A DNA stretch of 64,000 nt, taken from assembly GCA_015064155.1 (NCBI GenBank), contig SVST01000010.1:1-64000 (forward strand). The letters run 5' to 3'. Shown here one piece after another: positions 1 to 64,000 of this stretch. The translations under genes were made by a program, and so were the position numbers. Source of the DNA: Oscillospiraceae bacterium. GTDB lineage: Bacteria > Bacillota > Clostridia > Oscillospirales > CAG-272. Each line of letters opens with the position of its first letter. Within the stretch, counting starts at the first letter, position 1. The notes beneath the pieces are model-generated. The model did not search any database, was not told the origin of the DNA, and saw only the letters and a program-made list of their open reading frames with translations.

Positions 1-111
1 ACGCAGGAACAGTTGGACGCTGTTGTTTCTCTGATCAACAATCGTCCTCGTAAATGTCTTGGTTTTTTGTCTCCCAATGATTTTTTGAAAAAAGTGTTGC
101 ACTTGGCTTGA
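1..111 (+). CDS. IS30-family-like transposase, C-terminal fragment (5' end outside window)
   Basis: Frame 1 reads TQEQLDAVVSLINNRPRKCLGFLSPNDFLKKVLHLA*, matching the 'NxRPRKxLGxxTPxE' C-terminus of IS30-type transposases. Confidence 0.8.
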   Translation, partial: TQEQLDAVVSLINNRPRKCLGFLSPNDFLKKVLHLA

Positions 112-190
112 CAATCTGACGAGGCTTATTACCACCTGACAGTACACCTGAACGGTGTAACACACTATACCTTGCAAGGCAAGGCGTGTG

Positions 191-226
191 AAAAGGAGTA
201 CGGACAAAAATATCCGTACTCCTTTT
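191..226. terminator. Bidirectional intrinsic terminator-like hairpin
   Basis: AAAAGGAGTACGGA-CAAAAATA-TCCGTACTCCTTTT perfect inverted repeat with flanking A/T tracts. Confidence 0.65.
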
Positions 227-228
227 GT

Positions 229-308
229 TGTAGGGCGGGGGGTTATCTCCCGCCGCTTTATTGGATTTTCACTCTTCGTAACGGCGGCAGCAAGCCACCG
301 CCCTACAA
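229..308. repeat. Inverted pair of GC-rich REP-like elements
   Basis: TGTAGGGCGGGGGG...CCCGCCG (about 229-256) and CGGCGGCAGCAAGCCACCGCCCTAC (about 282-306) are related sequences in opposite orientation. Confidence 0.5.
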
Positions 309-559
309 GGTTGATATCTCGGCAGGTAAAAACTGCTTTATGGTATGTATCCCTTGGGGTGCCTTTTGTTTTGGTACGGACAATAGGTTTCGCAGAACCC
401 CACCTCTATTTTCGGTTCCGCTTGCGAAACGGTGGCGTTTAGCCACCGAGAAAATAGAACCGCGCCGAAAAAGGTGAACACTTTCTCAAAAAACTGCAGA
501 CGGCGCGTGTGCAGCGTTCAAGTCCACGGCTGCAAATCACCAAAAAATCTCGTAAACTA

Positions 560-588
560 TTGTATAACTCTCTTGAATGTGTTATAAT
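560..588 (+). promoter_or_regulatory. Sigma-A-type promoter for the isomerase gene
   Basis: TTGTAT - 17 bp - TATAAT at 560-565/583-588, upstream of ATG 626. Confidence 0.7.
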
Positions 589-625
589 GATGCTACAAAT
601 CAGAAACGCAAGGAGAATATGACTT

Positions 626-1519
626 ATGATTCTTTCGTCGTCCAGTAACACTTTGGTCCGCAATTTCGGATATTTCGGTGCCATCGACATCATGAAAGAG
701 GCAGACTACGATGCCATCGATCTCTCGCTCTTTACCATGACCGAAGACGATAACGAATTTTGCACGGACGGTTATCGCGCCCGCATTGCCGAAATTCGCG
801 CCTATGCCGAACAGAAAGGGATTTTCTTTAACCAATCGCATACTCCTTTTCGGTTCAACTGGGCAAATCCCAACGAGGTTGAGGAACGTCTGATCCCCCG
901 CACGATCCGCGCGTTGGAGGTTTCTGCACTGGCAGGCTGTAAAATTGCCGTGGTACATCCCGTACATCACGAGGAGTATTTGGGGCACGAGGAAGAACGC
1001 TTTGAGGAGAACATGAAGTATTACCGCGGTCTTCTCCCCTACGCAAAAGAATACGGCATCAAAATCGCACTTGAAAATATGTTCCAGCGCGAGGTCAAAA
1101 GAAAGACTCTGGGGCATGATACCTGCTCCCAAGCATCGGAATTTATCCGCTACCTGGACACGCTTGACGACGAGCATTTCGTAGCCTGCCTGGATCTTGG
1201 ACATTGCGGTGTCGTGGGCTCCGAGGCGCAGGATCTCATCCGTGCATTGGGGCACGACCGTTTGCACGCTCTGCACGTCCACGACAACGACTACACCAAG
1301 GATCAGCATACCCTGCCGGGACTTGGAAAAATGAATTGGGAAGAGATCATGAAGGCTCTTGCCGAGATCGACTACGACGGTGAATTCACCTTTGAAGCCG
1401 ACCGTTTCTTCATGGGACTGCCCCCCGCACTCATGCCGAAAGCCGTTTCCCTGATGGTGGACATGGGTCGCTATCTGATCGGACGTTTTGAGGCGTATCA
1501 AAAAATCGGCCGCAAATAA
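626..1519 (+). CDS. Sugar phosphate isomerase/epimerase (AP-endonuclease 2-like TIM barrel)
   Basis: 297 aa; motifs ALENM, LDLGHCGVVG, HALHVHDND, GEFTFEAD. Confidence 0.85.
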   Translation: MILSSSSNTLVRNFGYFGAIDIMKEADYDAIDLSLFTMTEDDNEFCTDGYRARIAEIRAYAEQKGIFFNQSHTPFRFNWANPNEVEERLIPRTIRALEVSALAGCKIAVVHPVHHEEYLGHEEERFEENMKYYRGLLPYAKEYGIKIALENMFQREVKRKTLGHDTCSQASEFIRYLDTLDDEHFVACLDLGHCGVVGSEAQDLIRALGHDRLHALHVHDNDYTKDQHTLPGLGKMNWEEIMKALAEIDYDGEFTFEADRFFMGLPPALMPKAVSLMVDMGRYLIGRFEAYQKIGRK

Positions 1520-1528
1520 CAGAACAAA

Positions 1529-1565
1529 GGGCTCCCCGAATGCGCGCATTCGGGGAGTCCTTTAT
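1529..1565. terminator. Intrinsic terminator between convergent genes
   Basis: GGGCTCCCCGAATGCGCGCATTCGGGGAGTCCTTT near-perfect palindrome. Confidence 0.8.
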
Positions 1566-1587
1566 ACGGTTTTTCATTTTCATTTCA

Positions 1588-2979
1588 TCAAATAAACTTC
1601 CCTACCAAGGAGTAAACCAACAGCCCGAAAATGACGATCGGCAAAACGTAGGTCATATACACGCACAGCCACTTGGGGAATTTCAAGCCCTTGCCTGCGT
1701 TGATCTCCTTTTGGAAATTCTCCCGACCCCAGCCATAACGAGAGGTACAAAACAGCACGTATACCATACTTCCGATCGGCAACAAAAGGTTGGACACCAC
1801 AAAATCTTCAATATCCAAAAAGCCGCCGATCTTGGGAATCTTGATCTGCTCCCAAATGCTCTTGCTGAAGATCGCAGGCAGGCTGAGCACAAAGATCAAC
1901 CCCAGGTTGATCAGGCAAACCGTACGTCTGGAAAGCTTGGTCTTCTCCAGCCAAAAGGAGATGATATTCTCAAATACGGCAATCACGGTGGAATATGCCG
2001 CAAAAATCATAAAGAGGAAAAAGAGCGTGCCGACGATACGTCCCGTCACCGGTCCCATGTGGTTAAAAATGCTCGACAGCGTGGTGAATAGGAAGGAGGG
2101 GTCAACCGTGGAGGCGTTTACGTTCACACCGCCCGTAAAGGTAAAGCAAGCCGGGAAAATGATAAAGCCCGATGCAATCGCAATAAAGGTGTCAAGCGCG
2201 GTGATGGTAACCGCCTCGCCAAGTAAGGAACGCTCCTTGGAAATATAGCTTCCGAAAATCGCAATCGAACCGATGCCAACGCTCAGTGTGAAGAATGCCT
2301 GTCCCATGGCTGCGGTGATCACCGTACCGACATTGGTATTCTTCATTCCCTCTGCCGACGGGATCAGATAGAACTTCAAGCCCCTTCCCGCGCCCGAAAG
2401 CGTACAACAGTAAGCCGCAAGCCCGATGATCAGAACCAACAGCGCGATCATCATATACTTCGTAATACGTTCAACACCCTTTTGAAGTCCCAGTGAACAG
2501 ATCAAAAGACAAAGAGCAATCGTTGCCAAGGTAGAGCCGAGAATCAGCCACGTGTTCCCCACCGTTCCGCCAAAATGCGCACCCAGAGCCGAAACATCGG
2601 TACCAACCGAAAAAATATCGCCCGAGAGGTATTTTCCGAAATAGATCAGCATCCAACCGGCGATGGTGGTATAGCACATCATCAAAAGGTAGTTTCCGCC
2701 AATCCCGAGATACTGCATCAGGTGCCACTTCTGTCCGGGCTTTTCAAGCTGTTGAAAGGAGGACGCGATACTGCGCTGGCTGGCGCGTCCGACCGACAGC
2801 TCGGCACACATGACGGGAATTCCCAAAAGAAGTAAAAACCCTAAGTAGATCAGCACGAAAAGCGCACCGCCATAAGCCCCCGTAATAATCGGGAAGCGGT
2901 ACACGTTTCCAAGGCCGATCGCGCATCCGGCAGAAATCAAGATAAATCCCAAGCGGGACGAAAATTTTTCTCTTTCCAT
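1588..2979 (-). CDS. Sodium-dependent (NSS/SNF family) transporter
   Basis: MEREKFSSRLGFILISAGCAIGLGNVYRFPIITGAYGGALF, the NSS N-terminal signature. Start trimmed from 3054 because a promoter lies inside the extended ORF. Confidence 0.9.
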   Translation of the reverse strand: MEREKFSSRLGFILISAGCAIGLGNVYRFPIITGAYGGALFVLIYLGFLLLLGIPVMCAELSVGRASQRSIASSFQQLEKPGQKWHLMQYLGIGGNYLLMMCYTTIAGWMLIYFGKYLSGDIFSVGTDVSALGAHFGGTVGNTWLILGSTLATIALCLLICSLGLQKGVERITKYMMIALLVLIIGLAAYCCTLSGAGRGLKFYLIPSAEGMKNTNVGTVITAAMGQAFFTLSVGIGSIAIFGSYISKERSLLGEAVTITALDTFIAIASGFIIFPACFTFTGGVNVNASTVDPSFLFTTLSSIFNHMGPVTGRIVGTLFFLFMIFAAYSTVIAVFENIISFWLEKTKLSRRTVCLINLGLIFVLSLPAIFSKSIWEQIKIPKIGGFLDIEDFVVSNLLLPIGSMVYVLFCTSRYGWGRENFQKEINAGKGLKFPKWLCVYMTYVLPIVIFGLLVYSLVGKFI

Positions 2980-3019
2980 CACAAAGCTCCAATCGATACG
3001 TTCGCCAAAAGTAACATAC

Positions 3020-3048
3020 ATTATAGCAAACCTTTGCCTCCTTGTCAA
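3020..3048 (-). promoter_or_regulatory. Promoter of NSS transporter
   Basis: Minus strand TTGACA-N17-TATAAT (-35 at 3043-3048, -10 at 3020-3025). Confidence 0.75.
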
Positions 3049-3140
3049 GAGCAAGAAAGAGGCGTTTGCTTGAAAAGCGCAAAAAAACAGCCGCGTTTTG
3101 TAAGATATCCCGTGTCTGCGCCCGAAAAAGAGAAATTTAC

Positions 3141-3169
3141 TTGCAAAATGAGGGCTTCTGTGTTATAAT
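3141..3169 (+). promoter_or_regulatory. Promoter of MFS transporter
   Basis: TTGCAA-N17-TATAAT. Confidence 0.65.
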
Positions 3170-3209
3170 GACCGAAGCATATCAAAATCGTTTGTTAAAG
3201 GAGCTGTCC

Positions 3210-4454
3210 ATGTCATCCTCTTACACCCGTTTAAAAGCGGCTTGCTACACCACCAATCTTTCCATGTCGGTGGTTGGCAATCTCTCGCCCTTATTGTTCG
3301 TTACCTTTCACAAGCTGTACGGCATCTCCTATTCGCTGCTTGGACTGTTGGTCTTGGTCAACTTTTTCACCCAGTTGACCGTTGACCTCTTATTTTCCTT
3401 TTTTTCACACAAATTCAATATTCCCCTTGCGGTGCGAATCAACCCGATTCTGACCGTGATCGGTCTTTTGATCTACGCGCTGTTCCCCTTTTTCTTCGCC
3501 GATCACGTCTACGTCGGTCTGATCCTCGGCACTGTGATCTTCGCCTGCTCCGGAGGGCTTTCCGAGGTGCTGATCAGTCCCGTGATCGCGGCGATTCCCA
3601 GCGAAAATCCCGAGGGAGAAATGAGCAAGCTGCATTCGATCTACGCATGGGGTGTAGTGGGTGTCATCGCAATATCCAGCCTGTTTTTGCTGGGATTCGG
3701 GAATGACAACTGGCAATATCTCGCCTTGCTTTTTGCCCTGATTCCGCTGATTTCGGCAATTCTTTTTTCCCGTGTAAGCATTCCCGAAATGGAAACGCCG
3801 CAAAAGACGGCAAACGTCTTTCATCTCTTCCGCAGCCCCGGGCTTTGGCTCTGCTTTTTCGCCATGTTCATGGGCGGTGCTACCGAATGCACGATGGCAC
3901 AGTGGTGCTCGGGATACGTTGAAGAGGCACTGGGAATCCCCAAAATCGTGGGGGACCTTTGCGGTGTTGCGCTGTTTTCGGTCATGCTTGGTCTGGGACG
4001 CTCCTTATTCGCAAAACGGGGAAAAAACGTGGAACGCGTCCTCTTTTTGGGGGCGTGCGGTGCGGTCCTCTGCTATTTGACCGCGGCGGTATCCAATCTT
4101 CCCGCGCTCGGCTTGATCGCGTGCGGCATGACCGGACTTTGCGCCTCGATGCTTTGGCCCGGCTGCTTGTTGGTGGCGTCCACCCGATTCCCCGCAGGCG
4201 GTGTCTTCGTGTTTGCCATGATGGCGGCGGGCGGTGACATGGGCGCGGCACTGATCCCGCAGCTGGTGGGAAGCGTAACCGATGCGGTTTCGAAAAATCC
4301 CTCGCTGGTTTCGTTTGCCGAAAAGCTTTCGCTTGCCCCCGATCAGCTGGGGCTGAAGATCGGTATGCTACTCGGCATGCTTTGCCCGTTGATCGGTGCA
4401 TTCCTCTATCTGCGCCTTTGGAAAACGAAAAAAGATCCCTCCGACGAGGTATAA
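3210..4454 (+). CDS. MFS transporter
   Basis: Polytopic protein from ATG 3210 behind an AAAGGAG SD; MFS-like helix pattern. Confidence 0.75.
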   Translation: MSSSYTRLKAACYTTNLSMSVVGNLSPLLFVTFHKLYGISYSLLGLLVLVNFFTQLTVDLLFSFFSHKFNIPLAVRINPILTVIGLLIYALFPFFFADHVYVGLILGTVIFACSGGLSEVLISPVIAAIPSENPEGEMSKLHSIYAWGVVGVIAISSLFLLGFGNDNWQYLALLFALIPLISAILFSRVSIPEMETPQKTANVFHLFRSPGLWLCFFAMFMGGATECTMAQWCSGYVEEALGIPKIVGDLCGVALFSVMLGLGRSLFAKRGKNVERVLFLGACGAVLCYLTAAVSNLPALGLIACGMTGLCASMLWPGCLLVASTRFPAGGVFVFAMMAAGGDMGAALIPQLVGSVTDAVSKNPSLVSFAEKLSLAPDQLGLKIGMLLGMLCPLIGAFLYLRLWKTKKDPSDEV

Positions 4455-4466
4455 AAAGGAGCTGTT

Positions 4467-5399
4467 ATGAAACTGAATCGAAATCTCAAGGGCAGTTTGT
4501 TGCTCTGCCTTGCCGCATTGATCTGGGGCTTGGCATTCGTGGCACAAACGGGAGCTGCCGATAAAATTCCGCCCTTTGCCCTGAACGCGTCCCGATCGAT
4601 CGTCACGTTCTTCTTCCTTTGGCTGTTTTTAATGTTGCGCCGCCTTTGGAAGGGGACTCCGATCCTTCCCAAAAAAGAAAAACGACTTCGCAGCTGGCTG
4701 CTCCCCGGTATTCTGTGCGGCTTTCTTTTGTCGGTCAGCGTCAATCTGCAGCAGTTTGGCATCGTAGCCTATCCCGATGGCGTTGCCGCGGAAGCGCGTG
4801 CGGGGTTTCTGACCGCCCTGTACGTCATTTTGGTTCCGATCTTCGGAATTTTCCTTGGCAAAAGGTTGAGTGTTCCATTGGTCGGTGCCGTTTTGGTGGC
4901 AGTTGTGGGAATCTACCTGCTCTGCCTCTCTGGCGGCATTTCGGGCATCTATTCGGGGGACGTTCTGATGCTTCTGTGCGCATCAAGCTTTGCCTTACAT
5001 ATTTTGTCGGTTGACCGCTTCGGCTCAGACGTGGACGGAATTTTGCTCTCCATGACCCAATTCGCGGTGTGCGGTATGCTCTCCCTCGTTCTGTCACTGA
5101 TTTTGGAAAAGACCAACCTCTCCGCAATCCTGTCCGCTACTCCGGAAATTCTATTCTTGGGAATCTTCTCGGGCGGAATCGCCTACACGCTGCAAATCGT
5201 AGGTCAAAAATATGCCGAGCCGACGGTTGCCTCTCTCACGATGAGCTTGGAAAGCGTCTTTGCAACGCTCGGCGGCTGGTTGATTTCGGGCAACACGCTT
5301 TCGATTCGCGAATGGTTCGGTTGCGCCTTGGTTTTCGCCGCCATCGTTTTGGCACAGATTCCGACTCCGAAACGGAAAATCACAACCGAAAAACGATAA
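4467..5399 (+). CDS. DMT-family (EamA) transporter
   Basis: 310 aa, 10-TM EamA pattern: LLLCLAALIWGLAFVAQ; SLESVFATLGGWLISGNTLSIREWFGCALVFAAIVLAQ. Confidence 0.85.
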   Translation: MKLNRNLKGSLLLCLAALIWGLAFVAQTGAADKIPPFALNASRSIVTFFFLWLFLMLRRLWKGTPILPKKEKRLRSWLLPGILCGFLLSVSVNLQQFGIVAYPDGVAAEARAGFLTALYVILVPIFGIFLGKRLSVPLVGAVLVAVVGIYLLCLSGGISGIYSGDVLMLLCASSFALHILSVDRFGSDVDGILLSMTQFAVCGMLSLVLSLILEKTNLSAILSATPEILFLGIFSGGIAYTLQIVGQKYAEPTVASLTMSLESVFATLGGWLISGNTLSIREWFGCALVFAAIVLAQIPTPKRKITTEKR

Positions 5400-5435
5400 A
5401 AGATCGGCTTTTCTGCTGTTTTTTTGCAAACGTGG

Positions 5436-5464
5436 TTGCTTTTTCGGGCACTCTATGATATAAT
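5436..5464 (+). promoter_or_regulatory. Promoter of GT2-rfbD-ABC transporter operon
   Basis: TTGCTT-N17-TATAAT. Confidence 0.6.
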
Positions 5465-5512
5465 GTACTTAATTATACGAAATGCAACGACAAAAGAGAG
5501 GATTTTTTTGGT

Positions 5513-6475
5513 ATGGCACAAAAGACCGTTGCGGTGCTTCTTGCCGTTTGGGAGCCGCGTGAGGATTGGCTGATTGAGCTTTTGGACTCGCTCAACGGGC
5601 AAACCTATCCCCATATCCGTCTGTACGTGCGCGACGACGCATCCCCCACCTACCCTCTGTCGCGCTTGCAGGAGCTTTTGGCGGCTCATATCACAAAATT
5701 CCCCTATACCCTGCATCAAAATGAGCAAAACCTCGGCTCGAACCAAACCTTTGCCGCGTTGGTATGCGATTGCAACGACGAGCGTTACGTAGCCTTCTGC
5801 GATCAGGACGACGTGTGGCTTCCCGAAAAGATTGCCAATACGGTACGCTTGCTGGAAGAAAGTCGGCTCTCTCCCGTCGCGGTTTGCGCCAACGTATCGG
5901 TGATGGACGGGGAGGGCAAGGAAATCGCCCCCACGATGGAGGCGCACCGCCGCCGACACACCTTTTTACGGGGCAACGGTCTGGCATCGGGATTGATCTA
6001 TCGCAATTTTGTGATGGGCTGTACCATGATGATGGAGCGTAAGCGCGCACGCTCGTATCTCCCGTTCCCGAACGAGCTGGTACACGACCACTATCTGGCA
6101 TACCGCGCAGCCCTTGACGGTGCCATCGATTATTTGGACGAGCCGCAAATGCGATACCGCGTATACGGCGGCAACCAGACCGGTGTGATGACGGGTGTGC
6201 GTACCAAGCAGGACTATTTTGACCGTCGCATTGCCGTTTTTGATGCCCGATTGCGTTGCCTGAAGCAATATGCCGATTCGGAAGAGCTGCAAAAGGCGCA
6301 GATATGGACCGACGCCCGCAAAAAGAATTTTTCCCGCGAGCGCGGCGGCTTTCGCGCCCTTTGGAAAACGCGAAACGTCAACCGCGTCACCTCGCTCTTT
6401 GAGCTGTTTGCATTGCGCTTCCCCACCCCACTGTTCCGTTTTGCCGTGCGTCTGATCCAAAAAGGCGCACTTTAA
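5513..6475 (+). CDS. Family 2 glycosyltransferase
   Basis: TVAVLLAVWEPREDWLIELLDSLNGQTYPHIRLYVRDDAS ... FCDQDDVW. Confidence 0.9.
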   Translation: MAQKTVAVLLAVWEPREDWLIELLDSLNGQTYPHIRLYVRDDASPTYPLSRLQELLAAHITKFPYTLHQNEQNLGSNQTFAALVCDCNDERYVAFCDQDDVWLPEKIANTVRLLEESRLSPVAVCANVSVMDGEGKEIAPTMEAHRRRHTFLRGNGLASGLIYRNFVMGCTMMMERKRARSYLPFPNELVHDHYLAYRAALDGAIDYLDEPQMRYRVYGGNQTGVMTGVRTKQDYFDRRIAVFDARLRCLKQYADSEELQKAQIWTDARKKNFSRERGGFRALWKTRNVNRVTSLFELFALRFPTPLFRFAVRLIQKGAL

Positions 6476-6506
6476 CTGTGACGATACGAAAGGATTTTAG
6501 CTTATT

Positions 6507-7367
6507 ATGAAAATTTTGGTTACCGGAGTCAAGGGTCAGCTGGGCTACGATCTGTGCAGAGTCCTTGCCGATCGCAAGATCGACCACTTAGGGGTTGACA
6601 TCGATGACTTTGACATCACCGACCGAAAGGCTTCGGTCAAGTTTATCACCGGTTACCGCCCCGATGCGATCATCCATTGCTCGGCATTCACGGCGGTAGA
6701 CAAAGCCGAGGACGAGGTTGATCTGTGCACGCGCGTCAATGCCGAGGGTCCTGCCAATATCGCGGCGGCGGCATCCGCAATCAATGCCAAGATGATGTAC
6801 ATCTCCACCGATTACGTCTTCCCCGGCACGGGCGACGTTGCCTATCGACCCGAGGATCCCACGGGTCCCTTGTCGGTTTACGGAAAGACCAAGCTCTTGG
6901 GAGAAGAAGCGGTGCGTAAGGCTTCCGACCGTCATTTTATCGTGCGTATTTCGTGGGTGTTCGGCAAAAACGGAAACAATTTCGTCAAAACCATGCTGCG
7001 TCTTGCCGAAACCAAGACCGATTTGAACGTCGTATGTGACCAGATCGGCTCCCCTACCTACACCTATGACCTCTCCCTGTTGCTGTGCGACATGATCGTC
7101 ACCGACCGTTTCGGCACTTACCACGCAACCAACGAGGGGCTTTGCTCCTGGGCTGAGTTTGCCGAGGAAATCATGCGACTTGGCAAGAAAAGCACAAAAA
7201 TCCATCCCATCCCCTCCTCGCAGTATCCCACGCGTGCCGTTCGTCCGTTGAACTCGCGCATGGATAAGGAGAAGCTGACCCAAAACGGCTTTTGCCGTCT
7301 GCCCGATTGGAAAGACGCTCTTGCACGTTACATCAAAGAACTCGACGACAATAAATCGGAAGGCTGA
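6507..7367 (+). CDS. rfbD: dTDP-4-dehydrorhamnose reductase
   Basis: MKILVTGVKGQLGYDL; STDYVFPG; YGKTKLLGEE; GTYHATNEGLCSW. Confidence 0.92.
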   Translation: MKILVTGVKGQLGYDLCRVLADRKIDHLGVDIDDFDITDRKASVKFITGYRPDAIIHCSAFTAVDKAEDEVDLCTRVNAEGPANIAAAASAINAKMMYISTDYVFPGTGDVAYRPEDPTGPLSVYGKTKLLGEEAVRKASDRHFIVRISWVFGKNGNNFVKTMLRLAETKTDLNVVCDQIGSPTYTYDLSLLLCDMIVTDRFGTYHATNEGLCSWAEFAEEIMRLGKKSTKIHPIPSSQYPTRAVRPLNSRMDKEKLTQNGFCRLPDWKDALARYIKELDDNKSEG

Positions 7368-7393
7368 TGCCCCGAAAAACCGAAAGGAGATTT

Positions 7394-8872
7394 ATGAAAA
7401 ACAGCACAATTCGCATTTGTGCGATTCTCATGGCGGTCTTTTTGTTGGTGGGCGCAATCTTCTATTTTGCCGCCGGTGACAGCCTCTATTTCACACCCTC
7501 CTCCTCAAAGCCCGTCAGCGGAAAGGGCAACGTGGGTGAGCTTTTGGAGGGAATGTCACTCAAGCAGTCCTTTACGTGCCAAACCGATACCTTGGAATCG
7601 GTCGGTCTTCTGCTCGCCACCATGGATCGCACGAACACCGACGTTTTGAAGATTGAACTGACCGATGAAGCCGGAACGCTTTTGTTTTCGGAGGAAGTCA
7701 ACACTGCCGATCCCTCCAGAGTGCAAAACAACGCACAACTGGTCATCACCCCGAGAGAATCGATTGAAAATGCCAAGGGAAAGACTTATACCCTGACGGT
7801 AACCAGCTTACACGGTGTCAGCGGAAATGCCGTCACCTTCTATTACGGAAACACCGTCAACGCAGGACGTGCCAACGTCGCCGTTGACGTGTCGGAAAAG
7901 GATGCGCTTTACGTCAACGGAAGCATCAAAACGGACGAGGCAAATCTCTTTTGCAGTCTTTGTCTTACCGTTGCGGGAAACAACCTGCATCTCTTCGGCT
8001 CGATTTACTGGTACGTTTACGCAGGCGCAGCACTTCTCTTCGGTCTGCTGCTCGTATACCTTGCCTATTGCCACCTGAAAGAAAAAAAGAACGCGATCCT
8101 TGAGATCCTGTATTCCTTCAAGCGGTACCGCTTCTTAACCAAGCAGCTGGTGGCGCGTGACTTCAAAACCAAATATAAGCGCTCGGTGCTGGGCGTTTTG
8201 TGGAGCTTTTTGAACCCCTTGCTCACCATGAGCATTCAGTACGTGGTCTTCTCCACCATCTTCAAGTCGGATATCCCCAATTTTTCGATCTACCTGCTCA
8301 GCGGTATTATCTGCTTCAACTTCTTTAACGAAGCCACCAATATGTGCTTGATGAGCATCGTCGGAAACGCGACCCTGATTAACAAGGTATACGTGCCGAA
8401 GTATATTTATCCGTTCTCGCGCACGCTTTCCTCGTCGATCAACCTCTTGCTGTCACTGGTGCCGCTTTTGATCATGCTCCTGATTACAAGAACCCCGATC
8501 ACCCTTGCCATTCTGTTGCTCCCGTTCGTTTTGCTGATGCTCTTTCTGTTCAGCTACGGTGTCGGGCTCATTCTGGCGGCACTGATGGTGTTTTTCCGCG
8601 ACACGCAATTCCTATGGGGCATCGTTTCCATGCTTTTGATGTATCTGACTCCCGTATTCTATCCGGAGTCCATCATCCCCGACCGCTTTATGAGCGTCTA
8701 CCGTTTGAACCCCATGTATCAGATTCTACGGTTTATCCGCAGCATCCTCGTAGACGGAAAATCCCCGGAGCCTATGTCGTATCTCTATTGCATCCTGCTC
8801 TGCGGCGTGCCTCTTTTGATTGGTATTTTGGTGTTCCGAAAGAGCCAGAATAAATTTATCTTCAATCTCTGA
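7394..8872 (+). CDS. Polysaccharide ABC transporter permease (Wzm-like) with extra N-terminal TM plus extracytoplasmic domain
   Basis: C-terminal ~260 aa are Wzm-like (FKTKYKRSVLGVLWSFLNPLLTMSIQYVVFS...). About 230 aa N-terminal extension with a signal-like TM and a second TM. ATG 7394 behind AAAGGAGA. Confidence 0.88.
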   Translation: MKNSTIRICAILMAVFLLVGAIFYFAAGDSLYFTPSSSKPVSGKGNVGELLEGMSLKQSFTCQTDTLESVGLLLATMDRTNTDVLKIELTDEAGTLLFSEEVNTADPSRVQNNAQLVITPRESIENAKGKTYTLTVTSLHGVSGNAVTFYYGNTVNAGRANVAVDVSEKDALYVNGSIKTDEANLFCSLCLTVAGNNLHLFGSIYWYVYAGAALLFGLLLVYLAYCHLKEKKNAILEILYSFKRYRFLTKQLVARDFKTKYKRSVLGVLWSFLNPLLTMSIQYVVFSTIFKSDIPNFSIYLLSGIICFNFFNEATNMCLMSIVGNATLINKVYVPKYIYPFSRTLSSSINLLLSLVPLLIMLLITRTPITLAILLLPFVLLMLFLFSYGVGLILAALMVFFRDTQFLWGIVSMLLMYLTPVFYPESIIPDRFMSVYRLNPMYQILRFIRSILVDGKSPEPMSYLYCILLCGVPLLIGILVFRKSQNKFIFNL

Positions 8873-8915
8873 CCGACACGTTGCTTCCCCATTGAAGAAG
8901 AAAGGACTCGCCCCC

Positions 8916-9644
8916 ATGATTAAAGCCCAAAACATTACGGTTTGCTATCGAATGGCGAACGATAAAATCAGCAGCATCAAGGAATACCTCGTTGCGCTGA
9001 TGAAGCATAAGCTGAAATACGATGAATTCGTCGCGCTGCAGGACGTCAGCTTTGAGATCCGCCGCGGTGAGGTCGTTGGAATCATCGGCAACAACGGAGC
9101 CGGCAAAAGCACGCTGCTCAAGGTGATTTCCGGCATTCTGACCCCTACGAAAGGCTCGGTGGAGCTGCAGGGAAACGTGGTTCCCATGCTGGAATTGGGC
9201 AGTGGCTTCGACTTTGACCTGACCGGCAGCGAAAACATCTTTCTCAACGGAGCAATCCTCGGCTATTCCGAAAGCTTTTTGAAATCCAAGTACGACGAGA
9301 TCGTAGCCTTCTCCGAGCTTGGGGAGTTTATCAACAACCCGGTTCGAAACTATTCCTCGGGTATGATTATGCGCTTGGCTTTTTCGATTGCCTCACAGGT
9401 CAATCCCGACATTTTGATCGTGGATGAAATCCTTGCCGTCGGCGACATGGCATTCCAGGAAAAAAGCCATGCCCGCATGACCGAGATGATGAGCCACGGT
9501 ACCACGGTTTTGTTGGTATCACATAATTTGGACCAGGTTCGAAATCTTTGCGACCGCGTGATTTGGTTGGACCACGGACACATCAAAGCTGTTGGTGATA
9601 CACAAGAAATCTGCGACCAATATTATGCCTCCAATCAAAGATAA
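8916..9644 (+). CDS. Polysaccharide ABC transporter ATP-binding protein (Wzt-like, short form)
   Basis: Walker A GNNGAGKSTLL, signature YSSGMIMRLAFS, Walker B ILIVDE; ends without a Wzt C-terminal domain. Confidence 0.92.
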   Translation: MIKAQNITVCYRMANDKISSIKEYLVALMKHKLKYDEFVALQDVSFEIRRGEVVGIIGNNGAGKSTLLKVISGILTPTKGSVELQGNVVPMLELGSGFDFDLTGSENIFLNGAILGYSESFLKSKYDEIVAFSELGEFINNPVRNYSSGMIMRLAFSIASQVNPDILIVDEILAVGDMAFQEKSHARMTEMMSHGTTVLLVSHNLDQVRNLCDRVIWLDHGHIKAVGDTQEICDQYYASNQR

Positions 9645-9669
9645 TCGAACAAAAAACGCAAAAAAATAT

Positions 9670-9716
9670 AGGGTGTGAGCTTGATGCAGATTGCATTTGG
9701 CTCACACCTGTTTTTA
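9670..9716. terminator. Terminator between ABC operon and AraC gene
   Basis: GGTGTGAGC...GCTCACACC followed by TGTTTTTA. Confidence 0.75.
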
Positions 9717-10505
9717 TTTGATCGCTGATCCTGTACTGAGCTGCTCCACGTAATGCATTCGAAAATCGGTCGGACTCATTCCCGAAAATCGGTGAAAAGC
9801 ATTGGTAAAATAATACGGATTGGAATATCCGCACATCTCGGCAATTTCGGTGACGTTGTAGTCGTGGTCAATCAAAAGCTGCTTTGCGTAACGCAGACGA
9901 AGCAAAATCAAATACTGTGACGGCGTTGTATTCAGCTCTTGCCGAAATTTCCAAATCAAACCCGAATGACTCAAATAAACGCGCGCCGCCAGCATATCCA
10001 CGTCGATCTTTTCGTGCAAATGCTGATTCATATAGCGAATCGTCCGCAGCACCGCTTCACTCAGCGGGCGGTGGGTTACCTGATCTTTCGCGCCAAACAA
10101 ATAGTTTTGAACGAAGATATACTCTAAAATATGCTCAATCAGCTCTTGATTGTTCGGCATTAAAATTGCCTGCTTAATACTGTTAAAAATCGAATCCGTT
10201 TGCTCCTTCGGCAATCTCAGCTTTCCCTGCTGCAGTGCCAATCGAAAAGGATGCTCCGCCTGTGCCATAAAGGAAACGTGAAAATACGTCAAAGGAGCAG
10301 TAAGACTGCGCGTAACCGTGGTTGCTGCCGGAATAAAGGCAATTTCATTTGGGTAAATAGGTTGCGACTCCGCACCGTCGTCGGTAGAAAGGGTATACGT
10401 CCCATCCATCACCATTGCAAAACGATCCCAACGAGAGGTCACCGTCGTCTTTTCAAAGGATTCGAGATTTTCAAAAAGTCGTTGAGCAATTACCTGTATC
10501 TGCAT
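9714..10505 (-). CDS. AraC-family transcriptional regulator
   Basis: C-terminal double HTH: YNVTEIAEMCGYSNPYYFTNAFHRFSGMSPTDFR. Confidence 0.92.
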   Translation of the reverse strand: MQIQVIAQRLFENLESFEKTTVTSRWDRFAMVMDGTYTLSTDDGAESQPIYPNEIAFIPAATTVTRSLTAPLTYFHVSFMAQAEHPFRLALQQGKLRLPKEQTDSIFNSIKQAILMPNNQELIEHILEYIFVQNYLFGAKDQVTHRPLSEAVLRTIRYMNQHLHEKIDVDMLAARVYLSHSGLIWKFRQELNTTPSQYLILLRLRYAKQLLIDHDYNVTEIAEMCGYSNPYYFTNAFHRFSGMSPTDFRMHYVEQLSTGSAIK

Positions 10506-10541
10506 ATCTCACCTGTTTTTACTGTAAAATTTTATAGGTTC

Positions 10542-10586
10542 ATTATAATTTAGTTTATTGTATTTGTCAATAGGGTATGTTATAAT
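10542..10586. promoter_or_regulatory. Divergent araC/MATE promoters with abutting -35 boxes
   Basis: Minus: TTGACA (10565-10570)-N17-TATAAT (10542-10547). Plus: TTGTAT (10558-10563)-N17-TATAAT (10581-10586). Confidence 0.7.
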
Positions 10587-10621
10587 TTTTATCGAAAAAG
10601 AAAGAAACAGGAGAAAAATCC

Positions 10622-11977
10622 ATGCGAAAGGTAGATGCCACGCAAGGCAAATTAGTGAAGCTAATCTTCGTCTATACGATTCCTTTGATTCTAACAACTC
10701 TGGTGCAACAGCTATTCACCCTTGTGGATACCGCGGTGCTTGGAAATATGGCAGACACCACGGCTGTAGCATCGGTCGGTGCAACCAATACCATCACCAG
10801 CTTGGTTTTGAACGGGATCACGGGGCTTTCCACCGGTGCCGTTATCATCCTGGCGCGCTACATCGGTCAAAAGGACGAGGAAAAGATGCGCTCCGTCATC
10901 GATACCTCGCTGATTACCGCCGTAGGCTTCGGTATCATCGTTGCAGTCCTTGGAATTCTCCTGACACCTACCCTTTTGGATTTGGTAAAATGTCCCGATG
11001 ACTGCCTGGCAGGTGCCAAGCTTTACCTGCAGATTTACATCGCCGCGGCTCCGATTACGCTGCTCTACAATTACGGTGCCGCCATTATGCGAACCATGGG
11101 AGATACGCAGCGTCCTCTGATCTATATCTCCGTCAGCGGACTTGTCAACGTTGTTTTGAACATCATTCTGTGCTTTTGCTTGGAGCAAAAGGTTGCCGCA
11201 GTTGCCATTGCAACGGTTGTATCGAAAATCATCAGTGCCGCACTCGTCTTCCATCACCTATGCCACATGGAGGGACCTGCGCGCGTATCAATCAAGAAAA
11301 TGCGATTTGATTTCAGGGCTTTCCGAAGTTTGATTCAATACGGCATCCCTACCTCCATATCAAATCTCCTGTATCCCATTGCAAATCTGCAGGTAACTCC
11401 TGCCATCAATTCCTTTGGTGTTGAGGCTGTTGCGGGAAACAGCGCCGGAAATCATATTCATGCGATCTTATCCTCTTTTGTAAGTGGCTTTGCACATGCA
11501 ACAACCACCTTTATGGGACAAAATATCGGTGCCGACAATAAAGACCGCGTCAAAAAATCGTTTTGGTATTGCTTGGGATTTGGTCTTTTAATAACGGGAG
11601 CTCTCGGCTCATTCGCTTATTTGAGTGGCGAAATTTGGCTCGGGTTGATTTTGGGACGTTCCTCCTACGAGGCGATTTACTACGGCATGATACGTATGTT
11701 TTTCGTCACACTGTTTACCTTTGTTTCCTTGACCAACAACGTGCTTCTCCATGCCCTGCAGGCATACGGCTATCCCTTTTTCGGAAGCATCAGCTCAATC
11801 TTTTTCACGCTCGGCTTTCGGATATTCTGGATGCAGCTGATCTACCCTAAGTTTGACACCTTCGATGCCGTCATGGCATGCTTCACGGTTTCGTGGACAC
11901 TGAACGCGATCTTCAACGCGATCTTCGTCGCAATAATCAGCTATCGCTACAGCAAGGGCAAATACAAAAAAATATAA
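10622..11977 (+). CDS. MATE family efflux transporter
   Basis: 451 aa; IPLILTTLVQQLFTLVDTAVLGN..., typical MATE N-half. Confidence 0.92.
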   Translation: MRKVDATQGKLVKLIFVYTIPLILTTLVQQLFTLVDTAVLGNMADTTAVASVGATNTITSLVLNGITGLSTGAVIILARYIGQKDEEKMRSVIDTSLITAVGFGIIVAVLGILLTPTLLDLVKCPDDCLAGAKLYLQIYIAAAPITLLYNYGAAIMRTMGDTQRPLIYISVSGLVNVVLNIILCFCLEQKVAAVAIATVVSKIISAALVFHHLCHMEGPARVSIKKMRFDFRAFRSLIQYGIPTSISNLLYPIANLQVTPAINSFGVEAVAGNSAGNHIHAILSSFVSGFAHATTTFMGQNIGADNKDRVKKSFWYCLGFGLLITGALGSFAYLSGEIWLGLILGRSSYEAIYYGMIRMFFVTLFTFVSLTNNVLLHALQAYGYPFFGSISSIFFTLGFRIFWMQLIYPKFDTFDAVMACFTVSWTLNAIFNAIFVAIISYRYSKGKYKKI

Positions 11978-11988
11978 CCAAAAGATAA

Positions 11989-12018
11989 GCGCGCACGGAA
12001 AATCCGTGCGCGCTTTTG
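11989..12018. terminator. Intrinsic terminator
   Basis: GCGCGCACGGAAAATCCGTGCGCGCTTTT. Confidence 0.8.
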
Positions 12019-12025
12019 TCGTTTA

Positions 12026-13297
12026 TTATTCGTCCATCATTGCAAGCAGACGGTCAACAATCATGGTTCCCGCCTCCGGGATTAAGCAACTGTGATGACA
12101 CAAAGAGGTTTCATACAAATCACACTCGGGCGCAAACGCCTGCTCGGTGGGAATATAGCCGCAATAAGAATTGCAAAGCTCCACTACCAAATTATTGGCA
12201 AACTTGGACTCGGCTTTCAGTCTGTGTCCAAAATCCACAAACACCTCGCCCGGCAATGCCCAAATACAGGTGTTACCAAGAACAATCATCTGAATCCACA
12301 GCTCCTTGTAGGTGTCCTTGTTGGTCGCATGATAGTATACCAAATTGCGAATCCGCATAGTTGAGGTATCGTTTGCCAGCATCTCACGCAACGTCTGCCT
12401 CAAGCCGTCCGAATCCACCTGACGAGTGGGAATACGGATCAGCTCCTTTTTCACAAGTACTCCGCTTCCGATCGGTTTATCAGATTGCATTGCCTCGGTC
12501 ACCTTCTTTGCCAACGCACGACCGATCTCGCGGTAGGTATCGTGAGTTGCCTTCGTCACGCGGTCGTCGTTGAGATGGTTGATATCACCGCAAGTACCCT
12601 GCAAAAAGAGCGATACGAAATCGGGACCATATACCTTTTTCAGCTCCTTGGAAAGAATCGAGGAATAGTCGCCCGTGTATGCCTCGATATGTCCGCAGCA
12701 GCACTGGTGGTTGGTATAGTTGATCAGCGCACCGATCGGCTCACCGTCCCGACGGAAGGTCACCACCGAAACGGCAGGATCAATTTCGGAAAGCATTCCC
12801 TTAACGCTCATCGGACCCCGTCCGAAGGTAACAACCGAGCCGTCCTCCATAACGTAATCGCGGCAGAAAGAATATCCGTGCAGTTCGGAAGCACCGAAGC
12901 TTGCCTCTGCATCGCCCAAACGCTTGTATGCCAAGATCACAGCATCGGCAGTCAAACGGAAGCAAACGTCACGGTAAGCCGTGTCGGCATAGCAATTCAG
13001 CTCGGGAGAATCCGAAAAGGTTGCGCCCCAGTGCGTGTGGTTACTGGTCAGGCAAACACGCGAGGGATCAATGCCGGTATATTCTTGGATTCTCTTGGTA
13101 ACAATATCGTGCATTTCGGCAGGCAATGCGCAGCTGTCTATACAAACGATTGCCGCAAGCTCTCCCGCATCCTCGATTACCGCAGCCTTGACATACAAAC
13201 GGTCCTGTACGTCAGTGGCGCGTAAATCGGTGTAATGTCCCCACATCATCCCACCAAGCGGCGGTGTAATTTCAGTTTCATAAAAAGCAGCTCTCAT
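12026..13297 (-). CDS. Neutral/alkaline ceramidase-like N-terminal domain protein
   Basis: MRAAFYETEITPPLGG... VCLTSNHTHWGA, the neutral ceramidase-like N-terminal pattern. SD AAAGGAG 8 nt before ATG 13297. Confidence 0.75.
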   Translation of the reverse strand: MRAAFYETEITPPLGGMMWGHYTDLRATDVQDRLYVKAAVIEDAGELAAIVCIDSCALPAEMHDIVTKRIQEYTGIDPSRVCLTSNHTHWGATFSDSPELNCYADTAYRDVCFRLTADAVILAYKRLGDAEASFGASELHGYSFCRDYVMEDGSVVTFGRGPMSVKGMLSEIDPAVSVVTFRRDGEPIGALINYTNHQCCCGHIEAYTGDYSSILSKELKKVYGPDFVSLFLQGTCGDINHLNDDRVTKATHDTYREIGRALAKKVTEAMQSDKPIGSGVLVKKELIRIPTRQVDSDGLRQTLREMLANDTSTMRIRNLVYYHATNKDTYKELWIQMIVLGNTCIWALPGEVFVDFGHRLKAESKFANNLVVELCNSYCGYIPTEQAFAPECDLYETSLCHHSCLIPEAGTMIVDRLLAMMDE

Positions 13298-13485
13298 ATC
13301 AACGACTCCTTTTTTCAAAAATACTCGTTAGAGTTACCCTATTATACAACAAAACCCCTTTCCGTGTCAATAGAAACTTACCATTTCCTTACCTTTTTTT
13401 GTTGAAACAAAGAAATTCGAAAGAATCCGCGCCGATTTTAAAAAGAAAAAAACAATATCTGCAAACCAAACAGCAAGAATGTATA

Positions 13486-13514
13486 TTGACAAGGCGATAT
13501 TCCCATGCTATAAT
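13486..13514 (+). promoter_or_regulatory. Promoter of eda-kdgK
   Basis: TTGACA-N17-TATAAT. Confidence 0.75.
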
Positions 13515-13651
13515 AAAAATGTTGGTAATATCAAAAAAACAAAGAAAGCGGGATTATCCGTCAAAATTGTCAAGGAAATTACGGTGGTTTTGATTTATAA
13601 TAGACCCGATCATTTTGAACAACAGATCTATCAAAAACAGGAGAATACAAG

Positions 13652-14245
13652 ATGAAAAAGAACATGTTTGATACCGTTCGCGTAGTCCCCGTTGTGGTTA
13701 TCAAAAACATCGAGGATACCGTTCCCACGCTGTCTGCGCTTTGCGAGGGTGGATTGCCCGTTGCCGAGATTACGTTCCGTACCGCTTGCGCGGCAGACGC
13801 AATTCGCTTGGGCGTTGAAAAATTCCCCGATATGCACATCGGTGCCGGTACCGTTATCAATGCCGAGCAGGCAAACGCCGCAATCGCTGCAGGCGCAACC
13901 TTTATCGTTTCTCCGGGTCTTTCTCCCGAGGTTGCCGCAGTTTGTAAGGAAGCCGACGTCCCCTATATCCCCGGTTGCGTAACCCCCACCGAAATTATGC
14001 AGGCTCTTTCGCTGGGCATCACCACGCTCAAGTTCTTCCCCGCAAACGTCTACGGCGGTCTTTCTGCCATCAAGGCACTCTCCGCACCCTTCCCGCAGGT
14101 CAAATTCCTCCCCACGGGCGGTGTGGACATGAACAACATTTGTGAGTTTCTCGCCTTTGAAAAAATCATTGCCGTTGGCGGCAGCTTTATGATGAAGGGC
14201 GATATCAAAGAAAATTGCAAGAAATTGATGGAGGTCATTCAATGA
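13652..14245 (+). CDS. eda: 2-dehydro-3-deoxy-phosphogluconate aldolase
   Basis: VAEITFRTACA; IGAGTVINAEQ; FFPANVYGG; LPTGGVD. Confidence 0.92.
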   Translation: MKKNMFDTVRVVPVVVIKNIEDTVPTLSALCEGGLPVAEITFRTACAADAIRLGVEKFPDMHIGAGTVINAEQANAAIAAGATFIVSPGLSPEVAAVCKEADVPYIPGCVTPTEIMQALSLGITTLKFFPANVYGGLSAIKALSAPFPQVKFLPTGGVDMNNICEFLAFEKIIAVGGSFMMKGDIKENCKKLMEVIQ

Positions 14246-15261
14246 GAGTTGTAACATTCGGCGAGCTGATGCTTCGCCTGGCACCCAACGGCTATTACCG
14301 TTTCTTCCAGAACGACCAGATGCAGGCAACCTTTGGCGGCGGTGAAGCAAACGTCGCGGTTTCGCTTGCAAACTATGGCTTGGACAGCACTTACGTCACC
14401 AAGCTCCCCAAGCATGCCATCGGGCAGGCAGCAATCGATTCGTTGCGCTACTTCGGTGTAGACACCTCAAAGGTGGTTCGCGGCGGCGATCGCGTTGGTA
14501 TCTACTACCTTGAAAAGGGTGCCTCTCAACGCGGCTCGGTCTGCATTTACGACCGCGCACATTCGGCAATCGCAGAAGCATCGGCTTCCGACTTCGATTG
14601 GGATGCCATCTTTGAGGGTGCCGATTGGTTCCACTTCACCGGAATCACCCCCGCACTCGGCAAAAACGTCGCGGCAATCTGCTTGGACGCTTGTAAGGCG
14701 GCAAAGGCAAAGGGCGTGAAAATCTCCTGCGACCTCAACTATCGCGGCAAGCTTTGGACCCGCGCAGAGGCGCGCGAGGCAATGACCGAGCTTTGCAAGT
14801 ACGTTGACGTTTGCATCTCCAACGAGGAGGACGCAAAGGACGTGTTCGGTATCGAAGCCGAGGGATCCGATATCTACGGCGGTAAGCTCAATCACGAGGG
14901 ATATAAATCGGTTGCAAAGCAGCTTGCCGACAAGTTCGGCTTTGAGAAGGTAGCCATCACGCTTCGTACCTCGATCTCTGCCAGCGATAACGACTGGGCA
15001 GGTATGCTTTACGACGGCAAAGACTATTGCTTCTCGAAATCCTACCATCTGCACATCGTTGACCGCGTGGGCGGCGGCGACTCCTTTGGCGGCGGACTCA
15101 TCTATTCGCTCCTCTCCGGTAAATCCTCTCAGGAGGCAATCGAATTTGCAGTAGCCGCATCGGCTCTCAAGCACTCGGTTGAGGGGGACTACAACCGCGT
15201 GTCTGTCTCCGAGGTTGAAAAGCTCGCAGGCGGCGACGGCAGCGGCAGAGTTCAAAGATAA
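14242..15261 (+). CDS. kdgK: 2-keto-3-deoxygluconate kinase (PfkB family)
   Basis: MRVVTFGELMLRLAPNG; GGGEANVA; DRVGGGDSFGGGLIY. ATGA overlap with eda. Confidence 0.9.
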   Translation: MRVVTFGELMLRLAPNGYYRFFQNDQMQATFGGGEANVAVSLANYGLDSTYVTKLPKHAIGQAAIDSLRYFGVDTSKVVRGGDRVGIYYLEKGASQRGSVCIYDRAHSAIAEASASDFDWDAIFEGADWFHFTGITPALGKNVAAICLDACKAAKAKGVKISCDLNYRGKLWTRAEAREAMTELCKYVDVCISNEEDAKDVFGIEAEGSDIYGGKLNHEGYKSVAKQLADKFGFEKVAITLRTSISASDNDWAGMLYDGKDYCFSKSYHLHIVDRVGGGDSFGGGLIYSLLSGKSSQEAIEFAVAASALKHSVEGDYNRVSVSEVEKLAGGDGSGRVQR

Positions 15262-15285
15262 GAGAAAAAGATAAGAGAAATATAT

Positions 15286-15660
15286 GTGGGGGAAACTTTT
15301 TAAAAAAAGTTTCCCCCACACCCCTTTCAAAAACTTTCACAGCATTTTTTGTATGTGAGAGTTTTTATTTTTTTGTATCGAACTTCGATATACTGCCGTT
15401 AGCCGTCAGGTACCGCCACCCTGACGGCTCTGCCGTGGGGCGCGCGAGGATGCGGTTTGTGGGGGCGCTTTTGAAAAAGCTCCCACAAACCCCCGCAAAA
15501 CTTTCACAGCATTTTTTGTATGTGAGAGTTTTTATTTTTTTGCATCGAACTTCGATATACTGCCGTTAGCCGTCAGGTACCGCCACCCTGACGGCTCTGC
15601 CGTGGGGGGCGCGAGGATGCGTTTTGTTGGGGAAACTTTTGATAAAAAGTTTCCCCAACA
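15286..15660. repeat. Hairpin-repeat island: two 124-bp direct repeats (period 167 bp) alternating with three long hairpins
   Basis: Direct repeats 15331-15454 and 15498-15621. Hairpins GTGGGGGAAACTTTTT/AAAAAAAGTTTCCCCCAC (15286-15319), TTTGTGGG...CCCACAAA (15456-15489), TGTTGGGGAAACTTTT...AAAAGTTTCCCCAACA (15625-15660). Confidence 0.9.
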
Positions 15661-15740
15661 CCCCTTTCAAGAACCTTTCAAGCAACAGATCCTGCATATA
15701 TCCGATCGGATTTTGCAGGATCTGTTTTTTCTATCGTTTA

Positions 15741-16133
15741 TCAGGAGATTCTTTTATACACCAGGCTCTTTTTATGCCATAAACCGTCAATGGTTGGACT
15801 TTCAATGGTCAGCGTATCCTCTGCCAATATCAGTGTCCCTATAAATCGATTTTTACTCTCTTGAAAATATCCATTTTTTGCGCCCAGCAAGGAAAGCTTG
15901 TTTCCCGTCATTTTCCAGTAACCTATTTCCTGATAATTTACCCAGCAGGTTCCGTCCTCGTAAAAAACAATATGCGTTTTATCGACATCCCCACTCTCCG
16001 GTTTCCACACCCCGATTAAAGCTTTCTCAATCTCTGTGCTTTCGTCCACTTTCTTTACACACGCCGATAGGACACATACACAAAAAATCGTCAACCATAG
16101 TGCAAGCAATAAAACAAACACTCTCTTCATCAC
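15741..16133 (-). CDS. Predicted small lipoprotein (lipocalin-like C-terminal strand pattern)
   Basis: N-terminal lipobox LSAC; 130 aa; SD AGGAGAAA at 16138-16144. Confidence 0.65.
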   Translation of the reverse strand: MMKRVFVLLLALWLTIFCVCVLSACVKKVDESTEIEKALIGVWKPESGDVDKTHIVFYEDGTCWVNYQEIGYWKMTGNKLSLLGAKNGYFQESKNRFIGTLILAEDTLTIESPTIDGLWHKKSLVYKRIS

Positions 16134-16144
16134 TGATTTCTCCT

Positions 16145-16178
16145 AAAATAAAAAGTGCGCCGACCGAAGCCAACGCAC
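16145..16178 (-). terminator. Intrinsic terminator (attenuator position) ahead of the lipoprotein
   Basis: Minus-strand GTGCGUUGGC-UUCG-GUCGGCGCAC-UUUUUAUUUU. G.U pairs form only on the minus-strand RNA. Confidence 0.75.
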
Positions 16179-16203
16179 AAAAAATACATAGCTCCATTTG
16201 TCG

Positions 16204-16323
16204 CCAAACAAAACCTTTTATACAAACCCTAAAGCATGTGCAAAAGAAGAGCATCTGTATTTTTATCAAAAGATAAAAATACCCATGCTTCGGGTTTTTA
16301 TTCATTATTCGGTTTTGTTTGGC
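16204..16323 (-). ncRNA. Candidate rod-shaped structured RNA / leader
   Basis: Nested complementary arms: 16204-16215 with 16311-16322 (12 bp), 224-229 with 292-297 and 232-238 with 284-290 (add 16000), 16257-16267 with 16272-16282 (11 bp). Confidence 0.6.
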
Positions 16324-16329
16324 AAGATT

Positions 16330-16358
16330 ATTATACCACAAAAAAGAATGTTTGTAAA
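16330..16358 (-). promoter_or_regulatory. Promoter of structured RNA / lipoprotein
   Basis: Minus strand TTTACA (16353-16358)-N17-TATAAT (16330-16335); predicted TSS about 16323, at the edge of the closing stem. Confidence 0.75.
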
Positions 16359-16397
16359 CAGCAAACCGAAAAAAAACAAAAAAATAGGTACCACCCT

Positions 16398-16466
16398 CAA
16401 ACGCGAAAGCGTTTGAACAACAAGCAGGGAACGAGTCACGTTTAGCGACTCATTCCCTGCTTGTTG
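16398..16466. repeat. Two adjacent hairpins
   Basis: CAAACGC-GAAA-GCGTTTG (16398-16415), then CAACAAGCAGGGA...TCCCTGCTTGTTG (16418-16466). Confidence 0.7.
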
Positions 16467-16500
16467 CTTTTTCAAAAGATTTTGGGGAGAGGGGTGGTTT

Positions 16501-16540
16501 GGAGGGGAGAGGGACTTTTGCAAAAGTCCCTCTCCCCTCC
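16501..16540. terminator. 40-bp perfect palindrome downstream of the hydrogenase operon
   Basis: GGAGGGGAGAGGGACTTTTGCAAAAGTCCCTCTCCCCTCC reads identically on both strands. Confidence 0.6.
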
Positions 16541-16561
16541 ATAAAACATTCCTACCTCAAA

Positions 16562-18331
16562 TTATTTCTCGGTAAACGCAACTCTTGCAGCGTAGGTGGT
16601 GTGCAAAAGTTCGTGAGCCTTGTGAGAGTTGGGCTCGCCCAAGAAATTCTCGTAAAGAGCCTTGATCTGGGGGTTGTTGTGGCTCTGTCTTACGGTCTGT
16701 CTTTCGTCCTCAGAGTAGAGCGCAGCAGCTCTCTTTGCCTTAAAGGTATCCAGAATATCTGCATCCTCGTTGGGCAGGAACTGGGGCTTCACGAAAGGCT
16801 GACCGCCGCCCGCGATACAACCGCCGGGGCAACCCATGATCTCGATGAACGCATACTTGCTCTTGCCTGCGCGAATGTCGTCAAGCAGAACCTTTGCGTT
16901 CTTCATACCGTGTGCAACGGCAATCCAAAGCTTGGTACCGTTGATATCGATCTCGGCTTCCTTGAGTCCGTCGAAGCCGCGAACAGCCTCGAACTTCACA
17001 AGTCCGTGCTCCTTGCCGGTGAGTGCAAAGTAAGCAGTTCTGAGAGCCGCCTCCATAACACCGCCGGTTACACCGAAGATAACGCCGGCACCGGTGTAAT
17101 CACCAACGAGGTCGTTGTCGAACTCTTCATCGGGAAGCTTTGTAAAGTCGATACCCGAACGCTTGATCAGCTTACCAAGCTCTCTGGTGGTCAGAACTGC
17201 GTCAACGTCCTTCAAACCGTTGGTCTTCAGCTGATCTCTTTCCTTCTCGTACTTCTTAGCAGTACAAGGCATGATCGAAACCACGAACATATCCTCGGGG
17301 TTCACACCGATTTCCTTTGCATAGTAATGCTTCAGGATCGCACCGAACATCTCGTGAGGAGATTTGCAGGAGGACAGATGACCCAACAGATCGCCATAGT
17401 TGATCTCCGCATAGTTGACCCATCCGGGCGAGCAGGAGGTAATCATCGGCAGCTTGCCGCCGTTCTTGATTCTGCCAAGCAGCTCGGTAGCCTCTTCCAT
17501 AATGGTAAGGTCTGCCGCATAGTTGGTGTCAAATACCTTTTGGAAGCCAAGGCGCTTCAGTGCCGCAACCATCTTGCCGGTTACGGGAGTACCGATCTTC
17601 ATGCCGAACTCCTCACCGAGTGCTGCTCTGACTGCGGGCGCGGTCTGAACAACAACGTACTTGCCTGCCTTCATTGCCTCGTCAACCAAAGCAATTTCGG
17701 ACTTCTCCATCAATGCACCGGTGGGACATACGCTGACGCACTGTCCGCAAAGGATACAAGGAGAATCTGCCAAGGATCTGTTCTCAGCGGGAGCCACGAT
17801 GGTGTTGAAGCCTCTCTTCTCGAATCCGAGAACACCCTTGCCGTGTGCATTCTTACATCTTTCCACGCAACGGCCGCACAGCACGCACTTGGAGGTATCT
17901 CTCACGATAGAGGGCGTGATCTGGTCAACGGTAACGGGCGTTTGAGAACCGATGAATCTATCCTCACGTGCGCCGGTTACTTTCGCTACGTGCAACAGCT
18001 CGCAGTACTCGTTCTTGTCGCACTGCTGGCACTTCATGGAGTGGTTGGAGAGCAACAGCTCTACCGATGCGCGTCTTGCCGCAACAGCCTTGGGAGAGGA
18101 AATGATGATTTCCATACCCTCGTTTACGGGATAAACGCAGGATGCAACCAATCCGCGCGCGCCCTTTACTTCAACCAAGCAAACGCGGCAGGAGCCTCTG
18201 GAGCATTCGCCGTTGTTGAACGCGCAAAGAGTGGGAATATTGTAACCGCATTGCTTTGCGGCATCCAGAATGGTCATTCCCTCTTCAACCTGATAGGAAA
18301 TGCCTTCGATTTTAATATTTACTTTTGCCAT
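16562..18331 (-). CDS. hydA: [FeFe] hydrogenase catalytic subunit (trimeric, NAD(P)-linked/bifurcating type)
   Basis: H-cluster motifs TSCSPGW, MPCTAKK, MGCPGGCIAGGGQP; N-terminal 2Fe-2S and two 4Fe-4S (CVLCGRCVERC, CILCGQCVSVCP). Start MAKVNIKIEG at 18331. Confidence 0.95.
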   Translation of the reverse strand: MAKVNIKIEGISYQVEEGMTILDAAKQCGYNIPTLCAFNNGECSRGSCRVCLVEVKGARGLVASCVYPVNEGMEIIISSPKAVAARRASVELLLSNHSMKCQQCDKNEYCELLHVAKVTGAREDRFIGSQTPVTVDQITPSIVRDTSKCVLCGRCVERCKNAHGKGVLGFEKRGFNTIVAPAENRSLADSPCILCGQCVSVCPTGALMEKSEIALVDEAMKAGKYVVVQTAPAVRAALGEEFGMKIGTPVTGKMVAALKRLGFQKVFDTNYAADLTIMEEATELLGRIKNGGKLPMITSCSPGWVNYAEINYGDLLGHLSSCKSPHEMFGAILKHYYAKEIGVNPEDMFVVSIMPCTAKKYEKERDQLKTNGLKDVDAVLTTRELGKLIKRSGIDFTKLPDEEFDNDLVGDYTGAGVIFGVTGGVMEAALRTAYFALTGKEHGLVKFEAVRGFDGLKEAEIDINGTKLWIAVAHGMKNAKVLLDDIRAGKSKYAFIEIMGCPGGCIAGGGQPFVKPQFLPNEDADILDTFKAKRAAALYSEDERQTVRQSHNNPQIKALYENFLGEPNSHKAHELLHTTYAARVAFTEK

Positions 18332-18344
18332 GATCGTTTCCCCC

Positions 18345-20246
18345 TTACTTCTTCTCGATTGCCTGAATCTTCTTACAAGAAGACATGCAGAGTCCGCACT
18401 TGATACACTTGGTCTGATCAATTCTTCTGGAAGGAAGCTTGTGACCGGGTGCAACGTAATCGGTCTTAACAATCGCGTTTACGGGACACTGTCTTTCGCA
18501 AAGTCCACAGCCGATACACTTGTCCTCGTCGATGACGTAAGACATCAAATTCTTACATACCTTTGCAGGGCACTTCTTGTCCACGATGTGAGCGATATAT
18601 TCATCTCTGAAATGCGCCAGCGTGGAGAGAACGGGGTTTGCCGCGGTCTGACCGAGTGCGCACAAGGAACCGGTTTGAATGGTACGACCCAGCTCCTCCA
18701 GCTCCTCCAGATCCTGCATGGTAGCCTTACCGTCGGTGATCTTGGTCAAGAGCTCCAACAGACGCTTGGTACCGATACGGCAGGGAGAGCACTTACCGCA
18801 GGACTCGTCGCAAATGAATTCCATATAGAACTTCGCAACGTCAACCATGCAGTTGTCCTCGTCCATAACGATCGCACCGCCCGAGCCCATCATCGAGCCC
18901 TTTGCTACCAGCGTATCAAAGTCGATTACCGAATCCAGATCCTTTTCGGTCAAGCATCCGCCCGAAGGACCGCCGGTTTGAATTGCCTTAAACTTCTTGC
19001 CGTCGGGAATACCGCCGCCAATTTCATAAATCAGCTCACGCAGAGTGGTACCCATGGGGATCTCCACAAGACCTACGTTGTTGATCTTACCGCCAAGCGC
19101 GAACACCTTGGTTCCCTTGGACTTTTCGGTACCGTACTGAGCAAACTTCGCAGCGCCCTCACGCAGAACGTAGGGAACGCAAGCCAAGGTTTCTACGTTG
19201 TTTACGATGGTGGGAGAATCCCAAAGACCCTTTACTGCAGGGAACGGAGGACGCGGTCTGGGCATACCTCTCTTACCCTCAATAGAGTTCAGCAGTGCAG
19301 TTTCCTCACCGCAAACGAACGCACCCGCACCAAGACGGATATGTACGCGGAAGCTGAAATCGGTTCCCAAAATGTTGTCACCGAGAAGTCCCAGCTCTTC
19401 TGCCTGCTTGATCGCCAATCTCAAACGGTTTACGGCAATCGGATACTCTGCACGAACGTAGAAATAACCGTTCTGTGCGCCGATTGCGTAGCCTGCAATA
19501 ACCATACCCTCGATAACCGCCAAGGGGTTACCCTCGAGGATCGATCTGTCCATGAACGCGCCGGGGTCACCCTCGTCACCGTTACATACAACGTACTTTG
19601 CACCCTCGGGCTGTGCGTAAGCGAACTGCCACTTTCTGCCCGTGGGGAATCCGCCGCCTCCGCGGCCTCTCAAGCCGGAATCAAGCACTTCCTTGATTAC
19701 GTCGGCTCTGTCCATCTGCAATGCTCTTGCAAGACCCAGGAATGCACCGGTACCCAGTGCTTCTTCAATATTTTCGGGATCGATCGCGCCGCATCCGTGC
19801 AGCGAGATACGAACCTGCTTCTTGTAGAACTCGATCTCATCCTGCTTTACGACCTTTTCCTTGGTCTTAGGGTCAACGTAAAGCAGACGGTCAACGATCT
19901 CGCCGCCGATCAGATCCTTTTCGATGATCTCCTCAACGTCCTCCATCTTGACCAAACGGTAAAGGGTATCCTCGGGATAGATCTTTACGAAGGGACCCTG
20001 AGAGCAGAAGCCAAAGCATCCGACCTGGTTTACGGTAACCTTATCGGAGAGACCCTTCTCTTCTACCAGCTTCTCAAACTTTGCCTTGATCTCCAAGGAG
20101 TTGGAAGAAATACAGCCGGTACCGCCGCAAAGCACAACGGCTCTTTTGCCGCTGCCGCCCGCGATCTTTTTACCGAAGCGATCCGCGCAAACCGAACATT
20201 TCGCAGAAAGCTCTTCATAATTCTTAATCTTTTCCATATCCGTCAA
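18345..20246 (-). CDS. hydB: NuoF-like subunit of NAD(P)-linked [FeFe] hydrogenase
   Basis: GLRGRGGGGFPTGRKW, ESCGKCSPCRIGT, C-terminal 2x[4Fe-4S] CIGCGLCERQCP / CIKCGLCMSSC. Confidence 0.95.
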   Translation of the reverse strand: MTDMEKIKNYEELSAKCSVCADRFGKKIAGGSGKRAVVLCGGTGCISSNSLEIKAKFEKLVEEKGLSDKVTVNQVGCFGFCSQGPFVKIYPEDTLYRLVKMEDVEEIIEKDLIGGEIVDRLLYVDPKTKEKVVKQDEIEFYKKQVRISLHGCGAIDPENIEEALGTGAFLGLARALQMDRADVIKEVLDSGLRGRGGGGFPTGRKWQFAYAQPEGAKYVVCNGDEGDPGAFMDRSILEGNPLAVIEGMVIAGYAIGAQNGYFYVRAEYPIAVNRLRLAIKQAEELGLLGDNILGTDFSFRVHIRLGAGAFVCGEETALLNSIEGKRGMPRPRPPFPAVKGLWDSPTIVNNVETLACVPYVLREGAAKFAQYGTEKSKGTKVFALGGKINNVGLVEIPMGTTLRELIYEIGGGIPDGKKFKAIQTGGPSGGCLTEKDLDSVIDFDTLVAKGSMMGSGGAIVMDEDNCMVDVAKFYMEFICDESCGKCSPCRIGTKRLLELLTKITDGKATMQDLEELEELGRTIQTGSLCALGQTAANPVLSTLAHFRDEYIAHIVDKKCPAKVCKNLMSYVIDEDKCIGCGLCERQCPVNAIVKTDYVAPGHKLPSRRIDQTKCIKCGLCMSSCKKIQAIEKK

Positions 20247-20725
20247 GCCTCCATTTTACGGTATTCCTCAACGACAGCGGGAACATCCGATACTTTCAGT
20301 TTGGGGTAAACCTTACCGTTGATGGTTACAGCGGGAGCGATACCGCAAGCGCCGATGCAACGGAGAGCGTCAAGCGTAAACATACCGTCCTCGGTGGTTC
20401 CGCCGGGAGCGATGTTCAAAAGCTCGGAGAACTTATCGATAACCTGCTGTGCGCCCTTGACGTAGCAAGCGGTACCGAGGCAGCAACCGATTACGTATTT
20501 TCCCTTCGGCTGAAGAGAGAAGAAAGAGTAGAAAGTAACAACGCCGTATATTTCGGCAACCGAAATACCGGTTCTTTCAGATACGATTTCCTGTACTTCA
20601 AGAGGAATATATCCATACTCTTCCTGAATCGCAGACAAAATCATCATCAAAGGGGTTTTTTCATCAACGTATCTGTCACAGATCTCGTTGATTTTGGCAA
20701 TTGATGCGTCACTTAAGCGGGCCAT
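20243..20725 (-). CDS. hydC: NuoE-like 24 kDa [2Fe-2S] subunit
   Basis: VTFYSFFSLQPKGKYVIGCCLGTACYVKGAQ; LRCIGACGIAPAV. Overlaps hydB start by 4 nt. Confidence 0.94.
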   Translation of the reverse strand: MARLSDASIAKINEICDRYVDEKTPLMMILSAIQEEYGYIPLEVQEIVSERTGISVAEIYGVVTFYSFFSLQPKGKYVIGCCLGTACYVKGAQQVIDKFSELLNIAPGGTTEDGMFTLDALRCIGACGIAPAVTINGKVYPKLKVSDVPAVVEEYRKMEA

Positions 20726-20785
20726 GGTATTGCTCCTTTTCTTAAAGATTTTTTGATGATATCATGATAGTTCCATACCTTATCT

Positions 20786-20814
20786 ATTGTATCAAATTTT
20801 GTTCCAAATGTCAA
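20786..20814 (-). promoter_or_regulatory. Promoter of hydCBA operon
   Basis: Minus strand TTGACA-N17-TACAAT. Confidence 0.75.
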
Positions 20815-20939
20815 GCGGTTTTGATTTTTATTCTGACTATTTTTTAACAAAATCGCGAAACTTTTTCAAAACCCTTCCAAATCCGACGCAGCATTCCCAA
20901 AAAAAGAAGCAAAAATCCTCTTTTTTTCAACAAACACTC

Positions 20940-20968
20940 TTTACAAAGCGGCAAAACCGTGCTATACT
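20940..20968 (+). promoter_or_regulatory. Promoter of TM1266-hydEGF operon
   Basis: TTTACA-N17-TATACT. Confidence 0.75.
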
Positions 20969-20974
20969 GTAAGG

Positions 20975-21133
20975 GAACTCCTGACATTAAGCTGCGGCTG
21001 CGTGAAAGGTGCGAGTATAGAGAATCGGGAAAAGGCTTTTCGTCTTTTCCGTTTTGGCATACGGGTCGCATCCAAGGGAGCGACCCGTCTTTTTTTGACC
21101 GTTCCATCAAGAAACGGTCGGATCGGAGGAACC
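20975..21133 (+). ncRNA. Structured 5' leader with internal terminator (riboswitch/attenuator candidate)
   Basis: GGAAAAG..CTTTTCC hairpin, ACGGGTCGC-ATCCAAGGGA-GCGACCCGT-CTTTTTTT terminator (21061-21097), GACCGTT...AACGGTC hairpin, then SD and ATG 21134. Confidence 0.55.
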
Positions 21134-21391
21134 ATGGAAACAAGAGTTGCCGTGATGAGCATCATCGTGGAAAACAACGAAGCCGTAAACGAGATCAATT
21201 CCCTGCTTCACGAGTACGGAGAATATATCATCGGCAGAATGGGCATTCCCTATCGCAAGCGTGCGATCAGCATCATCAGCATTGCGCTGGATGCTCCGCA
21301 GAATACCATCTCCACGCTTTCGGGAAAGATCGGAAACCTTTCGGGGGTCAGCGTCAAAACCGCCTATTCGGGCGTGGGAGCCCATGCGTAA
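21134..21391 (+). CDS. TM1266-family iron-only hydrogenase system regulator
   Basis: METRVAVMSIIVENNEAVNEINSLLHEYGEYIIGRMGIPYRKRAISIISIALDAP..., adjacent to hydE. Confidence 0.9.
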   Translation: METRVAVMSIIVENNEAVNEINSLLHEYGEYIIGRMGIPYRKRAISIISIALDAPQNTISTLSGKIGNLSGVSVKTAYSGVGAHA

Positions 21392-22439
21392 GGAGCTTTT
21401 TGGGCTTGCCGACCGCCTTGCACGCGAGCATCGGTTGGAGCTTGACGAATACCGTGCCTTGATCGACGGACGAGCCCCCGAAATTACCGCCTATCTTGCC
21501 GATCTGGCTGTACAAGCGCGAAAAAGGATCTATGGGAATACGGTCTATATCCGCGGCTTGATCGAGATCGGAAACGTCTGTAAAAACGATTGTCTGTACT
21601 GTGGCATCCGCCGAGGAAATACAAGCTGTGAACGCTACCGACTCTCCCACGAGGAAATTCTTGCTTGCTGTCGCGAGGGATATACGCTCGGCTTCCGTAC
21701 CTTTGTTCTGCAAGGCGGCGAGGACCCCTTTTGGACCGACGACCGACTTTGCCTGTTGCTTCGAGCCATCAAGCAGGAGCACCCCGACGTTGCCGTTACG
21801 CTTTCCTTGGGGGAGCGAAGCCGCGAAAGCTATGCACGCTTGAAGGAGGCGGGAGCCGACCGCTACCTGCTCCGTCACGAAACCGCCGACGCAACCCATT
21901 ACGCAAAACTACACCCCAAAGAATTGTCCTTTGACAATCGGATGCGCTGTCTTACCGACCTCAAGTCACTCGGCTATCAGGTAGGCTGCGGCTTTATGGT
22001 GGGATCCCCCTATCAGACCTCGTCCATGCTCGCGCGCGACCTGCAATTCGTCGAGCAATTTGCGCCCGATATGTGCGGCATCGGACCGTTCATTCCGCAA
22101 TCCGACACCCCGTTTCGGCACGAGCCCGCGGGAAGCGCAGAGCTGACCTGCTATCTGCTTTCCATTCTGCGCTTGATCCGTCCCAATTTTTTGTTGCCTG
22201 CCACCACGGCACTCGGCACGATTCATCCGGGCGGACGTGAAATGGGCATTCTTTCGGGCGCGAACGTCGTCATGCCCAACCTCTCCCCCGCATCGGTGCG
22301 GGCGAAATACGCGCTCTACGACAACAAGCTTTCCGATGGGTCGGAATCTGCACAGTGCAAGGACGAATTGACACAGCGTATGCGATCAATCGGATACGAG
22401 GTGGTCACCGACCGCGGCGACGTCAAGCCGATACCCTAA
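21384..22439 (+). CDS. hydE: [FeFe] hydrogenase H-cluster radical SAM maturase HydE
   Basis: Radical SAM CKNDCLYCGIRRGN; FVLQGGEDPFW; start MRKELFG at 21384. Confidence 0.94.
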   Translation: MRKELFGLADRLAREHRLELDEYRALIDGRAPEITAYLADLAVQARKRIYGNTVYIRGLIEIGNVCKNDCLYCGIRRGNTSCERYRLSHEEILACCREGYTLGFRTFVLQGGEDPFWTDDRLCLLLRAIKQEHPDVAVTLSLGERSRESYARLKEAGADRYLLRHETADATHYAKLHPKELSFDNRMRCLTDLKSLGYQVGCGFMVGSPYQTSSMLARDLQFVEQFAPDMCGIGPFIPQSDTPFRHEPAGSAELTCYLLSILRLIRPNFLLPATTALGTIHPGGREMGILSGANVVMPNLSPASVRAKYALYDNKLSDGSESAQCKDELTQRMRSIGYEVVTDRGDVKPIP

Positions 22440-22486
22440 AACAAAATGACAAACCGTGACCGAAAGGTCAGAAAGGAAACGATACA

Positions 22487-23944
22487 ATGGCAATCTATAA
22501 CCCCAAGTCCCTCAAAGCCGAGGAATTCATCTCGGATGCGGAGATCCGCGAAACACTGGCGTATGCCGAGGAAAACAAAAACAATCTCCCCCTGATCGAG
22601 GAGATCCTGGAAAAAGCAAGACCGAAAAAGACCGAAACGGGGCACGTCTGCATGGGGCTTACCCACCGCGAGGCATCGGTGCTTCTCGCCTGCGAGATTC
22701 CCGAGGTGATTGAAAAAATCCATGCAATTGCAGAGGAAATCAAGCTTGCCTTCTACGGCAACCGCATTGTCATCTTTGCGCCCCTGTACCTCTCAAACTA
22801 CTGCGTCAACGGTTGCGTATACTGCCCGTACCATCTCAAAAACAAGCACATTGCACGCAAAAAGCTGACGCAGGACGAAATCCGAGCCGAGGTCATTGCC
22901 CTGCAGGATATGGGACATAAGCGTCTTGCCATCGAGGCGGGCGAGGATCCCGTGCATAATCCCATCGAGTATATTCTCGAATCGATCAAAACCATTTACA
23001 GCGTCCATCACAAAAACGGGGACATCCGCCGTGTCAACGTCAATATTGCGGCAACCACCGTGGAAAATTACCGCAAGCTCAAGGAAGCGGGCATCGGAAC
23101 CTACATTCTGTTCCAGGAAACCTACCACAAGGAAAGCTACGAGCAGCTTCATCCCACGGGTCCCAAGCACGACTACGCATACCACACCGAGGCGATGGAC
23201 CGCGCAATGGAGGGCGGCATCGACGACGTGGGGCTGGGTGTTTTGTTCGGTCTTGAATTGTACAAATATGAGTTTGCGGGACTGCTTTTGCACGCGGAAC
23301 ACTTAGAGGCGGTTCACGGTGTGGGGCCGCACACCATCAGTGTCCCCCGCTTGAAGCGTGCCGACGATATCGACCCCGATCAGTTTGATAACGGCATCGA
23401 CGACGAAACCTTTGCAAAGATCACCGCCTGCATCCGTTTGGCGGTTCCCTATACCGGTATCATCATCTCCACGCGCGAAACCGAAAAGGTTCGCTCAAAG
23501 CTCTTGCGCCTTGGCGTGTCGCAGGTTTCGGGAGGCTCGCGCACCTCGGTGGGTGGCTATGCCGGCTACTCGGCAGAGGAGCGTCCGCACGATACCGAGC
23601 AGTTTGACGTTTCCGACCAACGCTCGCTTGACGAGGTGGTGCGCTGGCTGATGGAAAGCGGACATATTCCCTCTTTCTGCACCGCTTGCTACCGCGAGGG
23701 GCGCACGGGTGACCGCTTTATGAGTCTTTGCAAAACGGGACAGATCCTCAACTGCTGCCATCCAAATGCCTTGATGACGCTTTGCGAATATCTGGAGGAT
23801 TACGCGTCGCCCGAAACCCGTGAGATCGGTTACAAAATGATCGAGGAGGAGCTGAAGCGCATCCCCAAGGAAAAGGTGCGCGCCATCGCAGAGGAAAACA
23901 TCCGAGGCATTCGCAATTCCAACCGTCGGGACTTCCGCTTCTGA
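22487..23944 (+). CDS. hydG: [FeFe] hydrogenase H-cluster radical SAM maturase HydG
   Basis: CVNGCVYCPYHLKNK; C-terminal CTACYREGRTGDRFM...C. Confidence 0.95.
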   Translation: MAIYNPKSLKAEEFISDAEIRETLAYAEENKNNLPLIEEILEKARPKKTETGHVCMGLTHREASVLLACEIPEVIEKIHAIAEEIKLAFYGNRIVIFAPLYLSNYCVNGCVYCPYHLKNKHIARKKLTQDEIRAEVIALQDMGHKRLAIEAGEDPVHNPIEYILESIKTIYSVHHKNGDIRRVNVNIAATTVENYRKLKEAGIGTYILFQETYHKESYEQLHPTGPKHDYAYHTEAMDRAMEGGIDDVGLGVLFGLELYKYEFAGLLLHAEHLEAVHGVGPHTISVPRLKRADDIDPDQFDNGIDDETFAKITACIRLAVPYTGIIISTRETEKVRSKLLRLGVSQVSGGSRTSVGGYAGYSAEERPHDTEQFDVSDQRSLDEVVRWLMESGHIPSFCTACYREGRTGDRFMSLCKTGQILNCCHPNALMTLCEYLEDYASPETREIGYKMIEEELKRIPKEKVRAIAEENIRGIRNSNRRDFRF

Positions 23945-23959
23945 CAGAAAGGAGCCGCC

Positions 23960-25159
23960 ATGGAACTGAATTCCACTCCCCGTGCCGAACGCTTGCACAT
24001 CGGCTTTTTCGGGATGCGAAACGCAGGCAAATCCAGCCTTGTCAACGCACTTACGGGACAAAGCCTTTCGGTGGTATCCGACATCAAGGGAACCACCACC
24101 GACCCCGTCAAAAAATCGATGGAGCTGCTTCCCTTGGGTCCCGTAGTCATTATCGATACCCCGGGGCTTGACGACGAGGGAGAGCTTGGCGAATTGCGCG
24201 TCAAGAAGGCATTGGAAGCCCTAACGGCTACCGATATTGCCGTATTGGTGGTGGACGCCTCCGAGGGTCTTGGGGAAACCGATCTCAACCTCAAAAAAGA
24301 ATTGCAGACACGCAAAATTCCCTTTCTCGTTGCCTTCAATAAGTCCGATCTGTGCAAAAAAGAAGCCTTGGTAGATGACAACGAGCTGTACGTCAGCGCA
24401 AAATCGGGAGAAGGCGTGGAGGAGCTGAAAAACCGATTGGGAGCCTTTGCAAAATCGCTGAAAAATCCAAATTACGTCGTCCGTGACCTCCTCTCGAAAA
24501 ACGACGTTGTGGTTTTGGTGACCCCCATCGATGAAGCCGCACCAAAGGGCAGACTGATCCTGCCGCAGCAGATGGTTCTGCGCGATATTTTGGACGCACA
24601 CGCGACCGCGGTGGTTTGTCAGGATACCGAGCTCTGTGAAACGCTGGCATCTCTCGCCAAAAAGCCTCGTATGGTCATCACCGACTCTCAGGTGTTCGGA
24701 AAGGTCGCAAAGGATACGCCGCGTGACGTTCCCTTGACCTCCTTTTCGATTCTCATGGCGCGCTATAAGGGCGACCTTGCCACGCAGGTAAAGGGCTTTT
24801 CCGCGCTGAAAGCCTTACGGGACGGCGACCGCGTGCTGATTGCCGAGGGCTGTACCCACCACCGTCAGTGCAACGACATCGGCACCGTCAAGATGCCGAA
24901 ATGGATTGAGGATTTCACGAAAGTCAAGCCCACGTACCGCTTTACCTCGGGCGGAGAGTTCCCCACGGACCTCTCCGAATACCGTGTCATCGTGCATTGC
25001 GGCGGCTGTATGCTCAACGAAGCTGCGATGAAGCACCGCGTTGCCTCTGCCGTGGCGCAAGCCGTCCCCATCGTCAATTACGGCATCGCCATCGCGGGGA
25101 TGCACGGAATCCTTGCGCGCAGCCTGGAGCTTTTCCCCGATATTTTGAAGTTGCTGTAA
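23960..25159 (+). CDS. hydF: [FeFe] hydrogenase H-cluster maturation GTPase HydF
   Basis: GTPase G1 GMRNAGKSSLVNA; cluster ligands CTHHRQCNDIG and HCGGCMLN. Confidence 0.95.
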   Translation: MELNSTPRAERLHIGFFGMRNAGKSSLVNALTGQSLSVVSDIKGTTTDPVKKSMELLPLGPVVIIDTPGLDDEGELGELRVKKALEALTATDIAVLVVDASEGLGETDLNLKKELQTRKIPFLVAFNKSDLCKKEALVDDNELYVSAKSGEGVEELKNRLGAFAKSLKNPNYVVRDLLSKNDVVVLVTPIDEAAPKGRLILPQQMVLRDILDAHATAVVCQDTELCETLASLAKKPRMVITDSQVFGKVAKDTPRDVPLTSFSILMARYKGDLATQVKGFSALKALRDGDRVLIAEGCTHHRQCNDIGTVKMPKWIEDFTKVKPTYRFTSGGEFPTDLSEYRVIVHCGGCMLNEAAMKHRVASAVAQAVPIVNYGIAIAGMHGILARSLELFPDILKLL

Positions 25160-25172
25160 GAGAATAGAACAA

Positions 25173-25210
25173 GGGAAGCACCCGTCAAACATGGGTACTT
25201 CCCCTCTTTT
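25173..25210. terminator. Terminator after hydF
   Basis: GGGAAGCACCCGTCAAACATGGGTACTTCCCCTCTTTT. Confidence 0.7.
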
Positions 25211-25257
25211 ATTCTGGCTTAGCAATGTTAAATCCAATGGTATTCTTTCATACTCCG

Positions 25258-25881
25258 TCAAACATCGCGGCTTATGTAGTCACAAAAAGATTCCCAATCC
25301 AGCAAATATACGTCGGATGCACAAATTCGATCCCCTGTTCCAAGGCATTCTTTCTTTTTCGTGTCGGAAATTTGCTCCGGCAATTTATCAAAAAGAACGA
25401 TACGAATTTGTGACGAATCATCCCATTTTAAATTTTGCTTGCCAACCTGTTTGACCTCAACAAGCTTGGAAATTGTACCGCCATACGCTTTTATAGAGTT
25501 GAAAACAACTCGATTTGCCCGATAGAATTCCAATCGGTCAACGCGATCAAAATGGTAACGTTGATAGGTTCGTTTTCTTGATAACAGCACCATCTCTACC
25601 ACCTTGTCTTCCCACTGAAAGGTAAGGGTGTAGCGTCCGTGAAAACGGGAAGCCCACGGTAAGAATCTCGTTTGCTTCAGTGTGATATTGTTCCGCTTGA
25701 GCATTTTTTTCGTTTTTGTCATAAAGAAAATGTATTTGAACAAACGAACCAAAATCACCAGAAAAATCAACGAAAGGATCAAAATCAAAAGCGGCTTATT
25801 GCGAATTTCGGAGGTTGAATTCGCGGGCAAAAACATTAAAAGCGCAACAAACGTCAACAAAAAGTATACAAAATATTTCAT
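25258..25881 (-). CDS. Hypothetical membrane-anchored protein
   Basis: 207 aa; two N-terminal TM segments and a soluble C-terminal domain. Confidence 0.6.
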   Translation of the reverse strand: MKYFVYFLLTFVALLMFLPANSTSEIRNKPLLILILSLIFLVILVRLFKYIFFMTKTKKMLKRNNITLKQTRFLPWASRFHGRYTLTFQWEDKVVEMVLLSRKRTYQRYHFDRVDRLEFYRANRVVFNSIKAYGGTISKLVEVKQVGKQNLKWDDSSQIRIVLFDKLPEQISDTKKKECLGTGDRICASDVYLLDWESFCDYISRDV

Positions 25882-25922
25882 TTTTGCTCCCTATAGTTTT
25901 TGGGTTTGAATTACTTGCCAAT

Positions 25923-26996
25923 TCAGGGCTTTGTATTTTGCGAGGCAACATAGTCATTGTACCGCTTTTGCAGATCCAAAAGAATCGGTCGAAATTCACC
26001 CAGTTCGTCAATCTCTATCGTCTGTTGCAAGAAATTTTGGCACAGCTGCTCGGTAGAAACCGCATTGGCAGGCGTTGTGGTATATAAAAGCTTGGATTGA
26101 TTGGAATGTTCGGAAGCAATCATATGCCGTTCGAGCATACATACAATGCGGTGAACGTATTCTTCCGCCTTGTCCCTCTGCCCCATCTGCTCGTACAATA
26201 CCGCGATTTTCAGATAATCGCAAAGCAAAGGGGGATCATAAAAGCCCGCATATTTGCCGTCCAAAATAGTTTCGTACAAAGCAGCTGCCTTCAAATAATA
26301 GAAGAGCTTTTCCTTTGGCAACATATCGGGTAAAATCAACTGCCGAATGGAGCATTCCACAAGATCTGTTGCATAAATCATATTCCGCAACAATTGCGTG
26401 CGGTACGCGTCCCCATCCATAACGAAGCTTGCATACACCTCACGGCTATGGCGCAGCTGAGGCAGCTTTTGGTAATAATACTTCCCTTTTTCCTTGATTT
26501 TCGGATCGTCTGCCTCGGAACAAATCTGGAGCATGATTCGATAAATTTCATTTCGAATATCGTCGTTCGGGCAACATTTCTCCGCCCGTTCGGCAAGTGA
26601 AATCATTTTTTCCACGCGTCCGTTGTCGTAAAGCTTCTTGCGAAAGACGTGAATCATCACATCGGGATAATTCTTATAGGTGGTTGGATTCAGATCGATT
26701 TCCTCAATCCATGCGTTATATACACCAATCCAGTCTTTCTTTTCATGCAAGCCATGGAGCTTGGCTTCAAATTCACGCCGATGGTCGATTCCCCATGCAA
26801 ATCCCATATCAAACAGAAAATCAATGGAGCATTTGAAAAGCAAGGCGATTTTCGGCAACAGATTGATGTCGGGGGACAGCAATCCACGTTCCCACTTGGA
26901 AACCGTTTGCGAGGACACACCAAGAGCTTCGGCGACAGCCTCTTGCGTCATATTTCGATCCGTACGCAGTTGTTTCAGTTTATGTTTTAATTCCAT
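25923..26996 (-). CDS. XRE-family HTH regulator with long helical (TPR-like) C-terminal domain
   Basis: MELKHKLKQLRTDRNMTQEAVAEALGVSSQTVSKWERG. Confidence 0.88.
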   Translation of the reverse strand: MELKHKLKQLRTDRNMTQEAVAEALGVSSQTVSKWERGLLSPDINLLPKIALLFKCSIDFLFDMGFAWGIDHRREFEAKLHGLHEKKDWIGVYNAWIEEIDLNPTTYKNYPDVMIHVFRKKLYDNGRVEKMISLAERAEKCCPNDDIRNEIYRIMLQICSEADDPKIKEKGKYYYQKLPQLRHSREVYASFVMDGDAYRTQLLRNMIYATDLVECSIRQLILPDMLPKEKLFYYLKAAALYETILDGKYAGFYDPPLLCDYLKIAVLYEQMGQRDKAEEYVHRIVCMLERHMIASEHSNQSKLLYTTTPANAVSTEQLCQNFLQQTIEIDELGEFRPILLDLQKRYNDYVASQNTKP

Positions 26997-27003
26997 ACTC
27001 GTC

Positions 27004-27540
27004 TTACCCTCTGTCTTTTTCCCAATAATCCAACTTCTTTTTTCGGTAAATCAAAAGAAACACCACATACGAAACACAATCAAGCACTGCACTCAAAGCA
27101 TATCCGAGAAACGGAATCTTGATCACAGAATCAAAAATACAAATCGGGGCAAATAATAGCGTTACGGGAAATGCAGCACTTTTATCAAATAGCAGTCCAT
27201 AAAGCAAATTCAAAGCAAAGCAGGTCAAGGCAATTCCGACAATCGTAATAAGGGTTCTCGATTCGCGTTTGATAACCAGTTGAAAATCACGTTGAACCGA
27301 TTCATACGCCTGCTCCCGATAATCCGAAAGCACCTCTTCCTCTCCAACCGACTTTCTGATTTTTGACGTATACAATAAGAAAAAACCAAAAGCGGCTGTT
27401 GTCATAAAACAAACCAAAAACAATTTTAACGTCGGATTTTTCAGCGCATTCAAAATGGCTCCCCAAAATGCATACAGTGCAATATAAGCAACCATGGTAA
27501 TACAGGAAGCAACCGTGATGTTCAAAAACGTACGTTTCAT
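27004..27540 (-). CDS. Hypothetical integral membrane protein, upstream of the XRE gene in the same operon
   Basis: Four to five hydrophobic segments; stop 7 nt upstream of the XRE ATG. Confidence 0.6.
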   Translation of the reverse strand: MKRTFLNITVASCITMVAYIALYAFWGAILNALKNPTLKLFLVCFMTTAAFGFFLLYTSKIRKSVGEEEVLSDYREQAYESVQRDFQLVIKRESRTLITIVGIALTCFALNLLYGLLFDKSAAFPVTLLFAPICIFDSVIKIPFLGYALSAVLDCVSYVVFLLIYRKKKLDYWEKDRG

Positions 27541-27678
27541 AGCCCCTCCAAGTCCGTTTTTTATGAGCAAAATGATTATACCATAAAAAATTTCTGTTGT
27601 AAACAGACAGAACGGCTTGTAATAGTGTCCATTTTATATCAATCGGACCCGCAAAAGCGAGTATTTGATAAAAAAGCA

Positions 27679-27720
27679 AGGGAAGCACAGACGAAACCGC
27701 CAGTGCCTTCCCTCCTTTTA
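27679..27720. terminator. Intrinsic terminator
   Basis: AGGGAAGCAC...GTGCCTTCCCTCCTTTT. Confidence 0.7.
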
Positions 27721-27734
27721 TTCGCCATTTACGT

Positions 27735-28187
27735 TCACAGCTCCGCAAGAATCTCTGCCGCATTGGTATCGGGCTTGACCTTTGGCATGATTTTTTCGAT
27801 CATACCGTCCTTATCAATCAGAAACGTGGTGCGGACCACGCCCATGCTCACCTTGCCGTACAGCTTTTTCTCCTGCCATACACCGTAAGCGTTTATTGCC
27901 TGCAGCTCGGGATCGGACAGCAACACAAAGGGAAGCCCATATTTCTCTGCAAATTTCGTATGCGACGCGACGCTGTCGCGGCTGATTCCGATCACGGCAA
28001 CCCCACGCTTTTGAAACTCGCCATACGCGCCGGCAAATGCACACGCCTGTCGGGTACAGCCGGGGGTATTGTCCTTGGGGTAAAAATACAGAACCACGCG
28101 CTTCCCCAAAAAATCCGAAAGCGAAACCGCTTTCCCGTTTTGGTCAAGCAACGTAAAATTCGGGGCTTGCATACCGATTTGCAGCAT
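27735..28187 (-). CDS. bcp: Peroxiredoxin, BCP type
   Basis: YFYPKDNTPGCTRQACAF; FVLLSDPE. Confidence 0.93.
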   Translation of the reverse strand: MLQIGMQAPNFTLLDQNGKAVSLSDFLGKRVVLYFYPKDNTPGCTRQACAFAGAYGEFQKRGVAVIGISRDSVASHTKFAEKYGLPFVLLSDPELQAINAYGVWQEKKLYGKVSMGVVRTTFLIDKDGMIEKIMPKVKPDTNAAEILAEL

Positions 28188-28204
28188 GGTAATCTCCTTT
28201 AAAA

Positions 28205-29389
28205 TCAATCTCTGAAATACAGATCGCGCGTGTAAACCTTGTCAAGCACGTCGGCAATATCGTCGTGGTAGCGGTTGGCAAGAATCACGTCGGAGATCCG
28301 CTTGAATTCGTCCAGATCGCGAATCACACGGCTGTTGAAAAACGCAGCATCCTTCATGGTAGGCTCGTAAACCACCACCTCAATGCCCTTTGCCTTAATC
28401 CGCTTCATAACGCCCTGGATCGAGGATTGACGGAAATTGTCGGATCCCGCCTTCATGGTCAAACGGTATACACCGACAACCGTTGGCTTTTTGGCAATGA
28501 TCTGATCGGCAATGAAATCCTTACGCGTACTGTTCGCGTCCACGATTGCGGAAATAATGTTCTGCGGAACGTCGTTATAATTGGCAAGCAGCTGCTTGGT
28601 ATCCTTGGGAAGACAGTAGCCTCCGTAGCCAAAGGACGGATTGTTGTAGTGCGTACCGATACGGGGATCCAATCCCACACCCTCGATAATCGATTTGGTA
28701 TCCAATCCGCGCACCGCAGCATAGGTGTCCAGCTCATTAAAGAAAGACACGCGCAAGGCAAGATAGGTATTGGCAAACAGCTTTACCGCCTCCGCCTCGG
28801 TGGGATTCATATACCGAACCTCAATCTCGTCCTTTTGCGCACCCGCCATCAACAGTCCCGCAAAGGTCTGTGCCGCCTTTTGAAGTCTTGCGTTTCTCAC
28901 GGGAACGCCCACGATGATACGGCTGGGATAGAGGTTGTCGTAAAGAGCTCTGCCCTCGCGCAAAAACTCGGGGCTGAACAGAATATTGTCACAACAGAAC
29001 GACTCTCTCGTTTTCTCGGTAAATCCAACGGGAACCGTGGATTTGATGATGATCACGGCATCGGGATTGACCTCGATCACCTGCTTAATCACCGCTTCTA
29101 CCGACGAGGTATCAAAATAATTTTTGGACGGATCGTAATTGGTGGGAGTTGCCACGATCACGAACTCGGCATCCCGATACGCCGATTCCGCGTCGGTGGT
29201 AGCAACCAATCTCAGCTCCTTCTCAGCCAAAAATTCGGAAATCTCCTTGTCCACGATAGGCGATTGCCGCCGATTGATTTTTTCCACCTTTTCGGGCACG
29301 ATGTCCACTGCGGTTACGTCGTTTTTCTGTGCCAATAAAACGGCCATGGATAATCCCACGTAACCGGTTCCTGCAACTGCTATTTTCAT
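28205..29389 (-). CDS. ugd: Nucleotide sugar dehydrogenase (UDP-glucose 6-dehydrogenase type)
   Basis: [36 protein letters not shown]. Confidence 0.93.
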
Positions 29390-29538
29390 AATTTTCTCCT
29401 TACTGAATACATTGATTTTTATCGCGACACGGACTCGGCACGCAACCCTTTCCGCACACGATCGGATTTAAAAGATGAAAAAACAGACTGTCCCTACGAG
29501 GTGTTCTCCATGGCAACAGAGCGTTTCGTTCAAACGTC

Positions 29539-30615
29539 TTATTTGGTTTGGTAAAAATCGTGATACCACTCGGCAAAGCGGCGCAACCCTTCGCGCAAGG
29601 TGGTACAGGGCTTGAAGCCGAAGTCACGCTCCAGGGCGGAGGTATCGGCATAGGTAATCGGAACGTCACCCGCCTGCATCGGAACCAGCTCCTTGTGCGC
29701 CTCGAAATCATAGTCCTCGGGCAACACCTTGGCGCGGATCAGCTCCTGCTGTAAAATATCCACGAAATCCAAAAGATTCTCGGGGCTGTTGTTACCGATG
29801 TTGTAAACGCGGTACGGAGGTATGGGAAGCCCGTCCTCGCCGTTCTCCTTTTTTGGCGCATTCTGCATCACGTGCATCACGCCGGTCACGATATCGTCAA
29901 CGTATGTGAAGTCGCGCTTGCAGTTTCCGAAATTGAAGATCTTGATGGTTTCTCCCTTGAGTAGCTTATTGGTAAACCCAAAATATGCCATATCGGGGCG
30001 TCCCGCAGGACCGTAAACCGTAAAGAAGCGCAAGCCCGTAGACGGAATATTATAAAGCTTGGAATAGGCATGTGCCATCAGCTCGTTGCTCTTTTTGGTT
30101 GCCGCGTACAAGGAAACGGGATTGTCCACCTTATCGTCGGTGGAATACGGGATCTTCTTGTTGGTACCGTACACGCTCGACGACGAAGCATACACCAAAT
30201 GCTCCACGGGATTGTTGCGGCAGCACTCCAAAATATTATAAAATCCGATCAGGTTGGATTCGATATACACGTCGGGATTGGTGATCGAATAGCGAACGCC
30301 CGCCTGTGCCGCCAGGTTGACAACCACAGAAAAGCCGTATTCGGAGAACAGCCCGTCAAGCAGCGGCTTATCGGCAATGTTGCCCTTGACAAAGGTCCAT
30401 TCAGACGCGGGGTGCTCCTTGGCAAGACGCTCGATCTCGCCAAGACGGTATTCCTTAATGGCGGGATCGTAGTAATCGTTCATATTATCGATACCAACGA
30501 TATGAATCGGTTCAACCGAGCGCAGCAGCTCCCGCACCAAATTAGAACCGATAAATCCCGCGGCTCCGGTTACCAAAACCGTTTTATTCTGCAAATTCAC
30601 GTTCGGTGTCAGCAT
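29539..30615 (-). CDS. NAD-dependent epimerase (UDP-glucuronate 4-epimerase-like)
   Basis: VTGAAGFIGSNLVRELL; YASSSSVYG; YAATKKSNELMAHAYS; TVYGPAGRPDMA. Confidence 0.9.
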   Translation of the reverse strand: MLTPNVNLQNKTVLVTGAAGFIGSNLVRELLRSVEPIHIVGIDNMNDYYDPAIKEYRLGEIERLAKEHPASEWTFVKGNIADKPLLDGLFSEYGFSVVVNLAAQAGVRYSITNPDVYIESNLIGFYNILECCRNNPVEHLVYASSSSVYGTNKKIPYSTDDKVDNPVSLYAATKKSNELMAHAYSKLYNIPSTGLRFFTVYGPAGRPDMAYFGFTNKLLKGETIKIFNFGNCKRDFTYVDDIVTGVMHVMQNAPKKENGEDGLPIPPYRVYNIGNNSPENLLDFVDILQQELIRAKVLPEDYDFEAHKELVPMQAGDVPITYADTSALERDFGFKPCTTLREGLRRFAEWYHDFYQTK

Positions 30616-31343
30616 ATTCCACGATACTCCTTCTGTACTTTTTCGTAGCTTTCCAAATTGCCGATATCATAGCGACTTCCCGGCATCTCCATGGCGTGCA
30701 CCACGGTCTGCTTACAAAGCCACGCGATATAACTGCCCGGGGCATCCACACCGCAGCCGCACTCGATTCCCTTTTGCACGAGTTTTGCATCCTCGCGCGT
30801 GTAGAAATAGAACGGAGGACATGCCCAATGTGTTGCGGGAGTGGGCGACTTTTCGGTCATTTCAAGCACCTTGTCGTTCTCATCAACGGTAACGACACCG
30901 CACTTCAAAAGACGCTGATCGCTCGGCTCGTAGTAACGCATCACGCAAGAGGTTTTCTTTTCCTGCGCATAGCGAATAAAGGAGGTCAGACTGAAATCAA
31001 GCAGATTATCACCCGCGATCACCAACAGCTCGTCATCCAAGCCAAGGCTGTCGATCGCAAACTGAATATCCTTCACAGCCCCCAAACGCGTTTCGTTGCT
31101 GGAGGTTCCATCATCAATTACAGTCAATTTTTTCGTGCTTTTTGCAGCCCATGCATCGAAATGATGCGCAAACTTATGGTTGGAGATCACGATATATTCA
31201 TCAATTGCGCCCAGCGTATCGATATCGTCAATCAACCAATCGAGAATGGTCTTTCCCTGCACCGTGAGCAAGGGCTTGGGGAAATTTTCGGTCAAGGGGT
31301 ACAAGCGGGTCGCATAGCCCGCCGCCAAAATCAAACATTTCAT
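30609..31343 (-). CDS. Sugar-phosphate nucleotidyltransferase
   Basis: MKCLILAAGYATRLYPLTENFPKPLL. Confidence 0.92.
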   Translation of the reverse strand: MKCLILAAGYATRLYPLTENFPKPLLTVQGKTILDWLIDDIDTLGAIDEYIVISNHKFAHHFDAWAAKSTKKLTVIDDGTSSNETRLGAVKDIQFAIDSLGLDDELLVIAGDNLLDFSLTSFIRYAQEKKTSCVMRYYEPSDQRLLKCGVVTVDENDKVLEMTEKSPTPATHWACPPFYFYTREDAKLVQKGIECGCGVDAPGSYIAWLCKQTVVHAMEMPGSRYDIGNLESYEKVQKEYRGIC

Positions 31344-32515
31344 AGCTTTACTCCATCCGCGCTCCGACAAATATATGCCGAGTATTTTCCCTCTAATTGA
31401 GGGAATTTTTTCAAATATGCAGCCTTAACCTTGGCACAGATCTCCTCCTCATAATCGGGATCGATCAATGCCATACAGCAGCCCTTAAAGCCGGCTCCCG
31501 AGAAACGTCCGCCATAGATACCCTTGGTTTCGGTCATGATCTCGTACAACGTCTTCAGCTCGGGCGAGCCCGTTTCCCAACTATAGATGGACGAACGACC
31601 GCTTTCAAAGCACAGACGTCCGAAGTCGTCCAAATCACCCCGTCGCCAAGCGGCGGCTCCCGCCTCGACGCGTGCATACTCGGTGTACCAATGCTCTGCA
31701 CGGCGGCGCCAGGGTTCGGGCAACCGACTGCCGTATTCCTCATAGACCTCGCGCGGAACGTCACGGAGATTGGTTTCTTCAAATTTTCCGTAAGGCATCC
31801 CCGCAAAGGCTTTCAGTGCGTATGCCGCAGAACGGCATTCGTCCACGCGCATATTAAACGCAGAGCCTGCAAGTGTGCGCTCCACGCCCGAGAAAAAGAT
31901 GGCAAACTTATACGGCTTCATGCCGGGATTTGTGGGAATCAGCTCGTAGCTGTCATCCAAAAGATCCATGTACAGCAGGTGATCCTTGCGGCAATAAACC
32001 TCACAGCTCTGGTCCAGCTTTCCGCAGGCAACGCCGACGTATTTGTTTTCGGCCTCCTTGGAGATCGTAATCATTTCCGTTGCATCCAGCTTGATACCGT
32101 TCATGTGTGCCAAGGTAGACAAAAACGTAATAATGACAGCCGCAGAGGACGAAAGTCCGCCAATCGGCAATTCGCCGTCAATCACAGCGCAAAGACCCGT
32201 ACGGAGTGGATAGCGCTTATTGAGCGCAATGGTCGCACCGCGCAAATGATCCGCCCAGTCGTTTTCCCTGATCGACGGAGTAGATGCCACGTGCCACTGT
32301 GCGCGCTTCGGAAATTGCAGGGATGAGATCTCAATGACACCGTTCTGCTTAGGTCCGTACGCAATGTGAATTCCCTTGTCGATGGCAAACCCCGTTACTT
32401 TCCCCAACTGATGGTCGCTGTGTGCCCCCAAGGGACAAATGCGGTAGGGGGTGAAGGCTGTGTAGGGGGGAGCTTTTTGGTACTTATTCCGAAACGCTTC
32501 AAAAACTCTTTCCAT
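31340..32515 (-). CDS. GHMP kinase, galactokinase/galacturonokinase-like
   Basis: TPYRICPLGAHSDHQLG N-terminal motif; LPIGGLSSSAAV ATP-binding motif. Confidence 0.85.
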   Translation of the reverse strand: MERVFEAFRNKYQKAPPYTAFTPYRICPLGAHSDHQLGKVTGFAIDKGIHIAYGPKQNGVIEISSLQFPKRAQWHVASTPSIRENDWADHLRGATIALNKRYPLRTGLCAVIDGELPIGGLSSSAAVIITFLSTLAHMNGIKLDATEMITISKEAENKYVGVACGKLDQSCEVYCRKDHLLYMDLLDDSYELIPTNPGMKPYKFAIFFSGVERTLAGSAFNMRVDECRSAAYALKAFAGMPYGKFEETNLRDVPREVYEEYGSRLPEPWRRRAEHWYTEYARVEAGAAAWRRGDLDDFGRLCFESGRSSIYSWETGSPELKTLYEIMTETKGIYGGRFSGAGFKGCCMALIDPDYEEEICAKVKAAYLKKFPQLEGKYSAYICRSADGVKL

Positions 32516-33696
32516 CAGAATTTTCTCCAAACCATTTTGTTAACGACTCCCGTATAGGACTGGATAATTTTAACCACCTTCGTGGAAACCTCCTCCACGT
32601 AAACGGGAACGGGAATCCCGTGATCGCCGTTTTCGTTAAGTGCAATTGCCGTATCAACAGCTTGCAGAAGGCTGTTCTCGTCAATACCTGCCAAAATAAA
32701 GCAAGCCTTGTCCAATGCCTCGGGACGCTCGGTAGAGGTACGAATACAAACTGCAGGGAACGGCTTTCCGATGGACGTAAAGAAGCTGCTTTCCTCGGGA
32801 AGCGTTCCGCTGTCGGAAACCACCGCAAATGCATTCATTTGCAAGCAGTTGTAGTCGTGGAAGCCGAGAGGCTCGTGCTGAATCACACGCTTATCAAGCT
32901 GAAATCCGCTGGCAGCCAACCGGTTACGGCTTCTGGGATGGCAAGAGTACAGAATCGGCATATCGTATTTCTCCGCCATTTTATTGATCGCGGTAAACAA
33001 GCTGGTAAAGTTTTTCTCGGTATCGATATTCTCCTCACGGTGTGCCGAAAGAAGAATATACTTCCCTTTCTCCAATCCCAATCTTTGATGGACGTCACTT
33101 GCCTCAATATCGGCAAGATTATTGGACAGCACCTCTGCCATGGGAGAGCCGGTTACGTAGGTTCTTTCCTTGGGCAGTCCGCACTCGTGCAGATAGCGTC
33201 TTGCATGCTCGGAGTAAGCCAAATTCACGTCACTGATAATATCCACGATACGACGGTTGGTTTCCTCGGGCAAGCACTCGTCCTTGCAGCGGTTGCCCGC
33301 TTCCATGTGAAAAATCGGAATGTGCAGTCTTTTTGCGGCAATCGCAGACAAACAAGAGTTGGTATCACCCAAAATCAACAATGCATCGGGCTTGATCTGA
33401 TTCATCAGCTTATAGGAGCAATTGATAATATTTCCAACCGTTGCGCCCAGATCGTCGCCCACGGCGTCCATATAAACCTCGGGATCGGCAAGCTTCAGAT
33501 CTCTGAAAAACACACCGTTAAGATTATAGTCATAGTTCTGTCCCGTATGTGCCAAGATACAATCAAAATATTTGCGGCACTTGTTAATCACCGCACCGAG
33601 GCGAATGATCTCGGGACGGGTTCCTACAATAATCAAAAGCTTGAGTCTGCCGTCGTTTTTAAAATGCACGTCCGAATAATCCAATTTCATTTCCAT
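32515..33696 (-). CDS. capG: UDP-N-acetylglucosamine 2-epimerase (non-hydrolysing family, CapG/WecB-like)
   Basis: IVGTRPEIIRLGAVI; HMEAGNRCKDECLPEETNRRIVD; VVSDSGTLPEES. Confidence 0.88.
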   Translation of the reverse strand: MEMKLDYSDVHFKNDGRLKLLIIVGTRPEIIRLGAVINKCRKYFDCILAHTGQNYDYNLNGVFFRDLKLADPEVYMDAVGDDLGATVGNIINCSYKLMNQIKPDALLILGDTNSCLSAIAAKRLHIPIFHMEAGNRCKDECLPEETNRRIVDIISDVNLAYSEHARRYLHECGLPKERTYVTGSPMAEVLSNNLADIEASDVHQRLGLEKGKYILLSAHREENIDTEKNFTSLFTAINKMAEKYDMPILYSCHPRSRNRLAASGFQLDKRVIQHEPLGFHDYNCLQMNAFAVVSDSGTLPEESSFFTSIGKPFPAVCIRTSTERPEALDKACFILAGIDENSLLQAVDTAIALNENGDHGIPVPVYVEEVSTKVVKIIQSYTGVVNKMVWRKF

Positions 33697-34895
33697 TATT
33701 CTACCACCTCAAAAAAAGTATCGGGTTTTTGGGGATCAAAGCATTCGTTCGCCCACATGACGGTTACCAAATCCTCGGTATCCGACAAATTGATAATATT
33801 ATGCGTATATCCCGGGAGCATGTGGATTGCCTCGATTTTCTCTCCCGAAACTTCAAAATTCAAAACTTCGTCACTGCCGATCTTCCGCTCCTGAATCAAG
33901 CCGTGACCGCTGACCACAATGAAAAATTCCCACTTGGTATGATGCCAGTGCTGTCCCTTGGTAATCCCCGGCTTGGAAATGTTCACGCTGAACTGTCCGC
34001 ATTTTTCGGTACGGAGCAGCTCGGTAAAGCTACCGCGTGCATCCACGTTCATTTTCAAGGGAAAGATGGTTTTTTCACGGGGCAAATAAGAAAGGTATGT
34101 GCTGTAAAGCTTCTTGGCGAAGCTGTTATACGGAATCTCGGGCATCATCAGTGACGTAGGCTGATCGCGGAAAGACTCCAACAGCGACACGATCTCGCCC
34201 AAGGTCACACGGTGCGTGATCGGGGCCGCGCAATATCTGCCGTCCTCAACCAAAACGGTTTTGATCCCGTCAAACTCACAACGATGCTCACGTCCCTCCA
34301 GGCAAGCGATCATTTCGTCCACCAGATCGTCGATATAGAGCAGCTCCAGCTCTACCGCGGGATCATTAACGGTGATCGGCAGGTCGTTTGCAATATTGTT
34401 ACAGAAGGTGGCAACCGCACTGTTATAATTGGGACGGCACCACTTTCCGAACAGATTGGGGAATCGATATACGTAAACCCTTACACCGCACTCGCAACCA
34501 TAGTCAAATACAAGCTCCTCGCCTGCTTTTTTGCTTCTTCCGTAGTCGCTGTCGTATCTGCCGATGCAGGTTGCCTGAATTGAGGACGAAATCATGACAG
34601 GCGCTTTGTTTCCGTATTTTTTCAGCGTATTCAAAAGCGTGGAAGCAAAGCCAAAATTGCCCTCCATAAATTCACTTGCATTCTGCGGACGATTCACACC
34701 CGCCAAATTGAACACAAAATCGGCTTTTTGGCAGTAGACATCCAGCTCCTCGGGGGTAGAGTCAATATCGTAACAGTAAATCTCGTCAATTGTCAAAGAC
34801 GGGTGCGTTTTGTCTTTCCCATCACGGATACTTTTCAGTGCTTCAGTCAAATTTTTGCCAACGAAGCCCTTAGCCCCGGTAATCAGAATATTCAT
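33696..34895 (-). CDS. capF: CapF-like bifunctional reductase with C-terminal cupin
   Basis: MNILITGAKGFVGKNL; C-terminal cupin ITKGQHWHHTKWEFFIVVSGHGLIQ. Confidence 0.9.
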   Translation of the reverse strand: MNILITGAKGFVGKNLTEALKSIRDGKDKTHPSLTIDEIYCYDIDSTPEELDVYCQKADFVFNLAGVNRPQNASEFMEGNFGFASTLLNTLKKYGNKAPVMISSSIQATCIGRYDSDYGRSKKAGEELVFDYGCECGVRVYVYRFPNLFGKWCRPNYNSAVATFCNNIANDLPITVNDPAVELELLYIDDLVDEMIACLEGREHRCEFDGIKTVLVEDGRYCAAPITHRVTLGEIVSLLESFRDQPTSLMMPEIPYNSFAKKLYSTYLSYLPREKTIFPLKMNVDARGSFTELLRTEKCGQFSVNISKPGITKGQHWHHTKWEFFIVVSGHGLIQERKIGSDEVLNFEVSGEKIEAIHMLPGYTHNIINLSDTEDLVTVMWANECFDPQKPDTFFEVVE

Positions 34896-35944
34896 TATGC
34901 CCTCTCCATCTTTGCAAGCTCTTCCTGAATGTACGACAAGGACGCGATCTTCGCCTTGGTCGCTTCCACACTTAGAAGCTCGGTATTATTGGAATTGAAC
35001 TCGGTCAAGGGGTTGCGCTCGGTATCGCCCTTATTGAAGAATTTATCGTAATTCAAGCCGCGCTTGTCGCAAGGCACACGGTAAAAATCTCCCATATCAA
35101 TGGCATTGGCACATTCCTCATTGGTCAAAAGCGTCTCATACATCTTTTCACCGTGGCGGATACCGATCACCTTAATGGCATTCTTATCGCCGCCAAACAA
35201 CTCGCAAACCGCCTCTGCCTGGGTCTGAATCGTGCAAGCAGGTGCCTTTTGTACCAGGATATCACCGCTTTCGCCATGCTCAAAGGCAAACAGCACCAAA
35301 TCCACGGCTTCGTCAAGCGACATGATAAAGCGCGTCATCGAGCCATCGGTGATCGTAATGGGATTGCCTGCCTTGATCTGCTCGATCCAAAGCGGGATCA
35401 CCGAGCCGCGCGAACACATCACGTTTCCGTAACGGGTGCAACAGATCTTGGTCTTCTCGGGAGCTACCGTTCTCGACTTTGCCACAATGACCTTTTCCAT
35501 CATTGCCTTGGAGGTGCCCATTGCATTGACGGGATATGCCGCCTTATCGGTGGAAAGACATACCACGTTTTTCACGCCTGCCTCAATTGCGGCAGTCAGC
35601 ACGTTTTCGGTTCCCAATACGTTCGTCTTTACGGCTTCGATCGGGAAAAACTCGCACGACGGCACCTGCTTCAAGGCAGCCGCGTGGAAAATATAGTCCA
35701 CCCCATGCATCGCATTTTTCACCGATGCAAGATCGCGTACGTCACCGATGTAGAATTTGATCTTCTCGGCAACCTCGGGCATTTTTGCCTGAAATTCATG
35801 GCGCATGTCATCCTGCTTCTTTTCGTCACGCGAAAAAATACGGATCTCTCCGATATCGGTACGCAGAAAACGGTTCAGAACCGCATTTCCAAAACTACCG
35901 GTACCACCCGTAATCAATAAGGTTTTGTTCGTGAAAAGTCCCAT
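34895..35944 (-). CDS. capE: CapE/FnlA-like UDP-GlcNAc dehydratase/epimerase
   Basis: LLITGGTGSFGNAVLNRFL; RYGNVMCSRGSVIPLW; MTRFIMSLDEAVDLV. Confidence 0.92.
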   Translation of the reverse strand: MGLFTNKTLLITGGTGSFGNAVLNRFLRTDIGEIRIFSRDEKKQDDMRHEFQAKMPEVAEKIKFYIGDVRDLASVKNAMHGVDYIFHAAALKQVPSCEFFPIEAVKTNVLGTENVLTAAIEAGVKNVVCLSTDKAAYPVNAMGTSKAMMEKVIVAKSRTVAPEKTKICCTRYGNVMCSRGSVIPLWIEQIKAGNPITITDGSMTRFIMSLDEAVDLVLFAFEHGESGDILVQKAPACTIQTQAEAVCELFGGDKNAIKVIGIRHGEKMYETLLTNEECANAIDMGDFYRVPCDKRGLNYDKFFNKGDTERNPLTEFNSNNTELLSVEATKAKIASLSYIQEELAKMERA

Positions 35945-36019
35945 AATAAGCTCCTATCTTTTCCAAATATTATTTCAAATATTTTTTATTCAACATAAAA
36001 CATCACAGTTTTTATCGTT

Positions 36020-36575
36020 TCAGTCTTTGCGATTTTCTGCAAGCAAGCGGATGTGTGTTTGAAGATCCTCATCCGAAAAGCGAGGCTTGATCAAGCGCCG
36101 GAACTCCGCCCCAAATCTGGTATGGCGGAACCGATTTTGTTACCACGCTTCCCGCAGCGATCACCGAACCGGTTCCAATCACCACTCCCTTGAGAATGGT
36201 AACATTAGCACCGATCCAAACGTCATCCTCAATGATAACATCCTGATCGTTCTCCGGATCTTTTTCTTCCTCCTTTATCGATGCCATGGTACGTCCGAGC
36301 ACATCGATTTTATGATCACCGGTCACAACGGTAACATTTGGGCCGAACATCACATCGTTTCCGATCTTCAGCTTTGCCCGTGAAGAAAGGACCAACAGAT
36401 TTCTTCCGAGTGTGCTGCGGTTACCAACCGAAACCGCATTCGGAGTAATCACACAATTGTCTCCGATGGAAACGTCTTTCCCGCAAGCAAGCAAAGAAGC
36501 TTTCAACTCTTCCTTCTTCATTCGCTTTTTGAAGTTCTCAATTTTGATCAAAATCTTATATACAAACCTTTTCAT
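36020..36575 (-). pseudogene. Hexapeptide-repeat acyltransferase with C-terminal frameshift
   Basis: ORF 36069-36575 ends ...[14 protein letters not shown]. After the GVPA codons the next frame reads [24 protein letters not shown] (stop at 36020-36022), the normal tail of this family. Confidence 0.75.
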
Positions 36576-36578
36576 AAT

Positions 36579-38087
36579 TTATGCCCCTCTTTTGTGTCTG
36601 ATCAGCTGCAATGCGTCCTTGATATAGGATCTGTAGAAAACGAAGAGATTCACGGCATACACTCCTGTGACGATCAGGAATGTGATTCCCGACCACATCA
36701 ACCACTGCGTCCAGGAAGTGATCTGCGGTTGCAAAAACTCGCGGTATGCAAAAATAGCCAACAAGCCAATGCCCACGTGATCGACAAGAATCATACCGAC
36801 CTCCCACAGAGGCATCTTCAACACGTGTCTGTAAACGTACACGATAATATCAATAGAACGGTACAAAAGTGAAACGATCTTGCCAATCAGCAAGCCCTTC
36901 ATGCCCATCACAAAGAACAGAGGAATCGACACTCCAATACCGATTGTAGCTTCTATGATCGCACCGGTTTGCGTTTCGGCAAAAAAGCCGCCCGCATTCA
37001 CCATGATCAGAGACGGAATTCGCACCATGTTGAAGAATTGCACCAGCACGAACAGGATCACGAGCATTTCATCGATGTAATTGACGTCGGTAACACCCGA
37101 TGTATAGAGTCTGACAAACGGTGTTGTCATCAAAAGTGCCGTCACCAGAACGACGTGCAAAATAGTAAAGAAAAATACCTCGTAGGAACGGTAATACCGA
37201 TTCAGCCGTTGATCCTTTGCCGCATAGAGCCTACCGAAGGTTGCGGCAGGGGCTTGCGAAAAGGTGGTGGTCATAATATTTTGGATGTTGTTATAAACGT
37301 AACTGTAAATGGAGTAAACGCTGACCGCCTTCAGAGAATCAAATACGGTCAAAATCAGAACGTCGGTATGGTTGGTCACAAGGCCGACAATTTGATGGAC
37401 CATGACGTTCTTTCGCTTTTTGGTTGCCTCATAGTTCGGAGGAATCTTGGGATCCAGATATCCAAAGTTCTTTTTGACGTAGATACGCAACAGAATTAAG
37501 CGCGCAAAGCTCCAAACGAGATTCAGGGACAGCACCGAGATGATATCAAAGCCTTCGTTGATCATCCAAACCTTAACCACGCAATTGAGCACCGTGGTAA
37601 CGGTATCGATGATGTTCATATAGTAGATACGGTTGTCGGCTTGGATCAGCACCGTCCATTTTCCCATGAACATATAGCGGAGAACGTGCCCGACACCCGA
37701 CAAAAGCACAATGCCGCAAACCAACCAATAGGTCAGCTTCTCCCCCTCCATGTCCACCGTAAAGGGCATGGCAAAGGAAATGACCGCCCAAATTCCCACG
37801 AACACAAGACCGATGTTGCGGTACATGCGCGCGGTTGCATTGTAAATGCCGCTGACACCTGCAAGGTCTCCTGTCGCCAAGGGCTTATAAAGTGCTTGCA
37901 ACGACGCAGTACCGAGTCCTGCCTCCAAAAGCTCGACATAGATCATGATCTGACTGATGGTTGAGGTTAGACCGTTGATACTGGAGCCAAAGGATACCAA
38001 TACATACCGTTGTGCAATGATGCCGCTAAGGATCACGATCACTCGTGTAATAAAAGCGACACCGATATTTTTCGTAAATTTATTCAC
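36579..38087 (-). CDS. wzx: Oligosaccharide flippase (Wzx/MVF-type)
   Basis: 502 aa, 12-14 TM; RVIVILSGIIAQRYVLVSFGSSINGLTSTISQIMIYVELLEAGLGTASLQALYKPLA. Confidence 0.88.
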   Translation of the reverse strand: MNKFTKNIGVAFITRVIVILSGIIAQRYVLVSFGSSINGLTSTISQIMIYVELLEAGLGTASLQALYKPLATGDLAGVSGIYNATARMYRNIGLVFVGIWAVISFAMPFTVDMEGEKLTYWLVCGIVLLSGVGHVLRYMFMGKWTVLIQADNRIYYMNIIDTVTTVLNCVVKVWMINEGFDIISVLSLNLVWSFARLILLRIYVKKNFGYLDPKIPPNYEATKKRKNVMVHQIVGLVTNHTDVLILTVFDSLKAVSVYSIYSYVYNNIQNIMTTTFSQAPAATFGRLYAAKDQRLNRYYRSYEVFFFTILHVVLVTALLMTTPFVRLYTSGVTDVNYIDEMLVILFVLVQFFNMVRIPSLIMVNAGGFFAETQTGAIIEATIGIGVSIPLFFVMGMKGLLIGKIVSLLYRSIDIIVYVYRHVLKMPLWEVGMILVDHVGIGLLAIFAYREFLQPQITSWTQWLMWSGITFLIVTGVYAVNLFVFYRSYIKDALQLIRHKRGA

Positions 38088-38129
38088 GATTCTACCTTCT
38101 TTTCTTTTGATTACGGAACTCCGCTTCCG

Positions 38130-39464
38130 TTAAAGAATCCAGAACACAAAGAACATCATCGCAAAGGTTGCGTGATTGTAAATAGACAGTGTAAAGGCGA
38201 AGAACAGATACAAAACTTTCAAGCAAAGCGAAACCTTGCGGTAACGCGAGTTCTTATCGCCCGCAAGTGTTCTGAAGAACGAACGTACGACAAAGAACAG
38301 CAAAATCGCAGCTCCCACATATCCAAAGCGCAGCAAAAAGTCAATATAGGTGTTATGCGATGCACCGCAATGGAGGGATGGAGGAATCAACGTATTTCCA
38401 CCGAACAGGATCCGAAGCGGGCTCTGGCGATGGATATATCCCAGATAAATTTCTGCATTTGAGCTTCGTCCCGTGGTCAGAGTGGAATAGTCATCGTTGA
38501 CAAGAGCAAGATATTTGGATTCCATACGTGCAATATAAGCATCCAGATTCTTAATCCGATACTCGGGGGGCAGAAGCAGATAAATTTGCACCAACAGCAG
38601 GATGAACAAGACCACCAGAATGGCATTGCGCAGCTTTTTCTCCAGTTTGACATTGGTAAAGACCGAAAGCAACAGAACCACGATCAATGCAATAAAGCCT
38701 GTGGTAGAAAGTGTTACCAGCATTGCGCTGATCATCAGCCCGGCAAAGATCCAGCACAGGATCCGGTTGACCGATCGGCAGTTAAACGCGCTTGCGACAC
38801 CCGTGCACAACAGCAGGCACGAGAAGTTTGCATCTCCCACGCCAACACCGAGGGTTCCGCGTCGAATGATCGACATATTCTCCTCGTCCTGGAAGGTTAC
38901 ACCGCCCGTGATGCAAGTATGCAACGCGATCAGTCCCACGATGATCATGATGGCAAAGGTCAGCTTTTCGATCATTTCTTCTTTTCTGTCGCGGTATTGA
39001 CAGAATTGAAGCACCAGCGCAAAGGCAAACAGGAAGGTATAGAATACCGACGGCATGTCCATAAATCCTACCAGGAACAGCTGCAACAGCATCACCAGCG
39101 CCAAGGAAGCACACAAAAAGGATTTGATCATCGTGCTCAGCTTGACTTGTAAAACAAGATCCACCGCGATAAACGCGAACAAGAGCTGCTGAAAGGACAC
39201 CGACGAGATCAAAACCGCCTTCAGGTCGGTGTTTGCAAGGATGATGAAAACAGTTACGAAAATGGTTTCTCTTTTGATGAAGTACAGATATCCCAAGAGA
39301 AGAGCGATGATCGGTCCCATGAACCGATACATAGGATACTGCAAAAAGACTATTTCGGTACAAATCAAAAGCAACCAAAATAAGGGGTTAGAAAACAGTG
39401 ACCGTTTTCGGGTCCGCGCCTCCGATTCGGGGGTGGGATGAAATGGATTCAGAACATTCGTCAT
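38130..39464 (-). CDS. O-antigen polymerase/ligase-like membrane protein (Wzy candidate)
   Basis: Polytopic protein with large loop ...GGNTLIPPSLHCGASHNTYIDFLLRFGYVGAAILLFF (Wzy_C-like). Confidence 0.85.
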   Translation of the reverse strand: MTNVLNPFHPTPESEARTRKRSLFSNPLFWLLLICTEIVFLQYPMYRFMGPIIALLLGYLYFIKRETIFVTVFIILANTDLKAVLISSVSFQQLLFAFIAVDLVLQVKLSTMIKSFLCASLALVMLLQLFLVGFMDMPSVFYTFLFAFALVLQFCQYRDRKEEMIEKLTFAIMIIVGLIALHTCITGGVTFQDEENMSIIRRGTLGVGVGDANFSCLLLCTGVASAFNCRSVNRILCWIFAGLMISAMLVTLSTTGFIALIVVLLLSVFTNVKLEKKLRNAILVVLFILLLVQIYLLLPPEYRIKNLDAYIARMESKYLALVNDDYSTLTTGRSSNAEIYLGYIHRQSPLRILFGGNTLIPPSLHCGASHNTYIDFLLRFGYVGAAILLFFVVRSFFRTLAGDKNSRYRKVSLCLKVLYLFFAFTLSIYNHATFAMMFFVFWIL

Positions 39465-40633
39465 ACAGTTTCTCCGTATATCAAATCTATTGCGGTACGC
39501 AAGATTCTTTCATTGTCATATTGGAACGCCCGCGCACCCTGCTTCAACGTTTCCCATGCCATAGGATCATTGAGCAAAGCGCGAATTGCATTGCCAAGTG
39601 ATTCCGCGTTCTTTTTGCAAATGATACCGTTTATGCCGTGCGACACAACCTCGTGTGCCGAATCATAATCGGTTGTGATGACGGGAACATCAAGAATCAA
39701 TGCTTCATTTGCCACCATGGGCTGTGCCTCGTATTCCGAGGAAATCACCAAAAGATCGGCCTGCCTCAGCAAGGGATACGGATTTTCCAACGCTCCCGTC
39801 ATGGTAACAGAGTCCTTTACTCCAAGCTCCAAGCGGAGCTTTTCAAGCTTTGCCTGCTCCACTCCCGAGCCTACAAGATACCAGTGGAATGCGTACCCTT
39901 CCCTTTGCAGCATTGCCGCTGCCTCAAGGCATCTCTCATAGCGTTTTTCGGGAGACAGCCGCCCCACAGACACCAGCTTAAAGCCGTCTTTTGTGGGATA
40001 GTCCCCCTTCGCCTTTTCCAAAATCTGTTGCACGTTCATGGGGTTATTGAGAACCGTTACCCGATCGGAAAGGCGCGGCTGTCCGTTGCAGAATGCCTTT
40101 GCCGGTGCATTGGCAACGCAAACGATCCGGTCAAATCGCGCGTAGGTCTGATAGACCGCCTCGGGTGAGAGATTGACAGTAAAACGGTCGTAAACAGTGT
40201 GCACCCATGCCACTTTTTTGGCAGCGGGAATATATTTGGCAAAATCGGTTGTGATATTTTCCTGATAAGAAACCACGGCATCATATCCCTTGATCCCCTT
40301 ACCCACACGCTGAAAAATCGATTCCTGAACTCGATCCTGTGAGCGCACGCGCTTGAGAAAGCTCAAATATGCACGGTAAATAATACCCTTGAGTCCGAAC
40401 CTTTGCTTCACTGCCGAGCCCTCGCAAAGGCTGGCAGAGAGCCTGAAGGATTCGGGCACTACATGTGCCGCCTCCTTTGCCTCTTTCAAAAAGATCCCTC
40501 GATGCTGCATCAAATAGAGATCCGCCTCGTAGCCCTTGTCTTTCAGCATATAAAGCATGTTCAAAAGTGACGTTGCCGACCCGCCGTGATTCATATCCTT
40601 GATCACGAACAATACCCTTTTACTCACGTACAT
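39461..40633 (-). CDS. Glycosyltransferase, GT4 type
   Basis: LVSVGRLSPEKRYERCLEAAAML; LLVISSEYEAQPMVANEALILDVPVITTDY. Confidence 0.9.
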   Translation of the reverse strand: MYVSKRVLFVIKDMNHGGSATSLLNMLYMLKDKGYEADLYLMQHRGIFLKEAKEAAHVVPESFRLSASLCEGSAVKQRFGLKGIIYRAYLSFLKRVRSQDRVQESIFQRVGKGIKGYDAVVSYQENITTDFAKYIPAAKKVAWVHTVYDRFTVNLSPEAVYQTYARFDRIVCVANAPAKAFCNGQPRLSDRVTVLNNPMNVQQILEKAKGDYPTKDGFKLVSVGRLSPEKRYERCLEAAAMLQREGYAFHWYLVGSGVEQAKLEKLRLELGVKDSVTMTGALENPYPLLRQADLLVISSEYEAQPMVANEALILDVPVITTDYDSAHEVVSHGINGIICKKNAESLGNAIRALLNDPMAWETLKQGARAFQYDNERILRTAIDLIYGETV

Positions 40634-40681
40634 CCTCCTCGGAGCTTGCCCGCTTTTTCGCTGCCGCTCCCCATATGACCC

Positions 40682-41845
40682 TTATCGGATCTTGATATTT
40701 TTCAAGAAAGCATCCATTGCACCGATGTAGTTCCGATAGTCGAACGCATCCAATGCAACCTGTCTACTTCCCTCTCTCAATTGCAAATACGCATCCGCAG
40801 AAAGCTCCAAAGCACGTCTGTACGCCTTGGTACAGGATTCCACGGTTTCCGACTCACAAACGATACCGGTTTTTCCATCGATGATATAGTCTGCAAGGTC
40901 TCCCGTATGATTGGCAATAACGGGCGTTCCGCATGCCATACTCTCGCCCACCTTGGTGGAAAAGCCCGCATTTGCATTGCGCGTATTTTCCCGCAAGAGG
41001 ACCGTATAGTCGGCAGCGTAGATCTGCGCCTTGATCTCAGCCTGCGGAACACGTCCGCAGATCTCCAAAGAATCCCCCACACAGGAAAGGAACTCGTCGG
41101 TCAGCCCCAGCGCCTTGAGTTGCCCCTCCTTGACACCGTAGATACGGAATCGGATCCTTGCTCTTTCCTGGGAGGTCAATTCCCCCAGCGCATAGATCGC
41201 GTTCATGATGCAATCCTTACGTGCGGGTGAGCCGGCATAAAGAACCGTTACTCGCTCATTCGGTGTATGTACACCGTCGGCATAAGCCTCCCTATCCACG
41301 ATCGTGGGAATAAACAAGGAATTACATCCCTGACGGCGGTAATATTTTTCCAGATACGTACTAATCGAAATCACGTTCTTGCTCTTTCGATTGACAAAAC
41401 GCATCACATATTCACAGTAAAGAAAACGGTAGAAATACTTGTAGCCGTAGTTATGGATATTGTACCACTCCACAAGGCTTCTCACGAAAGAAACCCGATG
41501 CTGCTTTGCATATTTGTACAAAAATTTGTGTGCATACAGCTCGGTGCTGTTAAAGGCAGAAATGATCAGGTCGCCCTCGCCAATACCCTCTACGCTTTTT
41601 TTCACGTAGTTCAAATGATTCTGCTTTCGTTTGAAGTGTGCCGAAAAGCCGTGTCCCTTCAGCTCCGAAAAGGTGTAGGAACGAATGCCCTCTTCTTCAT
41701 ATACACAACCGTTCTCCGTTCCGACACCGTGCAGCTCTACCGTGTATCCAAGCTCCCTCAGCATGTGCGCAAAATGGATCAAGCGGATGCCGTTCGCCAC
41801 GTTGTGGGTAGGCATATGATAACAATAGATGAGTGCTTTTTTCAT
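40682..41845 (-). CDS. Glycosyltransferase, GT4-like
   Basis: VTVLYAGSPARKD; NANAGFSTKVGESMACGTPVIANHTGDLADYI. Confidence 0.85.
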   Translation of the reverse strand: MKKALIYCYHMPTHNVANGIRLIHFAHMLRELGYTVELHGVGTENGCVYEEEGIRSYTFSELKGHGFSAHFKRKQNHLNYVKKSVEGIGEGDLIISAFNSTELYAHKFLYKYAKQHRVSFVRSLVEWYNIHNYGYKYFYRFLYCEYVMRFVNRKSKNVISISTYLEKYYRRQGCNSLFIPTIVDREAYADGVHTPNERVTVLYAGSPARKDCIMNAIYALGELTSQERARIRFRIYGVKEGQLKALGLTDEFLSCVGDSLEICGRVPQAEIKAQIYAADYTVLLRENTRNANAGFSTKVGESMACGTPVIANHTGDLADYIIDGKTGIVCESETVESCTKAYRRALELSADAYLQLREGSRQVALDAFDYRNYIGAMDAFLKNIKIR

Positions 41846-41881
41846 ATTCGGTCTCTCCTTTATCCGATCTTTTGCAAGCGG

Positions 41882-42979
41882 TTATGCATTGGGCTGCTCC
41901 TCGATCAAGCGGATCAAGGTATCAAATGACTTTTTATCGTCGCACAGATCGGCAACCTTACGCTGTCCGTCACGTGCCATTGCAGAGATCTCCTCTGCCG
42001 TCATATCGGTCAAATGTAAAATATGCTTTGCCATCTCGTCGGCATTGCCCACGGGCGTCAAATATCCGTTCACACCGTGGTCAATGATGTCCTTCGGACC
42101 CGTGCGGCAGTCGGTGGACACCGCAATCAGACCGATCACCATCGCTTCCAAAAGGGCATTCGGCATGCCCTCGTAATCCGACGACATCAAAAAGGCATCG
42201 TGTTTTTTCATTTCGAGGTGCATCGTCGAGCTTTTTCCCATCAGGAACACATTGTCCTGTAAGCCCATCTCGGTGATTCGATCCTGCACCGCCTTTTCAT
42301 TCTGTTCGGTTCCGCCGCCATAGATCGACAGCGTGATATCGGGCTTTTCAGCCAGTGCCTTTTTGAAGGCATCGAGCATCATAGGATAATTTTTTTGCGA
42401 TGTAATTCTGCCTGCCGCCACAAAGCGTCTGATCTTTGGCGGAAACTCGGTCTTGGCATTGGCATAGCAATTCGGAGAAACGGGATTGGTGATCACGATC
42501 GCTTTTTTTGCAACCTTTTCACTGAAAAAGGTCTGTTGCTCGGGGGTCTGTACGATAAACGCATTGCAACGCTTAAAGCATTTTTTCCAAAGAAATTTTA
42601 CCTTTTTGTCGGTGATCTCGTGCCACGGGCTGTTACGCACGGTTTCCACACGGTACAGCTTCAGTCCAATCGTAGCAAACATCATCCAGATTTGAATGGT
42701 CGGCAAAAAGCTGAATAACAGATCGGGATTTATACTCTTTACAATCTCACGTGTTTTTTTCAAGCGTTTCAGATACGGGATCGCCGCATAGTCCTTCGGT
42801 GTTGCCGCAATCGGATGGATCACTGCCGACTCAGGAATCTCGTATTCATTATCAGTACGGCCGTGAATCAAAAGATGCACGTCATATCCCTGTTCGATCA
42901 GTTTTTTCGTCCACACCGATACCACACGCTCAGCACCGCCGCCGCCCAAGGTACCGATTGCAATCAAAATCCTTTTCAT
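41882..42979 (-). CDS. Glycosyltransferase, GT4 type
   Basis: GTLGGGGAERVVSVWTKKL; FVAAGRITSQKNYPMMLDAF; YEGMPNALLEAMVIGLIAVSTDCRTGPKDII. Confidence 0.92.
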   Translation of the reverse strand: MKRILIAIGTLGGGGAERVVSVWTKKLIEQGYDVHLLIHGRTDNEYEIPESAVIHPIAATPKDYAAIPYLKRLKKTREIVKSINPDLLFSFLPTIQIWMMFATIGLKLYRVETVRNSPWHEITDKKVKFLWKKCFKRCNAFIVQTPEQQTFFSEKVAKKAIVITNPVSPNCYANAKTEFPPKIRRFVAAGRITSQKNYPMMLDAFKKALAEKPDITLSIYGGGTEQNEKAVQDRITEMGLQDNVFLMGKSSTMHLEMKKHDAFLMSSDYEGMPNALLEAMVIGLIAVSTDCRTGPKDIIDHGVNGYLTPVGNADEMAKHILHLTDMTAEEISAMARDGQRKVADLCDDKKSFDTLIRLIEEQPNA

Positions 42980-43007
42980 GCCTGCTCCCTGCCTTTTCTA
43001 AAAAATA

Positions 43008-44108
43008 TTATTTGGAACGGTAGATCTCGCAATAATCCTCTGTCATCTTTTGTGCCGAGAAACGAACCGATTCCTCCTTTGCCGCGCGTCCGAGCTTTGC
43101 TCGCAGCTCGACATCGTTCGTCATGCGCTCCAGTGCATCCGCCAGTGCATCTTCGTTCACGTCGATCAGCAACCCGTGCGTTTCATTGACGATCATATCG
43201 GGAATACCGCCCACGTTCGATGCAATAATAGGAAGACCGGACCCCATCGCCTCGGCAACCGTCAACGGAATCCCTTCGTAAAGCGACGGCAAAATAAAGA
43301 CATCAGCCTTTTGCAAATATTCAAAAACGTTCGATTGCTTGCCCCAGAACACCACGTTCTCCTGCAAGCCAAGCTCGGCTACCAAAGCCTCGATCTCCGC
43401 GCGCTTGTCACCGTCTCCAACCAACCAAAGTCGGCTGTCGGGATGCTTTTGGCAATATTTTGCATAGCCCTTGATCATTCCCACGTGATTTTTGGCTTCT
43501 TCAAAACGGCCGATGTGCAGAATGGTAGCAGCGCCCTTGATGCTGTAGTCACTCTTGGGAATGCATCTGTCCAACGTCACACCGTTATAAACGATCGGGA
43601 TCTTTGCCGCCTTGATCTTGTAAGTATCCACAATGGTTTGCTGCACGATCGTGCTCAGTGCCACGGGTTTGATACGACACAGCTTATAAGACAGCAGATT
43701 GACGTATTTATCGGCAGAACCGCTTTCCTTTTGGGCGATACTGTGCACGGTGTGCAAAATCTTTGCATGCAGACCAAACGCAGCGGGAGTCACGTATTTG
43801 AGAACATGCAAATGCGTATGGATCACGTCGGGACGCTCGACTTTCAGAATTTTACGGAGCTTGCGATAGACCGAACGGTCAAACCCGCCCTTTTTCCCGA
43901 GATAGTGAATCTTGATCCCCGCTTCCTCCATTTGCTCTGAGAGTGCGGTCTGTGTATCGTACAAACAGATCACCGACACGTCGATCCCGTTTCTTTTTAA
44001 TTCACAGCTCAGATTTTTGCACATTACCTCCGCGCCCGCAAACGACAGACTCGGAATCACCTGTATTACCTTCATGCCTTGCTCCTTTCGCACGTTATTT
44101 TCCATCAA
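43008..44108 (-). CDS. Glycosyltransferase, GT4 type
   Basis: IPSLSFAGAEVMCKNLSCELKR; YEGIPLTVAEAMGSGLPIIASNVGGIPDMI. Confidence 0.92.
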   Translation of the reverse strand: MMENNVRKEQGMKVIQVIPSLSFAGAEVMCKNLSCELKRNGIDVSVICLYDTQTALSEQMEEAGIKIHYLGKKGGFDRSVYRKLRKILKVERPDVIHTHLHVLKYVTPAAFGLHAKILHTVHSIAQKESGSADKYVNLLSYKLCRIKPVALSTIVQQTIVDTYKIKAAKIPIVYNGVTLDRCIPKSDYSIKGAATILHIGRFEEAKNHVGMIKGYAKYCQKHPDSRLWLVGDGDKRAEIEALVAELGLQENVVFWGKQSNVFEYLQKADVFILPSLYEGIPLTVAEAMGSGLPIIASNVGGIPDMIVNETHGLLIDVNEDALADALERMTNDVELRAKLGRAAKEESVRFSAQKMTEDYCEIYRSK

Positions 44109-45160
44109 AGTTCATAATACTGACCAAGCAATGCCTTTTTATAAGGCTCAATTGCATTGATCTTCTCTGCTTTTTGGCGCGCATTCTCAGAAAGCTTACC
44201 GTACAGTATCTCATCGGAAACGATCTTAGCAAGCTTTTCTGCCAGCCCTTCATCCGAGTCGCTCAAATATCCGTTTTCATCGTCCAAAACAAGATCCTTG
44301 AGTCCGTCGGTAGGTGTACTTACAATCGGAACCCCCAGCGCCATTGCTTCCAATGCGCACATCGGGGTTCCCTCCCAACGGGAGGTCATTACCATTGCCT
44401 TGGAATCGTGCATCAACTTCAAAGGGTTTTTCATAAAGCCCAAAAACGTGACGTTTTCGTCCAGCTTCAACTCTTTGCAAAGCTGCTTGGTTTCTTCCTC
44501 CATATCTCCCGTTCCCGCAACTGCAATCCGGACGTTTGGCAACCGATCTACCAAAAGACGCATCACTTGAATCATTCTTTGCGGATGCTTGGGATAGGTC
44601 AAGCGTCCTACGTAAACGACGTCATAAGCGTACTTCGAGGAATCCTCTTTCATCCGTTCATACAAAGCCGTCACATCGATGATGTTATACAAGATCGTGC
44701 TTTTCTTTTGAAACCTCTTGTGAAAGAAATATCCCTCAAATGCGCTGTTGGATACCCAAAAGATATGCTTTGCTTTTTTTGCCGCATACAAATATGCAAT
44801 CGACTTGAAATTCAAGCCGCGTGAATCAAAGGCATTGTTATGGATGTGCGAAATCAGCGTAATCTTTCCGCATGCACGGGAAGCAACGAAGCTCGCACGC
44901 ATATCATGTGCATGGATCACATCGGGCTTTTGCTCTCGGATTACACGCTTTACCTCGGAAACCGAAAGCTCCGAAATGGGACAAAATGCAATTCCACGGG
45001 CGTCGAGATCTTCATGGATCTGTCCTTCGCGACTGCAATAGACCATCTCTACGTCGGGTTCATCCCGCATCATGCCGATGATTTGACAAACCACGTTCTC
45101 AGCCCCTGAGAAGCGATTGCTTTGCAACAAATGCAATACCTTCTTCTTTTGCCTTTCCAT
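44105..45160 (-). CDS. Glycosyltransferase, GT4 type
   Basis: LQSNRFSGAENVVCQI; VYVGRLTYPKHPQRMIQVM; WEGTPMCALEAMALGVPIVSTP. Confidence 0.92.
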   Translation of the reverse strand: MERQKKKVLHLLQSNRFSGAENVVCQIIGMMRDEPDVEMVYCSREGQIHEDLDARGIAFCPISELSVSEVKRVIREQKPDVIHAHDMRASFVASRACGKITLISHIHNNAFDSRGLNFKSIAYLYAAKKAKHIFWVSNSAFEGYFFHKRFQKKSTILYNIIDVTALYERMKEDSSKYAYDVVYVGRLTYPKHPQRMIQVMRLLVDRLPNVRIAVAGTGDMEEETKQLCKELKLDENVTFLGFMKNPLKLMHDSKAMVMTSRWEGTPMCALEAMALGVPIVSTPTDGLKDLVLDDENGYLSDSDEGLAEKLAKIVSDEILYGKLSENARQKAEKINAIEPYKKALLGQYYEL

Positions 45161-45179
45161 ATCTGCTCACCTCATACTA

Positions 45180-46325
45180 TCATTTCAAAATCTCGCGATA
45201 GATTGCTTCAAGTTCTCCTTTAACCACCGAAAATTCGTACTCCTTGATCTTCTCAAGGTTATGGGCTTTCATTTCCGTCTGCAGGATTTTATTGTCTGCC
45301 AAGGAACCGATTGCATCGGCAAAAGCCTCCGTGTCGGTCGGCAAGCAGGTATATCCACCCTTTTCGTGATCCACCAAGTCAACGTTTCCGCGAATCTTGC
45401 TGACCACACAAGGCAGTCCGCTTGCCATTGCTTCCATAATCGAACGCGAAAGCCCCTCGCGGAAGGACGGCATCACAAAGCAATCCGAGGCTTGATACAG
45501 CTCCTTGACGTCGGTGCGATAACCGAGAAAATGTACGTTATCATGAAGTCCCGCATCATCCGCCTGCTTTTGCAAAACCTCCTTTTGATCGCCTACACCG
45601 CACAAAACGTAATGAATCTTGGGATTGCTCAGCCTTTGCATTGCCGAAAGGATCACGCTGTTATTTTTGTTTGTATTCAGCTCGCCTGCCGAGATCAGCA
45701 AAAAAGCGTCGTCTTTGATTCCAAGCTCTGCGCGCTTCTCGTTGCGCAATACGTCACGGTTGAAAGAAAACTGTGCTGTATCAATACCAACACCCGGAAC
45801 AAAACAGATCTTACCACCCTTGCGCAGCTTCATTTTTTTCTTTGCAAACGCATAGTCTTCGGTGTTGATGGTAATCAGCGTGTCGGTATAGTGAGCCAGC
45901 CACTTTTCCACGGGATAGTAGATCATCCAGTTTTTCTTGGGTGCCCCTTTGTAGAAGTGAAAACCATGCACCTGGTAGATCACGCGCTTCACCCCGCACT
46001 TTTTCCCTGCCAATCTACCGAGAATACCGCCAACGGGGGTATTGCAGTGAATCACATCGATCTTGTTTTCCCGAATGATCTGACAAAGCTGTTTGTATGC
46101 CATTCGATTTTGTTTGGAAAAAGGACTCCGTGCCAAATCGATATGCAACAGATGCACTCCGTATTTTTCCTCGTCCTCTCGGATTTCCTCCGACGTGGAT
46201 TTTGCACGATTTGCCGCACTGTAGAATTCCATATCCAATGCCTTTGCCGCTTCAATGGCCGAGCCTGAGAAATTGTATGACATTCTCTTTCCCGCGATAT
46301 TTGTAATATACAATAAGTTCGGCAT
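45180..46325 (-). CDS. Glycosyltransferase, GT4 type
   Basis: LISAGELNTNKNNSVILSAM; FREGLSRSIMEAMASGLPCVVSKIRGNVDLV. Confidence 0.92.
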   Translation of the reverse strand: MPNLLYITNIAGKRMSYNFSGSAIEAAKALDMEFYSAANRAKSTSEEIREDEEKYGVHLLHIDLARSPFSKQNRMAYKQLCQIIRENKIDVIHCNTPVGGILGRLAGKKCGVKRVIYQVHGFHFYKGAPKKNWMIYYPVEKWLAHYTDTLITINTEDYAFAKKKMKLRKGGKICFVPGVGIDTAQFSFNRDVLRNEKRAELGIKDDAFLLISAGELNTNKNNSVILSAMQRLSNPKIHYVLCGVGDQKEVLQKQADDAGLHDNVHFLGYRTDVKELYQASDCFVMPSFREGLSRSIMEAMASGLPCVVSKIRGNVDLVDHEKGGYTCLPTDTEAFADAIGSLADNKILQTEMKAHNLEKIKEYEFSVVKGELEAIYREILK

Positions 46326-46329
46326 CAGA

Positions 46330-47277
46330 TCATCTCCTTAATTCGCTACGAAATGCATTGAGGTCAAACAGTTTTCCATCCACGAAGCTGTTGCTGACGA
46401 GGAACAGATAATATTTTCTGAACCGAAATACCAGCTTGGCCAAGTGACGGTTTTTGACACCTTGATACTTACGCAAAGGTACATCTTTCGCCACGCAGGT
46501 CAGTGTATTCTTTTTTTGGTACAGCTTATCAACCGTGATCCGATCGGTGCGCTCGTCGTACGTCACGGCAAGCGACGTGCGATTCCACTTTCGCCACTTG
46601 AAACGGTATTTGCGCTTGGCAACGCCTTTTTCGTCATAATGGCTCGGTTGATTGATATTGCCAAACAGACCGTTTCCAAGGCTATAGCAAATAAATTTCC
46701 CGTGATATTCTTCAATGGGCTGAATACAGTGCGGATGATGTCCAATCACGAGGTCGGCTCCGTGATCGATCAACCAATGCCCCACCTCGGTCTGACGCGC
46801 CGTTTGATTCGGATGATTTTCGATCCCCCAATGCATCTGCACCACGATCTTGGCAGACGGATGCTCCGTCTTCATCCGCGCGATATCGGCTTCTGCGCGC
46901 GCATAGTCAAAGGAAAAACCGCTGTTGCCCTTCAAATCCATATAGGAAAGCAGACAGACCGACTCGCCAATCACATACGGCTCCGCACCGATGATGCCGA
47001 TCCCCTTTTCTGAAAGGATCTGCTCGGTGTGACCATACCCTGCTTCTCCGAAATCGTAAATATGATTGTTGGCAAGGCTTGCCGCGATCGGTTCTGCACC
47101 AAACAAGGATGCCAGATCGTGATCCTCGGCACATAAATTGATCTTTCCGGGAGTCGGTGTATAGGTCTCTTTCGCACCGATCACATATTCAAAGTTCAGC
47201 ACGTACGGATACGCGGGCTTATATTCACTTTTCAAATCCTTCGCAATCAGCGCAACGTCACCCAAAAAAGTAATCAT
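46330..47277 (-). CDS. CapA-family (PgsA-type) metallophosphatase-like protein
   Basis: ITFLGDVALI; SLANNHIYDFGEAG; VVQMHWGIEN; DLVIGHHPHCIQPIEEYHGKFICYSLGN. Confidence 0.9.
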   Translation of the reverse strand: MITFLGDVALIAKDLKSEYKPAYPYVLNFEYVIGAKETYTPTPGKINLCAEDHDLASLFGAEPIAASLANNHIYDFGEAGYGHTEQILSEKGIGIIGAEPYVIGESVCLLSYMDLKGNSGFSFDYARAEADIARMKTEHPSAKIVVQMHWGIENHPNQTARQTEVGHWLIDHGADLVIGHHPHCIQPIEEYHGKFICYSLGNGLFGNINQPSHYDEKGVAKRKYRFKWRKWNRTSLAVTYDERTDRITVDKLYQKKNTLTCVAKDVPLRKYQGVKNRHLAKLVFRFRKYYLFLVSNSFVDGKLFDLNAFRSELRR

Positions 47278-47286
47278 AAGACCCTC

Positions 47287-48378
47287 TTATTTCTTAAAAA
47301 CTTCGTTCAAAACTCTCTCTGTCAGATCCCCGAACAAAGGACCGTTATCAAACTGATGCAGATTGATTCCACCCTTTCGCATATTTGCCTCTATCAGCAT
47401 TGCATCACCATCGCGGTCGATCGCAATGTCCCAGGAAACAAGACGGAAATGTCCGATCAGAGGATGCGCGCGTTTTACCAACGCCACGGCTTTATCGTAA
47501 GAAGGAACCGAGAAGCCCTCATAGCGAACACCGCTGCTGGGATGCGTTTCGCGCTTTTCACCGGTATAGTAGGTGTAAGAATATTTGTCCAAATAGCCGT
47601 CCGGCTTAATTCCGCAGCTGATACCGCCTGCCGTTACATTGTCAACACGGCTCGAACCGGTTCCCATACGAAGACAAGAAGAAAGGATATAAACACCGTC
47701 GTCCATCAAAATCGAACAAATACGCACGGTATTCACCGAGTCGGGATGCACCTTTGCAATATCGGGATGCTGCTCGATCAGCTTTTGCACGATGTAATCG
47801 TCATACGACGGATCAGTCAAGAAAGCATTGATCTTGTCCTGATCTCCTGCACGGAAAAATTCAATGCCTCTTCCGCTTCCCGTTTCCTGTGAGGGTTTGC
47901 AGATCACCTCGTCAACCGCTGTAATCAGTGCTTTTGCTTGCTCGACAGTCAGCTGTGCGTACTCGGCATCAAACAACAAACCGTTGATCTTGCGAACAAT
48001 CACCTCGGGTTGCTTGATCCCTGCAAAGATCTTGGAATAGTAGTTCTTATCGTTAAATCCATACCCCAGCTTTCTGCTGTTAAAATGCTGGTCAATCTTG
48101 GTATAGTACAGATCGTTGGGGATATATCTGGGATCAAATTTTCCGTTCATTGCAGAATAATACTGCGCCCACTTGGGAGATATTGACTTATAGGGCTTCC
48201 AAAATTCCTTGATTTGCTTTCTCTGCTCCGCGGTCAACTTACACTTACGGTTAAGATAGCGCTTCAAATATTTTCTTTCCTGGTAGTTAGAAATGGTATT
48301 GGCTGCCCAAAGCTCGGGCGTATCCCAAAAATTCATGTAAAAAGATTTCAGTTTCTTACTTACTGCCATTTTTCGCAC
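47287..48378 (-). CDS. Sugar-transfer-associated ATP-grasp domain protein
   Basis: WAQYYSAMNGKFDPRYIPNDLYYTKIDQHFN; ICKPSQETGSGRGIEFF; DIAIDRDGDAMLIEANMRKGG. Confidence 0.85.
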   Translation of the reverse strand: MRKMAVSKKLKSFYMNFWDTPELWAANTISNYQERKYLKRYLNRKCKLTAEQRKQIKEFWKPYKSISPKWAQYYSAMNGKFDPRYIPNDLYYTKIDQHFNSRKLGYGFNDKNYYSKIFAGIKQPEVIVRKINGLLFDAEYAQLTVEQAKALITAVDEVICKPSQETGSGRGIEFFRAGDQDKINAFLTDPSYDDYIVQKLIEQHPDIAKVHPDSVNTVRICSILMDDGVYILSSCLRMGTGSSRVDNVTAGGISCGIKPDGYLDKYSYTYYTGEKRETHPSSGVRYEGFSVPSYDKAVALVKRAHPLIGHFRLVSWDIAIDRDGDAMLIEANMRKGGINLHQFDNGPLFGDLTERVLNEVFKK

Positions 48379-48387
48379 CTCATTTCT

Positions 48388-49068
48388 TTATTTTACCGAA
48401 GTTTTCTCTTCGCTTTTTTCCTTGTTCAGCTCTTCTACGACCACCGACGTCTCGTTTTTGTCAGAGCCTTGGTCGCTTGCCTCGTTGGTATACACGTTTT
48501 CACGCTTGAGCACCGTTGCGATGGTTTTGAAAAAGATTTTAACATCCAATCCAAAAGACACATTATTTGCATACCACGCATCATACAGGCGTTTTTCTCG
48601 CACGCTCAAGCCGTTCCGATAGTATGCCTGCGTATATCCGCTAATACCCGGGCGCACCTTCATTTTGTCCACTTCGTCCGCCTGATAGTTGCTAAGTGCT
48701 CCCCAACCGCTTGCGCGTGGACCGATAAGACTCATATCCCCTTTGATAACATTCAGAATTTGCGGGATCTCATCTATACTGCTCTCTCTCAAGAAGCGAC
48801 CTACTTTCGTCACACGTGGGTCGTCCTTCGCATTATATGTACTACCATCCGGATTCAAAATGTTCTCGCAGTTTACTTTCATAGAACGAAACTTATACAT
48901 GTATATTTTTTTGCTGTTTCTTCCAATCCTCTCGGCCTTATAAAAAATTGGACCTCCATCGTCAAGCTTAATCGCGATTGCAACAACAAACCAAAGCAAG
49001 CAGAAGAAAGGGAATGCCAATAAACTAACAAAAAGGTCAAACACACGCTTCAAAAACGACTTGTACAT
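48388..49068 (-). CDS. Phosphoglycosyl (undecaprenyl-phosphate sugar) transferase, PglC/WcaJ C-terminal type
   Basis: KRVFDLFVSLLAFPFFCLLW; FYKAERIGRNSKKIYMYKFRSM; SSIDEIPQILNVIKGDMSLIGPR. Confidence 0.93.
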   Translation of the reverse strand: MYKSFLKRVFDLFVSLLAFPFFCLLWFVVAIAIKLDDGGPIFYKAERIGRNSKKIYMYKFRSMKVNCENILNPDGSTYNAKDDPRVTKVGRFLRESSIDEIPQILNVIKGDMSLIGPRASGWGALSNYQADEVDKMKVRPGISGYTQAYYRNGLSVREKRLYDAWYANNVSFGLDVKIFFKTIATVLKRENVYTNEASDQGSDKNETSVVVEELNKEKSEEKTSVK

Positions 49069-49080
49069 ACAGAACCTCCT

Positions 49081-50277
49081 TCAGTTCGATTCGATGATGA
49101 TATATTTTTTCAAAATTTCCCTGGCCTCGTTTGCGTATTGATACGCCAATTCAGGGGTTTCGCCCTCGGTTATCACCCAACCGCAGGTATCGGATTTTGT
49201 TTTATAGGGTGGCAAAATATCACCAACCTTCTTTCGCATTACAATATCAACGATGTGGGAAGTTCCGATTAAATGCTCATACGGCAAAATTTCGCGAATA
49301 ACACCTGGATGGTAAATCAACAATTTTGTAGCAATGTTTTTCTTGAACATCGGGACAACGCTCATTGGTTCTCCCAAACAAGCAAAAATCAAATTATCAA
49401 GCTCACTGATGCCGCGCGAATACGGAACAATATGAGAAGCAATCAAATTCTGTCCGTTTCGAATGCCAACGTCAATGATATAAGGTTTTCCGTCGTCCTT
49501 GGAAACAATGATATCAAAATTAGCAGGTCCCATTGTAATTCCAAGCGCATTCATCGCCTTCTTCACTTCTTCGCAAATCAGCGTCTCGACATCGGACGAT
49601 ATACCTAGCCACAAACAATGTCCATAGATAACCTCTCCATTAACTCTTCGAAAATCGGTTTTGACAATCGCATAGATATAAATGTCGTTACCGTTTGCAA
49701 AGGCTTCAACACTGTATTCCTCACCGTCAATGTAGGATTCCACATACACCTCATTATTCCGTGCTGCCGCAAATGCTGTTTCCACCGCCGCATCTAGCTC
49801 TTCCGATTTCGTAACACACACAACGCCCTTGCTTCCCGAACCGTCGCTCGGTTTTATGATACAGGGAAATTGTACCGATTTCAAACGCGCATCATCGGGA
49901 GTGCAAATTTCAAAGAATCGACCTTTTATATTGGCACCATGCTCAGACAAACATTTTTTGATCTGATACTTGCTTTTTGAAATCTCCGCGGTTTCTGCTG
50001 GCAAGGAAAATAACCCAAGGTTCTTTGCAATATACACCACTGTCGGCAATGTAATTGTCGCACCATAGGTCATAACACCATCAACATCGATCTCTTTTGC
50101 GAACCGCAAGCAAGCTTCTTTATCACACACATCTATGATACCGAATCCCTTTGCAAAAGGAAATCCCGGAGCCTTGTCATTCTTATCCACACAAAATGCC
50201 TCGTATCCAAGTTCCGAAATTCGCTTGATTGCCGGAACTTGATAGTCACCAGCGCCAATCACCAAGATTTTTTTCAT
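49081..50277 (-). CDS. ATP-grasp protein (carbamoyl-phosphate synthase large-chain-like)
   Basis: MKKILVIGAGDYQVPAIKR; CIIKPSDGSGSKGVVCV; GPANFDIIVSKDDGKPYIIDVGIRNGQNLI. Confidence 0.9.
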   Translation of the reverse strand: MKKILVIGAGDYQVPAIKRISELGYEAFCVDKNDKAPGFPFAKGFGIIDVCDKEACLRFAKEIDVDGVMTYGATITLPTVVYIAKNLGLFSLPAETAEISKSKYQIKKCLSEHGANIKGRFFEICTPDDARLKSVQFPCIIKPSDGSGSKGVVCVTKSEELDAAVETAFAAARNNEVYVESYIDGEEYSVEAFANGNDIYIYAIVKTDFRRVNGEVIYGHCLWLGISSDVETLICEEVKKAMNALGITMGPANFDIIVSKDDGKPYIIDVGIRNGQNLIASHIVPYSRGISELDNLIFACLGEPMSVVPMFKKNIATKLLIYHPGVIREILPYEHLIGTSHIVDIVMRKKVGDILPPYKTKSDTCGWVITEGETPELAYQYANEAREILKKYIIIESN

Positions 50278-50383
50278 TTCGATCTCCTCATTCCAAATTA
50301 AATTAGCTTTACAAAATGCACGAACACCGCTCTCTGTAAATTACTTTGCCACCAATGCAAAACAAACCCTTTCTGCGATAATT

Positions 50384-51574
50384 TCAAGCAAACAGTTTTT
50401 TCGTAATCTTCTCCAGAACCGTTTCTGCGGTTGCAATGGCATCCTCTACGCGTGCGCCTCTTGCAACGATATAGCCGAAACCGTCAAGATTGGTGCGGTA
50501 ACGGTGGATCTCATCTCCCACCTTCATGTGGTGATAGATCTCCACACCGTATTCCTGTTCCAACGCGTCAAAGTTGGGCAGGCTGTGAATCGTCGTATCC
50601 GCGGGGAATGCCAACAGTCGCGTAGCAACCGCACCTGCTCCCGCAGAGGAAAGATCCACAGGATCCCCCACCGCATTGCGAAGCATGTTGGACACGTAGT
50701 CGATTCCGGTTCCGTAAGGAATGATGCAAGGACCGATCATATTGCCGCCCATGCGCGCACCGATGTCAATGATGTACACCTTACCGTCCTTCGTGATCAG
50801 CATATCCATATTCACCGATCCGAAATTGATTCCCAATGCCTTGATCGCATTTTTGACGCAAGCCTTGGCGCGCGCCTCTACCTCGGGGGAAAGATCGGAA
50901 GGAATTGCATGTCCGAGCTCGGCATAGTACGGGGGCTCGGTCATCCATTTTTGCATGATCGCCATCACGTGCGGCTCACCGTTTACCACAAGACTCTCCG
51001 CACCGTATTCGCGACCGAAAATAAAGGTCTCGATCTCTGCCCGATGGGTGATCGACGCATCCATCGCGATGCTGCATGCATTCTCCAGCTCGTCAGCGGA
51101 ATCCACACGGTTTGCACCGCGGCTGCCGGAGCCGTCACAGGGCTTGACCATCACAGGATACTGCAATTGCGCCTTCAAAGCCCCAAGATCGGTTTCTGCG
51201 GTCACCTCATATGCCTGCTCGGTATCGTCTACACGATGCTCGAACAAGCACTTACGGATCAAATATTTGTTTTTGATCCGCTTTGCCGCTTCGTAATGAA
51301 GCCCGGGCAATCCCATCTGCTCAGCAATGTATGCCGCGGTCAGCACACCGTAATCGGTTGCCGCTGTCAAAACACCGTCGATCTTTTGCTCCTTTGCATA
51401 TGCAAGACAAGCCTTTTCGTCCACGATGTTGATCACCGCATGGCTGTCTGCATAAAGAAAGCCCTCTGCATTCGGGTTGGCATCTACCGCCAAGACCTCA
51501 TATCCCATTTCTTTGGCGCGGCGAATGACAAACGCCTGCAAAAAGCCCGCACCAATGACCAGTACTTTTTTCAT
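50384..51574 (-). CDS. ATP-grasp protein, paralog of 49081-50277
   Basis: MKKVLVIGAGFLQAFVIRR; VMVKPCDGSGSRGANRV; GSVNMDMLITKDGKVYIIDIGARMGGNMI. Confidence 0.9.
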   Translation of the reverse strand: MKKVLVIGAGFLQAFVIRRAKEMGYEVLAVDANPNAEGFLYADSHAVINIVDEKACLAYAKEQKIDGVLTAATDYGVLTAAYIAEQMGLPGLHYEAAKRIKNKYLIRKCLFEHRVDDTEQAYEVTAETDLGALKAQLQYPVMVKPCDGSGSRGANRVDSADELENACSIAMDASITHRAEIETFIFGREYGAESLVVNGEPHVMAIMQKWMTEPPYYAELGHAIPSDLSPEVEARAKACVKNAIKALGINFGSVNMDMLITKDGKVYIIDIGARMGGNMIGPCIIPYGTGIDYVSNMLRNAVGDPVDLSSAGAGAVATRLLAFPADTTIHSLPNFDALEQEYGVEIYHHMKVGDEIHRYRTNLDGFGYIVARGARVEDAIATAETVLEKITKKLFA

Positions 51575-51590
51575 TCTGCGCTACCTCCCG

Positions 51591-52064
51591 TCAAAGCTTC
51601 TTCTCCATTTTGATCTCGGTATACTTGAGCGTATCAACAGTCCCGCAAACCGTATAGCCGCGGTTCTCGTAAAAGCGAAGTGCATGTGCGCTCTTATCGT
51701 ACACCTCCATGCAGACCTTCCCGCAGCCCGCAGCCTTTGCCATCTCCTCAATGGTGTTCATGCAGAACGAGCCAACACCCTTTCCCGAAAACGAGGGGTC
51801 TGTTGCCAGTTTTTCAAACCGCATGTTCTTCTCCACCTGCTTGGTTTGGAAAGTAGCAATTGGCACTCCCGCATCGTCATACACAAGGTAAATGCGGTTT
51901 TTGAGCGCACACAGAACTACGATCAACAGATTCTTCAAGTGCGGATTGTGCCAATGGTGCAGATCGTATTTTTCTGCCATATCCTTTCCGCAACGGTCTA
52001 AAATCCGTGCGACCCGATTGATGCGTCCAATTTGAAACAAATGAACCTTTCGTACCGTATACAT
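51591..52064 (-). CDS. GNAT family N-acetyltransferase
   Basis: FEKLATDPSFSGKGVGSFCMNTIEEMAKAAGC; KVCMEVYDKSAHALRFYENRGYTVCG. Confidence 0.9.
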   Translation of the reverse strand: MYTVRKVHLFQIGRINRVARILDRCGKDMAEKYDLHHWHNPHLKNLLIVVLCALKNRIYLVYDDAGVPIATFQTKQVEKNMRFEKLATDPSFSGKGVGSFCMNTIEEMAKAAGCGKVCMEVYDKSAHALRFYENRGYTVCGTVDTLKYTEIKMEKKL

Positions 52065-52082
52065 GACTTACCGTCCCGTTTC

Positions 52083-53297
52083 TCAAAGATAATGTTTCAG
52101 AATCTCAACGTAATTCTCAATTACATACGCCACCTGCTCGTCAGAGAGGCAAGTATGAAGCGGCAACGAGATTTCGTTTGCGAACTGTGCGTAGGCATTC
52201 GGGTAGTCCTTGATGTCAAAGCCCAGTGCCTTGTATGCCGTGTGCATCGGCAGGGGCTTGTAATGGACGTTGCAGGCAATGCCTCGCTCTGCCATCTTGA
52301 TGATGATTTCGTTGCGTTGTTCCAACGTAATGTTGGGAACTCTCGTTAAGTACAGATGACCCGACGACGCGTACGTATCGGTATAATGCGGCAGCGTCTT
52401 CACCCCGAGAGGCTTGAGTGCCGCGTCGTACCGTTCAATGATCTCGCGTCTGCGTGTCAGCATATCGGGATAACGCTCAAACTGCTTCAGGCCGATCGCC
52501 GCCACAACGTCGGTCATATTGCATTTGTACCACGTACCTACGATGTCGTATTCCCATGCTCCAAGCTGTGTTTTCGCCAGCGCATCCTTGCTTTGTCCGT
52601 GCAAACTGAGAAGCTGCAGCTTTTTGTAGATCGCTGCGTTATCGATGCCCGGAATCGTCCGCCAGGTCAGTGCGCCGCCCTCGGCAGTGGTCAAATTCTT
52701 GACCGCATGAAAGGAGAACGAAGAGAAGTCCGCCAAGATACCCGCCATCACGCCGTTCTTTCTTGCACCAAACGAGTGCGCCGTATCCGCCATCACCGCA
52801 ACTCTTCCGATTGCCGCTTGCATTTCATTGTTCGGCTTGAACAGTGCTTTTTTACGCTCGACGATCGAGAACAGTCGGTCATAGTCGCAAGGAACACCGC
52901 CGAGATCGACGGGAATGATTGCCTTGGTACGCTCGGTGATTGCCGCTTCCAAGGCATCGTAATCCATCTCAAAGCCGTCCTTTTGCGTATCCACCAACAC
53001 GATGCGCGCGCCTACGTGCGCGATGATCGAAGCCGAAGCCGTGTATGTATACGCAGACGTGATGACCTCGTCCCCCTCTCCGATCCCCAAAACACGCAAA
53101 GCCATCTCGGCACAAGCAGTCTGGGAATTAAGGCATACGCACATCTCACTGCCAACGTATGCGGCAATTTCTTTTTCCAGCTTTTTGGTTCTGGGACCGG
53201 TTGTAATCCACCCCGACCGCAATGCCTCGGCAACCTCTGCAATTTCAGCTTCGCTGATATCGGGCGGAGAAAACGGAATATTCATTTTGACGTTCAT
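52083..53297 (-). CDS. DegT/DnrJ/EryC1/StrS aminotransferase (UDP-sugar aminotransferase)
   Basis: IPFSPPDISEAEIAEVAEALRSGWITTGPRTKKLE; DTAHSFGA; SFSFHAVKNLTTAEGGAL. Confidence 0.94.
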   Translation of the reverse strand: MNVKMNIPFSPPDISEAEIAEVAEALRSGWITTGPRTKKLEKEIAAYVGSEMCVCLNSQTACAEMALRVLGIGEGDEVITSAYTYTASASIIAHVGARIVLVDTQKDGFEMDYDALEAAITERTKAIIPVDLGGVPCDYDRLFSIVERKKALFKPNNEMQAAIGRVAVMADTAHSFGARKNGVMAGILADFSSFSFHAVKNLTTAEGGALTWRTIPGIDNAAIYKKLQLLSLHGQSKDALAKTQLGAWEYDIVGTWYKCNMTDVVAAIGLKQFERYPDMLTRRREIIERYDAALKPLGVKTLPHYTDTYASSGHLYLTRVPNITLEQRNEIIIKMAERGIACNVHYKPLPMHTAYKALGFDIKDYPNAYAQFANEISLPLHTCLSDEQVAYVIENYVEILKHYL

Positions 53298-53385
53298 GGC
53301 ATTGATCTCCTATCTTGGTTATGATTGGCCGCAACATACGAGCCGATTTTTCGCACTCGCAGGCGAAAACTATATACGTATATAT

Positions 53386-53414
53386 ATTATAATACATCCC
53401 ACTAAAAAAGTCAA
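53386..53414 (-). promoter_or_regulatory. Promoter of the ~25 kb capsule operon
   Basis: Minus strand TTGACT (53409-53414)-N17-TATAAT (53386-53391). Confidence 0.75.
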
Positions 53415-53477
53415 TAGAAAATGTTTGATTTGACCTTTCTTTTCCATTCTTTTTTGATACTTTTGTTACAAAAAAGA

Positions 53478-53510
53478 GCGAAAAGAATGCAACAAATACA
53501 TTCTTTTCGC
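53478..53510. repeat. Hairpin upstream of capsule promoter
   Basis: GCGAAAAGAATG-CAACAAATA-CATTCTTTTCGC. Confidence 0.6.
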
Positions 53511-53622
53511 ACAAAAAGCAACAAATTGTCAAAAATTGTTTCTAAAAGAAGACTCCGTCAGCCAACTCCAGCACTGATTTACGCACAAAAAATGACAGAC
53601 GGGTGATCAAACGTCGCAGCCT

Positions 53623-54414
53623 TCAGATTCTGAGCTCCCGATAGCAGGTTACCGTATCCACCGTTTTCCGAAGCGTTCTCGCATCGACCCGAAGCACGCT
53701 TCCCGCCGGATATTTTGCCAATGCCGCCTCGCACATATCGGTGCGATAATAGGTCTGCTCCACCGTGATCGGCTCACAAAAACCGATCAGAGATACTCGC
53801 TTGTAGCCATGCAGTGCGTCAAGGATCGTTTTGCGAAGAATCTCATCGGCATGGGGATAGGTGGTCGCAACGTTGCGGCAGGTCGCCTCCTTCACCGCAC
53901 CGACAAACACGTCCGGAACGTATTCCCTTGCCTGCAGGCAGGCGGCACGGTCACCGATCACGGCAACGATCGGCACGCCGAATTTTGCACAAAAGGTAGC
54001 CTGTATGGCAAATTCGCTCATTTCGCGCCCGTTGTGCTTGATGCAAAAATACTTTTTTGAGGAGATCGTGTGATCGAGAAAGCCGCCAACCGTGCCGGCT
54101 CTCGCATGATCCCCCAGCGCGATCTGACAGTCGACCTCACCGTTTTGAAGCAACGTATGCCAGTCTTCGATCGTGCATTTGACACCCCGTGCATCGATCT
54201 TAGCGGCGGGAACATTGTTTCCGCCGCCGTGTCCGTCCAGCCAATACACGCGCTCTGCACCGCCCGCAAAGCAAGCGTCAATCGCCAGATTTATGCTGCT
54301 CGCAAGCTTTTCGACCGATTTTTCAAAGTCTTCGGTATCGCGTTCCAAATCGGAAATACGGTCAATTCCCGCAATCCCCTCCATGTCGGTCAACAAAAAA
54401 ACATTCATACGCAC
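53623..54414 (-). CDS. M55-family peptidase (D-aminopeptidase DppA-like)
   Basis: MNVFLLTDMEGIAGI; WLDGHGGGNNVP; LGDHARAGT. Confidence 0.85.
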   Translation of the reverse strand: MRMNVFLLTDMEGIAGIDRISDLERDTEDFEKSVEKLASSINLAIDACFAGGAERVYWLDGHGGGNNVPAAKIDARGVKCTIEDWHTLLQNGEVDCQIALGDHARAGTVGGFLDHTISSKKYFCIKHNGREMSEFAIQATFCAKFGVPIVAVIGDRAACLQAREYVPDVFVGAVKEATCRNVATTYPHADEILRKTILDALHGYKRVSLIGFCEPITVEQTYYRTDMCEAALAKYPAGSVLRVDARTLRKTVDTVTCYRELRI

Positions 54415-54437
54415 ACGCCTTTCATTCCTCGGGTCGG

Positions 54438-56426
54438 TTATTTCTTGAGATTCAGAATCCCCCTGTATTCGAGCAGCTTGATATAAAGTCCGCCCTGCAC
54501 GGTACGGTTGCGGAAGCTCTTTTCGGAGGGGGCATTCTCCTCTCCCGTGACGTACGTACGGCTAACGTACGCTTTGTGTTCGGAAGTCACCGTCCAGTAC
54601 CAGTCGGTCATGGGAACGCGCGAGGGAGAGTAATGGAATGCGTTCCACATCGGTGCAATGAACGCTTCAAAATCCTCGCGTCGCTCGGCAAGCGTTGCCG
54701 TCCAAGCGGTCCAGTCGCTCTTGGTATAGTGCTGACGGTTATCAAGCGGCATCCCGTAGGGATCCATCCGTTTGCGGTAGCTTGCGAATTCGGTTTCCAT
54801 CACACCGCGCGGCATGATATCCAGCCCGAACAGCTTATCCCAAACCATGTTGTATTTCATGGAGAAGCTTCCCTCAACGTCAAATGCCAGGCGGTAGCTT
54901 CCGTCGTCGTTGGCGGCACGCTTTGCCCAATCGGCAGCCATCGAGCGCGCAAGCTTCAGATATTTTTTTTGATCCGCACGTCTTCCGAGCATTCCGTAAA
55001 GGATCGCAAGACTTGCAATGCCCATAATTGCCTTGAGCGAGAGGTTGCAGTTGTGTGCAAGATGTCCTGCAAAATCGTCGGTGCAAAGCTGATTTGCGGG
55101 GTCGCGTCCGTTATCGATCAGATACTGTACCCAGGTTTCCAGAGTGTCCAGGTGCTCCTTTGCAAAGGACGCGTCCTGCGTTGCAACGGCTACCGCCGCT
55201 TCCATAATCAGCATATTGCCGCATTCCTCCACGGGCATCTGCTTTTCATAGAGCAACCGAACGCCGTCCTGACGAACGTGTCCGGGGCATCCGTACATCT
55301 GACCGTTGAGAATCGGATACCGTCCCGCATCGTGCGGTGCAAAGTCGTAGCCGTAGGTCTTGGTCCACTCGTCGGACAAGGCGTAGCGGTAGATCGGGCG
55401 CATCATGCCCTTGACCAATTCGGGATTGTACAAAAGGAACAGCGGAATCGACGGGTAGGAAACGTCCACCGTTGCGGCGCATCCATTGGAGAAGCACTCC
55501 TTGGAAACGAACAGCACCTCGCCGTTTTCGTCCAGTGCGACCTTATGAGCCGCAATGGTCTGACGGTATGCAAGCTCCAAAAGCTCGGCATATTTCTCGC
55601 CGCCCGCGCGTACGGCATCGGAAAACATCGCGTCGGCAAGTGCCGCGCAACGCTTCATCGTTGCCTTGTAATCGGCATGGGCGCACGCAATTTCATCGGT
55701 GATGGACGCACCGTCCTTGTTCCAAACCGTTTTCAGCTTGGCATGGAAATACTCCAAGCAGTAAAGATCGTCGTATGCAAAGGTGATCAGCTCCGAATTT
55801 TTAACGTCGACCTCGGTGGCAACGAAGGTCATGTCGGAATCCTCGTATACCGAGCCCTCACCCTTACTCGTCAAATAGAAATAGCCCCATTCGATGCGAT
55901 GATCGTCACCGTGACGCTCCAGCACTCTTTGATGACGTCTGCCCATTTTTGCCATCGACAAAGCACCCTCGGACAAAATCTCACAATCCACCTCGTCGTC
56001 ACCGCGTCGGTTCATGCAGATCTCCTCGGACACGGCAATTTTTACAGACACGCTGTGTCTTTTGCCGTCGATCGATTCACGTTTGATCTCCAAATAGCTG
56101 ACGGGACGCGTCAACAGGTGCAGATCGGTAAGCAAAAGCGGCGAGGTAAAGAGCAGGGTCAAGCGCACGCCGCCCTCTTCAAATACGTAGGTCGTGGAAA
56201 AGGCAGAGCAATCCACGCGCGTCTGCTTCATGGCAGGGATGCTGTCGGCATGCAGGTTGCCAATGATGCGATAGGGTTTTCCGTCCACGGTGACTGTCCC
56301 GCAAATCGTATTGGGCTGATTGGTCCAATGCACGGTCGGTGCATCGGTCAAGCGGTCGGCTTGCGACCAAACGCTGAAATAGGGGTCAATCGTAATCAGT
56401 GGGTATGCAGGGGCTCTCAGTTGCAT
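54438..56426 (-). CDS. DUF4965/glutaminase-family protein
   Basis: RAPAYPLITIDPYFSVWSQADRLTDAPTVHWT; DWAKRAANDDGSYRLAFDVEGSFSMKYNMVWDKLFGLDI. Confidence 0.85.
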   Translation of the reverse strand: MQLRAPAYPLITIDPYFSVWSQADRLTDAPTVHWTNQPNTICGTVTVDGKPYRIIGNLHADSIPAMKQTRVDCSAFSTTYVFEEGGVRLTLLFTSPLLLTDLHLLTRPVSYLEIKRESIDGKRHSVSVKIAVSEEICMNRRGDDEVDCEILSEGALSMAKMGRRHQRVLERHGDDHRIEWGYFYLTSKGEGSVYEDSDMTFVATEVDVKNSELITFAYDDLYCLEYFHAKLKTVWNKDGASITDEIACAHADYKATMKRCAALADAMFSDAVRAGGEKYAELLELAYRQTIAAHKVALDENGEVLFVSKECFSNGCAATVDVSYPSIPLFLLYNPELVKGMMRPIYRYALSDEWTKTYGYDFAPHDAGRYPILNGQMYGCPGHVRQDGVRLLYEKQMPVEECGNMLIMEAAVAVATQDASFAKEHLDTLETWVQYLIDNGRDPANQLCTDDFAGHLAHNCNLSLKAIMGIASLAILYGMLGRRADQKKYLKLARSMAADWAKRAANDDGSYRLAFDVEGSFSMKYNMVWDKLFGLDIMPRGVMETEFASYRKRMDPYGMPLDNRQHYTKSDWTAWTATLAERREDFEAFIAPMWNAFHYSPSRVPMTDWYWTVTSEHKAYVSRTYVTGEENAPSEKSFRNRTVQGGLYIKLLEYRGILNLKK

Positions 56427-56552
56427 AGCTTCATTCTCCTTCGGCAGTTAAGATTTGGAATAATTATTCGATATTTTAGTACAATATAGAAGCATTATTT
56501 CGCGCCGTTTGGTAATTCCCGTATCACGCGCGAATAAAAATCGGCATTTTAT

Positions 56553-58298
56553 TCAATCGATTTTGACAAACGCATATCCTCTTTCGCGCGAAAAGCTTGC
56601 AAGGATCGCGCCGTTCTCGGGCATCAAGGACGTCTCGGTATTGCTTGCCAGCACCGAAAGACGGCTGTTTTCGGTCACGTCGGGGATCTCAAAGCGTGCG
56701 CCCGTGCGGTCGGTTACCTCGCGGAAAAGCAACACGTATTGCGTTTTTCCGTCGATTTTGACCGCAAAGCCGGTCAAGCTTCTGCCCGTCGGCTTCTCGC
56801 CCAAGGGGCTGACGTCGCCCCGAACCAACGCGGCACGATGCTCCCGCCACACCTTCATAATCGGTGCCAGCTCTGCTTTGCGCTCGGCGGACAAGAATTG
56901 CATTTCCATCCAGAACAAGGGGTTTGACAGCATCACCGCGGCAAACAGATAGTCCATCGTGTAAAGCGACGGCACAAAGGGGTCGCCCTCGTTATAATGC
57001 GCGGTGTCGCGGTCGGGGTTGATCAATTCAAACTGGAAGCGCGACGTAGGCAGATAACGTCCGATCGTCCACAGGTGTCGAAGAATACGGTGCGGGAAAT
57101 AGTTTGCAAGCTTGCTGTAGCGGTTTTCGGCAAAGATCGTACCGTATTCCGCGCCGCACAGATAGTTCAGGCGGTCATGTCTTGTCACGTCCATCTGCAC
57201 CGATACGTCGTCACCAAGCTCGTAAACGCGCCGCAAAAGCTGCAAGAGCCGCTGCTTGCCGCGCTCGCTCGTCACCTGATACATATCGAGCTTGAAGAAG
57301 CGGAAGCCCCACTCCCGGTATGCCTTTTCAATCACCGCGCAATCGCGCTCCAGGTGCGAAAACTCATCCAGGCTGTAGGGAACCATCCACATTCCCACGC
57401 GGATCCCGTCGCGAGTCGCGTATTCGGTGATCGGCTTCAGACCCTTTGGAAAACGCTCCTCGTTGATCTCCCAGCTGTCCTCTGCCGAAAAATCACGGAA
57501 GCCAAAGGCATCTCTCGGTGCCGTTTCGCGCGTACCGTTGATCTGCCAGCCGTCGTCGATCTGCACGATATCCACACCGATCTCGCGCGCCGCGTCGATC
57601 TCACGCATCACAAAATCGTGACAAACACAATCGCGTCCGTGTGCGTCCCCCCACGTGTTGGACATGGTAACCAGCTCGCGTCTGCGATTGACGTGCCGAT
57701 AGTAGCTGCGGCAAAGGGCTTCGCATTCTCCCTTGCGGCAAAAGCCGATCACAACGGGATTTTCCCCGTTATCCAAATACACGTACCCGCCGCCGCGCTC
57801 GTCACCCGGCTTAAAATTGGGCTTGCCCTGCGTAACGGTCAGCTTGCCGCGGAGGTAATCGGGAGTTTCGGAAAAAATCACGATCGCTTTTCCCGTTTCC
57901 TCATCCTCCAAGAAAAACAGCTCGCCCTCCACAGGCTTTTTTAATCCGGAACGGAAAGTCGGCTCAAAATGCTCCTCTGCCAGCACGTCGGAATCGTCGG
58001 TAAAGGCTCTGAGCTTCACGCTCCGAACCGTCCAGTGCGCGCCGAAAATGCGCGTAAGTGCCTCTCCGCGCGAGTGGTTCATGCGTACGACGGGAAGATC
58101 GCTCCACGTCTGATAGAGTTCCTCACGTCCGCCGCAAACGGCACGCACCTCCATAAAGGGAGCAGAGCATCTGAGGTGATCCGATTCACAAACCGTCACC
58201 GAATCCACACCGTCGATGCAATACTCCATCAACGCATTTTTCAGCGTCAACCGTTTTTCCTCTAAAATTGCTTCGCAACCGCAAGCCGTATACGTCAT
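56553..58298 (-). CDS. Alpha-galactosidase-like glycoside hydrolase (GH36/GH-D clan)
   Basis: MSNTWGDAHGRDCV; VDIVQIDDGWQ; RVGMWMVPYSLDEFS; FRFFKLDMYQV. Confidence 0.85.
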   Translation of the reverse strand: MTYTACGCEAILEEKRLTLKNALMEYCIDGVDSVTVCESDHLRCSAPFMEVRAVCGGREELYQTWSDLPVVRMNHSRGEALTRIFGAHWTVRSVKLRAFTDDSDVLAEEHFEPTFRSGLKKPVEGELFFLEDEETGKAIVIFSETPDYLRGKLTVTQGKPNFKPGDERGGGYVYLDNGENPVVIGFCRKGECEALCRSYYRHVNRRRELVTMSNTWGDAHGRDCVCHDFVMREIDAAREIGVDIVQIDDGWQINGTRETAPRDAFGFRDFSAEDSWEINEERFPKGLKPITEYATRDGIRVGMWMVPYSLDEFSHLERDCAVIEKAYREWGFRFFKLDMYQVTSERGKQRLLQLLRRVYELGDDVSVQMDVTRHDRLNYLCGAEYGTIFAENRYSKLANYFPHRILRHLWTIGRYLPTSRFQFELINPDRDTAHYNEGDPFVPSLYTMDYLFAAVMLSNPLFWMEMQFLSAERKAELAPIMKVWREHRAALVRGDVSPLGEKPTGRSLTGFAVKIDGKTQYVLLFREVTDRTGARFEIPDVTENSRLSVLASNTETSLMPENGAILASFSRERGYAFVKID

Positions 58299-58351
58299 AT
58301 TCTTTTCATCCTTTCCGTTCCGAGTAAGACTTCCCTACCCTTTCTACCCGC

Positions 58352-58380
58352 ATTATAACACAGTTTTCCGAAAATGTAAA
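58352..58380 (-). promoter_or_regulatory. Promoter of GH36 operon
   Basis: Minus strand TTTACA-N17-TATAAT. Confidence 0.7.
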
Positions 58381-58390
58381 GTAACCCACG

Positions 58391-58424
58391 AAAAAAAGAC
58401 AGAGAATCCCGGGTGAATTCTCTG
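58391..58424 (-). terminator. Terminator of Gfo/Idh-isomerase operon
   Basis: Minus strand CAGAGAATTCACCCGGGATTCTCTGTCTTTTTTT. Confidence 0.8.
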
Positions 58425-58448
58425 CCCCTTTTGCATAAACATTCAAAG

Positions 58449-59468
58449 TCATCCGTTGCCGTCAAGACGAACGACGAGCCCCTCTCTGTCTGCGCTTTCC
58501 CGAATCCGTTCGATCAATCGGACGCTGGTTGCCGCACTCGTTGCCGGATTTTTGGTGTTCTTCACCTTTCCCGCCACCACGTCGCAGAAATACGCGATCT
58601 CTCCGTAATATCCGTTCTCCTCTGCCAGTGGGATACACTCGGTCGTTTTATCACTCTTATGGGAAACGGTCAAAAGTGCTGCACCGTCGTAGCTGACGGT
58701 CGCGTGCTCGAAATTGACGTAGCACGACGCATTGAATTTCATCCCCACGTGCGTCCAATCGGCAATTGCCGTGACGGGGATCTTGTCATAAAACAGCGAG
58801 GTGTGCACGGCATCGTACAAGCTGAAGCTGGTATACCCACGGCTGCTGACGGCATCGGGCTCGCCAAACAGATAGCGAATCATATCAACGTCGTGAATGT
58901 GAAAGTCAAGGATTCCGCCGCCCGAACAGCGCGTATCGGCAAACCAGTTCCTCCACCCCCACGTCGGAAGCGAGCTGAGGCGGCTGAAAAAGGCACCCGT
59001 CACCGCACCGAAGCGCTTCTCCTCAATCACGGTCTTCAAATAATCAAAGGCAGGGAGAAAGCGCAGGCATTGCCCGATCATCAGCTGACGCTGATTTTCC
59101 GTTGCAACGCGGATCATTTCCTCGCAGTCGTCATAGCACAGTGCCATCGGCTTTTCGCACAGCACATGACAGCCCCGCCGCAACAGCTTCACCGTCATTT
59201 CCTTGTGCAAATAGGTGGGAACGCAGATATCGGCAAAATCAATCTTCTCGTTTGCCAGCAGCTCGTCAAGATCGGTATAGAAACGAAGCTCCTCGCAGGG
59301 CTGTGCCTCACTGCTGTCAATGTTGTTGGTCACGTTCTTCCGAAATGCCTCGGGATCGACGTCATAGGCGCAGGTAAGCCGCGCAACGCCCTTTTCCTCC
59401 AGCTTTTTATACGCCTTTCGATGCACGCGGGAGATCGACCCAAATCCAATCAATGCCACGTTCAACAT
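58449..59468 (-). CDS. Gfo/Idh/MocA family oxidoreductase
   Basis: MLNVALIGFGSISRVHRKAYKKL; HVLCEKPMALCYDDCEEM. Confidence 0.93.
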   Translation of the reverse strand: MLNVALIGFGSISRVHRKAYKKLEEKGVARLTCAYDVDPEAFRKNVTNNIDSSEAQPCEELRFYTDLDELLANEKIDFADICVPTYLHKEMTVKLLRRGCHVLCEKPMALCYDDCEEMIRVATENQRQLMIGQCLRFLPAFDYLKTVIEEKRFGAVTGAFFSRLSSLPTWGWRNWFADTRCSGGGILDFHIHDVDMIRYLFGEPDAVSSRGYTSFSLYDAVHTSLFYDKIPVTAIADWTHVGMKFNASCYVNFEHATVSYDGAALLTVSHKSDKTTECIPLAEENGYYGEIAYFCDVVAGKVKNTKNPATSAATSVRLIERIRESADREGLVVRLDGNG

Positions 59469-59472
59469 AGCC

Positions 59473-60309
59473 TTATTCCGCCTTTCCGTTCAAGATGCTC
59501 CGCAAATAAGCAAGCGTTGCGACGATATCCTTGGTTTGCTGTTCCCCTTTGATTTCGCGCTCGATGATATAGTTGCCCGTGTAGCCTACCGCCTGCAAGC
59601 GGCGGATGACCTCGGGAACGTTCGCCAAGCCCTCGCCAACGGCAACCTCACGTCCCAGCTGCTTTCCGTCGGTGGGATAAAAGCCGTCCTTGATATGGGT
59701 ATCCATCACGTATTTTCCGAACACCGAAACGGCATCGGCAGAATTTGCCTTGCCGTAAAGAATCAGATTCGCGGTATCCATGTTGATGCCCACGTTGTCA
59801 AAGCCCAGCTCCTCGATCACGCGCAAGAGCACCACGGGGGTTTCCTGACCGGTTTCAAACAAAAACGAGATTCCCCTTTTTTGGCACTCCTTGACGATAT
59901 ACCGAAGCGCGGCAAGCACTGCGGCATACTGCGGATCGGTCATATTTTCGGGCAGAAAGCCCGCGTGCGTTGCAATGCGCGAAACACCCAACTTGACAGC
60001 AAAATCGGCACCCTCTAAAATCTCCTCGGTGCGCTTCATGCGATAGGGTTCGGGAACGATGCCAAGCGTTACGGGTCCTCCCGTAAAGTTCCATTCCTTA
60101 GGTCCCGACCAGCCCGCCCACAAGGTGGAAATCTCAATGCCGTTCTCCTCTGCCGCACGAACGATCGCAGCGGCATTCTCGTCGGTGTAAAGGGCGGGAT
60201 TCCACACGCTGAGCTGACAGCAATCACAGCCGATCTCGCGCGCCTTTTTCATCTCGGCAAAGATATCGGTTTCGGCGGTATATACGATCAAAACTCCAAG
60301 TTTGTTCAT
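59473..60309 (-). CDS. Sugar phosphate isomerase/epimerase
   Basis: MNKLGVLIVYTAETDIFAEMKKAREIGCDCCQLSVWN; GINMDTANLILYGKAN; DTHIKDGFYP. Confidence 0.88.
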   Translation of the reverse strand: MNKLGVLIVYTAETDIFAEMKKAREIGCDCCQLSVWNPALYTDENAAAIVRAAEENGIEISTLWAGWSGPKEWNFTGGPVTLGIVPEPYRMKRTEEILEGADFAVKLGVSRIATHAGFLPENMTDPQYAAVLAALRYIVKECQKRGISFLFETGQETPVVLLRVIEELGFDNVGINMDTANLILYGKANSADAVSVFGKYVMDTHIKDGFYPTDGKQLGREVAVGEGLANVPEVIRRLQAVGYTGNYIIEREIKGEQQTKDIVATLAYLRSILNGKAE

Positions 60310-60345
60310 TTCATTTCCTCCAAATAACAAAAAATTGAAAAATCG

Positions 60346-60389
60346 TATTGACAATTTTATTATACATGCTGTATAATAGATTGTCAATA
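60346..60389. promoter_or_regulatory. Fully overlapping divergent promoters in a dyad
   Basis: Plus: TTGACA 60348-60353 / TATAAT 60372-60377 (18 bp). Minus: TTGACA 60382-60387 / TATAAT 60359-60364 (17 bp). Outer dyad TATTGACAAT...ATTGTCAATA. Confidence 0.75.
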
Positions 60390-60436
60390 ACACATTCTTG
60401 CGATTTATATGATATTTTTGCGAACGGAGAAAAACG

Positions 60437-61285
60437 ATGCGCCAATATGAAAATCACAATTTGGAGAACAATGAACTGCCGTTCATCTATAAGCCGGGCA
60501 AAGTTCGTTCGGTCAATCGGATGTTTGCCGCCTCCAACTGGCACGAAAACGTTGAGATTCTTTATTTCACCGAGGGCAGGGGAGTCCTCTTCGATAACGG
60601 CAGGGTCATGTCCGTTGTAAAAGGAGATGTCGCAGTCATCAATGCCAATCATCTGCACGCGTTGGCAGGTGACGGCGAGCCGCTTTGCTACCGTTATCTG
60701 ATCGTTGACCGAGCCTTTTGTCTTGCGAACGGCTTTGACAGCACCGCCCTCTCCTATCAACCAAAAATCAACGACCCCGCCCTTTTGGCTCTCATGTCAG
60801 ACTTGAACGCGGCATACGAAATGCCCGACGGAAGCGCCTATAAAACGCTGACGGCGCGAACGCTGGTCTTACGAATCATGCTTCTTTTATGCACCGGCTA
60901 CAGTCAAAGCGCAGCCGTCGATGACCGCCGGGAAAGAAGCACCGCATACGTAAAAAAGGCAATCGACTATATCCGTGCCTCCTATGCAAACGATCTTTCG
61001 CTCGACGAGGTTGCCGCCTTTGCCGGAATCAACAAATGCTATCTGTCACGCGAATTTCACAAATATACGGGCTATCCGTTCGTTGCTTACGTCAACCGCA
61101 CGAGATGTCAGCAGGCGGCTCGGCTCCTTTTGGACGGACACCTCAGCGTTCATGAGATCGGAAAGCTGTGCGGCTTTGAAAACCGATCGTATTTCACCAA
61201 AAGCTTTCGCCGTTACATGGGAAGCACACCGAACGAATACCGTGCAAGCGTCGCAAACCAAGCGGAAGAAAGAAAACCAAAATGA
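60437..61285 (+). CDS. AraC-family transcriptional regulator with cupin-like N-terminus
   Basis: DLSLDEVAAFAGINKCYLSREFHKYTGYPFVAYVNRTRCQQAARLLLDGHLSVHEIGKLCGFENRSYFTKSFRRYMGSTPNEYR. Confidence 0.94.
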   Translation: MRQYENHNLENNELPFIYKPGKVRSVNRMFAASNWHENVEILYFTEGRGVLFDNGRVMSVVKGDVAVINANHLHALAGDGEPLCYRYLIVDRAFCLANGFDSTALSYQPKINDPALLALMSDLNAAYEMPDGSAYKTLTARTLVLRIMLLLCTGYSQSAAVDDRRERSTAYVKKAIDYIRASYANDLSLDEVAAFAGINKCYLSREFHKYTGYPFVAYVNRTRCQQAARLLLDGHLSVHEIGKLCGFENRSYFTKSFRRYMGSTPNEYRASVANQAEERKPK

Positions 61286-61314
61286 TAAATCGGTCGATTT
61301 CACGACGTCAAGCA

Positions 61315-61353
61315 AAAAAAGAAAGGGCTGTCATCAGACAACCCTTTCTTTTG
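61315..61353. terminator. Bidirectional terminator
   Basis: AAAAAAAGAAAGGGCTGTCATCAGACAACCCTTTCTTTT. Confidence 0.8.
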
Positions 61354-61366
61354 ATAAAGAGCAAAA

Positions 61367-62014
61367 TTACTGAATCATTGCCTCAAACTCGGCAACCGTG
61401 TAGTCGCCTACAAGAGTGGCAATCACGTAAGTCATGTATCCGCCCTGCTTGTGCAGATAGTATACCTGCGTCATGGTTTTGCCGTATGCCACGGTGGTAC
61501 AAACGACACGGGTAAATTGGGTGTCACCCAAGGTTACCTGATCGTAAGAATCGGGGAAGGTCACCGTCATATTGGGAACCTGCGAAAGCTGCACCTTGAG
61601 CGCATCGGCATACTGCGTTTCGGTAATGCTGCTGGAGAACGTCTTCGCGAGATTTTCGTATCCCACGCTGATGTTGCTGCCCGTAACCAAATCCTTTGCC
61701 ATCATGTCGTAAACGGCAGGAACGTTCTTCAGCACGTCCTTGTAATCCTTGCCCAAAATCATCTCTGCGCCCATATTCATGGCAGCGGCGATTTCGGTTT
61801 CGCTCAAATATACCCAATCATCGGGCTTGGTAAAGCGAATACCAATGGTGTTGTTTGCGTAGACGTCGCCCTCGATGGTTCCGCGGGAAAGCTCCACGGT
61901 CTTAGAGTCACCATCGTCATCGCCATCATCTTCGGAATCCTCATTGTTCAAATTACAGCTAACGAGCGTGAAAATCATCAGAACCGCCAGCAACAAAGAC
62001 AACCATTTTTTCAT
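61367..62014 (-). CDS. Predicted lipoprotein
   Basis: MKKWLSLLLAVLMIFTLVSCNLNNEDSEDDGDD; lipobox LVSC; start trimmed to 62014. Confidence 0.75.
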   Translation of the reverse strand: MKKWLSLLLAVLMIFTLVSCNLNNEDSEDDGDDDGDSKTVELSRGTIEGDVYANNTIGIRFTKPDDWVYLSETEIAAAMNMGAEMILGKDYKDVLKNVPAVYDMMAKDLVTGSNISVGYENLAKTFSSSITETQYADALKVQLSQVPNMTVTFPDSYDQVTLGDTQFTRVVCTTVAYGKTMTQVYYLHKQGGYMTYVIATLVGDYTVAEFEAMIQ

Positions 62015-62150
62015 TTTTTGAATCCTCCATGTAGATAGTAAAATCAGATCTTGCCGCATCAATCGGTCAAACAAGACCCTATTGGAATTATACACTTTGT
62101 TTTCCGTTTTGTCAATAGAAAATCGTTTTTCTTTTTATATTTTTTAAAGG

Positions 62151-62214
62151 AGTAAATTCTCAAAGTAAATGCAACTTCTAAATTGCACTGTTGCATTTAC
62201 TTTGAGAATTTACT
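62151..62214. repeat. 25-bp perfect inverted repeat with 14-nt loop
   Basis: AGTAAATTCTCAAAGTAAATGCAAC / GTTGCATTTACTTTGAGAATTTACT. Confidence 0.85.
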
Positions 62215-62251
62215 AAAAAGCAATAAATATTGGGTTGTTACCTAACAACTA

Positions 62252-62280
62252 TTGACAAACTCTATCAAATATGATATACT
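62252..62280 (+). promoter_or_regulatory. Promoter of type I toxin mRNA
   Basis: TTGACA (62252-62257)-N17-TATACT (62275-62280). Confidence 0.8.
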
Positions 62281-62422
62281 TGCTGTCGGTAGTAATACCC
62301 GGGGACACCCTTTCGGTGGCGGTTGCTCCTTTCTTTTTACGGAAGGAGATTTCTTTGCTCCTTCCGAATTCCCAAGGAAGGAGTGGTGCGATGATTTTTC
62401 ATTATGCACCTTGTTTGGATGT

Positions 62423-62500
62423 ATGGTTACGTACGAAGCCTTGTTTGCTTTTACTATGGTACTCATTACATTTGCGGCTCTGTTTGTGAGCCGTAAATAA
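62423..62500 (+). CDS. Putative holin-like / TxpA-BsrG-like type I toxin peptide (25 aa)
   Basis: MVTYEALFAFTMVLITFAALFVSRK: M-x-T/S-Y/F-E-A/S-L start, single TM, basic C-terminus. Confidence 0.7.
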   Translation: MVTYEALFAFTMVLITFAALFVSRK

Positions 62501-62502
62501 AC

Positions 62503-62545
62503 AAAAAGAAACCGCCTAACTTCCACATAAGGCGGTTTTCTTTTT
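62503..62545. terminator. Bidirectional terminator shared by toxin mRNA and antisense RNA
   Basis: AAAAAGAAACCGCC...GGCGGTTTTCTTTTT. Confidence 0.8.
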
Positions 62546-62586
62546 AATCACTTATCTGGGAGCAACCGTCATCGGTGTCCCTTGTC
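62503..62586 (-). ncRNA. Candidate antisense (antitoxin) RNA overlapping the toxin mRNA 3' end
   Basis: Minus-strand TTGACA-N17-TATAAT (62616-62621/62593-62598), predicted TSS about 62586, ending at the 62503-62545 terminator. Confidence 0.65.
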
Positions 62587-62592
62587 ACACTT

Positions 62593-62621
62593 ATTATACG
62601 CTATTTTACCTAATATGTCAA
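62593..62621 (-). promoter_or_regulatory. Consensus promoter of antisense RNA
   Basis: TTGACA-N17-TATAAT, full consensus. Confidence 0.8.
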
Positions 62622-62917
62622 TAGCTTTTTGAAATGTTTTATAAAACTTTTTGAAATTGTGTAATATTCTAATATCTTTGCACTTACAATTTAGACACAC
62701 TAAATAACAAACATTTTTTAATATAAAAACTCCGGACTTTTTGTGAACGCCGGGGTTATCCGACCTGCAGCTATTAAGGTCAGAAAAGATGGCTACGAGC
62801 ATTATGGTAACTCCGCTTCGCGTTGCGAAGCAAAGCCTTGAAGTATTAGTTCCGCAGCCAAACCGAAAAACCACCCAATCGGGTGGCTAAAAATAAATTC
62901 CCCTTGGTAATAGTATC

Positions 62918-63353
62918 TTCGCACTTCGTGCGAAGATACCCACTGCTTGCCGCCGCCTCGCAAGCGGGCGTCGCTCTGCGCAGGGGTATGCGAACCTAAT
63001 TCCGCGTCGCTTCGCTTGCGGAGCAAGGTGAGAATCTGCAGTGACGCGCGCAAAAATATCCTTCCCTTTAAACTAGGATATTCGCACTTCGTGCGAAGAT
63101 ACCCACTGCTTGCCGCCGCCTCGCAAGCGGGCGTCGCTCTGCGCAGGGGTATGCGAACCTAATTCCGCGTCGCTTCGCTTGCGGAGCAAGGTGAGAATCT
63201 GCAGTGACGCGCGCAAAAATATCCTTCCCTTTAAACTAGGATATTCGCACTTCGTGCGAAGATACCCACTGCTTGCCGCCGCCTCGCAAGCGGGCGTCGC
63301 TCTGCGCAGGGGTATGCGAACCTAATTCCGCGTCGCTTCGCTTGCGGAGCAAG
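62918..63353. repeat. 163-bp tandem repeat, about 2.7 copies
   Basis: TTCGCACTTCGTGCGAAGATACCCACTGCTTGCC... begins at 62918, 63081 and 63244. It also produces two identical 71-aa ORFs in the supplied track. Confidence 0.95.
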
Positions 63354-63367
63354 ATTCGAAGCGACGA

Positions 63368-63428
63368 GTGCCGCAGCCAAAAACAGAGGGTAGCACAAAG
63401 TGCTACCCTCTGTTTTTGGCTGCGGCAC
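63368..63428. repeat. 61-bp perfect palindrome (29-bp arms, 3-nt loop) overlapping the tRNA-Gln 3' end
   Basis: GTGCCGCAGCCAAAAACAGAGGGTAGCAC-AAA-GTGCTACCCTCTGTTTTTGGCTGCGGCAC. Confidence 0.95.
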
Positions 63429-63492
63429 TAGGATTCGAACCTAGGTAATGACGGAGTCAGAGTCCGTTGCCTTACCGCTTGGCGATGCCGCA
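63417..63492 (-). tRNA. tRNA-Gln (anticodon CTG), CCA encoded
   Basis: Minus strand TGCGGCATCGCCAAGCGGTAAGGCAACGGACTCTGACTCCGTCATTACCTAGGTTCGAATCCTAGTGCCGCAGCCA; CGGA-CTCTGAC-TCCG anticodon arm. Confidence 0.93.
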
Positions 63493-63681
63493 TTCACAAC
63501 GCGTATTATAGCATATCTTCCTCCTTTTGTCAATACTTTTTTCAAAAAATCTCTCTTTATTTTCCAAAAAAAATGCTTTTTATTTGCGTTTATGGTGCAA
63601 AAACGCGCGGTTTGGAGCCTTGCCCCTCTGCCGCGCGTTGCCGATTCGTTTCCCGGTTCGGTCGTCCGTCAAGTCGTGCGC

Positions 63682-64000
63682 TCAAAACAAGCCGCGGAAC
63701 ACCTCCAGCAGCTTAAAGCGCACCCGATACACGGGCTTCTCCGATTCGGTGATGATCTTATATTGCGAGGGGGTCAAGCCGACCCGGATAAAGGCATCCT
63801 CTGCCGTTTGCTTGCTCGCGCTCGCCGAGCCTACACACAGCGGCGGAAAAACACAGCACCACCAGTTCTGTCCCGCGCCCTCCCCGATGCAGACTCGCAA
63901 CGAAAGATACTCTCCCTCGGGAAAGCAAAAGCTCTCGTAATCGCGCGTTGGGTAGTCCTCCATTCCAAACAAAATCGTTACGGGGTCCTCTCTGCCTGCA
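63682..64000 (-). CDS. spoIIR: Stage II sporulation protein R, C-terminal part (5' end outside window)
   Basis: REDPVTILFGMEDYPTRDYESFCFPEGEYLSLRVCIGEGAGQNWWCCVFPPLCVG, the SpoIIR signature. Confidence 0.88.
   Translation of the reverse strand, partial: AGREDPVTILFGMEDYPTRDYESFCFPEGEYLSLRVCIGEGAGQNWWCCVFPPLCVGSASASKQTAEDAFIRVGLTPSQYKIITESEKPVYRVRFKLLEVFRGLF

Follow-up and report, generated by a model that had tools for sequence, protein, structure and literature searches.

A candidate attenuation leader RNA with a covarying pseudoknot and a promoter-fixed 5' end, present in multiple copies in one order of gut Clostridia

The stretch of DNA analysed here, 64,000 nucleotides from an Oscillospiraceae bacterium and referred to below as the window, carries on its minus strand what is, judged from its sequence, one copy of an unlisted RNA family of ~180 to 260 bases, located in front of a predicted lipoprotein gene. 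Members of the family are present in 20 bacterial families within a single order, a genome carrying as many as 13 of them; the family is common in metagenome assemblies from the ruminant gut and has no entry in Rfam 15. Comparison of homologous copies brings out the structure of the RNA, its alternative pairings, the coupling of its 5' end to a promoter, its adjacency to genes, and its distribution. The members are probably cis-acting leader RNAs that work by transcription attenuation, and the window copy would accordingly control the lipoprotein. Its parts are the following:

16330 to 16358, minus strand: promoter TTTACA-N17-TATAAT with an extended-10 TG (TTTACA at 16358-16353, TATAAT at 16335-16330)
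16311 to 16323, minus strand: 5' arm of helix P1, GCCAAACAAAACC; G16323 is the predicted transcript start
16305 to 16310, minus strand: conserved junction GAATAA after the P1 5' arm (at this place 73% of copies have AATA and 95% have ATA)
16284 to 16297, minus strand: 5' strand of P2/P3, AAACCC-G-AAGCATG (sequence and MFE fold)
16257 to 16282, minus strand: local hairpin GTATTTTTATC/GATAAAAATAC, which excludes the pseudoknot (MFE fold; conserved in short-type copies)
16249 to 16266, minus strand: pseudoknot strand within the P3 loop (A-U-AAAAAUACAGAUGCUC), partner at 16195-16179 (covariation)
16224 to 16238, minus strand: 3' strand of P3/P2, CATGCTT-TA-GGGTTT (sequence and MFE fold)
16203 to 16215, minus strand: 3' arm of P1, GGTTTTGTTTGGC; pairs 0-10 are 98-100% canonical in 170 copies
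16196 to 16202, minus strand: conserved single-stranded joint GACAAAU (family consensus GACAAUY)
16179 to 16195, minus strand: tail GGAGCTATGTATTTTTT, the 3' partner of the pseudoknot (covariation)
16145 to 16178, minus strand: intrinsic terminator with a 10-bp stem, UUCG loop and T-rich tail (UUCG in 142 of 170 copies)
16140 to 16144, minus strand: Shine-Dalgarno sequence (SD) AGGAG of the downstream gene (sequence)
15741 to 16130, minus strand: predicted lipoprotein MKRVFVLLLALWLTIFCVCVLSAC..., 129 aa, ATG at 16130, the gene after the terminator

The window promoter matches 11 of 12 consensus positions in addition to its extended-10 TG, and after TATAAT come AATCTT and then G16323, with which the closing helix P1 begins. 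An initial annotation had described a rod-shaped structured RNA at this place, with a minus-strand TTTACA-N17-TATAAT promoter giving a start at about 16323, the nested helices AAACCC/GGGTTT, AAGCATG/CATGCTT and GTATTTTTATC/GATAAAAATAC, and a UUCG terminator 5' of the lipoprotein SD, and all of these elements are present. The MFE of the RNA is -65.5 kcal/mol compared with -38.5 ± 4.0 kcal/mol for dinucleotide shuffles (z = -6.8; 0 of 200 as low). The terminator at 16178-16145 is made up of the stem GTGCGTTGGC-TTCG-GTCGGCGCAC (16178-16155) and a T-rich tail (16154-16145), and the SD occupies 16144-16140. Covariation of the arms in homologues, whose absence the same annotation had named as speaking against its proposal, is found as described below and favours a real RNA. 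That description does not include the pseudoknot that the P3 loop (16266-16249) forms with the tail following P1 (16195-16179). Taken by themselves, the promoter and terminator counts are not above chance within a single window, and it is because they are conserved across 170 homologous copies that they are convincing.

Searching 35 genomes of the genus at the DNA level located copies in 26, with the matches strongest over the 3' part of the RNA. Once oriented, the copies share a layout that begins with the promoter, P1, variable arms, and a conserved GRYAAAA strand, and continues with the 3' arm of P1, the GACAAUYGGAG tail, the UUCG terminator, an SD, and a start codon. Distribution was counted with R1, a covariance model for the 62-nt 3' module. 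Because R1 derives from close copies and prefers terminators like theirs, the following counts are lower bounds. R1 matches 31 of 35 genomes in the genus with at most 13 copies per genome (seven in the window genome), 120 of 196 genomes and 56 of 71 genera in the family, and 98 of 295 genomes in the order, where by our own count 20 of the 26 GTDB families sampled are represented. Across the phylum, a draw of 399 genomes returned the window's own genome alone, with none of the 398 others matched. An exact pattern run against a named genome collection matched 70 stretches, all of them in records whose titles read Clostridia, Clostridiales, Oscillospiraceae, Firmicutes or uncultured bacteria. Almost every one of these records is marked as metagenome-assembled, and most are named after ruminant gut samples; the genomes seen by name are all metagenome assemblies or uncultured isolates.

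No family of Rfam 15 reaches the gathering threshold in the region of the RNA, in a permissive scan of it as well, and nine homologous loci also gave no family match, their sole hit being an unrelated SRP RNA. The family was found neither in Rfam nor in the open literature searched; an earlier survey with 16,482 motif models may hold an unnamed listing of it (PMC8040213).

Structural analysis made use of the 170 distinct copies that have enough upstream sequence. Most of the P1 pairs 0-10 show compensatory changes, with GC/CG/TA/AT and AT/CG exchanges. The 5' arm of P1 was picked as the best complement in each copy, and independent support for this helix therefore comes from its fixed distance to the promoter. 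In the 35 aligned short-type copies, the first 8 P1 pairs are 100% paired, and 5 of them have changes on both sides. The pseudoknot is formed by the P3-loop strand AAAAAYGCA..CUCC, which pairs with GGAG..UGCRUUUUU in the tail after P1. When P1, the pseudoknot, and the terminator are considered together in these 35 copies, 98.4% of cells are paired and 13 of 23 pairs carry two-sided, compensatory changes, a level reached by 0 of 500 shuffles; sliding the same pairs by 1-3 columns as a control leaves 30-67% paired. The clearest single covariation signal is that between the purine 5' of the pseudoknot A-run and the base after the U-run of the tail, which are G-C in 111 sequences, A-U in 30, G-U in 0 and A-C in 4 (Fisher p = 4e-27); these cells are counts of sequences and not of independent events, and the change occurs in both short and long types. 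The pseudoknot strand is enclosed by a P3/P2 helix in 150 of 154 copies (median 28 bp compared with 9 in shuffles). The interiors of the copies are strongly diverged in sequence from one another. The GGAG of the tail is unlikely to be a real ribosome site, since in divergent copies (L073_1336, L166) it and the loop strand covary. A putative U-A-U triple helix involving the conserved upstream U tract was also considered.

The 5' end of the RNA appears to be fixed by its promoter. A promoter that matches at least 9 of 12 consensus positions is present in 161 of 170 copies, compared with 19% of mononucleotide-shuffled upstream stretches. In 159 of these 161 promoter-bearing copies, the end of the -10 hexamer lies either 6 nt (141 copies) or 7 nt (18 copies) from the first base of P1, which places the predicted transcript start at the start of the helix. 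At the other end of the RNA, the UUCG loop given above is accompanied by TGCG in the stem in 91% of copies. The terminator sequence is itself unusually conserved, an estimate that is somewhat inflated by the preference of R1 for similar terminators.

The strand in the P3 loop has a second partner. In short-type copies, the window's included, it also pairs with an upstream strand (GUAUUUUUAUC/GAUAAAAAUAC) in a local hairpin whose helix 1 is 92.7% paired in the 35 short-type copies, with 15 cells changed on both sides and a covariation score reached by 0 of 500 shuffles. Long-type copies contain a comparable GAAUUUG/CAAAUUC hairpin, seen by eye. As the loop strand has two conserved partners that are mutually exclusive, the RNA should be able to switch its fold. 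Before any knot penalty, the pseudoknot state lies below the nested MFE in 97-100% of copies, and its mean advantage is 7.5 kcal/mol in the short type and 8.7 kcal/mol in the long type. In the window copy the difference between pseudoknot and nested fold is merely -0.6 kcal/mol, making the two nearly equal.

A constitutive promoter, a leader, a terminator, and an SD in succession are the usual layout of attenuation control. The copies have what such an attenuator or riboswitch calls for, namely a covarying structured RNA upstream of genes, an intrinsic terminator that separates the leader from the gene, and, in the short type, conserved pairings that are mutually exclusive (hairpin or tail). 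Of the two readings put forward in the initial annotation, 6S RNA and a riboswitch or attenuator, the second is the better. Under the attenuation mechanism, a constitutive promoter of the sigma-A type would make an RNA whose first base closes P1. The RNA would then fold in the order P1, P2, P3, and the P3 loop would pair with the tail downstream of P1 to give a pseudoknot that may stack against the strong UUCG terminator. The SD lies a few nt 3' of this terminator, so the gene would presumably be made by read-through alone. Alternatively, the loop strand would pair within the local hairpin, and the choice between the folds, set by a ligand, a protein, or the rate of folding, may decide how often RNA polymerase passes the terminator. 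The frequency of passage would in turn control the lipoprotein. Switching would thus control termination and a specific signal would trigger switching.

As no antiterminator strand was found, the attenuation step of this mechanism is one that we infer. The terminator 5' arm of a copy fits its own leader no better than it fits the leaders of other copies, and the 3' arm gives a weak signal with its own leader in short-type copies alone (p = 0.015, uncorrected); apart from this weak signal, classical exchange between terminator and antiterminator strands is not seen. Pairing of the leader with the ribosome-binding site (RBS) of its own gene gave no copy-specific signal either. Without a terminator-breaking strand or a fit to the RBS, the remaining routes are an effect of the folded RNA on RNA polymerase, a bound factor, or an RNA that is itself the product. 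About a dozen of the 170 copies (L028, L014, L017, L027, L030, L089 and L095 among them) have (C)ACCGAAAAA.. just 3' of the terminator, a complement of the tail and terminator foot GUUUGCGUUUUUCGGUG that would enlarge the terminator hairpin in the read-through RNA. As an element of the family, this tail complement (CACCGAAAAACGCAAA, in L028 and about a dozen of the 170) was rejected for want of a family-wide signal, and is treated as a feature of a lineage.

Among systems that are already known, the family works most like an attenuator leader or an orphan riboswitch candidate. Such RNAs share with it a constitutive promoter, a structured leader that has conserved joints as well as a pseudoknot, and an intrinsic terminator followed directly by an SD and gene. 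The family differs from leader attenuators in that no exchange between terminator and antiterminator was detected, the terminator sequence is conserved, the predicted start is locked to the first base pair, and the targets are varied surface proteins rather than the genes of one pathway. We tentatively suggest, with rather less confidence than in attenuation as such, that the family is a new class of switching leader that controls scattered genes for surface and secreted proteins in one order of gut Clostridia. In this class the 5' end, the strand-exchanging pseudoknot, and the terminator would form one device that lacks a conventional antiterminator. This device would be either a riboswitch that acts on RNA polymerase in a new way or a cellular antiterminator made of nascent RNA. 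With two conserved competing helices and no antiterminator strand, the family would be a direct test case for the influence of a folded nascent RNA on a terminator.

The genes that follow the RNA bear on whether it acts in cis. Over 90% of assessable copies have a gene after them on the same strand. Among the 154 assessable copies, an automatic call assigned an SD-bearing ORF on the same strand to 132, with the start codon at a median of 25 nt past the end of the model, and most of the 22 copies missed by this call have a gene by eye, often with an SD of the GGGGG type. Clear exceptions with no clear gene after the RNA include L120 and L138, and L146 and L165 are apparently broken; these four may be decayed units. 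Lipoprotein-like proteins make up 38 of 154 downstream proteins compared with 31 of 450 background ORFs (p = 3e-8), and an N-terminal hydrophobic segment is present in 89 of 154 compared with 116 of 450 (p = 2e-12), both called by simple sequence rules rather than by a trained predictor. Pfam searches of 132 downstream proteins returned BspA-type LRR domains in 21, along with zinc ribbons, SHOCT, AMP-binding domains, and collagen repeats. The surface protein family TIGR02167 (PARCEL repeat-containing) accounts for 13 of the 132, and its underlying PARCEL repeat has been described as horizontally spread (PMC2996958). The downstream genes have no shared single function by which to name a ligand. 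The genome collection contains no relative of the window lipoprotein, which also lacks a Pfam match at the cut-off; in the 34 other genomes of the genus it has two partial hits, both marginal. The protein is nearly without relatives, which makes the leader better conserved here than its gene. If the family does control the display of lipoproteins and BspA-type proteins in uncultured gut Clostridia, a signal would be linked to their surface-protein repertoire.

A small cysteine-rich family (..GVELxPGEPTVCLGNGEQGFECCCDECDYYLLCFPEF) is encoded repeatedly 3' of the RNA (L035, L054, L076, L077, L085, L143, L154 and L164), with no family name found for it in the result tables. Eight copies belong to tandem units. 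In these, two or three complete promoter-RNA-terminator units stand 250-400 nt apart before one gene (L143, L180, L141, L142, L171, L032, L073), and the first unit feeds no gene directly.

The alternative that survives best is that the locus mainly yields a stable small RNA, terminated and protected at its ends, which acts in trans on mRNAs or a protein, the downstream gene being co-transcribed by read-through. The pairing of the 5' end from its first base at a fixed distance from the promoter, the strong conservation of the terminator, the tandem complete units, and the compact pseudoknot fold would all suit such an RNA. It is nevertheless unlikely, as a free small RNA would have no need of the same-strand gene that nearly all copies have within tens of nt, no copy-specific pairing to the adjacent RBS is found, and the divergence of the interiors leaves few shared regions that could pair with targets.

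A lower probability still, roughly half as high, goes to a processive antitermination RNA resembling put or the EAR element, in which the nascent RNA would bind RNA polymerase and bring about read-through of the adjacent terminator. In HK022, putL is located immediately after its promoter, with pairing that begins at A3 (PMC9378689), and both the fixed promoter-proximal position of the present RNA, with its first base pair at +1/+2, and the failure to find a strand-exchange antiterminator are in keeping with this idea. The HK022 put RNA and the EAR element are likewise promoter-proximal cis RNAs that precede a terminator. However, put RNAs are ~70 nt long and consist of two stem-loops (PMC9378689), the sequence and fold of the family are unrelated to those of put or EAR, and many targets look, by inspection rather than by count, like short single-gene units instead of the long operons that would call for processive antitermination.

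The family could also be a mobile or selfish cassette of promoter, RNA, and terminator that duplicates before accessory genes with no regulatory role, as its multiple copies, its varied and often orphan neighbours, and its tandem units might suggest. We hold this to be very improbable, since many compensatory changes over 20 bacterial families indicate long selection on structure and the neighbouring genes are biased; in addition, two exact patterns found no match in viral contigs, which also counts against a phage origin.

ToxI of the type III toxin-antitoxin systems is a pseudoknot RNA with a terminator and then a gene, and shares tandem units with the family. ToxI repeats are short and precede toxN, whereas each RNA here is a single one of ~180-260 nt and not a tandem array of short pseudoknot repeats before a gene of the toxN/abiQ type. 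Neither its fold nor its neighbours are those of ToxI: the genes that follow encode lipoproteins, LRR surface proteins, zinc-ribbon membrane proteins, and others. The 25 commonest Pfam families of the 132 downstream proteins do not include ToxN. Membership of the ToxI group was rejected on RNA size, arrangement, and the lack of ToxN among these commonest families.

The initial proposal of 6S RNA, which drew on size (~180 nt) and an irregular double-stranded rod, has practically no probability left and is refuted as far as sequence allows, given that the 6S covariance model RF00013 has no match at the gathering score in the window or in a permissive scan of the region, that a separate 6S-like locus exists in the same genome, and that neither multiple copies, a covarying pseudoknot, nor a position before genes is a feature of 6S RNA. 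That other locus (C23:30191-30404, L208) is a full-length match of 42.6 bits (E = 2.4e-7). It falls just short of the gathering score (46.4) and is probably the real 6S RNA of this genome.

Long, near-perfect intergenic palindromes flank the RNA-gene unit at 16502-16541 and 15621-15672 of the window, consisting of ggaggggagagggacttttgcaaaagtccctctcccctcc and a gggg..aaacttttt..aaaagtttcccc repeat, and they account for spurious microRNA matches in the Rfam scans. Beyond them, at 16565-20725 on the minus strand, is an operon for an NAD-linked [FeFe] hydrogenase (HndA/C/D-like), for whose large subunit other genomes of the genus carry homologues of merely ~49% identity, so that a comparison of orthologous sites beside the hydrogenase genes yielded no readable site lacking the RNA.

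Follow-up and report, generated by a model that had tools for sequence, protein, structure and literature searches.

A predicted RNA attenuator with a conserved leader hairpin precedes [FeFe]-hydrogenase maturation genes in gut-type Clostridia

Several described leaders couple a small RNA structure to a decision between readthrough and termination. In pyr operons, the gene for the regulator is often the first gene and is followed by permease and biosynthetic genes. In the pyr attenuators that PyrR controls, the binding hairpin acts as an anti-antiterminator and is combined with an antiterminator and a terminator. The OFF riboswitches for purines, SAM (SAM-I), and FMN also govern biosynthesis and import genes, and in them a 5´ ligand domain shares a strand with the antiterminator ahead of an intrinsic terminator. 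The RAT hairpin of the BglG/LicT systems is about 30 nt long, has two internal loops, and adjoins a terminator. Compact leaders with terminators are also found in the guanidine-IV (GGAM-1) and thiS/HMP-PP riboswitches (PMC7736828, PMC6478431).

Little is known about how cells time the building of the H-cluster, and RNA-level control of hydrogenase maturation was not found in the literature surveyed. In this study, we analyzed the leader of a maturation operon in a 64,000-nt stretch of Oscillospiraceae DNA (hereafter the window) together with related leaders. Comparative computation reveals a conserved hairpin, pairings that compete with it, a promoter in a recurrent position, and consistent gene associations. 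On this comparison of sequences, the hairpin, the antiterminator, and the terminator probably make up a conserved three-state transcription attenuator for H-cluster maturation. The features of the window, all on the forward strand, are as follows.

20940-20968, forward: promoter TTTACA-N17-TATACT (-35 at 20940-20945, -10 at 20963-20968, TG immediately 5´ of the -10).
20980-21009, forward: putative sensor hairpin (anti-antiterminator), from the R1 covariance model match at 20979-21011 (47.9 bits), the 36-sequence alignment, and the subtype 2 alignment.
21008-21018, forward: predicted antiterminator 5´ strand, GGUGCGA plus GUAU, overlapping the 3´ strand of P1, from growing-chain folds and arm permutation.
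21028-21050, forward: linker hairpin GGAAAAG/CUUUUCC (arms 21028-21034 and 21044-21050), nested within the antiterminator.
21059-21073, forward: predicted antiterminator 3´ strand, AUAC...UCGCAUCC, overlapping the terminator 5´ arm, from growing-chain folds and arm permutation.
21061-21096, forward: intrinsic terminator ACGGGUCGC/GCGACCCGU with U-tract, from folds and from terminators in related loci.
21097-21119, forward: post-terminator hairpin GACCGUU/AACGGUC (arms 21097-21103 and 21113-21119).
21125-21129, forward: Shine-Dalgarno (SD) sequence GGAGG, with the ATG at 21134.
21134-21391, forward: TM1266-family gene (profile match, TIGR03959 and PF21699), first of the operon.
21387-22439, forward: hydE (TIGR03956, 552 bits).
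22487-23944, forward: hydG (TIGR03955, 907 bits).
23960-25159, forward: hydF (TIGR03918, 555 bits).

The promoter is of the sigma70 type, and reading its sequence predicts an RNA start at about 20975, which leaves a leader of about 160 nt before the ATG of the TM1266 gene. Promoter, start, and leader were all found where an earlier note on this DNA had placed them. The intrinsic terminator it had described inside the leader was confirmed as well, with arms ACGGGTCGC (21061-21069) and GCGACCCGT (21080-21088) and a T-run to 21096, that is, the GC-rich stem-loop and U-tract by which such terminators are recognized. The two accessory hairpins it listed are present in the window but are not kept in relatives: the GGAAAAG hairpin is not conserved among their linkers, which measure 13-107 nt, and in most of them the terminator is followed directly by the SD sequence. 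The segment at 20980-21009, which the earlier note quoted as sequence only, proved to be the conserved part of the leader. The operon that it called TM1266-hydEGF is indeed a maturation operon, whose order is to be given as TM1266-hydE-hydG-hydF. The neighboring operon, which encodes NuoE, NuoF, and a group A6 [FeFe]-hydrogenase, is divergent; its promoter (TTGACA-N17-TACAAT, 20786-20814, minus strand) is near-consensus, matching at 11 of 12 positions.

As a single sequence, the window leader folds only mildly better than its shuffles (z -1.6 and -2.1), so relatives were needed for comparison, and it is the promoter position, the hairpin covariation, and the terminators in related loci that establish the leader element as real. 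Chance alone will produce single promoter-like sites, which is the background for the window promoter; of 64 related leaders, 69% have a promoter upstream of the hairpin, whereas control positions gave 9%. Where a promoter is present, its -10 element typically ends 10-12 nt 5´ of the hairpin, and the transcript is therefore predicted to have the hairpin at its 5´ end.

The window hairpin, 30 nt long, is built of P1 (CCU/AGG), a GA/AA mismatch pair, P2 (CAU/GUG), a UA/GC mismatch pair, P3 (AGC/GCU), and a UGCG loop, with two 2x2 purine mismatches between the stems. Upstream regions were fetched from related genomes via TM1266, and a common core was found in them by eye and by regular expression: CTGACATTAAGCTGCGGCTGCGTGAAAGG in the window, and CTGACATAAAGGGCTTCGCCCTGAGGGAAAGG (UUCG loop) and CTGACATTAAGCGTAAGCTGTCTGAAAGG (GUAA loop) in other loci. 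The consensus is an irregular hairpin in which P1, GA/RA mismatches, P2, NA/GN mismatches, and P3 follow one another, and about 11 of its bases are near-invariant. P1 occurs as CCU/AGG, but also as UCU/AGA and GCU/AGC. In subtype 1, to which the window belongs, P2 has three base pairs, mostly CAY/GUG; in subtype 2 it has four (CAUC/GAUG, UACC/GGUA, CGUA/UACG, UAUG/CAUA, CACC/GGUG, and others).

A structure descriptor of this hairpin matched 76 of 189 upstream regions, compared with 0-1 in shuffled ones. The alignment of upstream regions that the earlier note had recommended as a check likewise yielded the hairpin, with stems that covary in both alignments made. In alignment A2 (36 sequences, picked by sequence regular expression only), 96.9% of the cells are paired, against 26-46% when the partner strand is slid, and 28 double changes contrast with 7.0 in shuffles. 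Alignment A4 (subtype 2) gave 93.9% paired cells, 57 double changes versus 16.9, and a covariation score of 0.67 versus 0.24; because a pairing descriptor was used to choose part of its sequences, this alignment leans towards structure, and A2 is the cleaner test of covariation. A MAFFT alignment in which both subtypes were mixed (A3) misaligned P1 and P2 and was dropped.

Some leaders depart from the common plan. In L060, an insertion of about 230 nt lies within P3, about 310 to 60 nt upstream of TM1266; its ends are complementary and extend P3 as a long helix, and the remaining sensor is intact. Two sensor hairpins in tandem, about 12 nt apart and before one terminator, were found by R2 in L317 (G434), and a similar pair ahead of one terminator was seen, by eye only, in L032 (G104); an automatic search for tandem copies returned none. 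Tandem sensor hairpins suggest cooperative or two-input control.

A terminator was called between the hairpin and the gene in 67 of 75 distinct related motif loci. From GAAAGG onwards, the leader is complementary to the terminator 5´ arm and loop of the same locus, as in GG-UGCGA/UCGCA(U)CC in the window, GGUACGGC/GCCGUACC in L110, and GGAUGCG/CGCAUCC in L010. Over 60 loci, pairing with the locus's own terminator arm averaged -13.5 kcal/mol, compared with -10.17 (sd 0.32) for permuted arms, and none of 10,000 permutations was as good; letter-shuffled arms of the same loci averaged -7.2. The 10 nt 3´ of the hairpin, tested alone, were also unequalled in 10,000 permutations. Because the 3´ strand of P1 belongs to the antiterminator pairing, the hairpin and the antiterminator are mutually exclusive, and so are the antiterminator and the terminator. 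An expression platform that excludes the conserved domain is what a riboswitch would have. When the window RNA was folded as a growing chain, the hairpin formed first (to 21011), then the antiterminator (at 21078), and then the terminator (at 21089). A conserved antiterminator, in competition with the hairpin on one side and the terminator on the other, thus gives strong support to the conditional readthrough suggested by the earlier note.

The proposed model would work as follows. The 30-nt hairpin would be transcribed first. Left free, it would give up its P1 3´ strand, which together with the bases that follow would pair with the terminator 5´ arm to form the antiterminator, and RNA polymerase would read through into TM1266-hydEGF. 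If an effector binds the hairpin, as we infer, and stabilizes it, the antiterminator would be blocked, the terminator would form, and transcription would stop. From the overlap of the strands, the attenuator is predicted to be an OFF switch, which probably means feedback control.

Covariance models of subtype 1 (R1) and subtype 2 (R2) were run on 295 genomes of the order and gave 49 places at E<=1e-3, three of them at contig ends. All 46 strong matches with readable context precede TM1266 (42), hydE (2), or hydG (2), and while the model seeds include some of these loci, G118, G216, G351, G140, and G327 lie outside them. The hydE-first contexts, without TM1266, are those of G327 and G128; hydG comes first directly in G216, and with an acetyltransferase gene between in G119. 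Genomes typically carry one strong copy. For E values from 1e-3 to 1e-2, roughly one in three R2 matches looks unrelated. Of the 295 genomes, 131 carry hydE, so the element is common in hydE carriers without being universal; many genomes with TM1266 and hydE have no detectable motif, and attenuator control is therefore not universal either. One copy was found outside the order (G771), and the element is common to dozens of gut-type Clostridia of many genera. A strict IUPAC pattern was too narrow, returning 3 copies only over 391 genomes of the class. Weak second sites in L164, L346/L347, L348, L349, and L350 and sites at coding starts in L315 and L323 were judged false, and the site in G194:C17, which lies at a contig end, repeats the leader sequence of TM1266.

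The motif stays with hydEGF when TM1266 is elsewhere. In G327 and G128, hydEGF keeps the motif and TM1266 is located elsewhere without it, and in G182 and G156 the arrangement is motif-hydE-hydG without TM1266. The TM1266 gene of G327 lies away from hydEGF (L228 3299-5998), downstream of genes for a hydrogenase and a Rex-like redox repressor, the latter assigned by sequence judgement.

The motif also heads operons that encode importers. In six genomes (G126, G105, G118, G231, G074, and G425), the order is TM1266, FecCD, FecE fused to a TM1266 domain, in some cases hydE, a NifH-like protein, nitrogenase-component-1-like proteins, and FecB, not all members being visible at each locus. This operon has the look of an undescribed nitrogenase-like system with its own importer. 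It was seen at L315 (572-8458), L324, L325, L326, and L327, with two Oxidored_nitro proteins. In G140 (L351 607-3014), the motif heads TM1266 and an SsuA/NMT1-type ABC importer, and this 100%-complete genome has no match to hydE. A homologous importer in G308 (L316 2556-4945) has a weak motif copy (25.2 bits) and a terminator. In L085, too, an SsuA/NMT1-type ABC importer is part of a TM1266 operon with the motif. At about seven loci (L040, L044, L052, L054, L059, L064, L066), a number that does not estimate frequency because loci were fetched by TM1266, the motif and TM1266 are directly followed by a membrane protein of about 180 aa; two of three tested (L040 and L064) matched the ECF S-component PF12822 above the Pfam cut-off, and the L052 protein had no match. 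As in a riboswitch, a structured 5´ UTR domain is conserved across related metabolic and transport genes, and importers and biosynthesis under one element are the usual signature of small-molecule control.

That promoter-like and terminator-like strings came together by chance, with no regulatory role, is scarcely credible; single-sequence z-scores are weak and promoter-like sites are common by chance, but such an assembly is ruled out by stems that covary, by the permutation test, and by the recurrence of the gene association in many genera. It is also improbable that the leader is a constitutive or polarity element whose terminator insulates the operon and whose hairpin protects the mRNA 5´ end. 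Although 5´-end hairpins can stabilize mRNAs and the neighboring operon is divergent, the promoter of the operon itself is 5´ of the terminator, and the terminator 5´ arm and the bases that follow the hairpin covary, a pairing that insulation does not need. An attenuation of the leader-peptide or T-box type, with the fold decided by translation or a tRNA, could draw on the terminator/antiterminator pair and on the use of tyrosine by HydG. However, an SD sequence with a short ORF precedes the terminator in only 5 of 66 leaders, the linkers have no conserved ORF, a few nt separate the hairpin from the predicted start of the RNA, and Rfam gave no T-box match in the window leader or its relatives, so that attenuation of this kind is highly improbable.

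A switch that responds to a metabolite, to redox state, or to Fe-S, as first proposed, is plausible. The most likely effector, in our tentative ranking, is a small molecule tied to H-cluster assembly or its uptake and sensed directly by the RNA. The importer operons headed by the motif (FecBCDE, SsuA/NMT1-type, ECF S-component) support direct sensing, as does the fact that no TM1266 residues track the presence of the motif or separate the proteins of motif carriers from those of non-carriers; against it, the hairpin has a simple structure by aptamer standards and would be a suitable site for a protein. A possible but second-ranked effector is the TM1266 protein, which might bind the hairpin, perhaps only with that small molecule, and tip the leader towards termination, in the manner of PyrR in pyr operons. 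Of 46 unbiased contexts, 42 begin with TM1266, irrespective of the genes that come next, and, by counts that ignore kinship, none of eight hydE genomes without detected TM1266 has a motif match and all motif genomes checked carry TM1266. The size of the hairpin and its two internal loops resemble protein sites, and the TM1266 of G327 and G128, although located elsewhere, could act in trans. On the other hand, TM1266 is common without the motif, and its domain is also fused to a FecE-type ABC ATPase, for which the regulatory domain of MetN offers a comparison; such a fusion suggests ligand sensing rather than RNA binding. Another effector, or none, is unlikely. If direct sensing by the RNA is correct, a more specific and more doubtful version of it is a putative riboswitch class that binds a small molecule or an organometallic or metal complex specific to H-cluster assembly. 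In some genomes, FecBCDE-, ECF-, or SsuA-type systems would take this molecule up; proteins of the TM1266 family would bind it too, and it would link [FeFe]-hydrogenase maturation to the undescribed nitrogenase-like/Fec-importer system.

An attenuator ahead of hydE, hydG, hydF, and TM1266 provides a testable handle on H-cluster assembly, and its effector would reveal what the cell monitors. By bringing the maturases together with importers and a nitrogenase-like system, the regulon points to a metabolite that they share, and it offers an initial hypothesis on what TM1266 does. Among gut-type Clostridia, where hydrogen production matters, carriers are common. The proposed RNA attenuator family is new within Rfam 15 and the literature surveyed, and the earlier note's statement that such a switch would be new holds within these bounds. 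No relevant paper in that literature combined a riboswitch with hydrogenase maturation or the H-cluster, and the word "hydrogenase" is absent from the RNA-motif surveys of 2010, 2019, 2021, and 2024; the hairpin could be among the gut RNA motifs of Fremin 2021, thousands of which are unnamed, with its function unassigned. The earlier note had found the leader unlike known riboswitch classes, and cmscan agreed, with no Rfam 15 family above its gathering threshold in the window leader or eight relatives; the sub-threshold matches (E<=10 search) were all terminator-like, the best being ctRNA_pT181, at 28.9 bits against a cut-off of 56. Both outcomes that would have spoken against the proposal, homologous operons without the leader and a match to an Rfam family, were looked for, and neither was found.

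Each of the described systems shares part of this design. The guanidine-IV and thiS/HMP-PP riboswitches differ in structure and genes and gave no cmscan match at E<=10. In contrast to RAT, where the hairpin is itself the antiterminator, the window hairpin overlaps the antiterminator, and no Rfam match was obtained. The OFF riboswitches are alike in architecture and in the kinds of genes they control, although the candidate aptamer in the window, one irregular hairpin, is far simpler than theirs and matches no family. The TM1266 family (TIGR03959/PF21699, PDB 2nzc), annotated as a putative regulator of the iron-only hydrogenase system and encoded here by the first gene, is a protein, whereas the RNA element also occurs where the operon is without TM1266. 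The pyr attenuators (RF00515) control other genes, and neither in sequence nor in structure was their PyrR binding loop matched in the window leader and its relatives; RNA binding by TM1266 is putative. They nevertheless share with the leader described here the logic of a hairpin that, as an anti-antiterminator, would decide between an antiterminator and a terminator.
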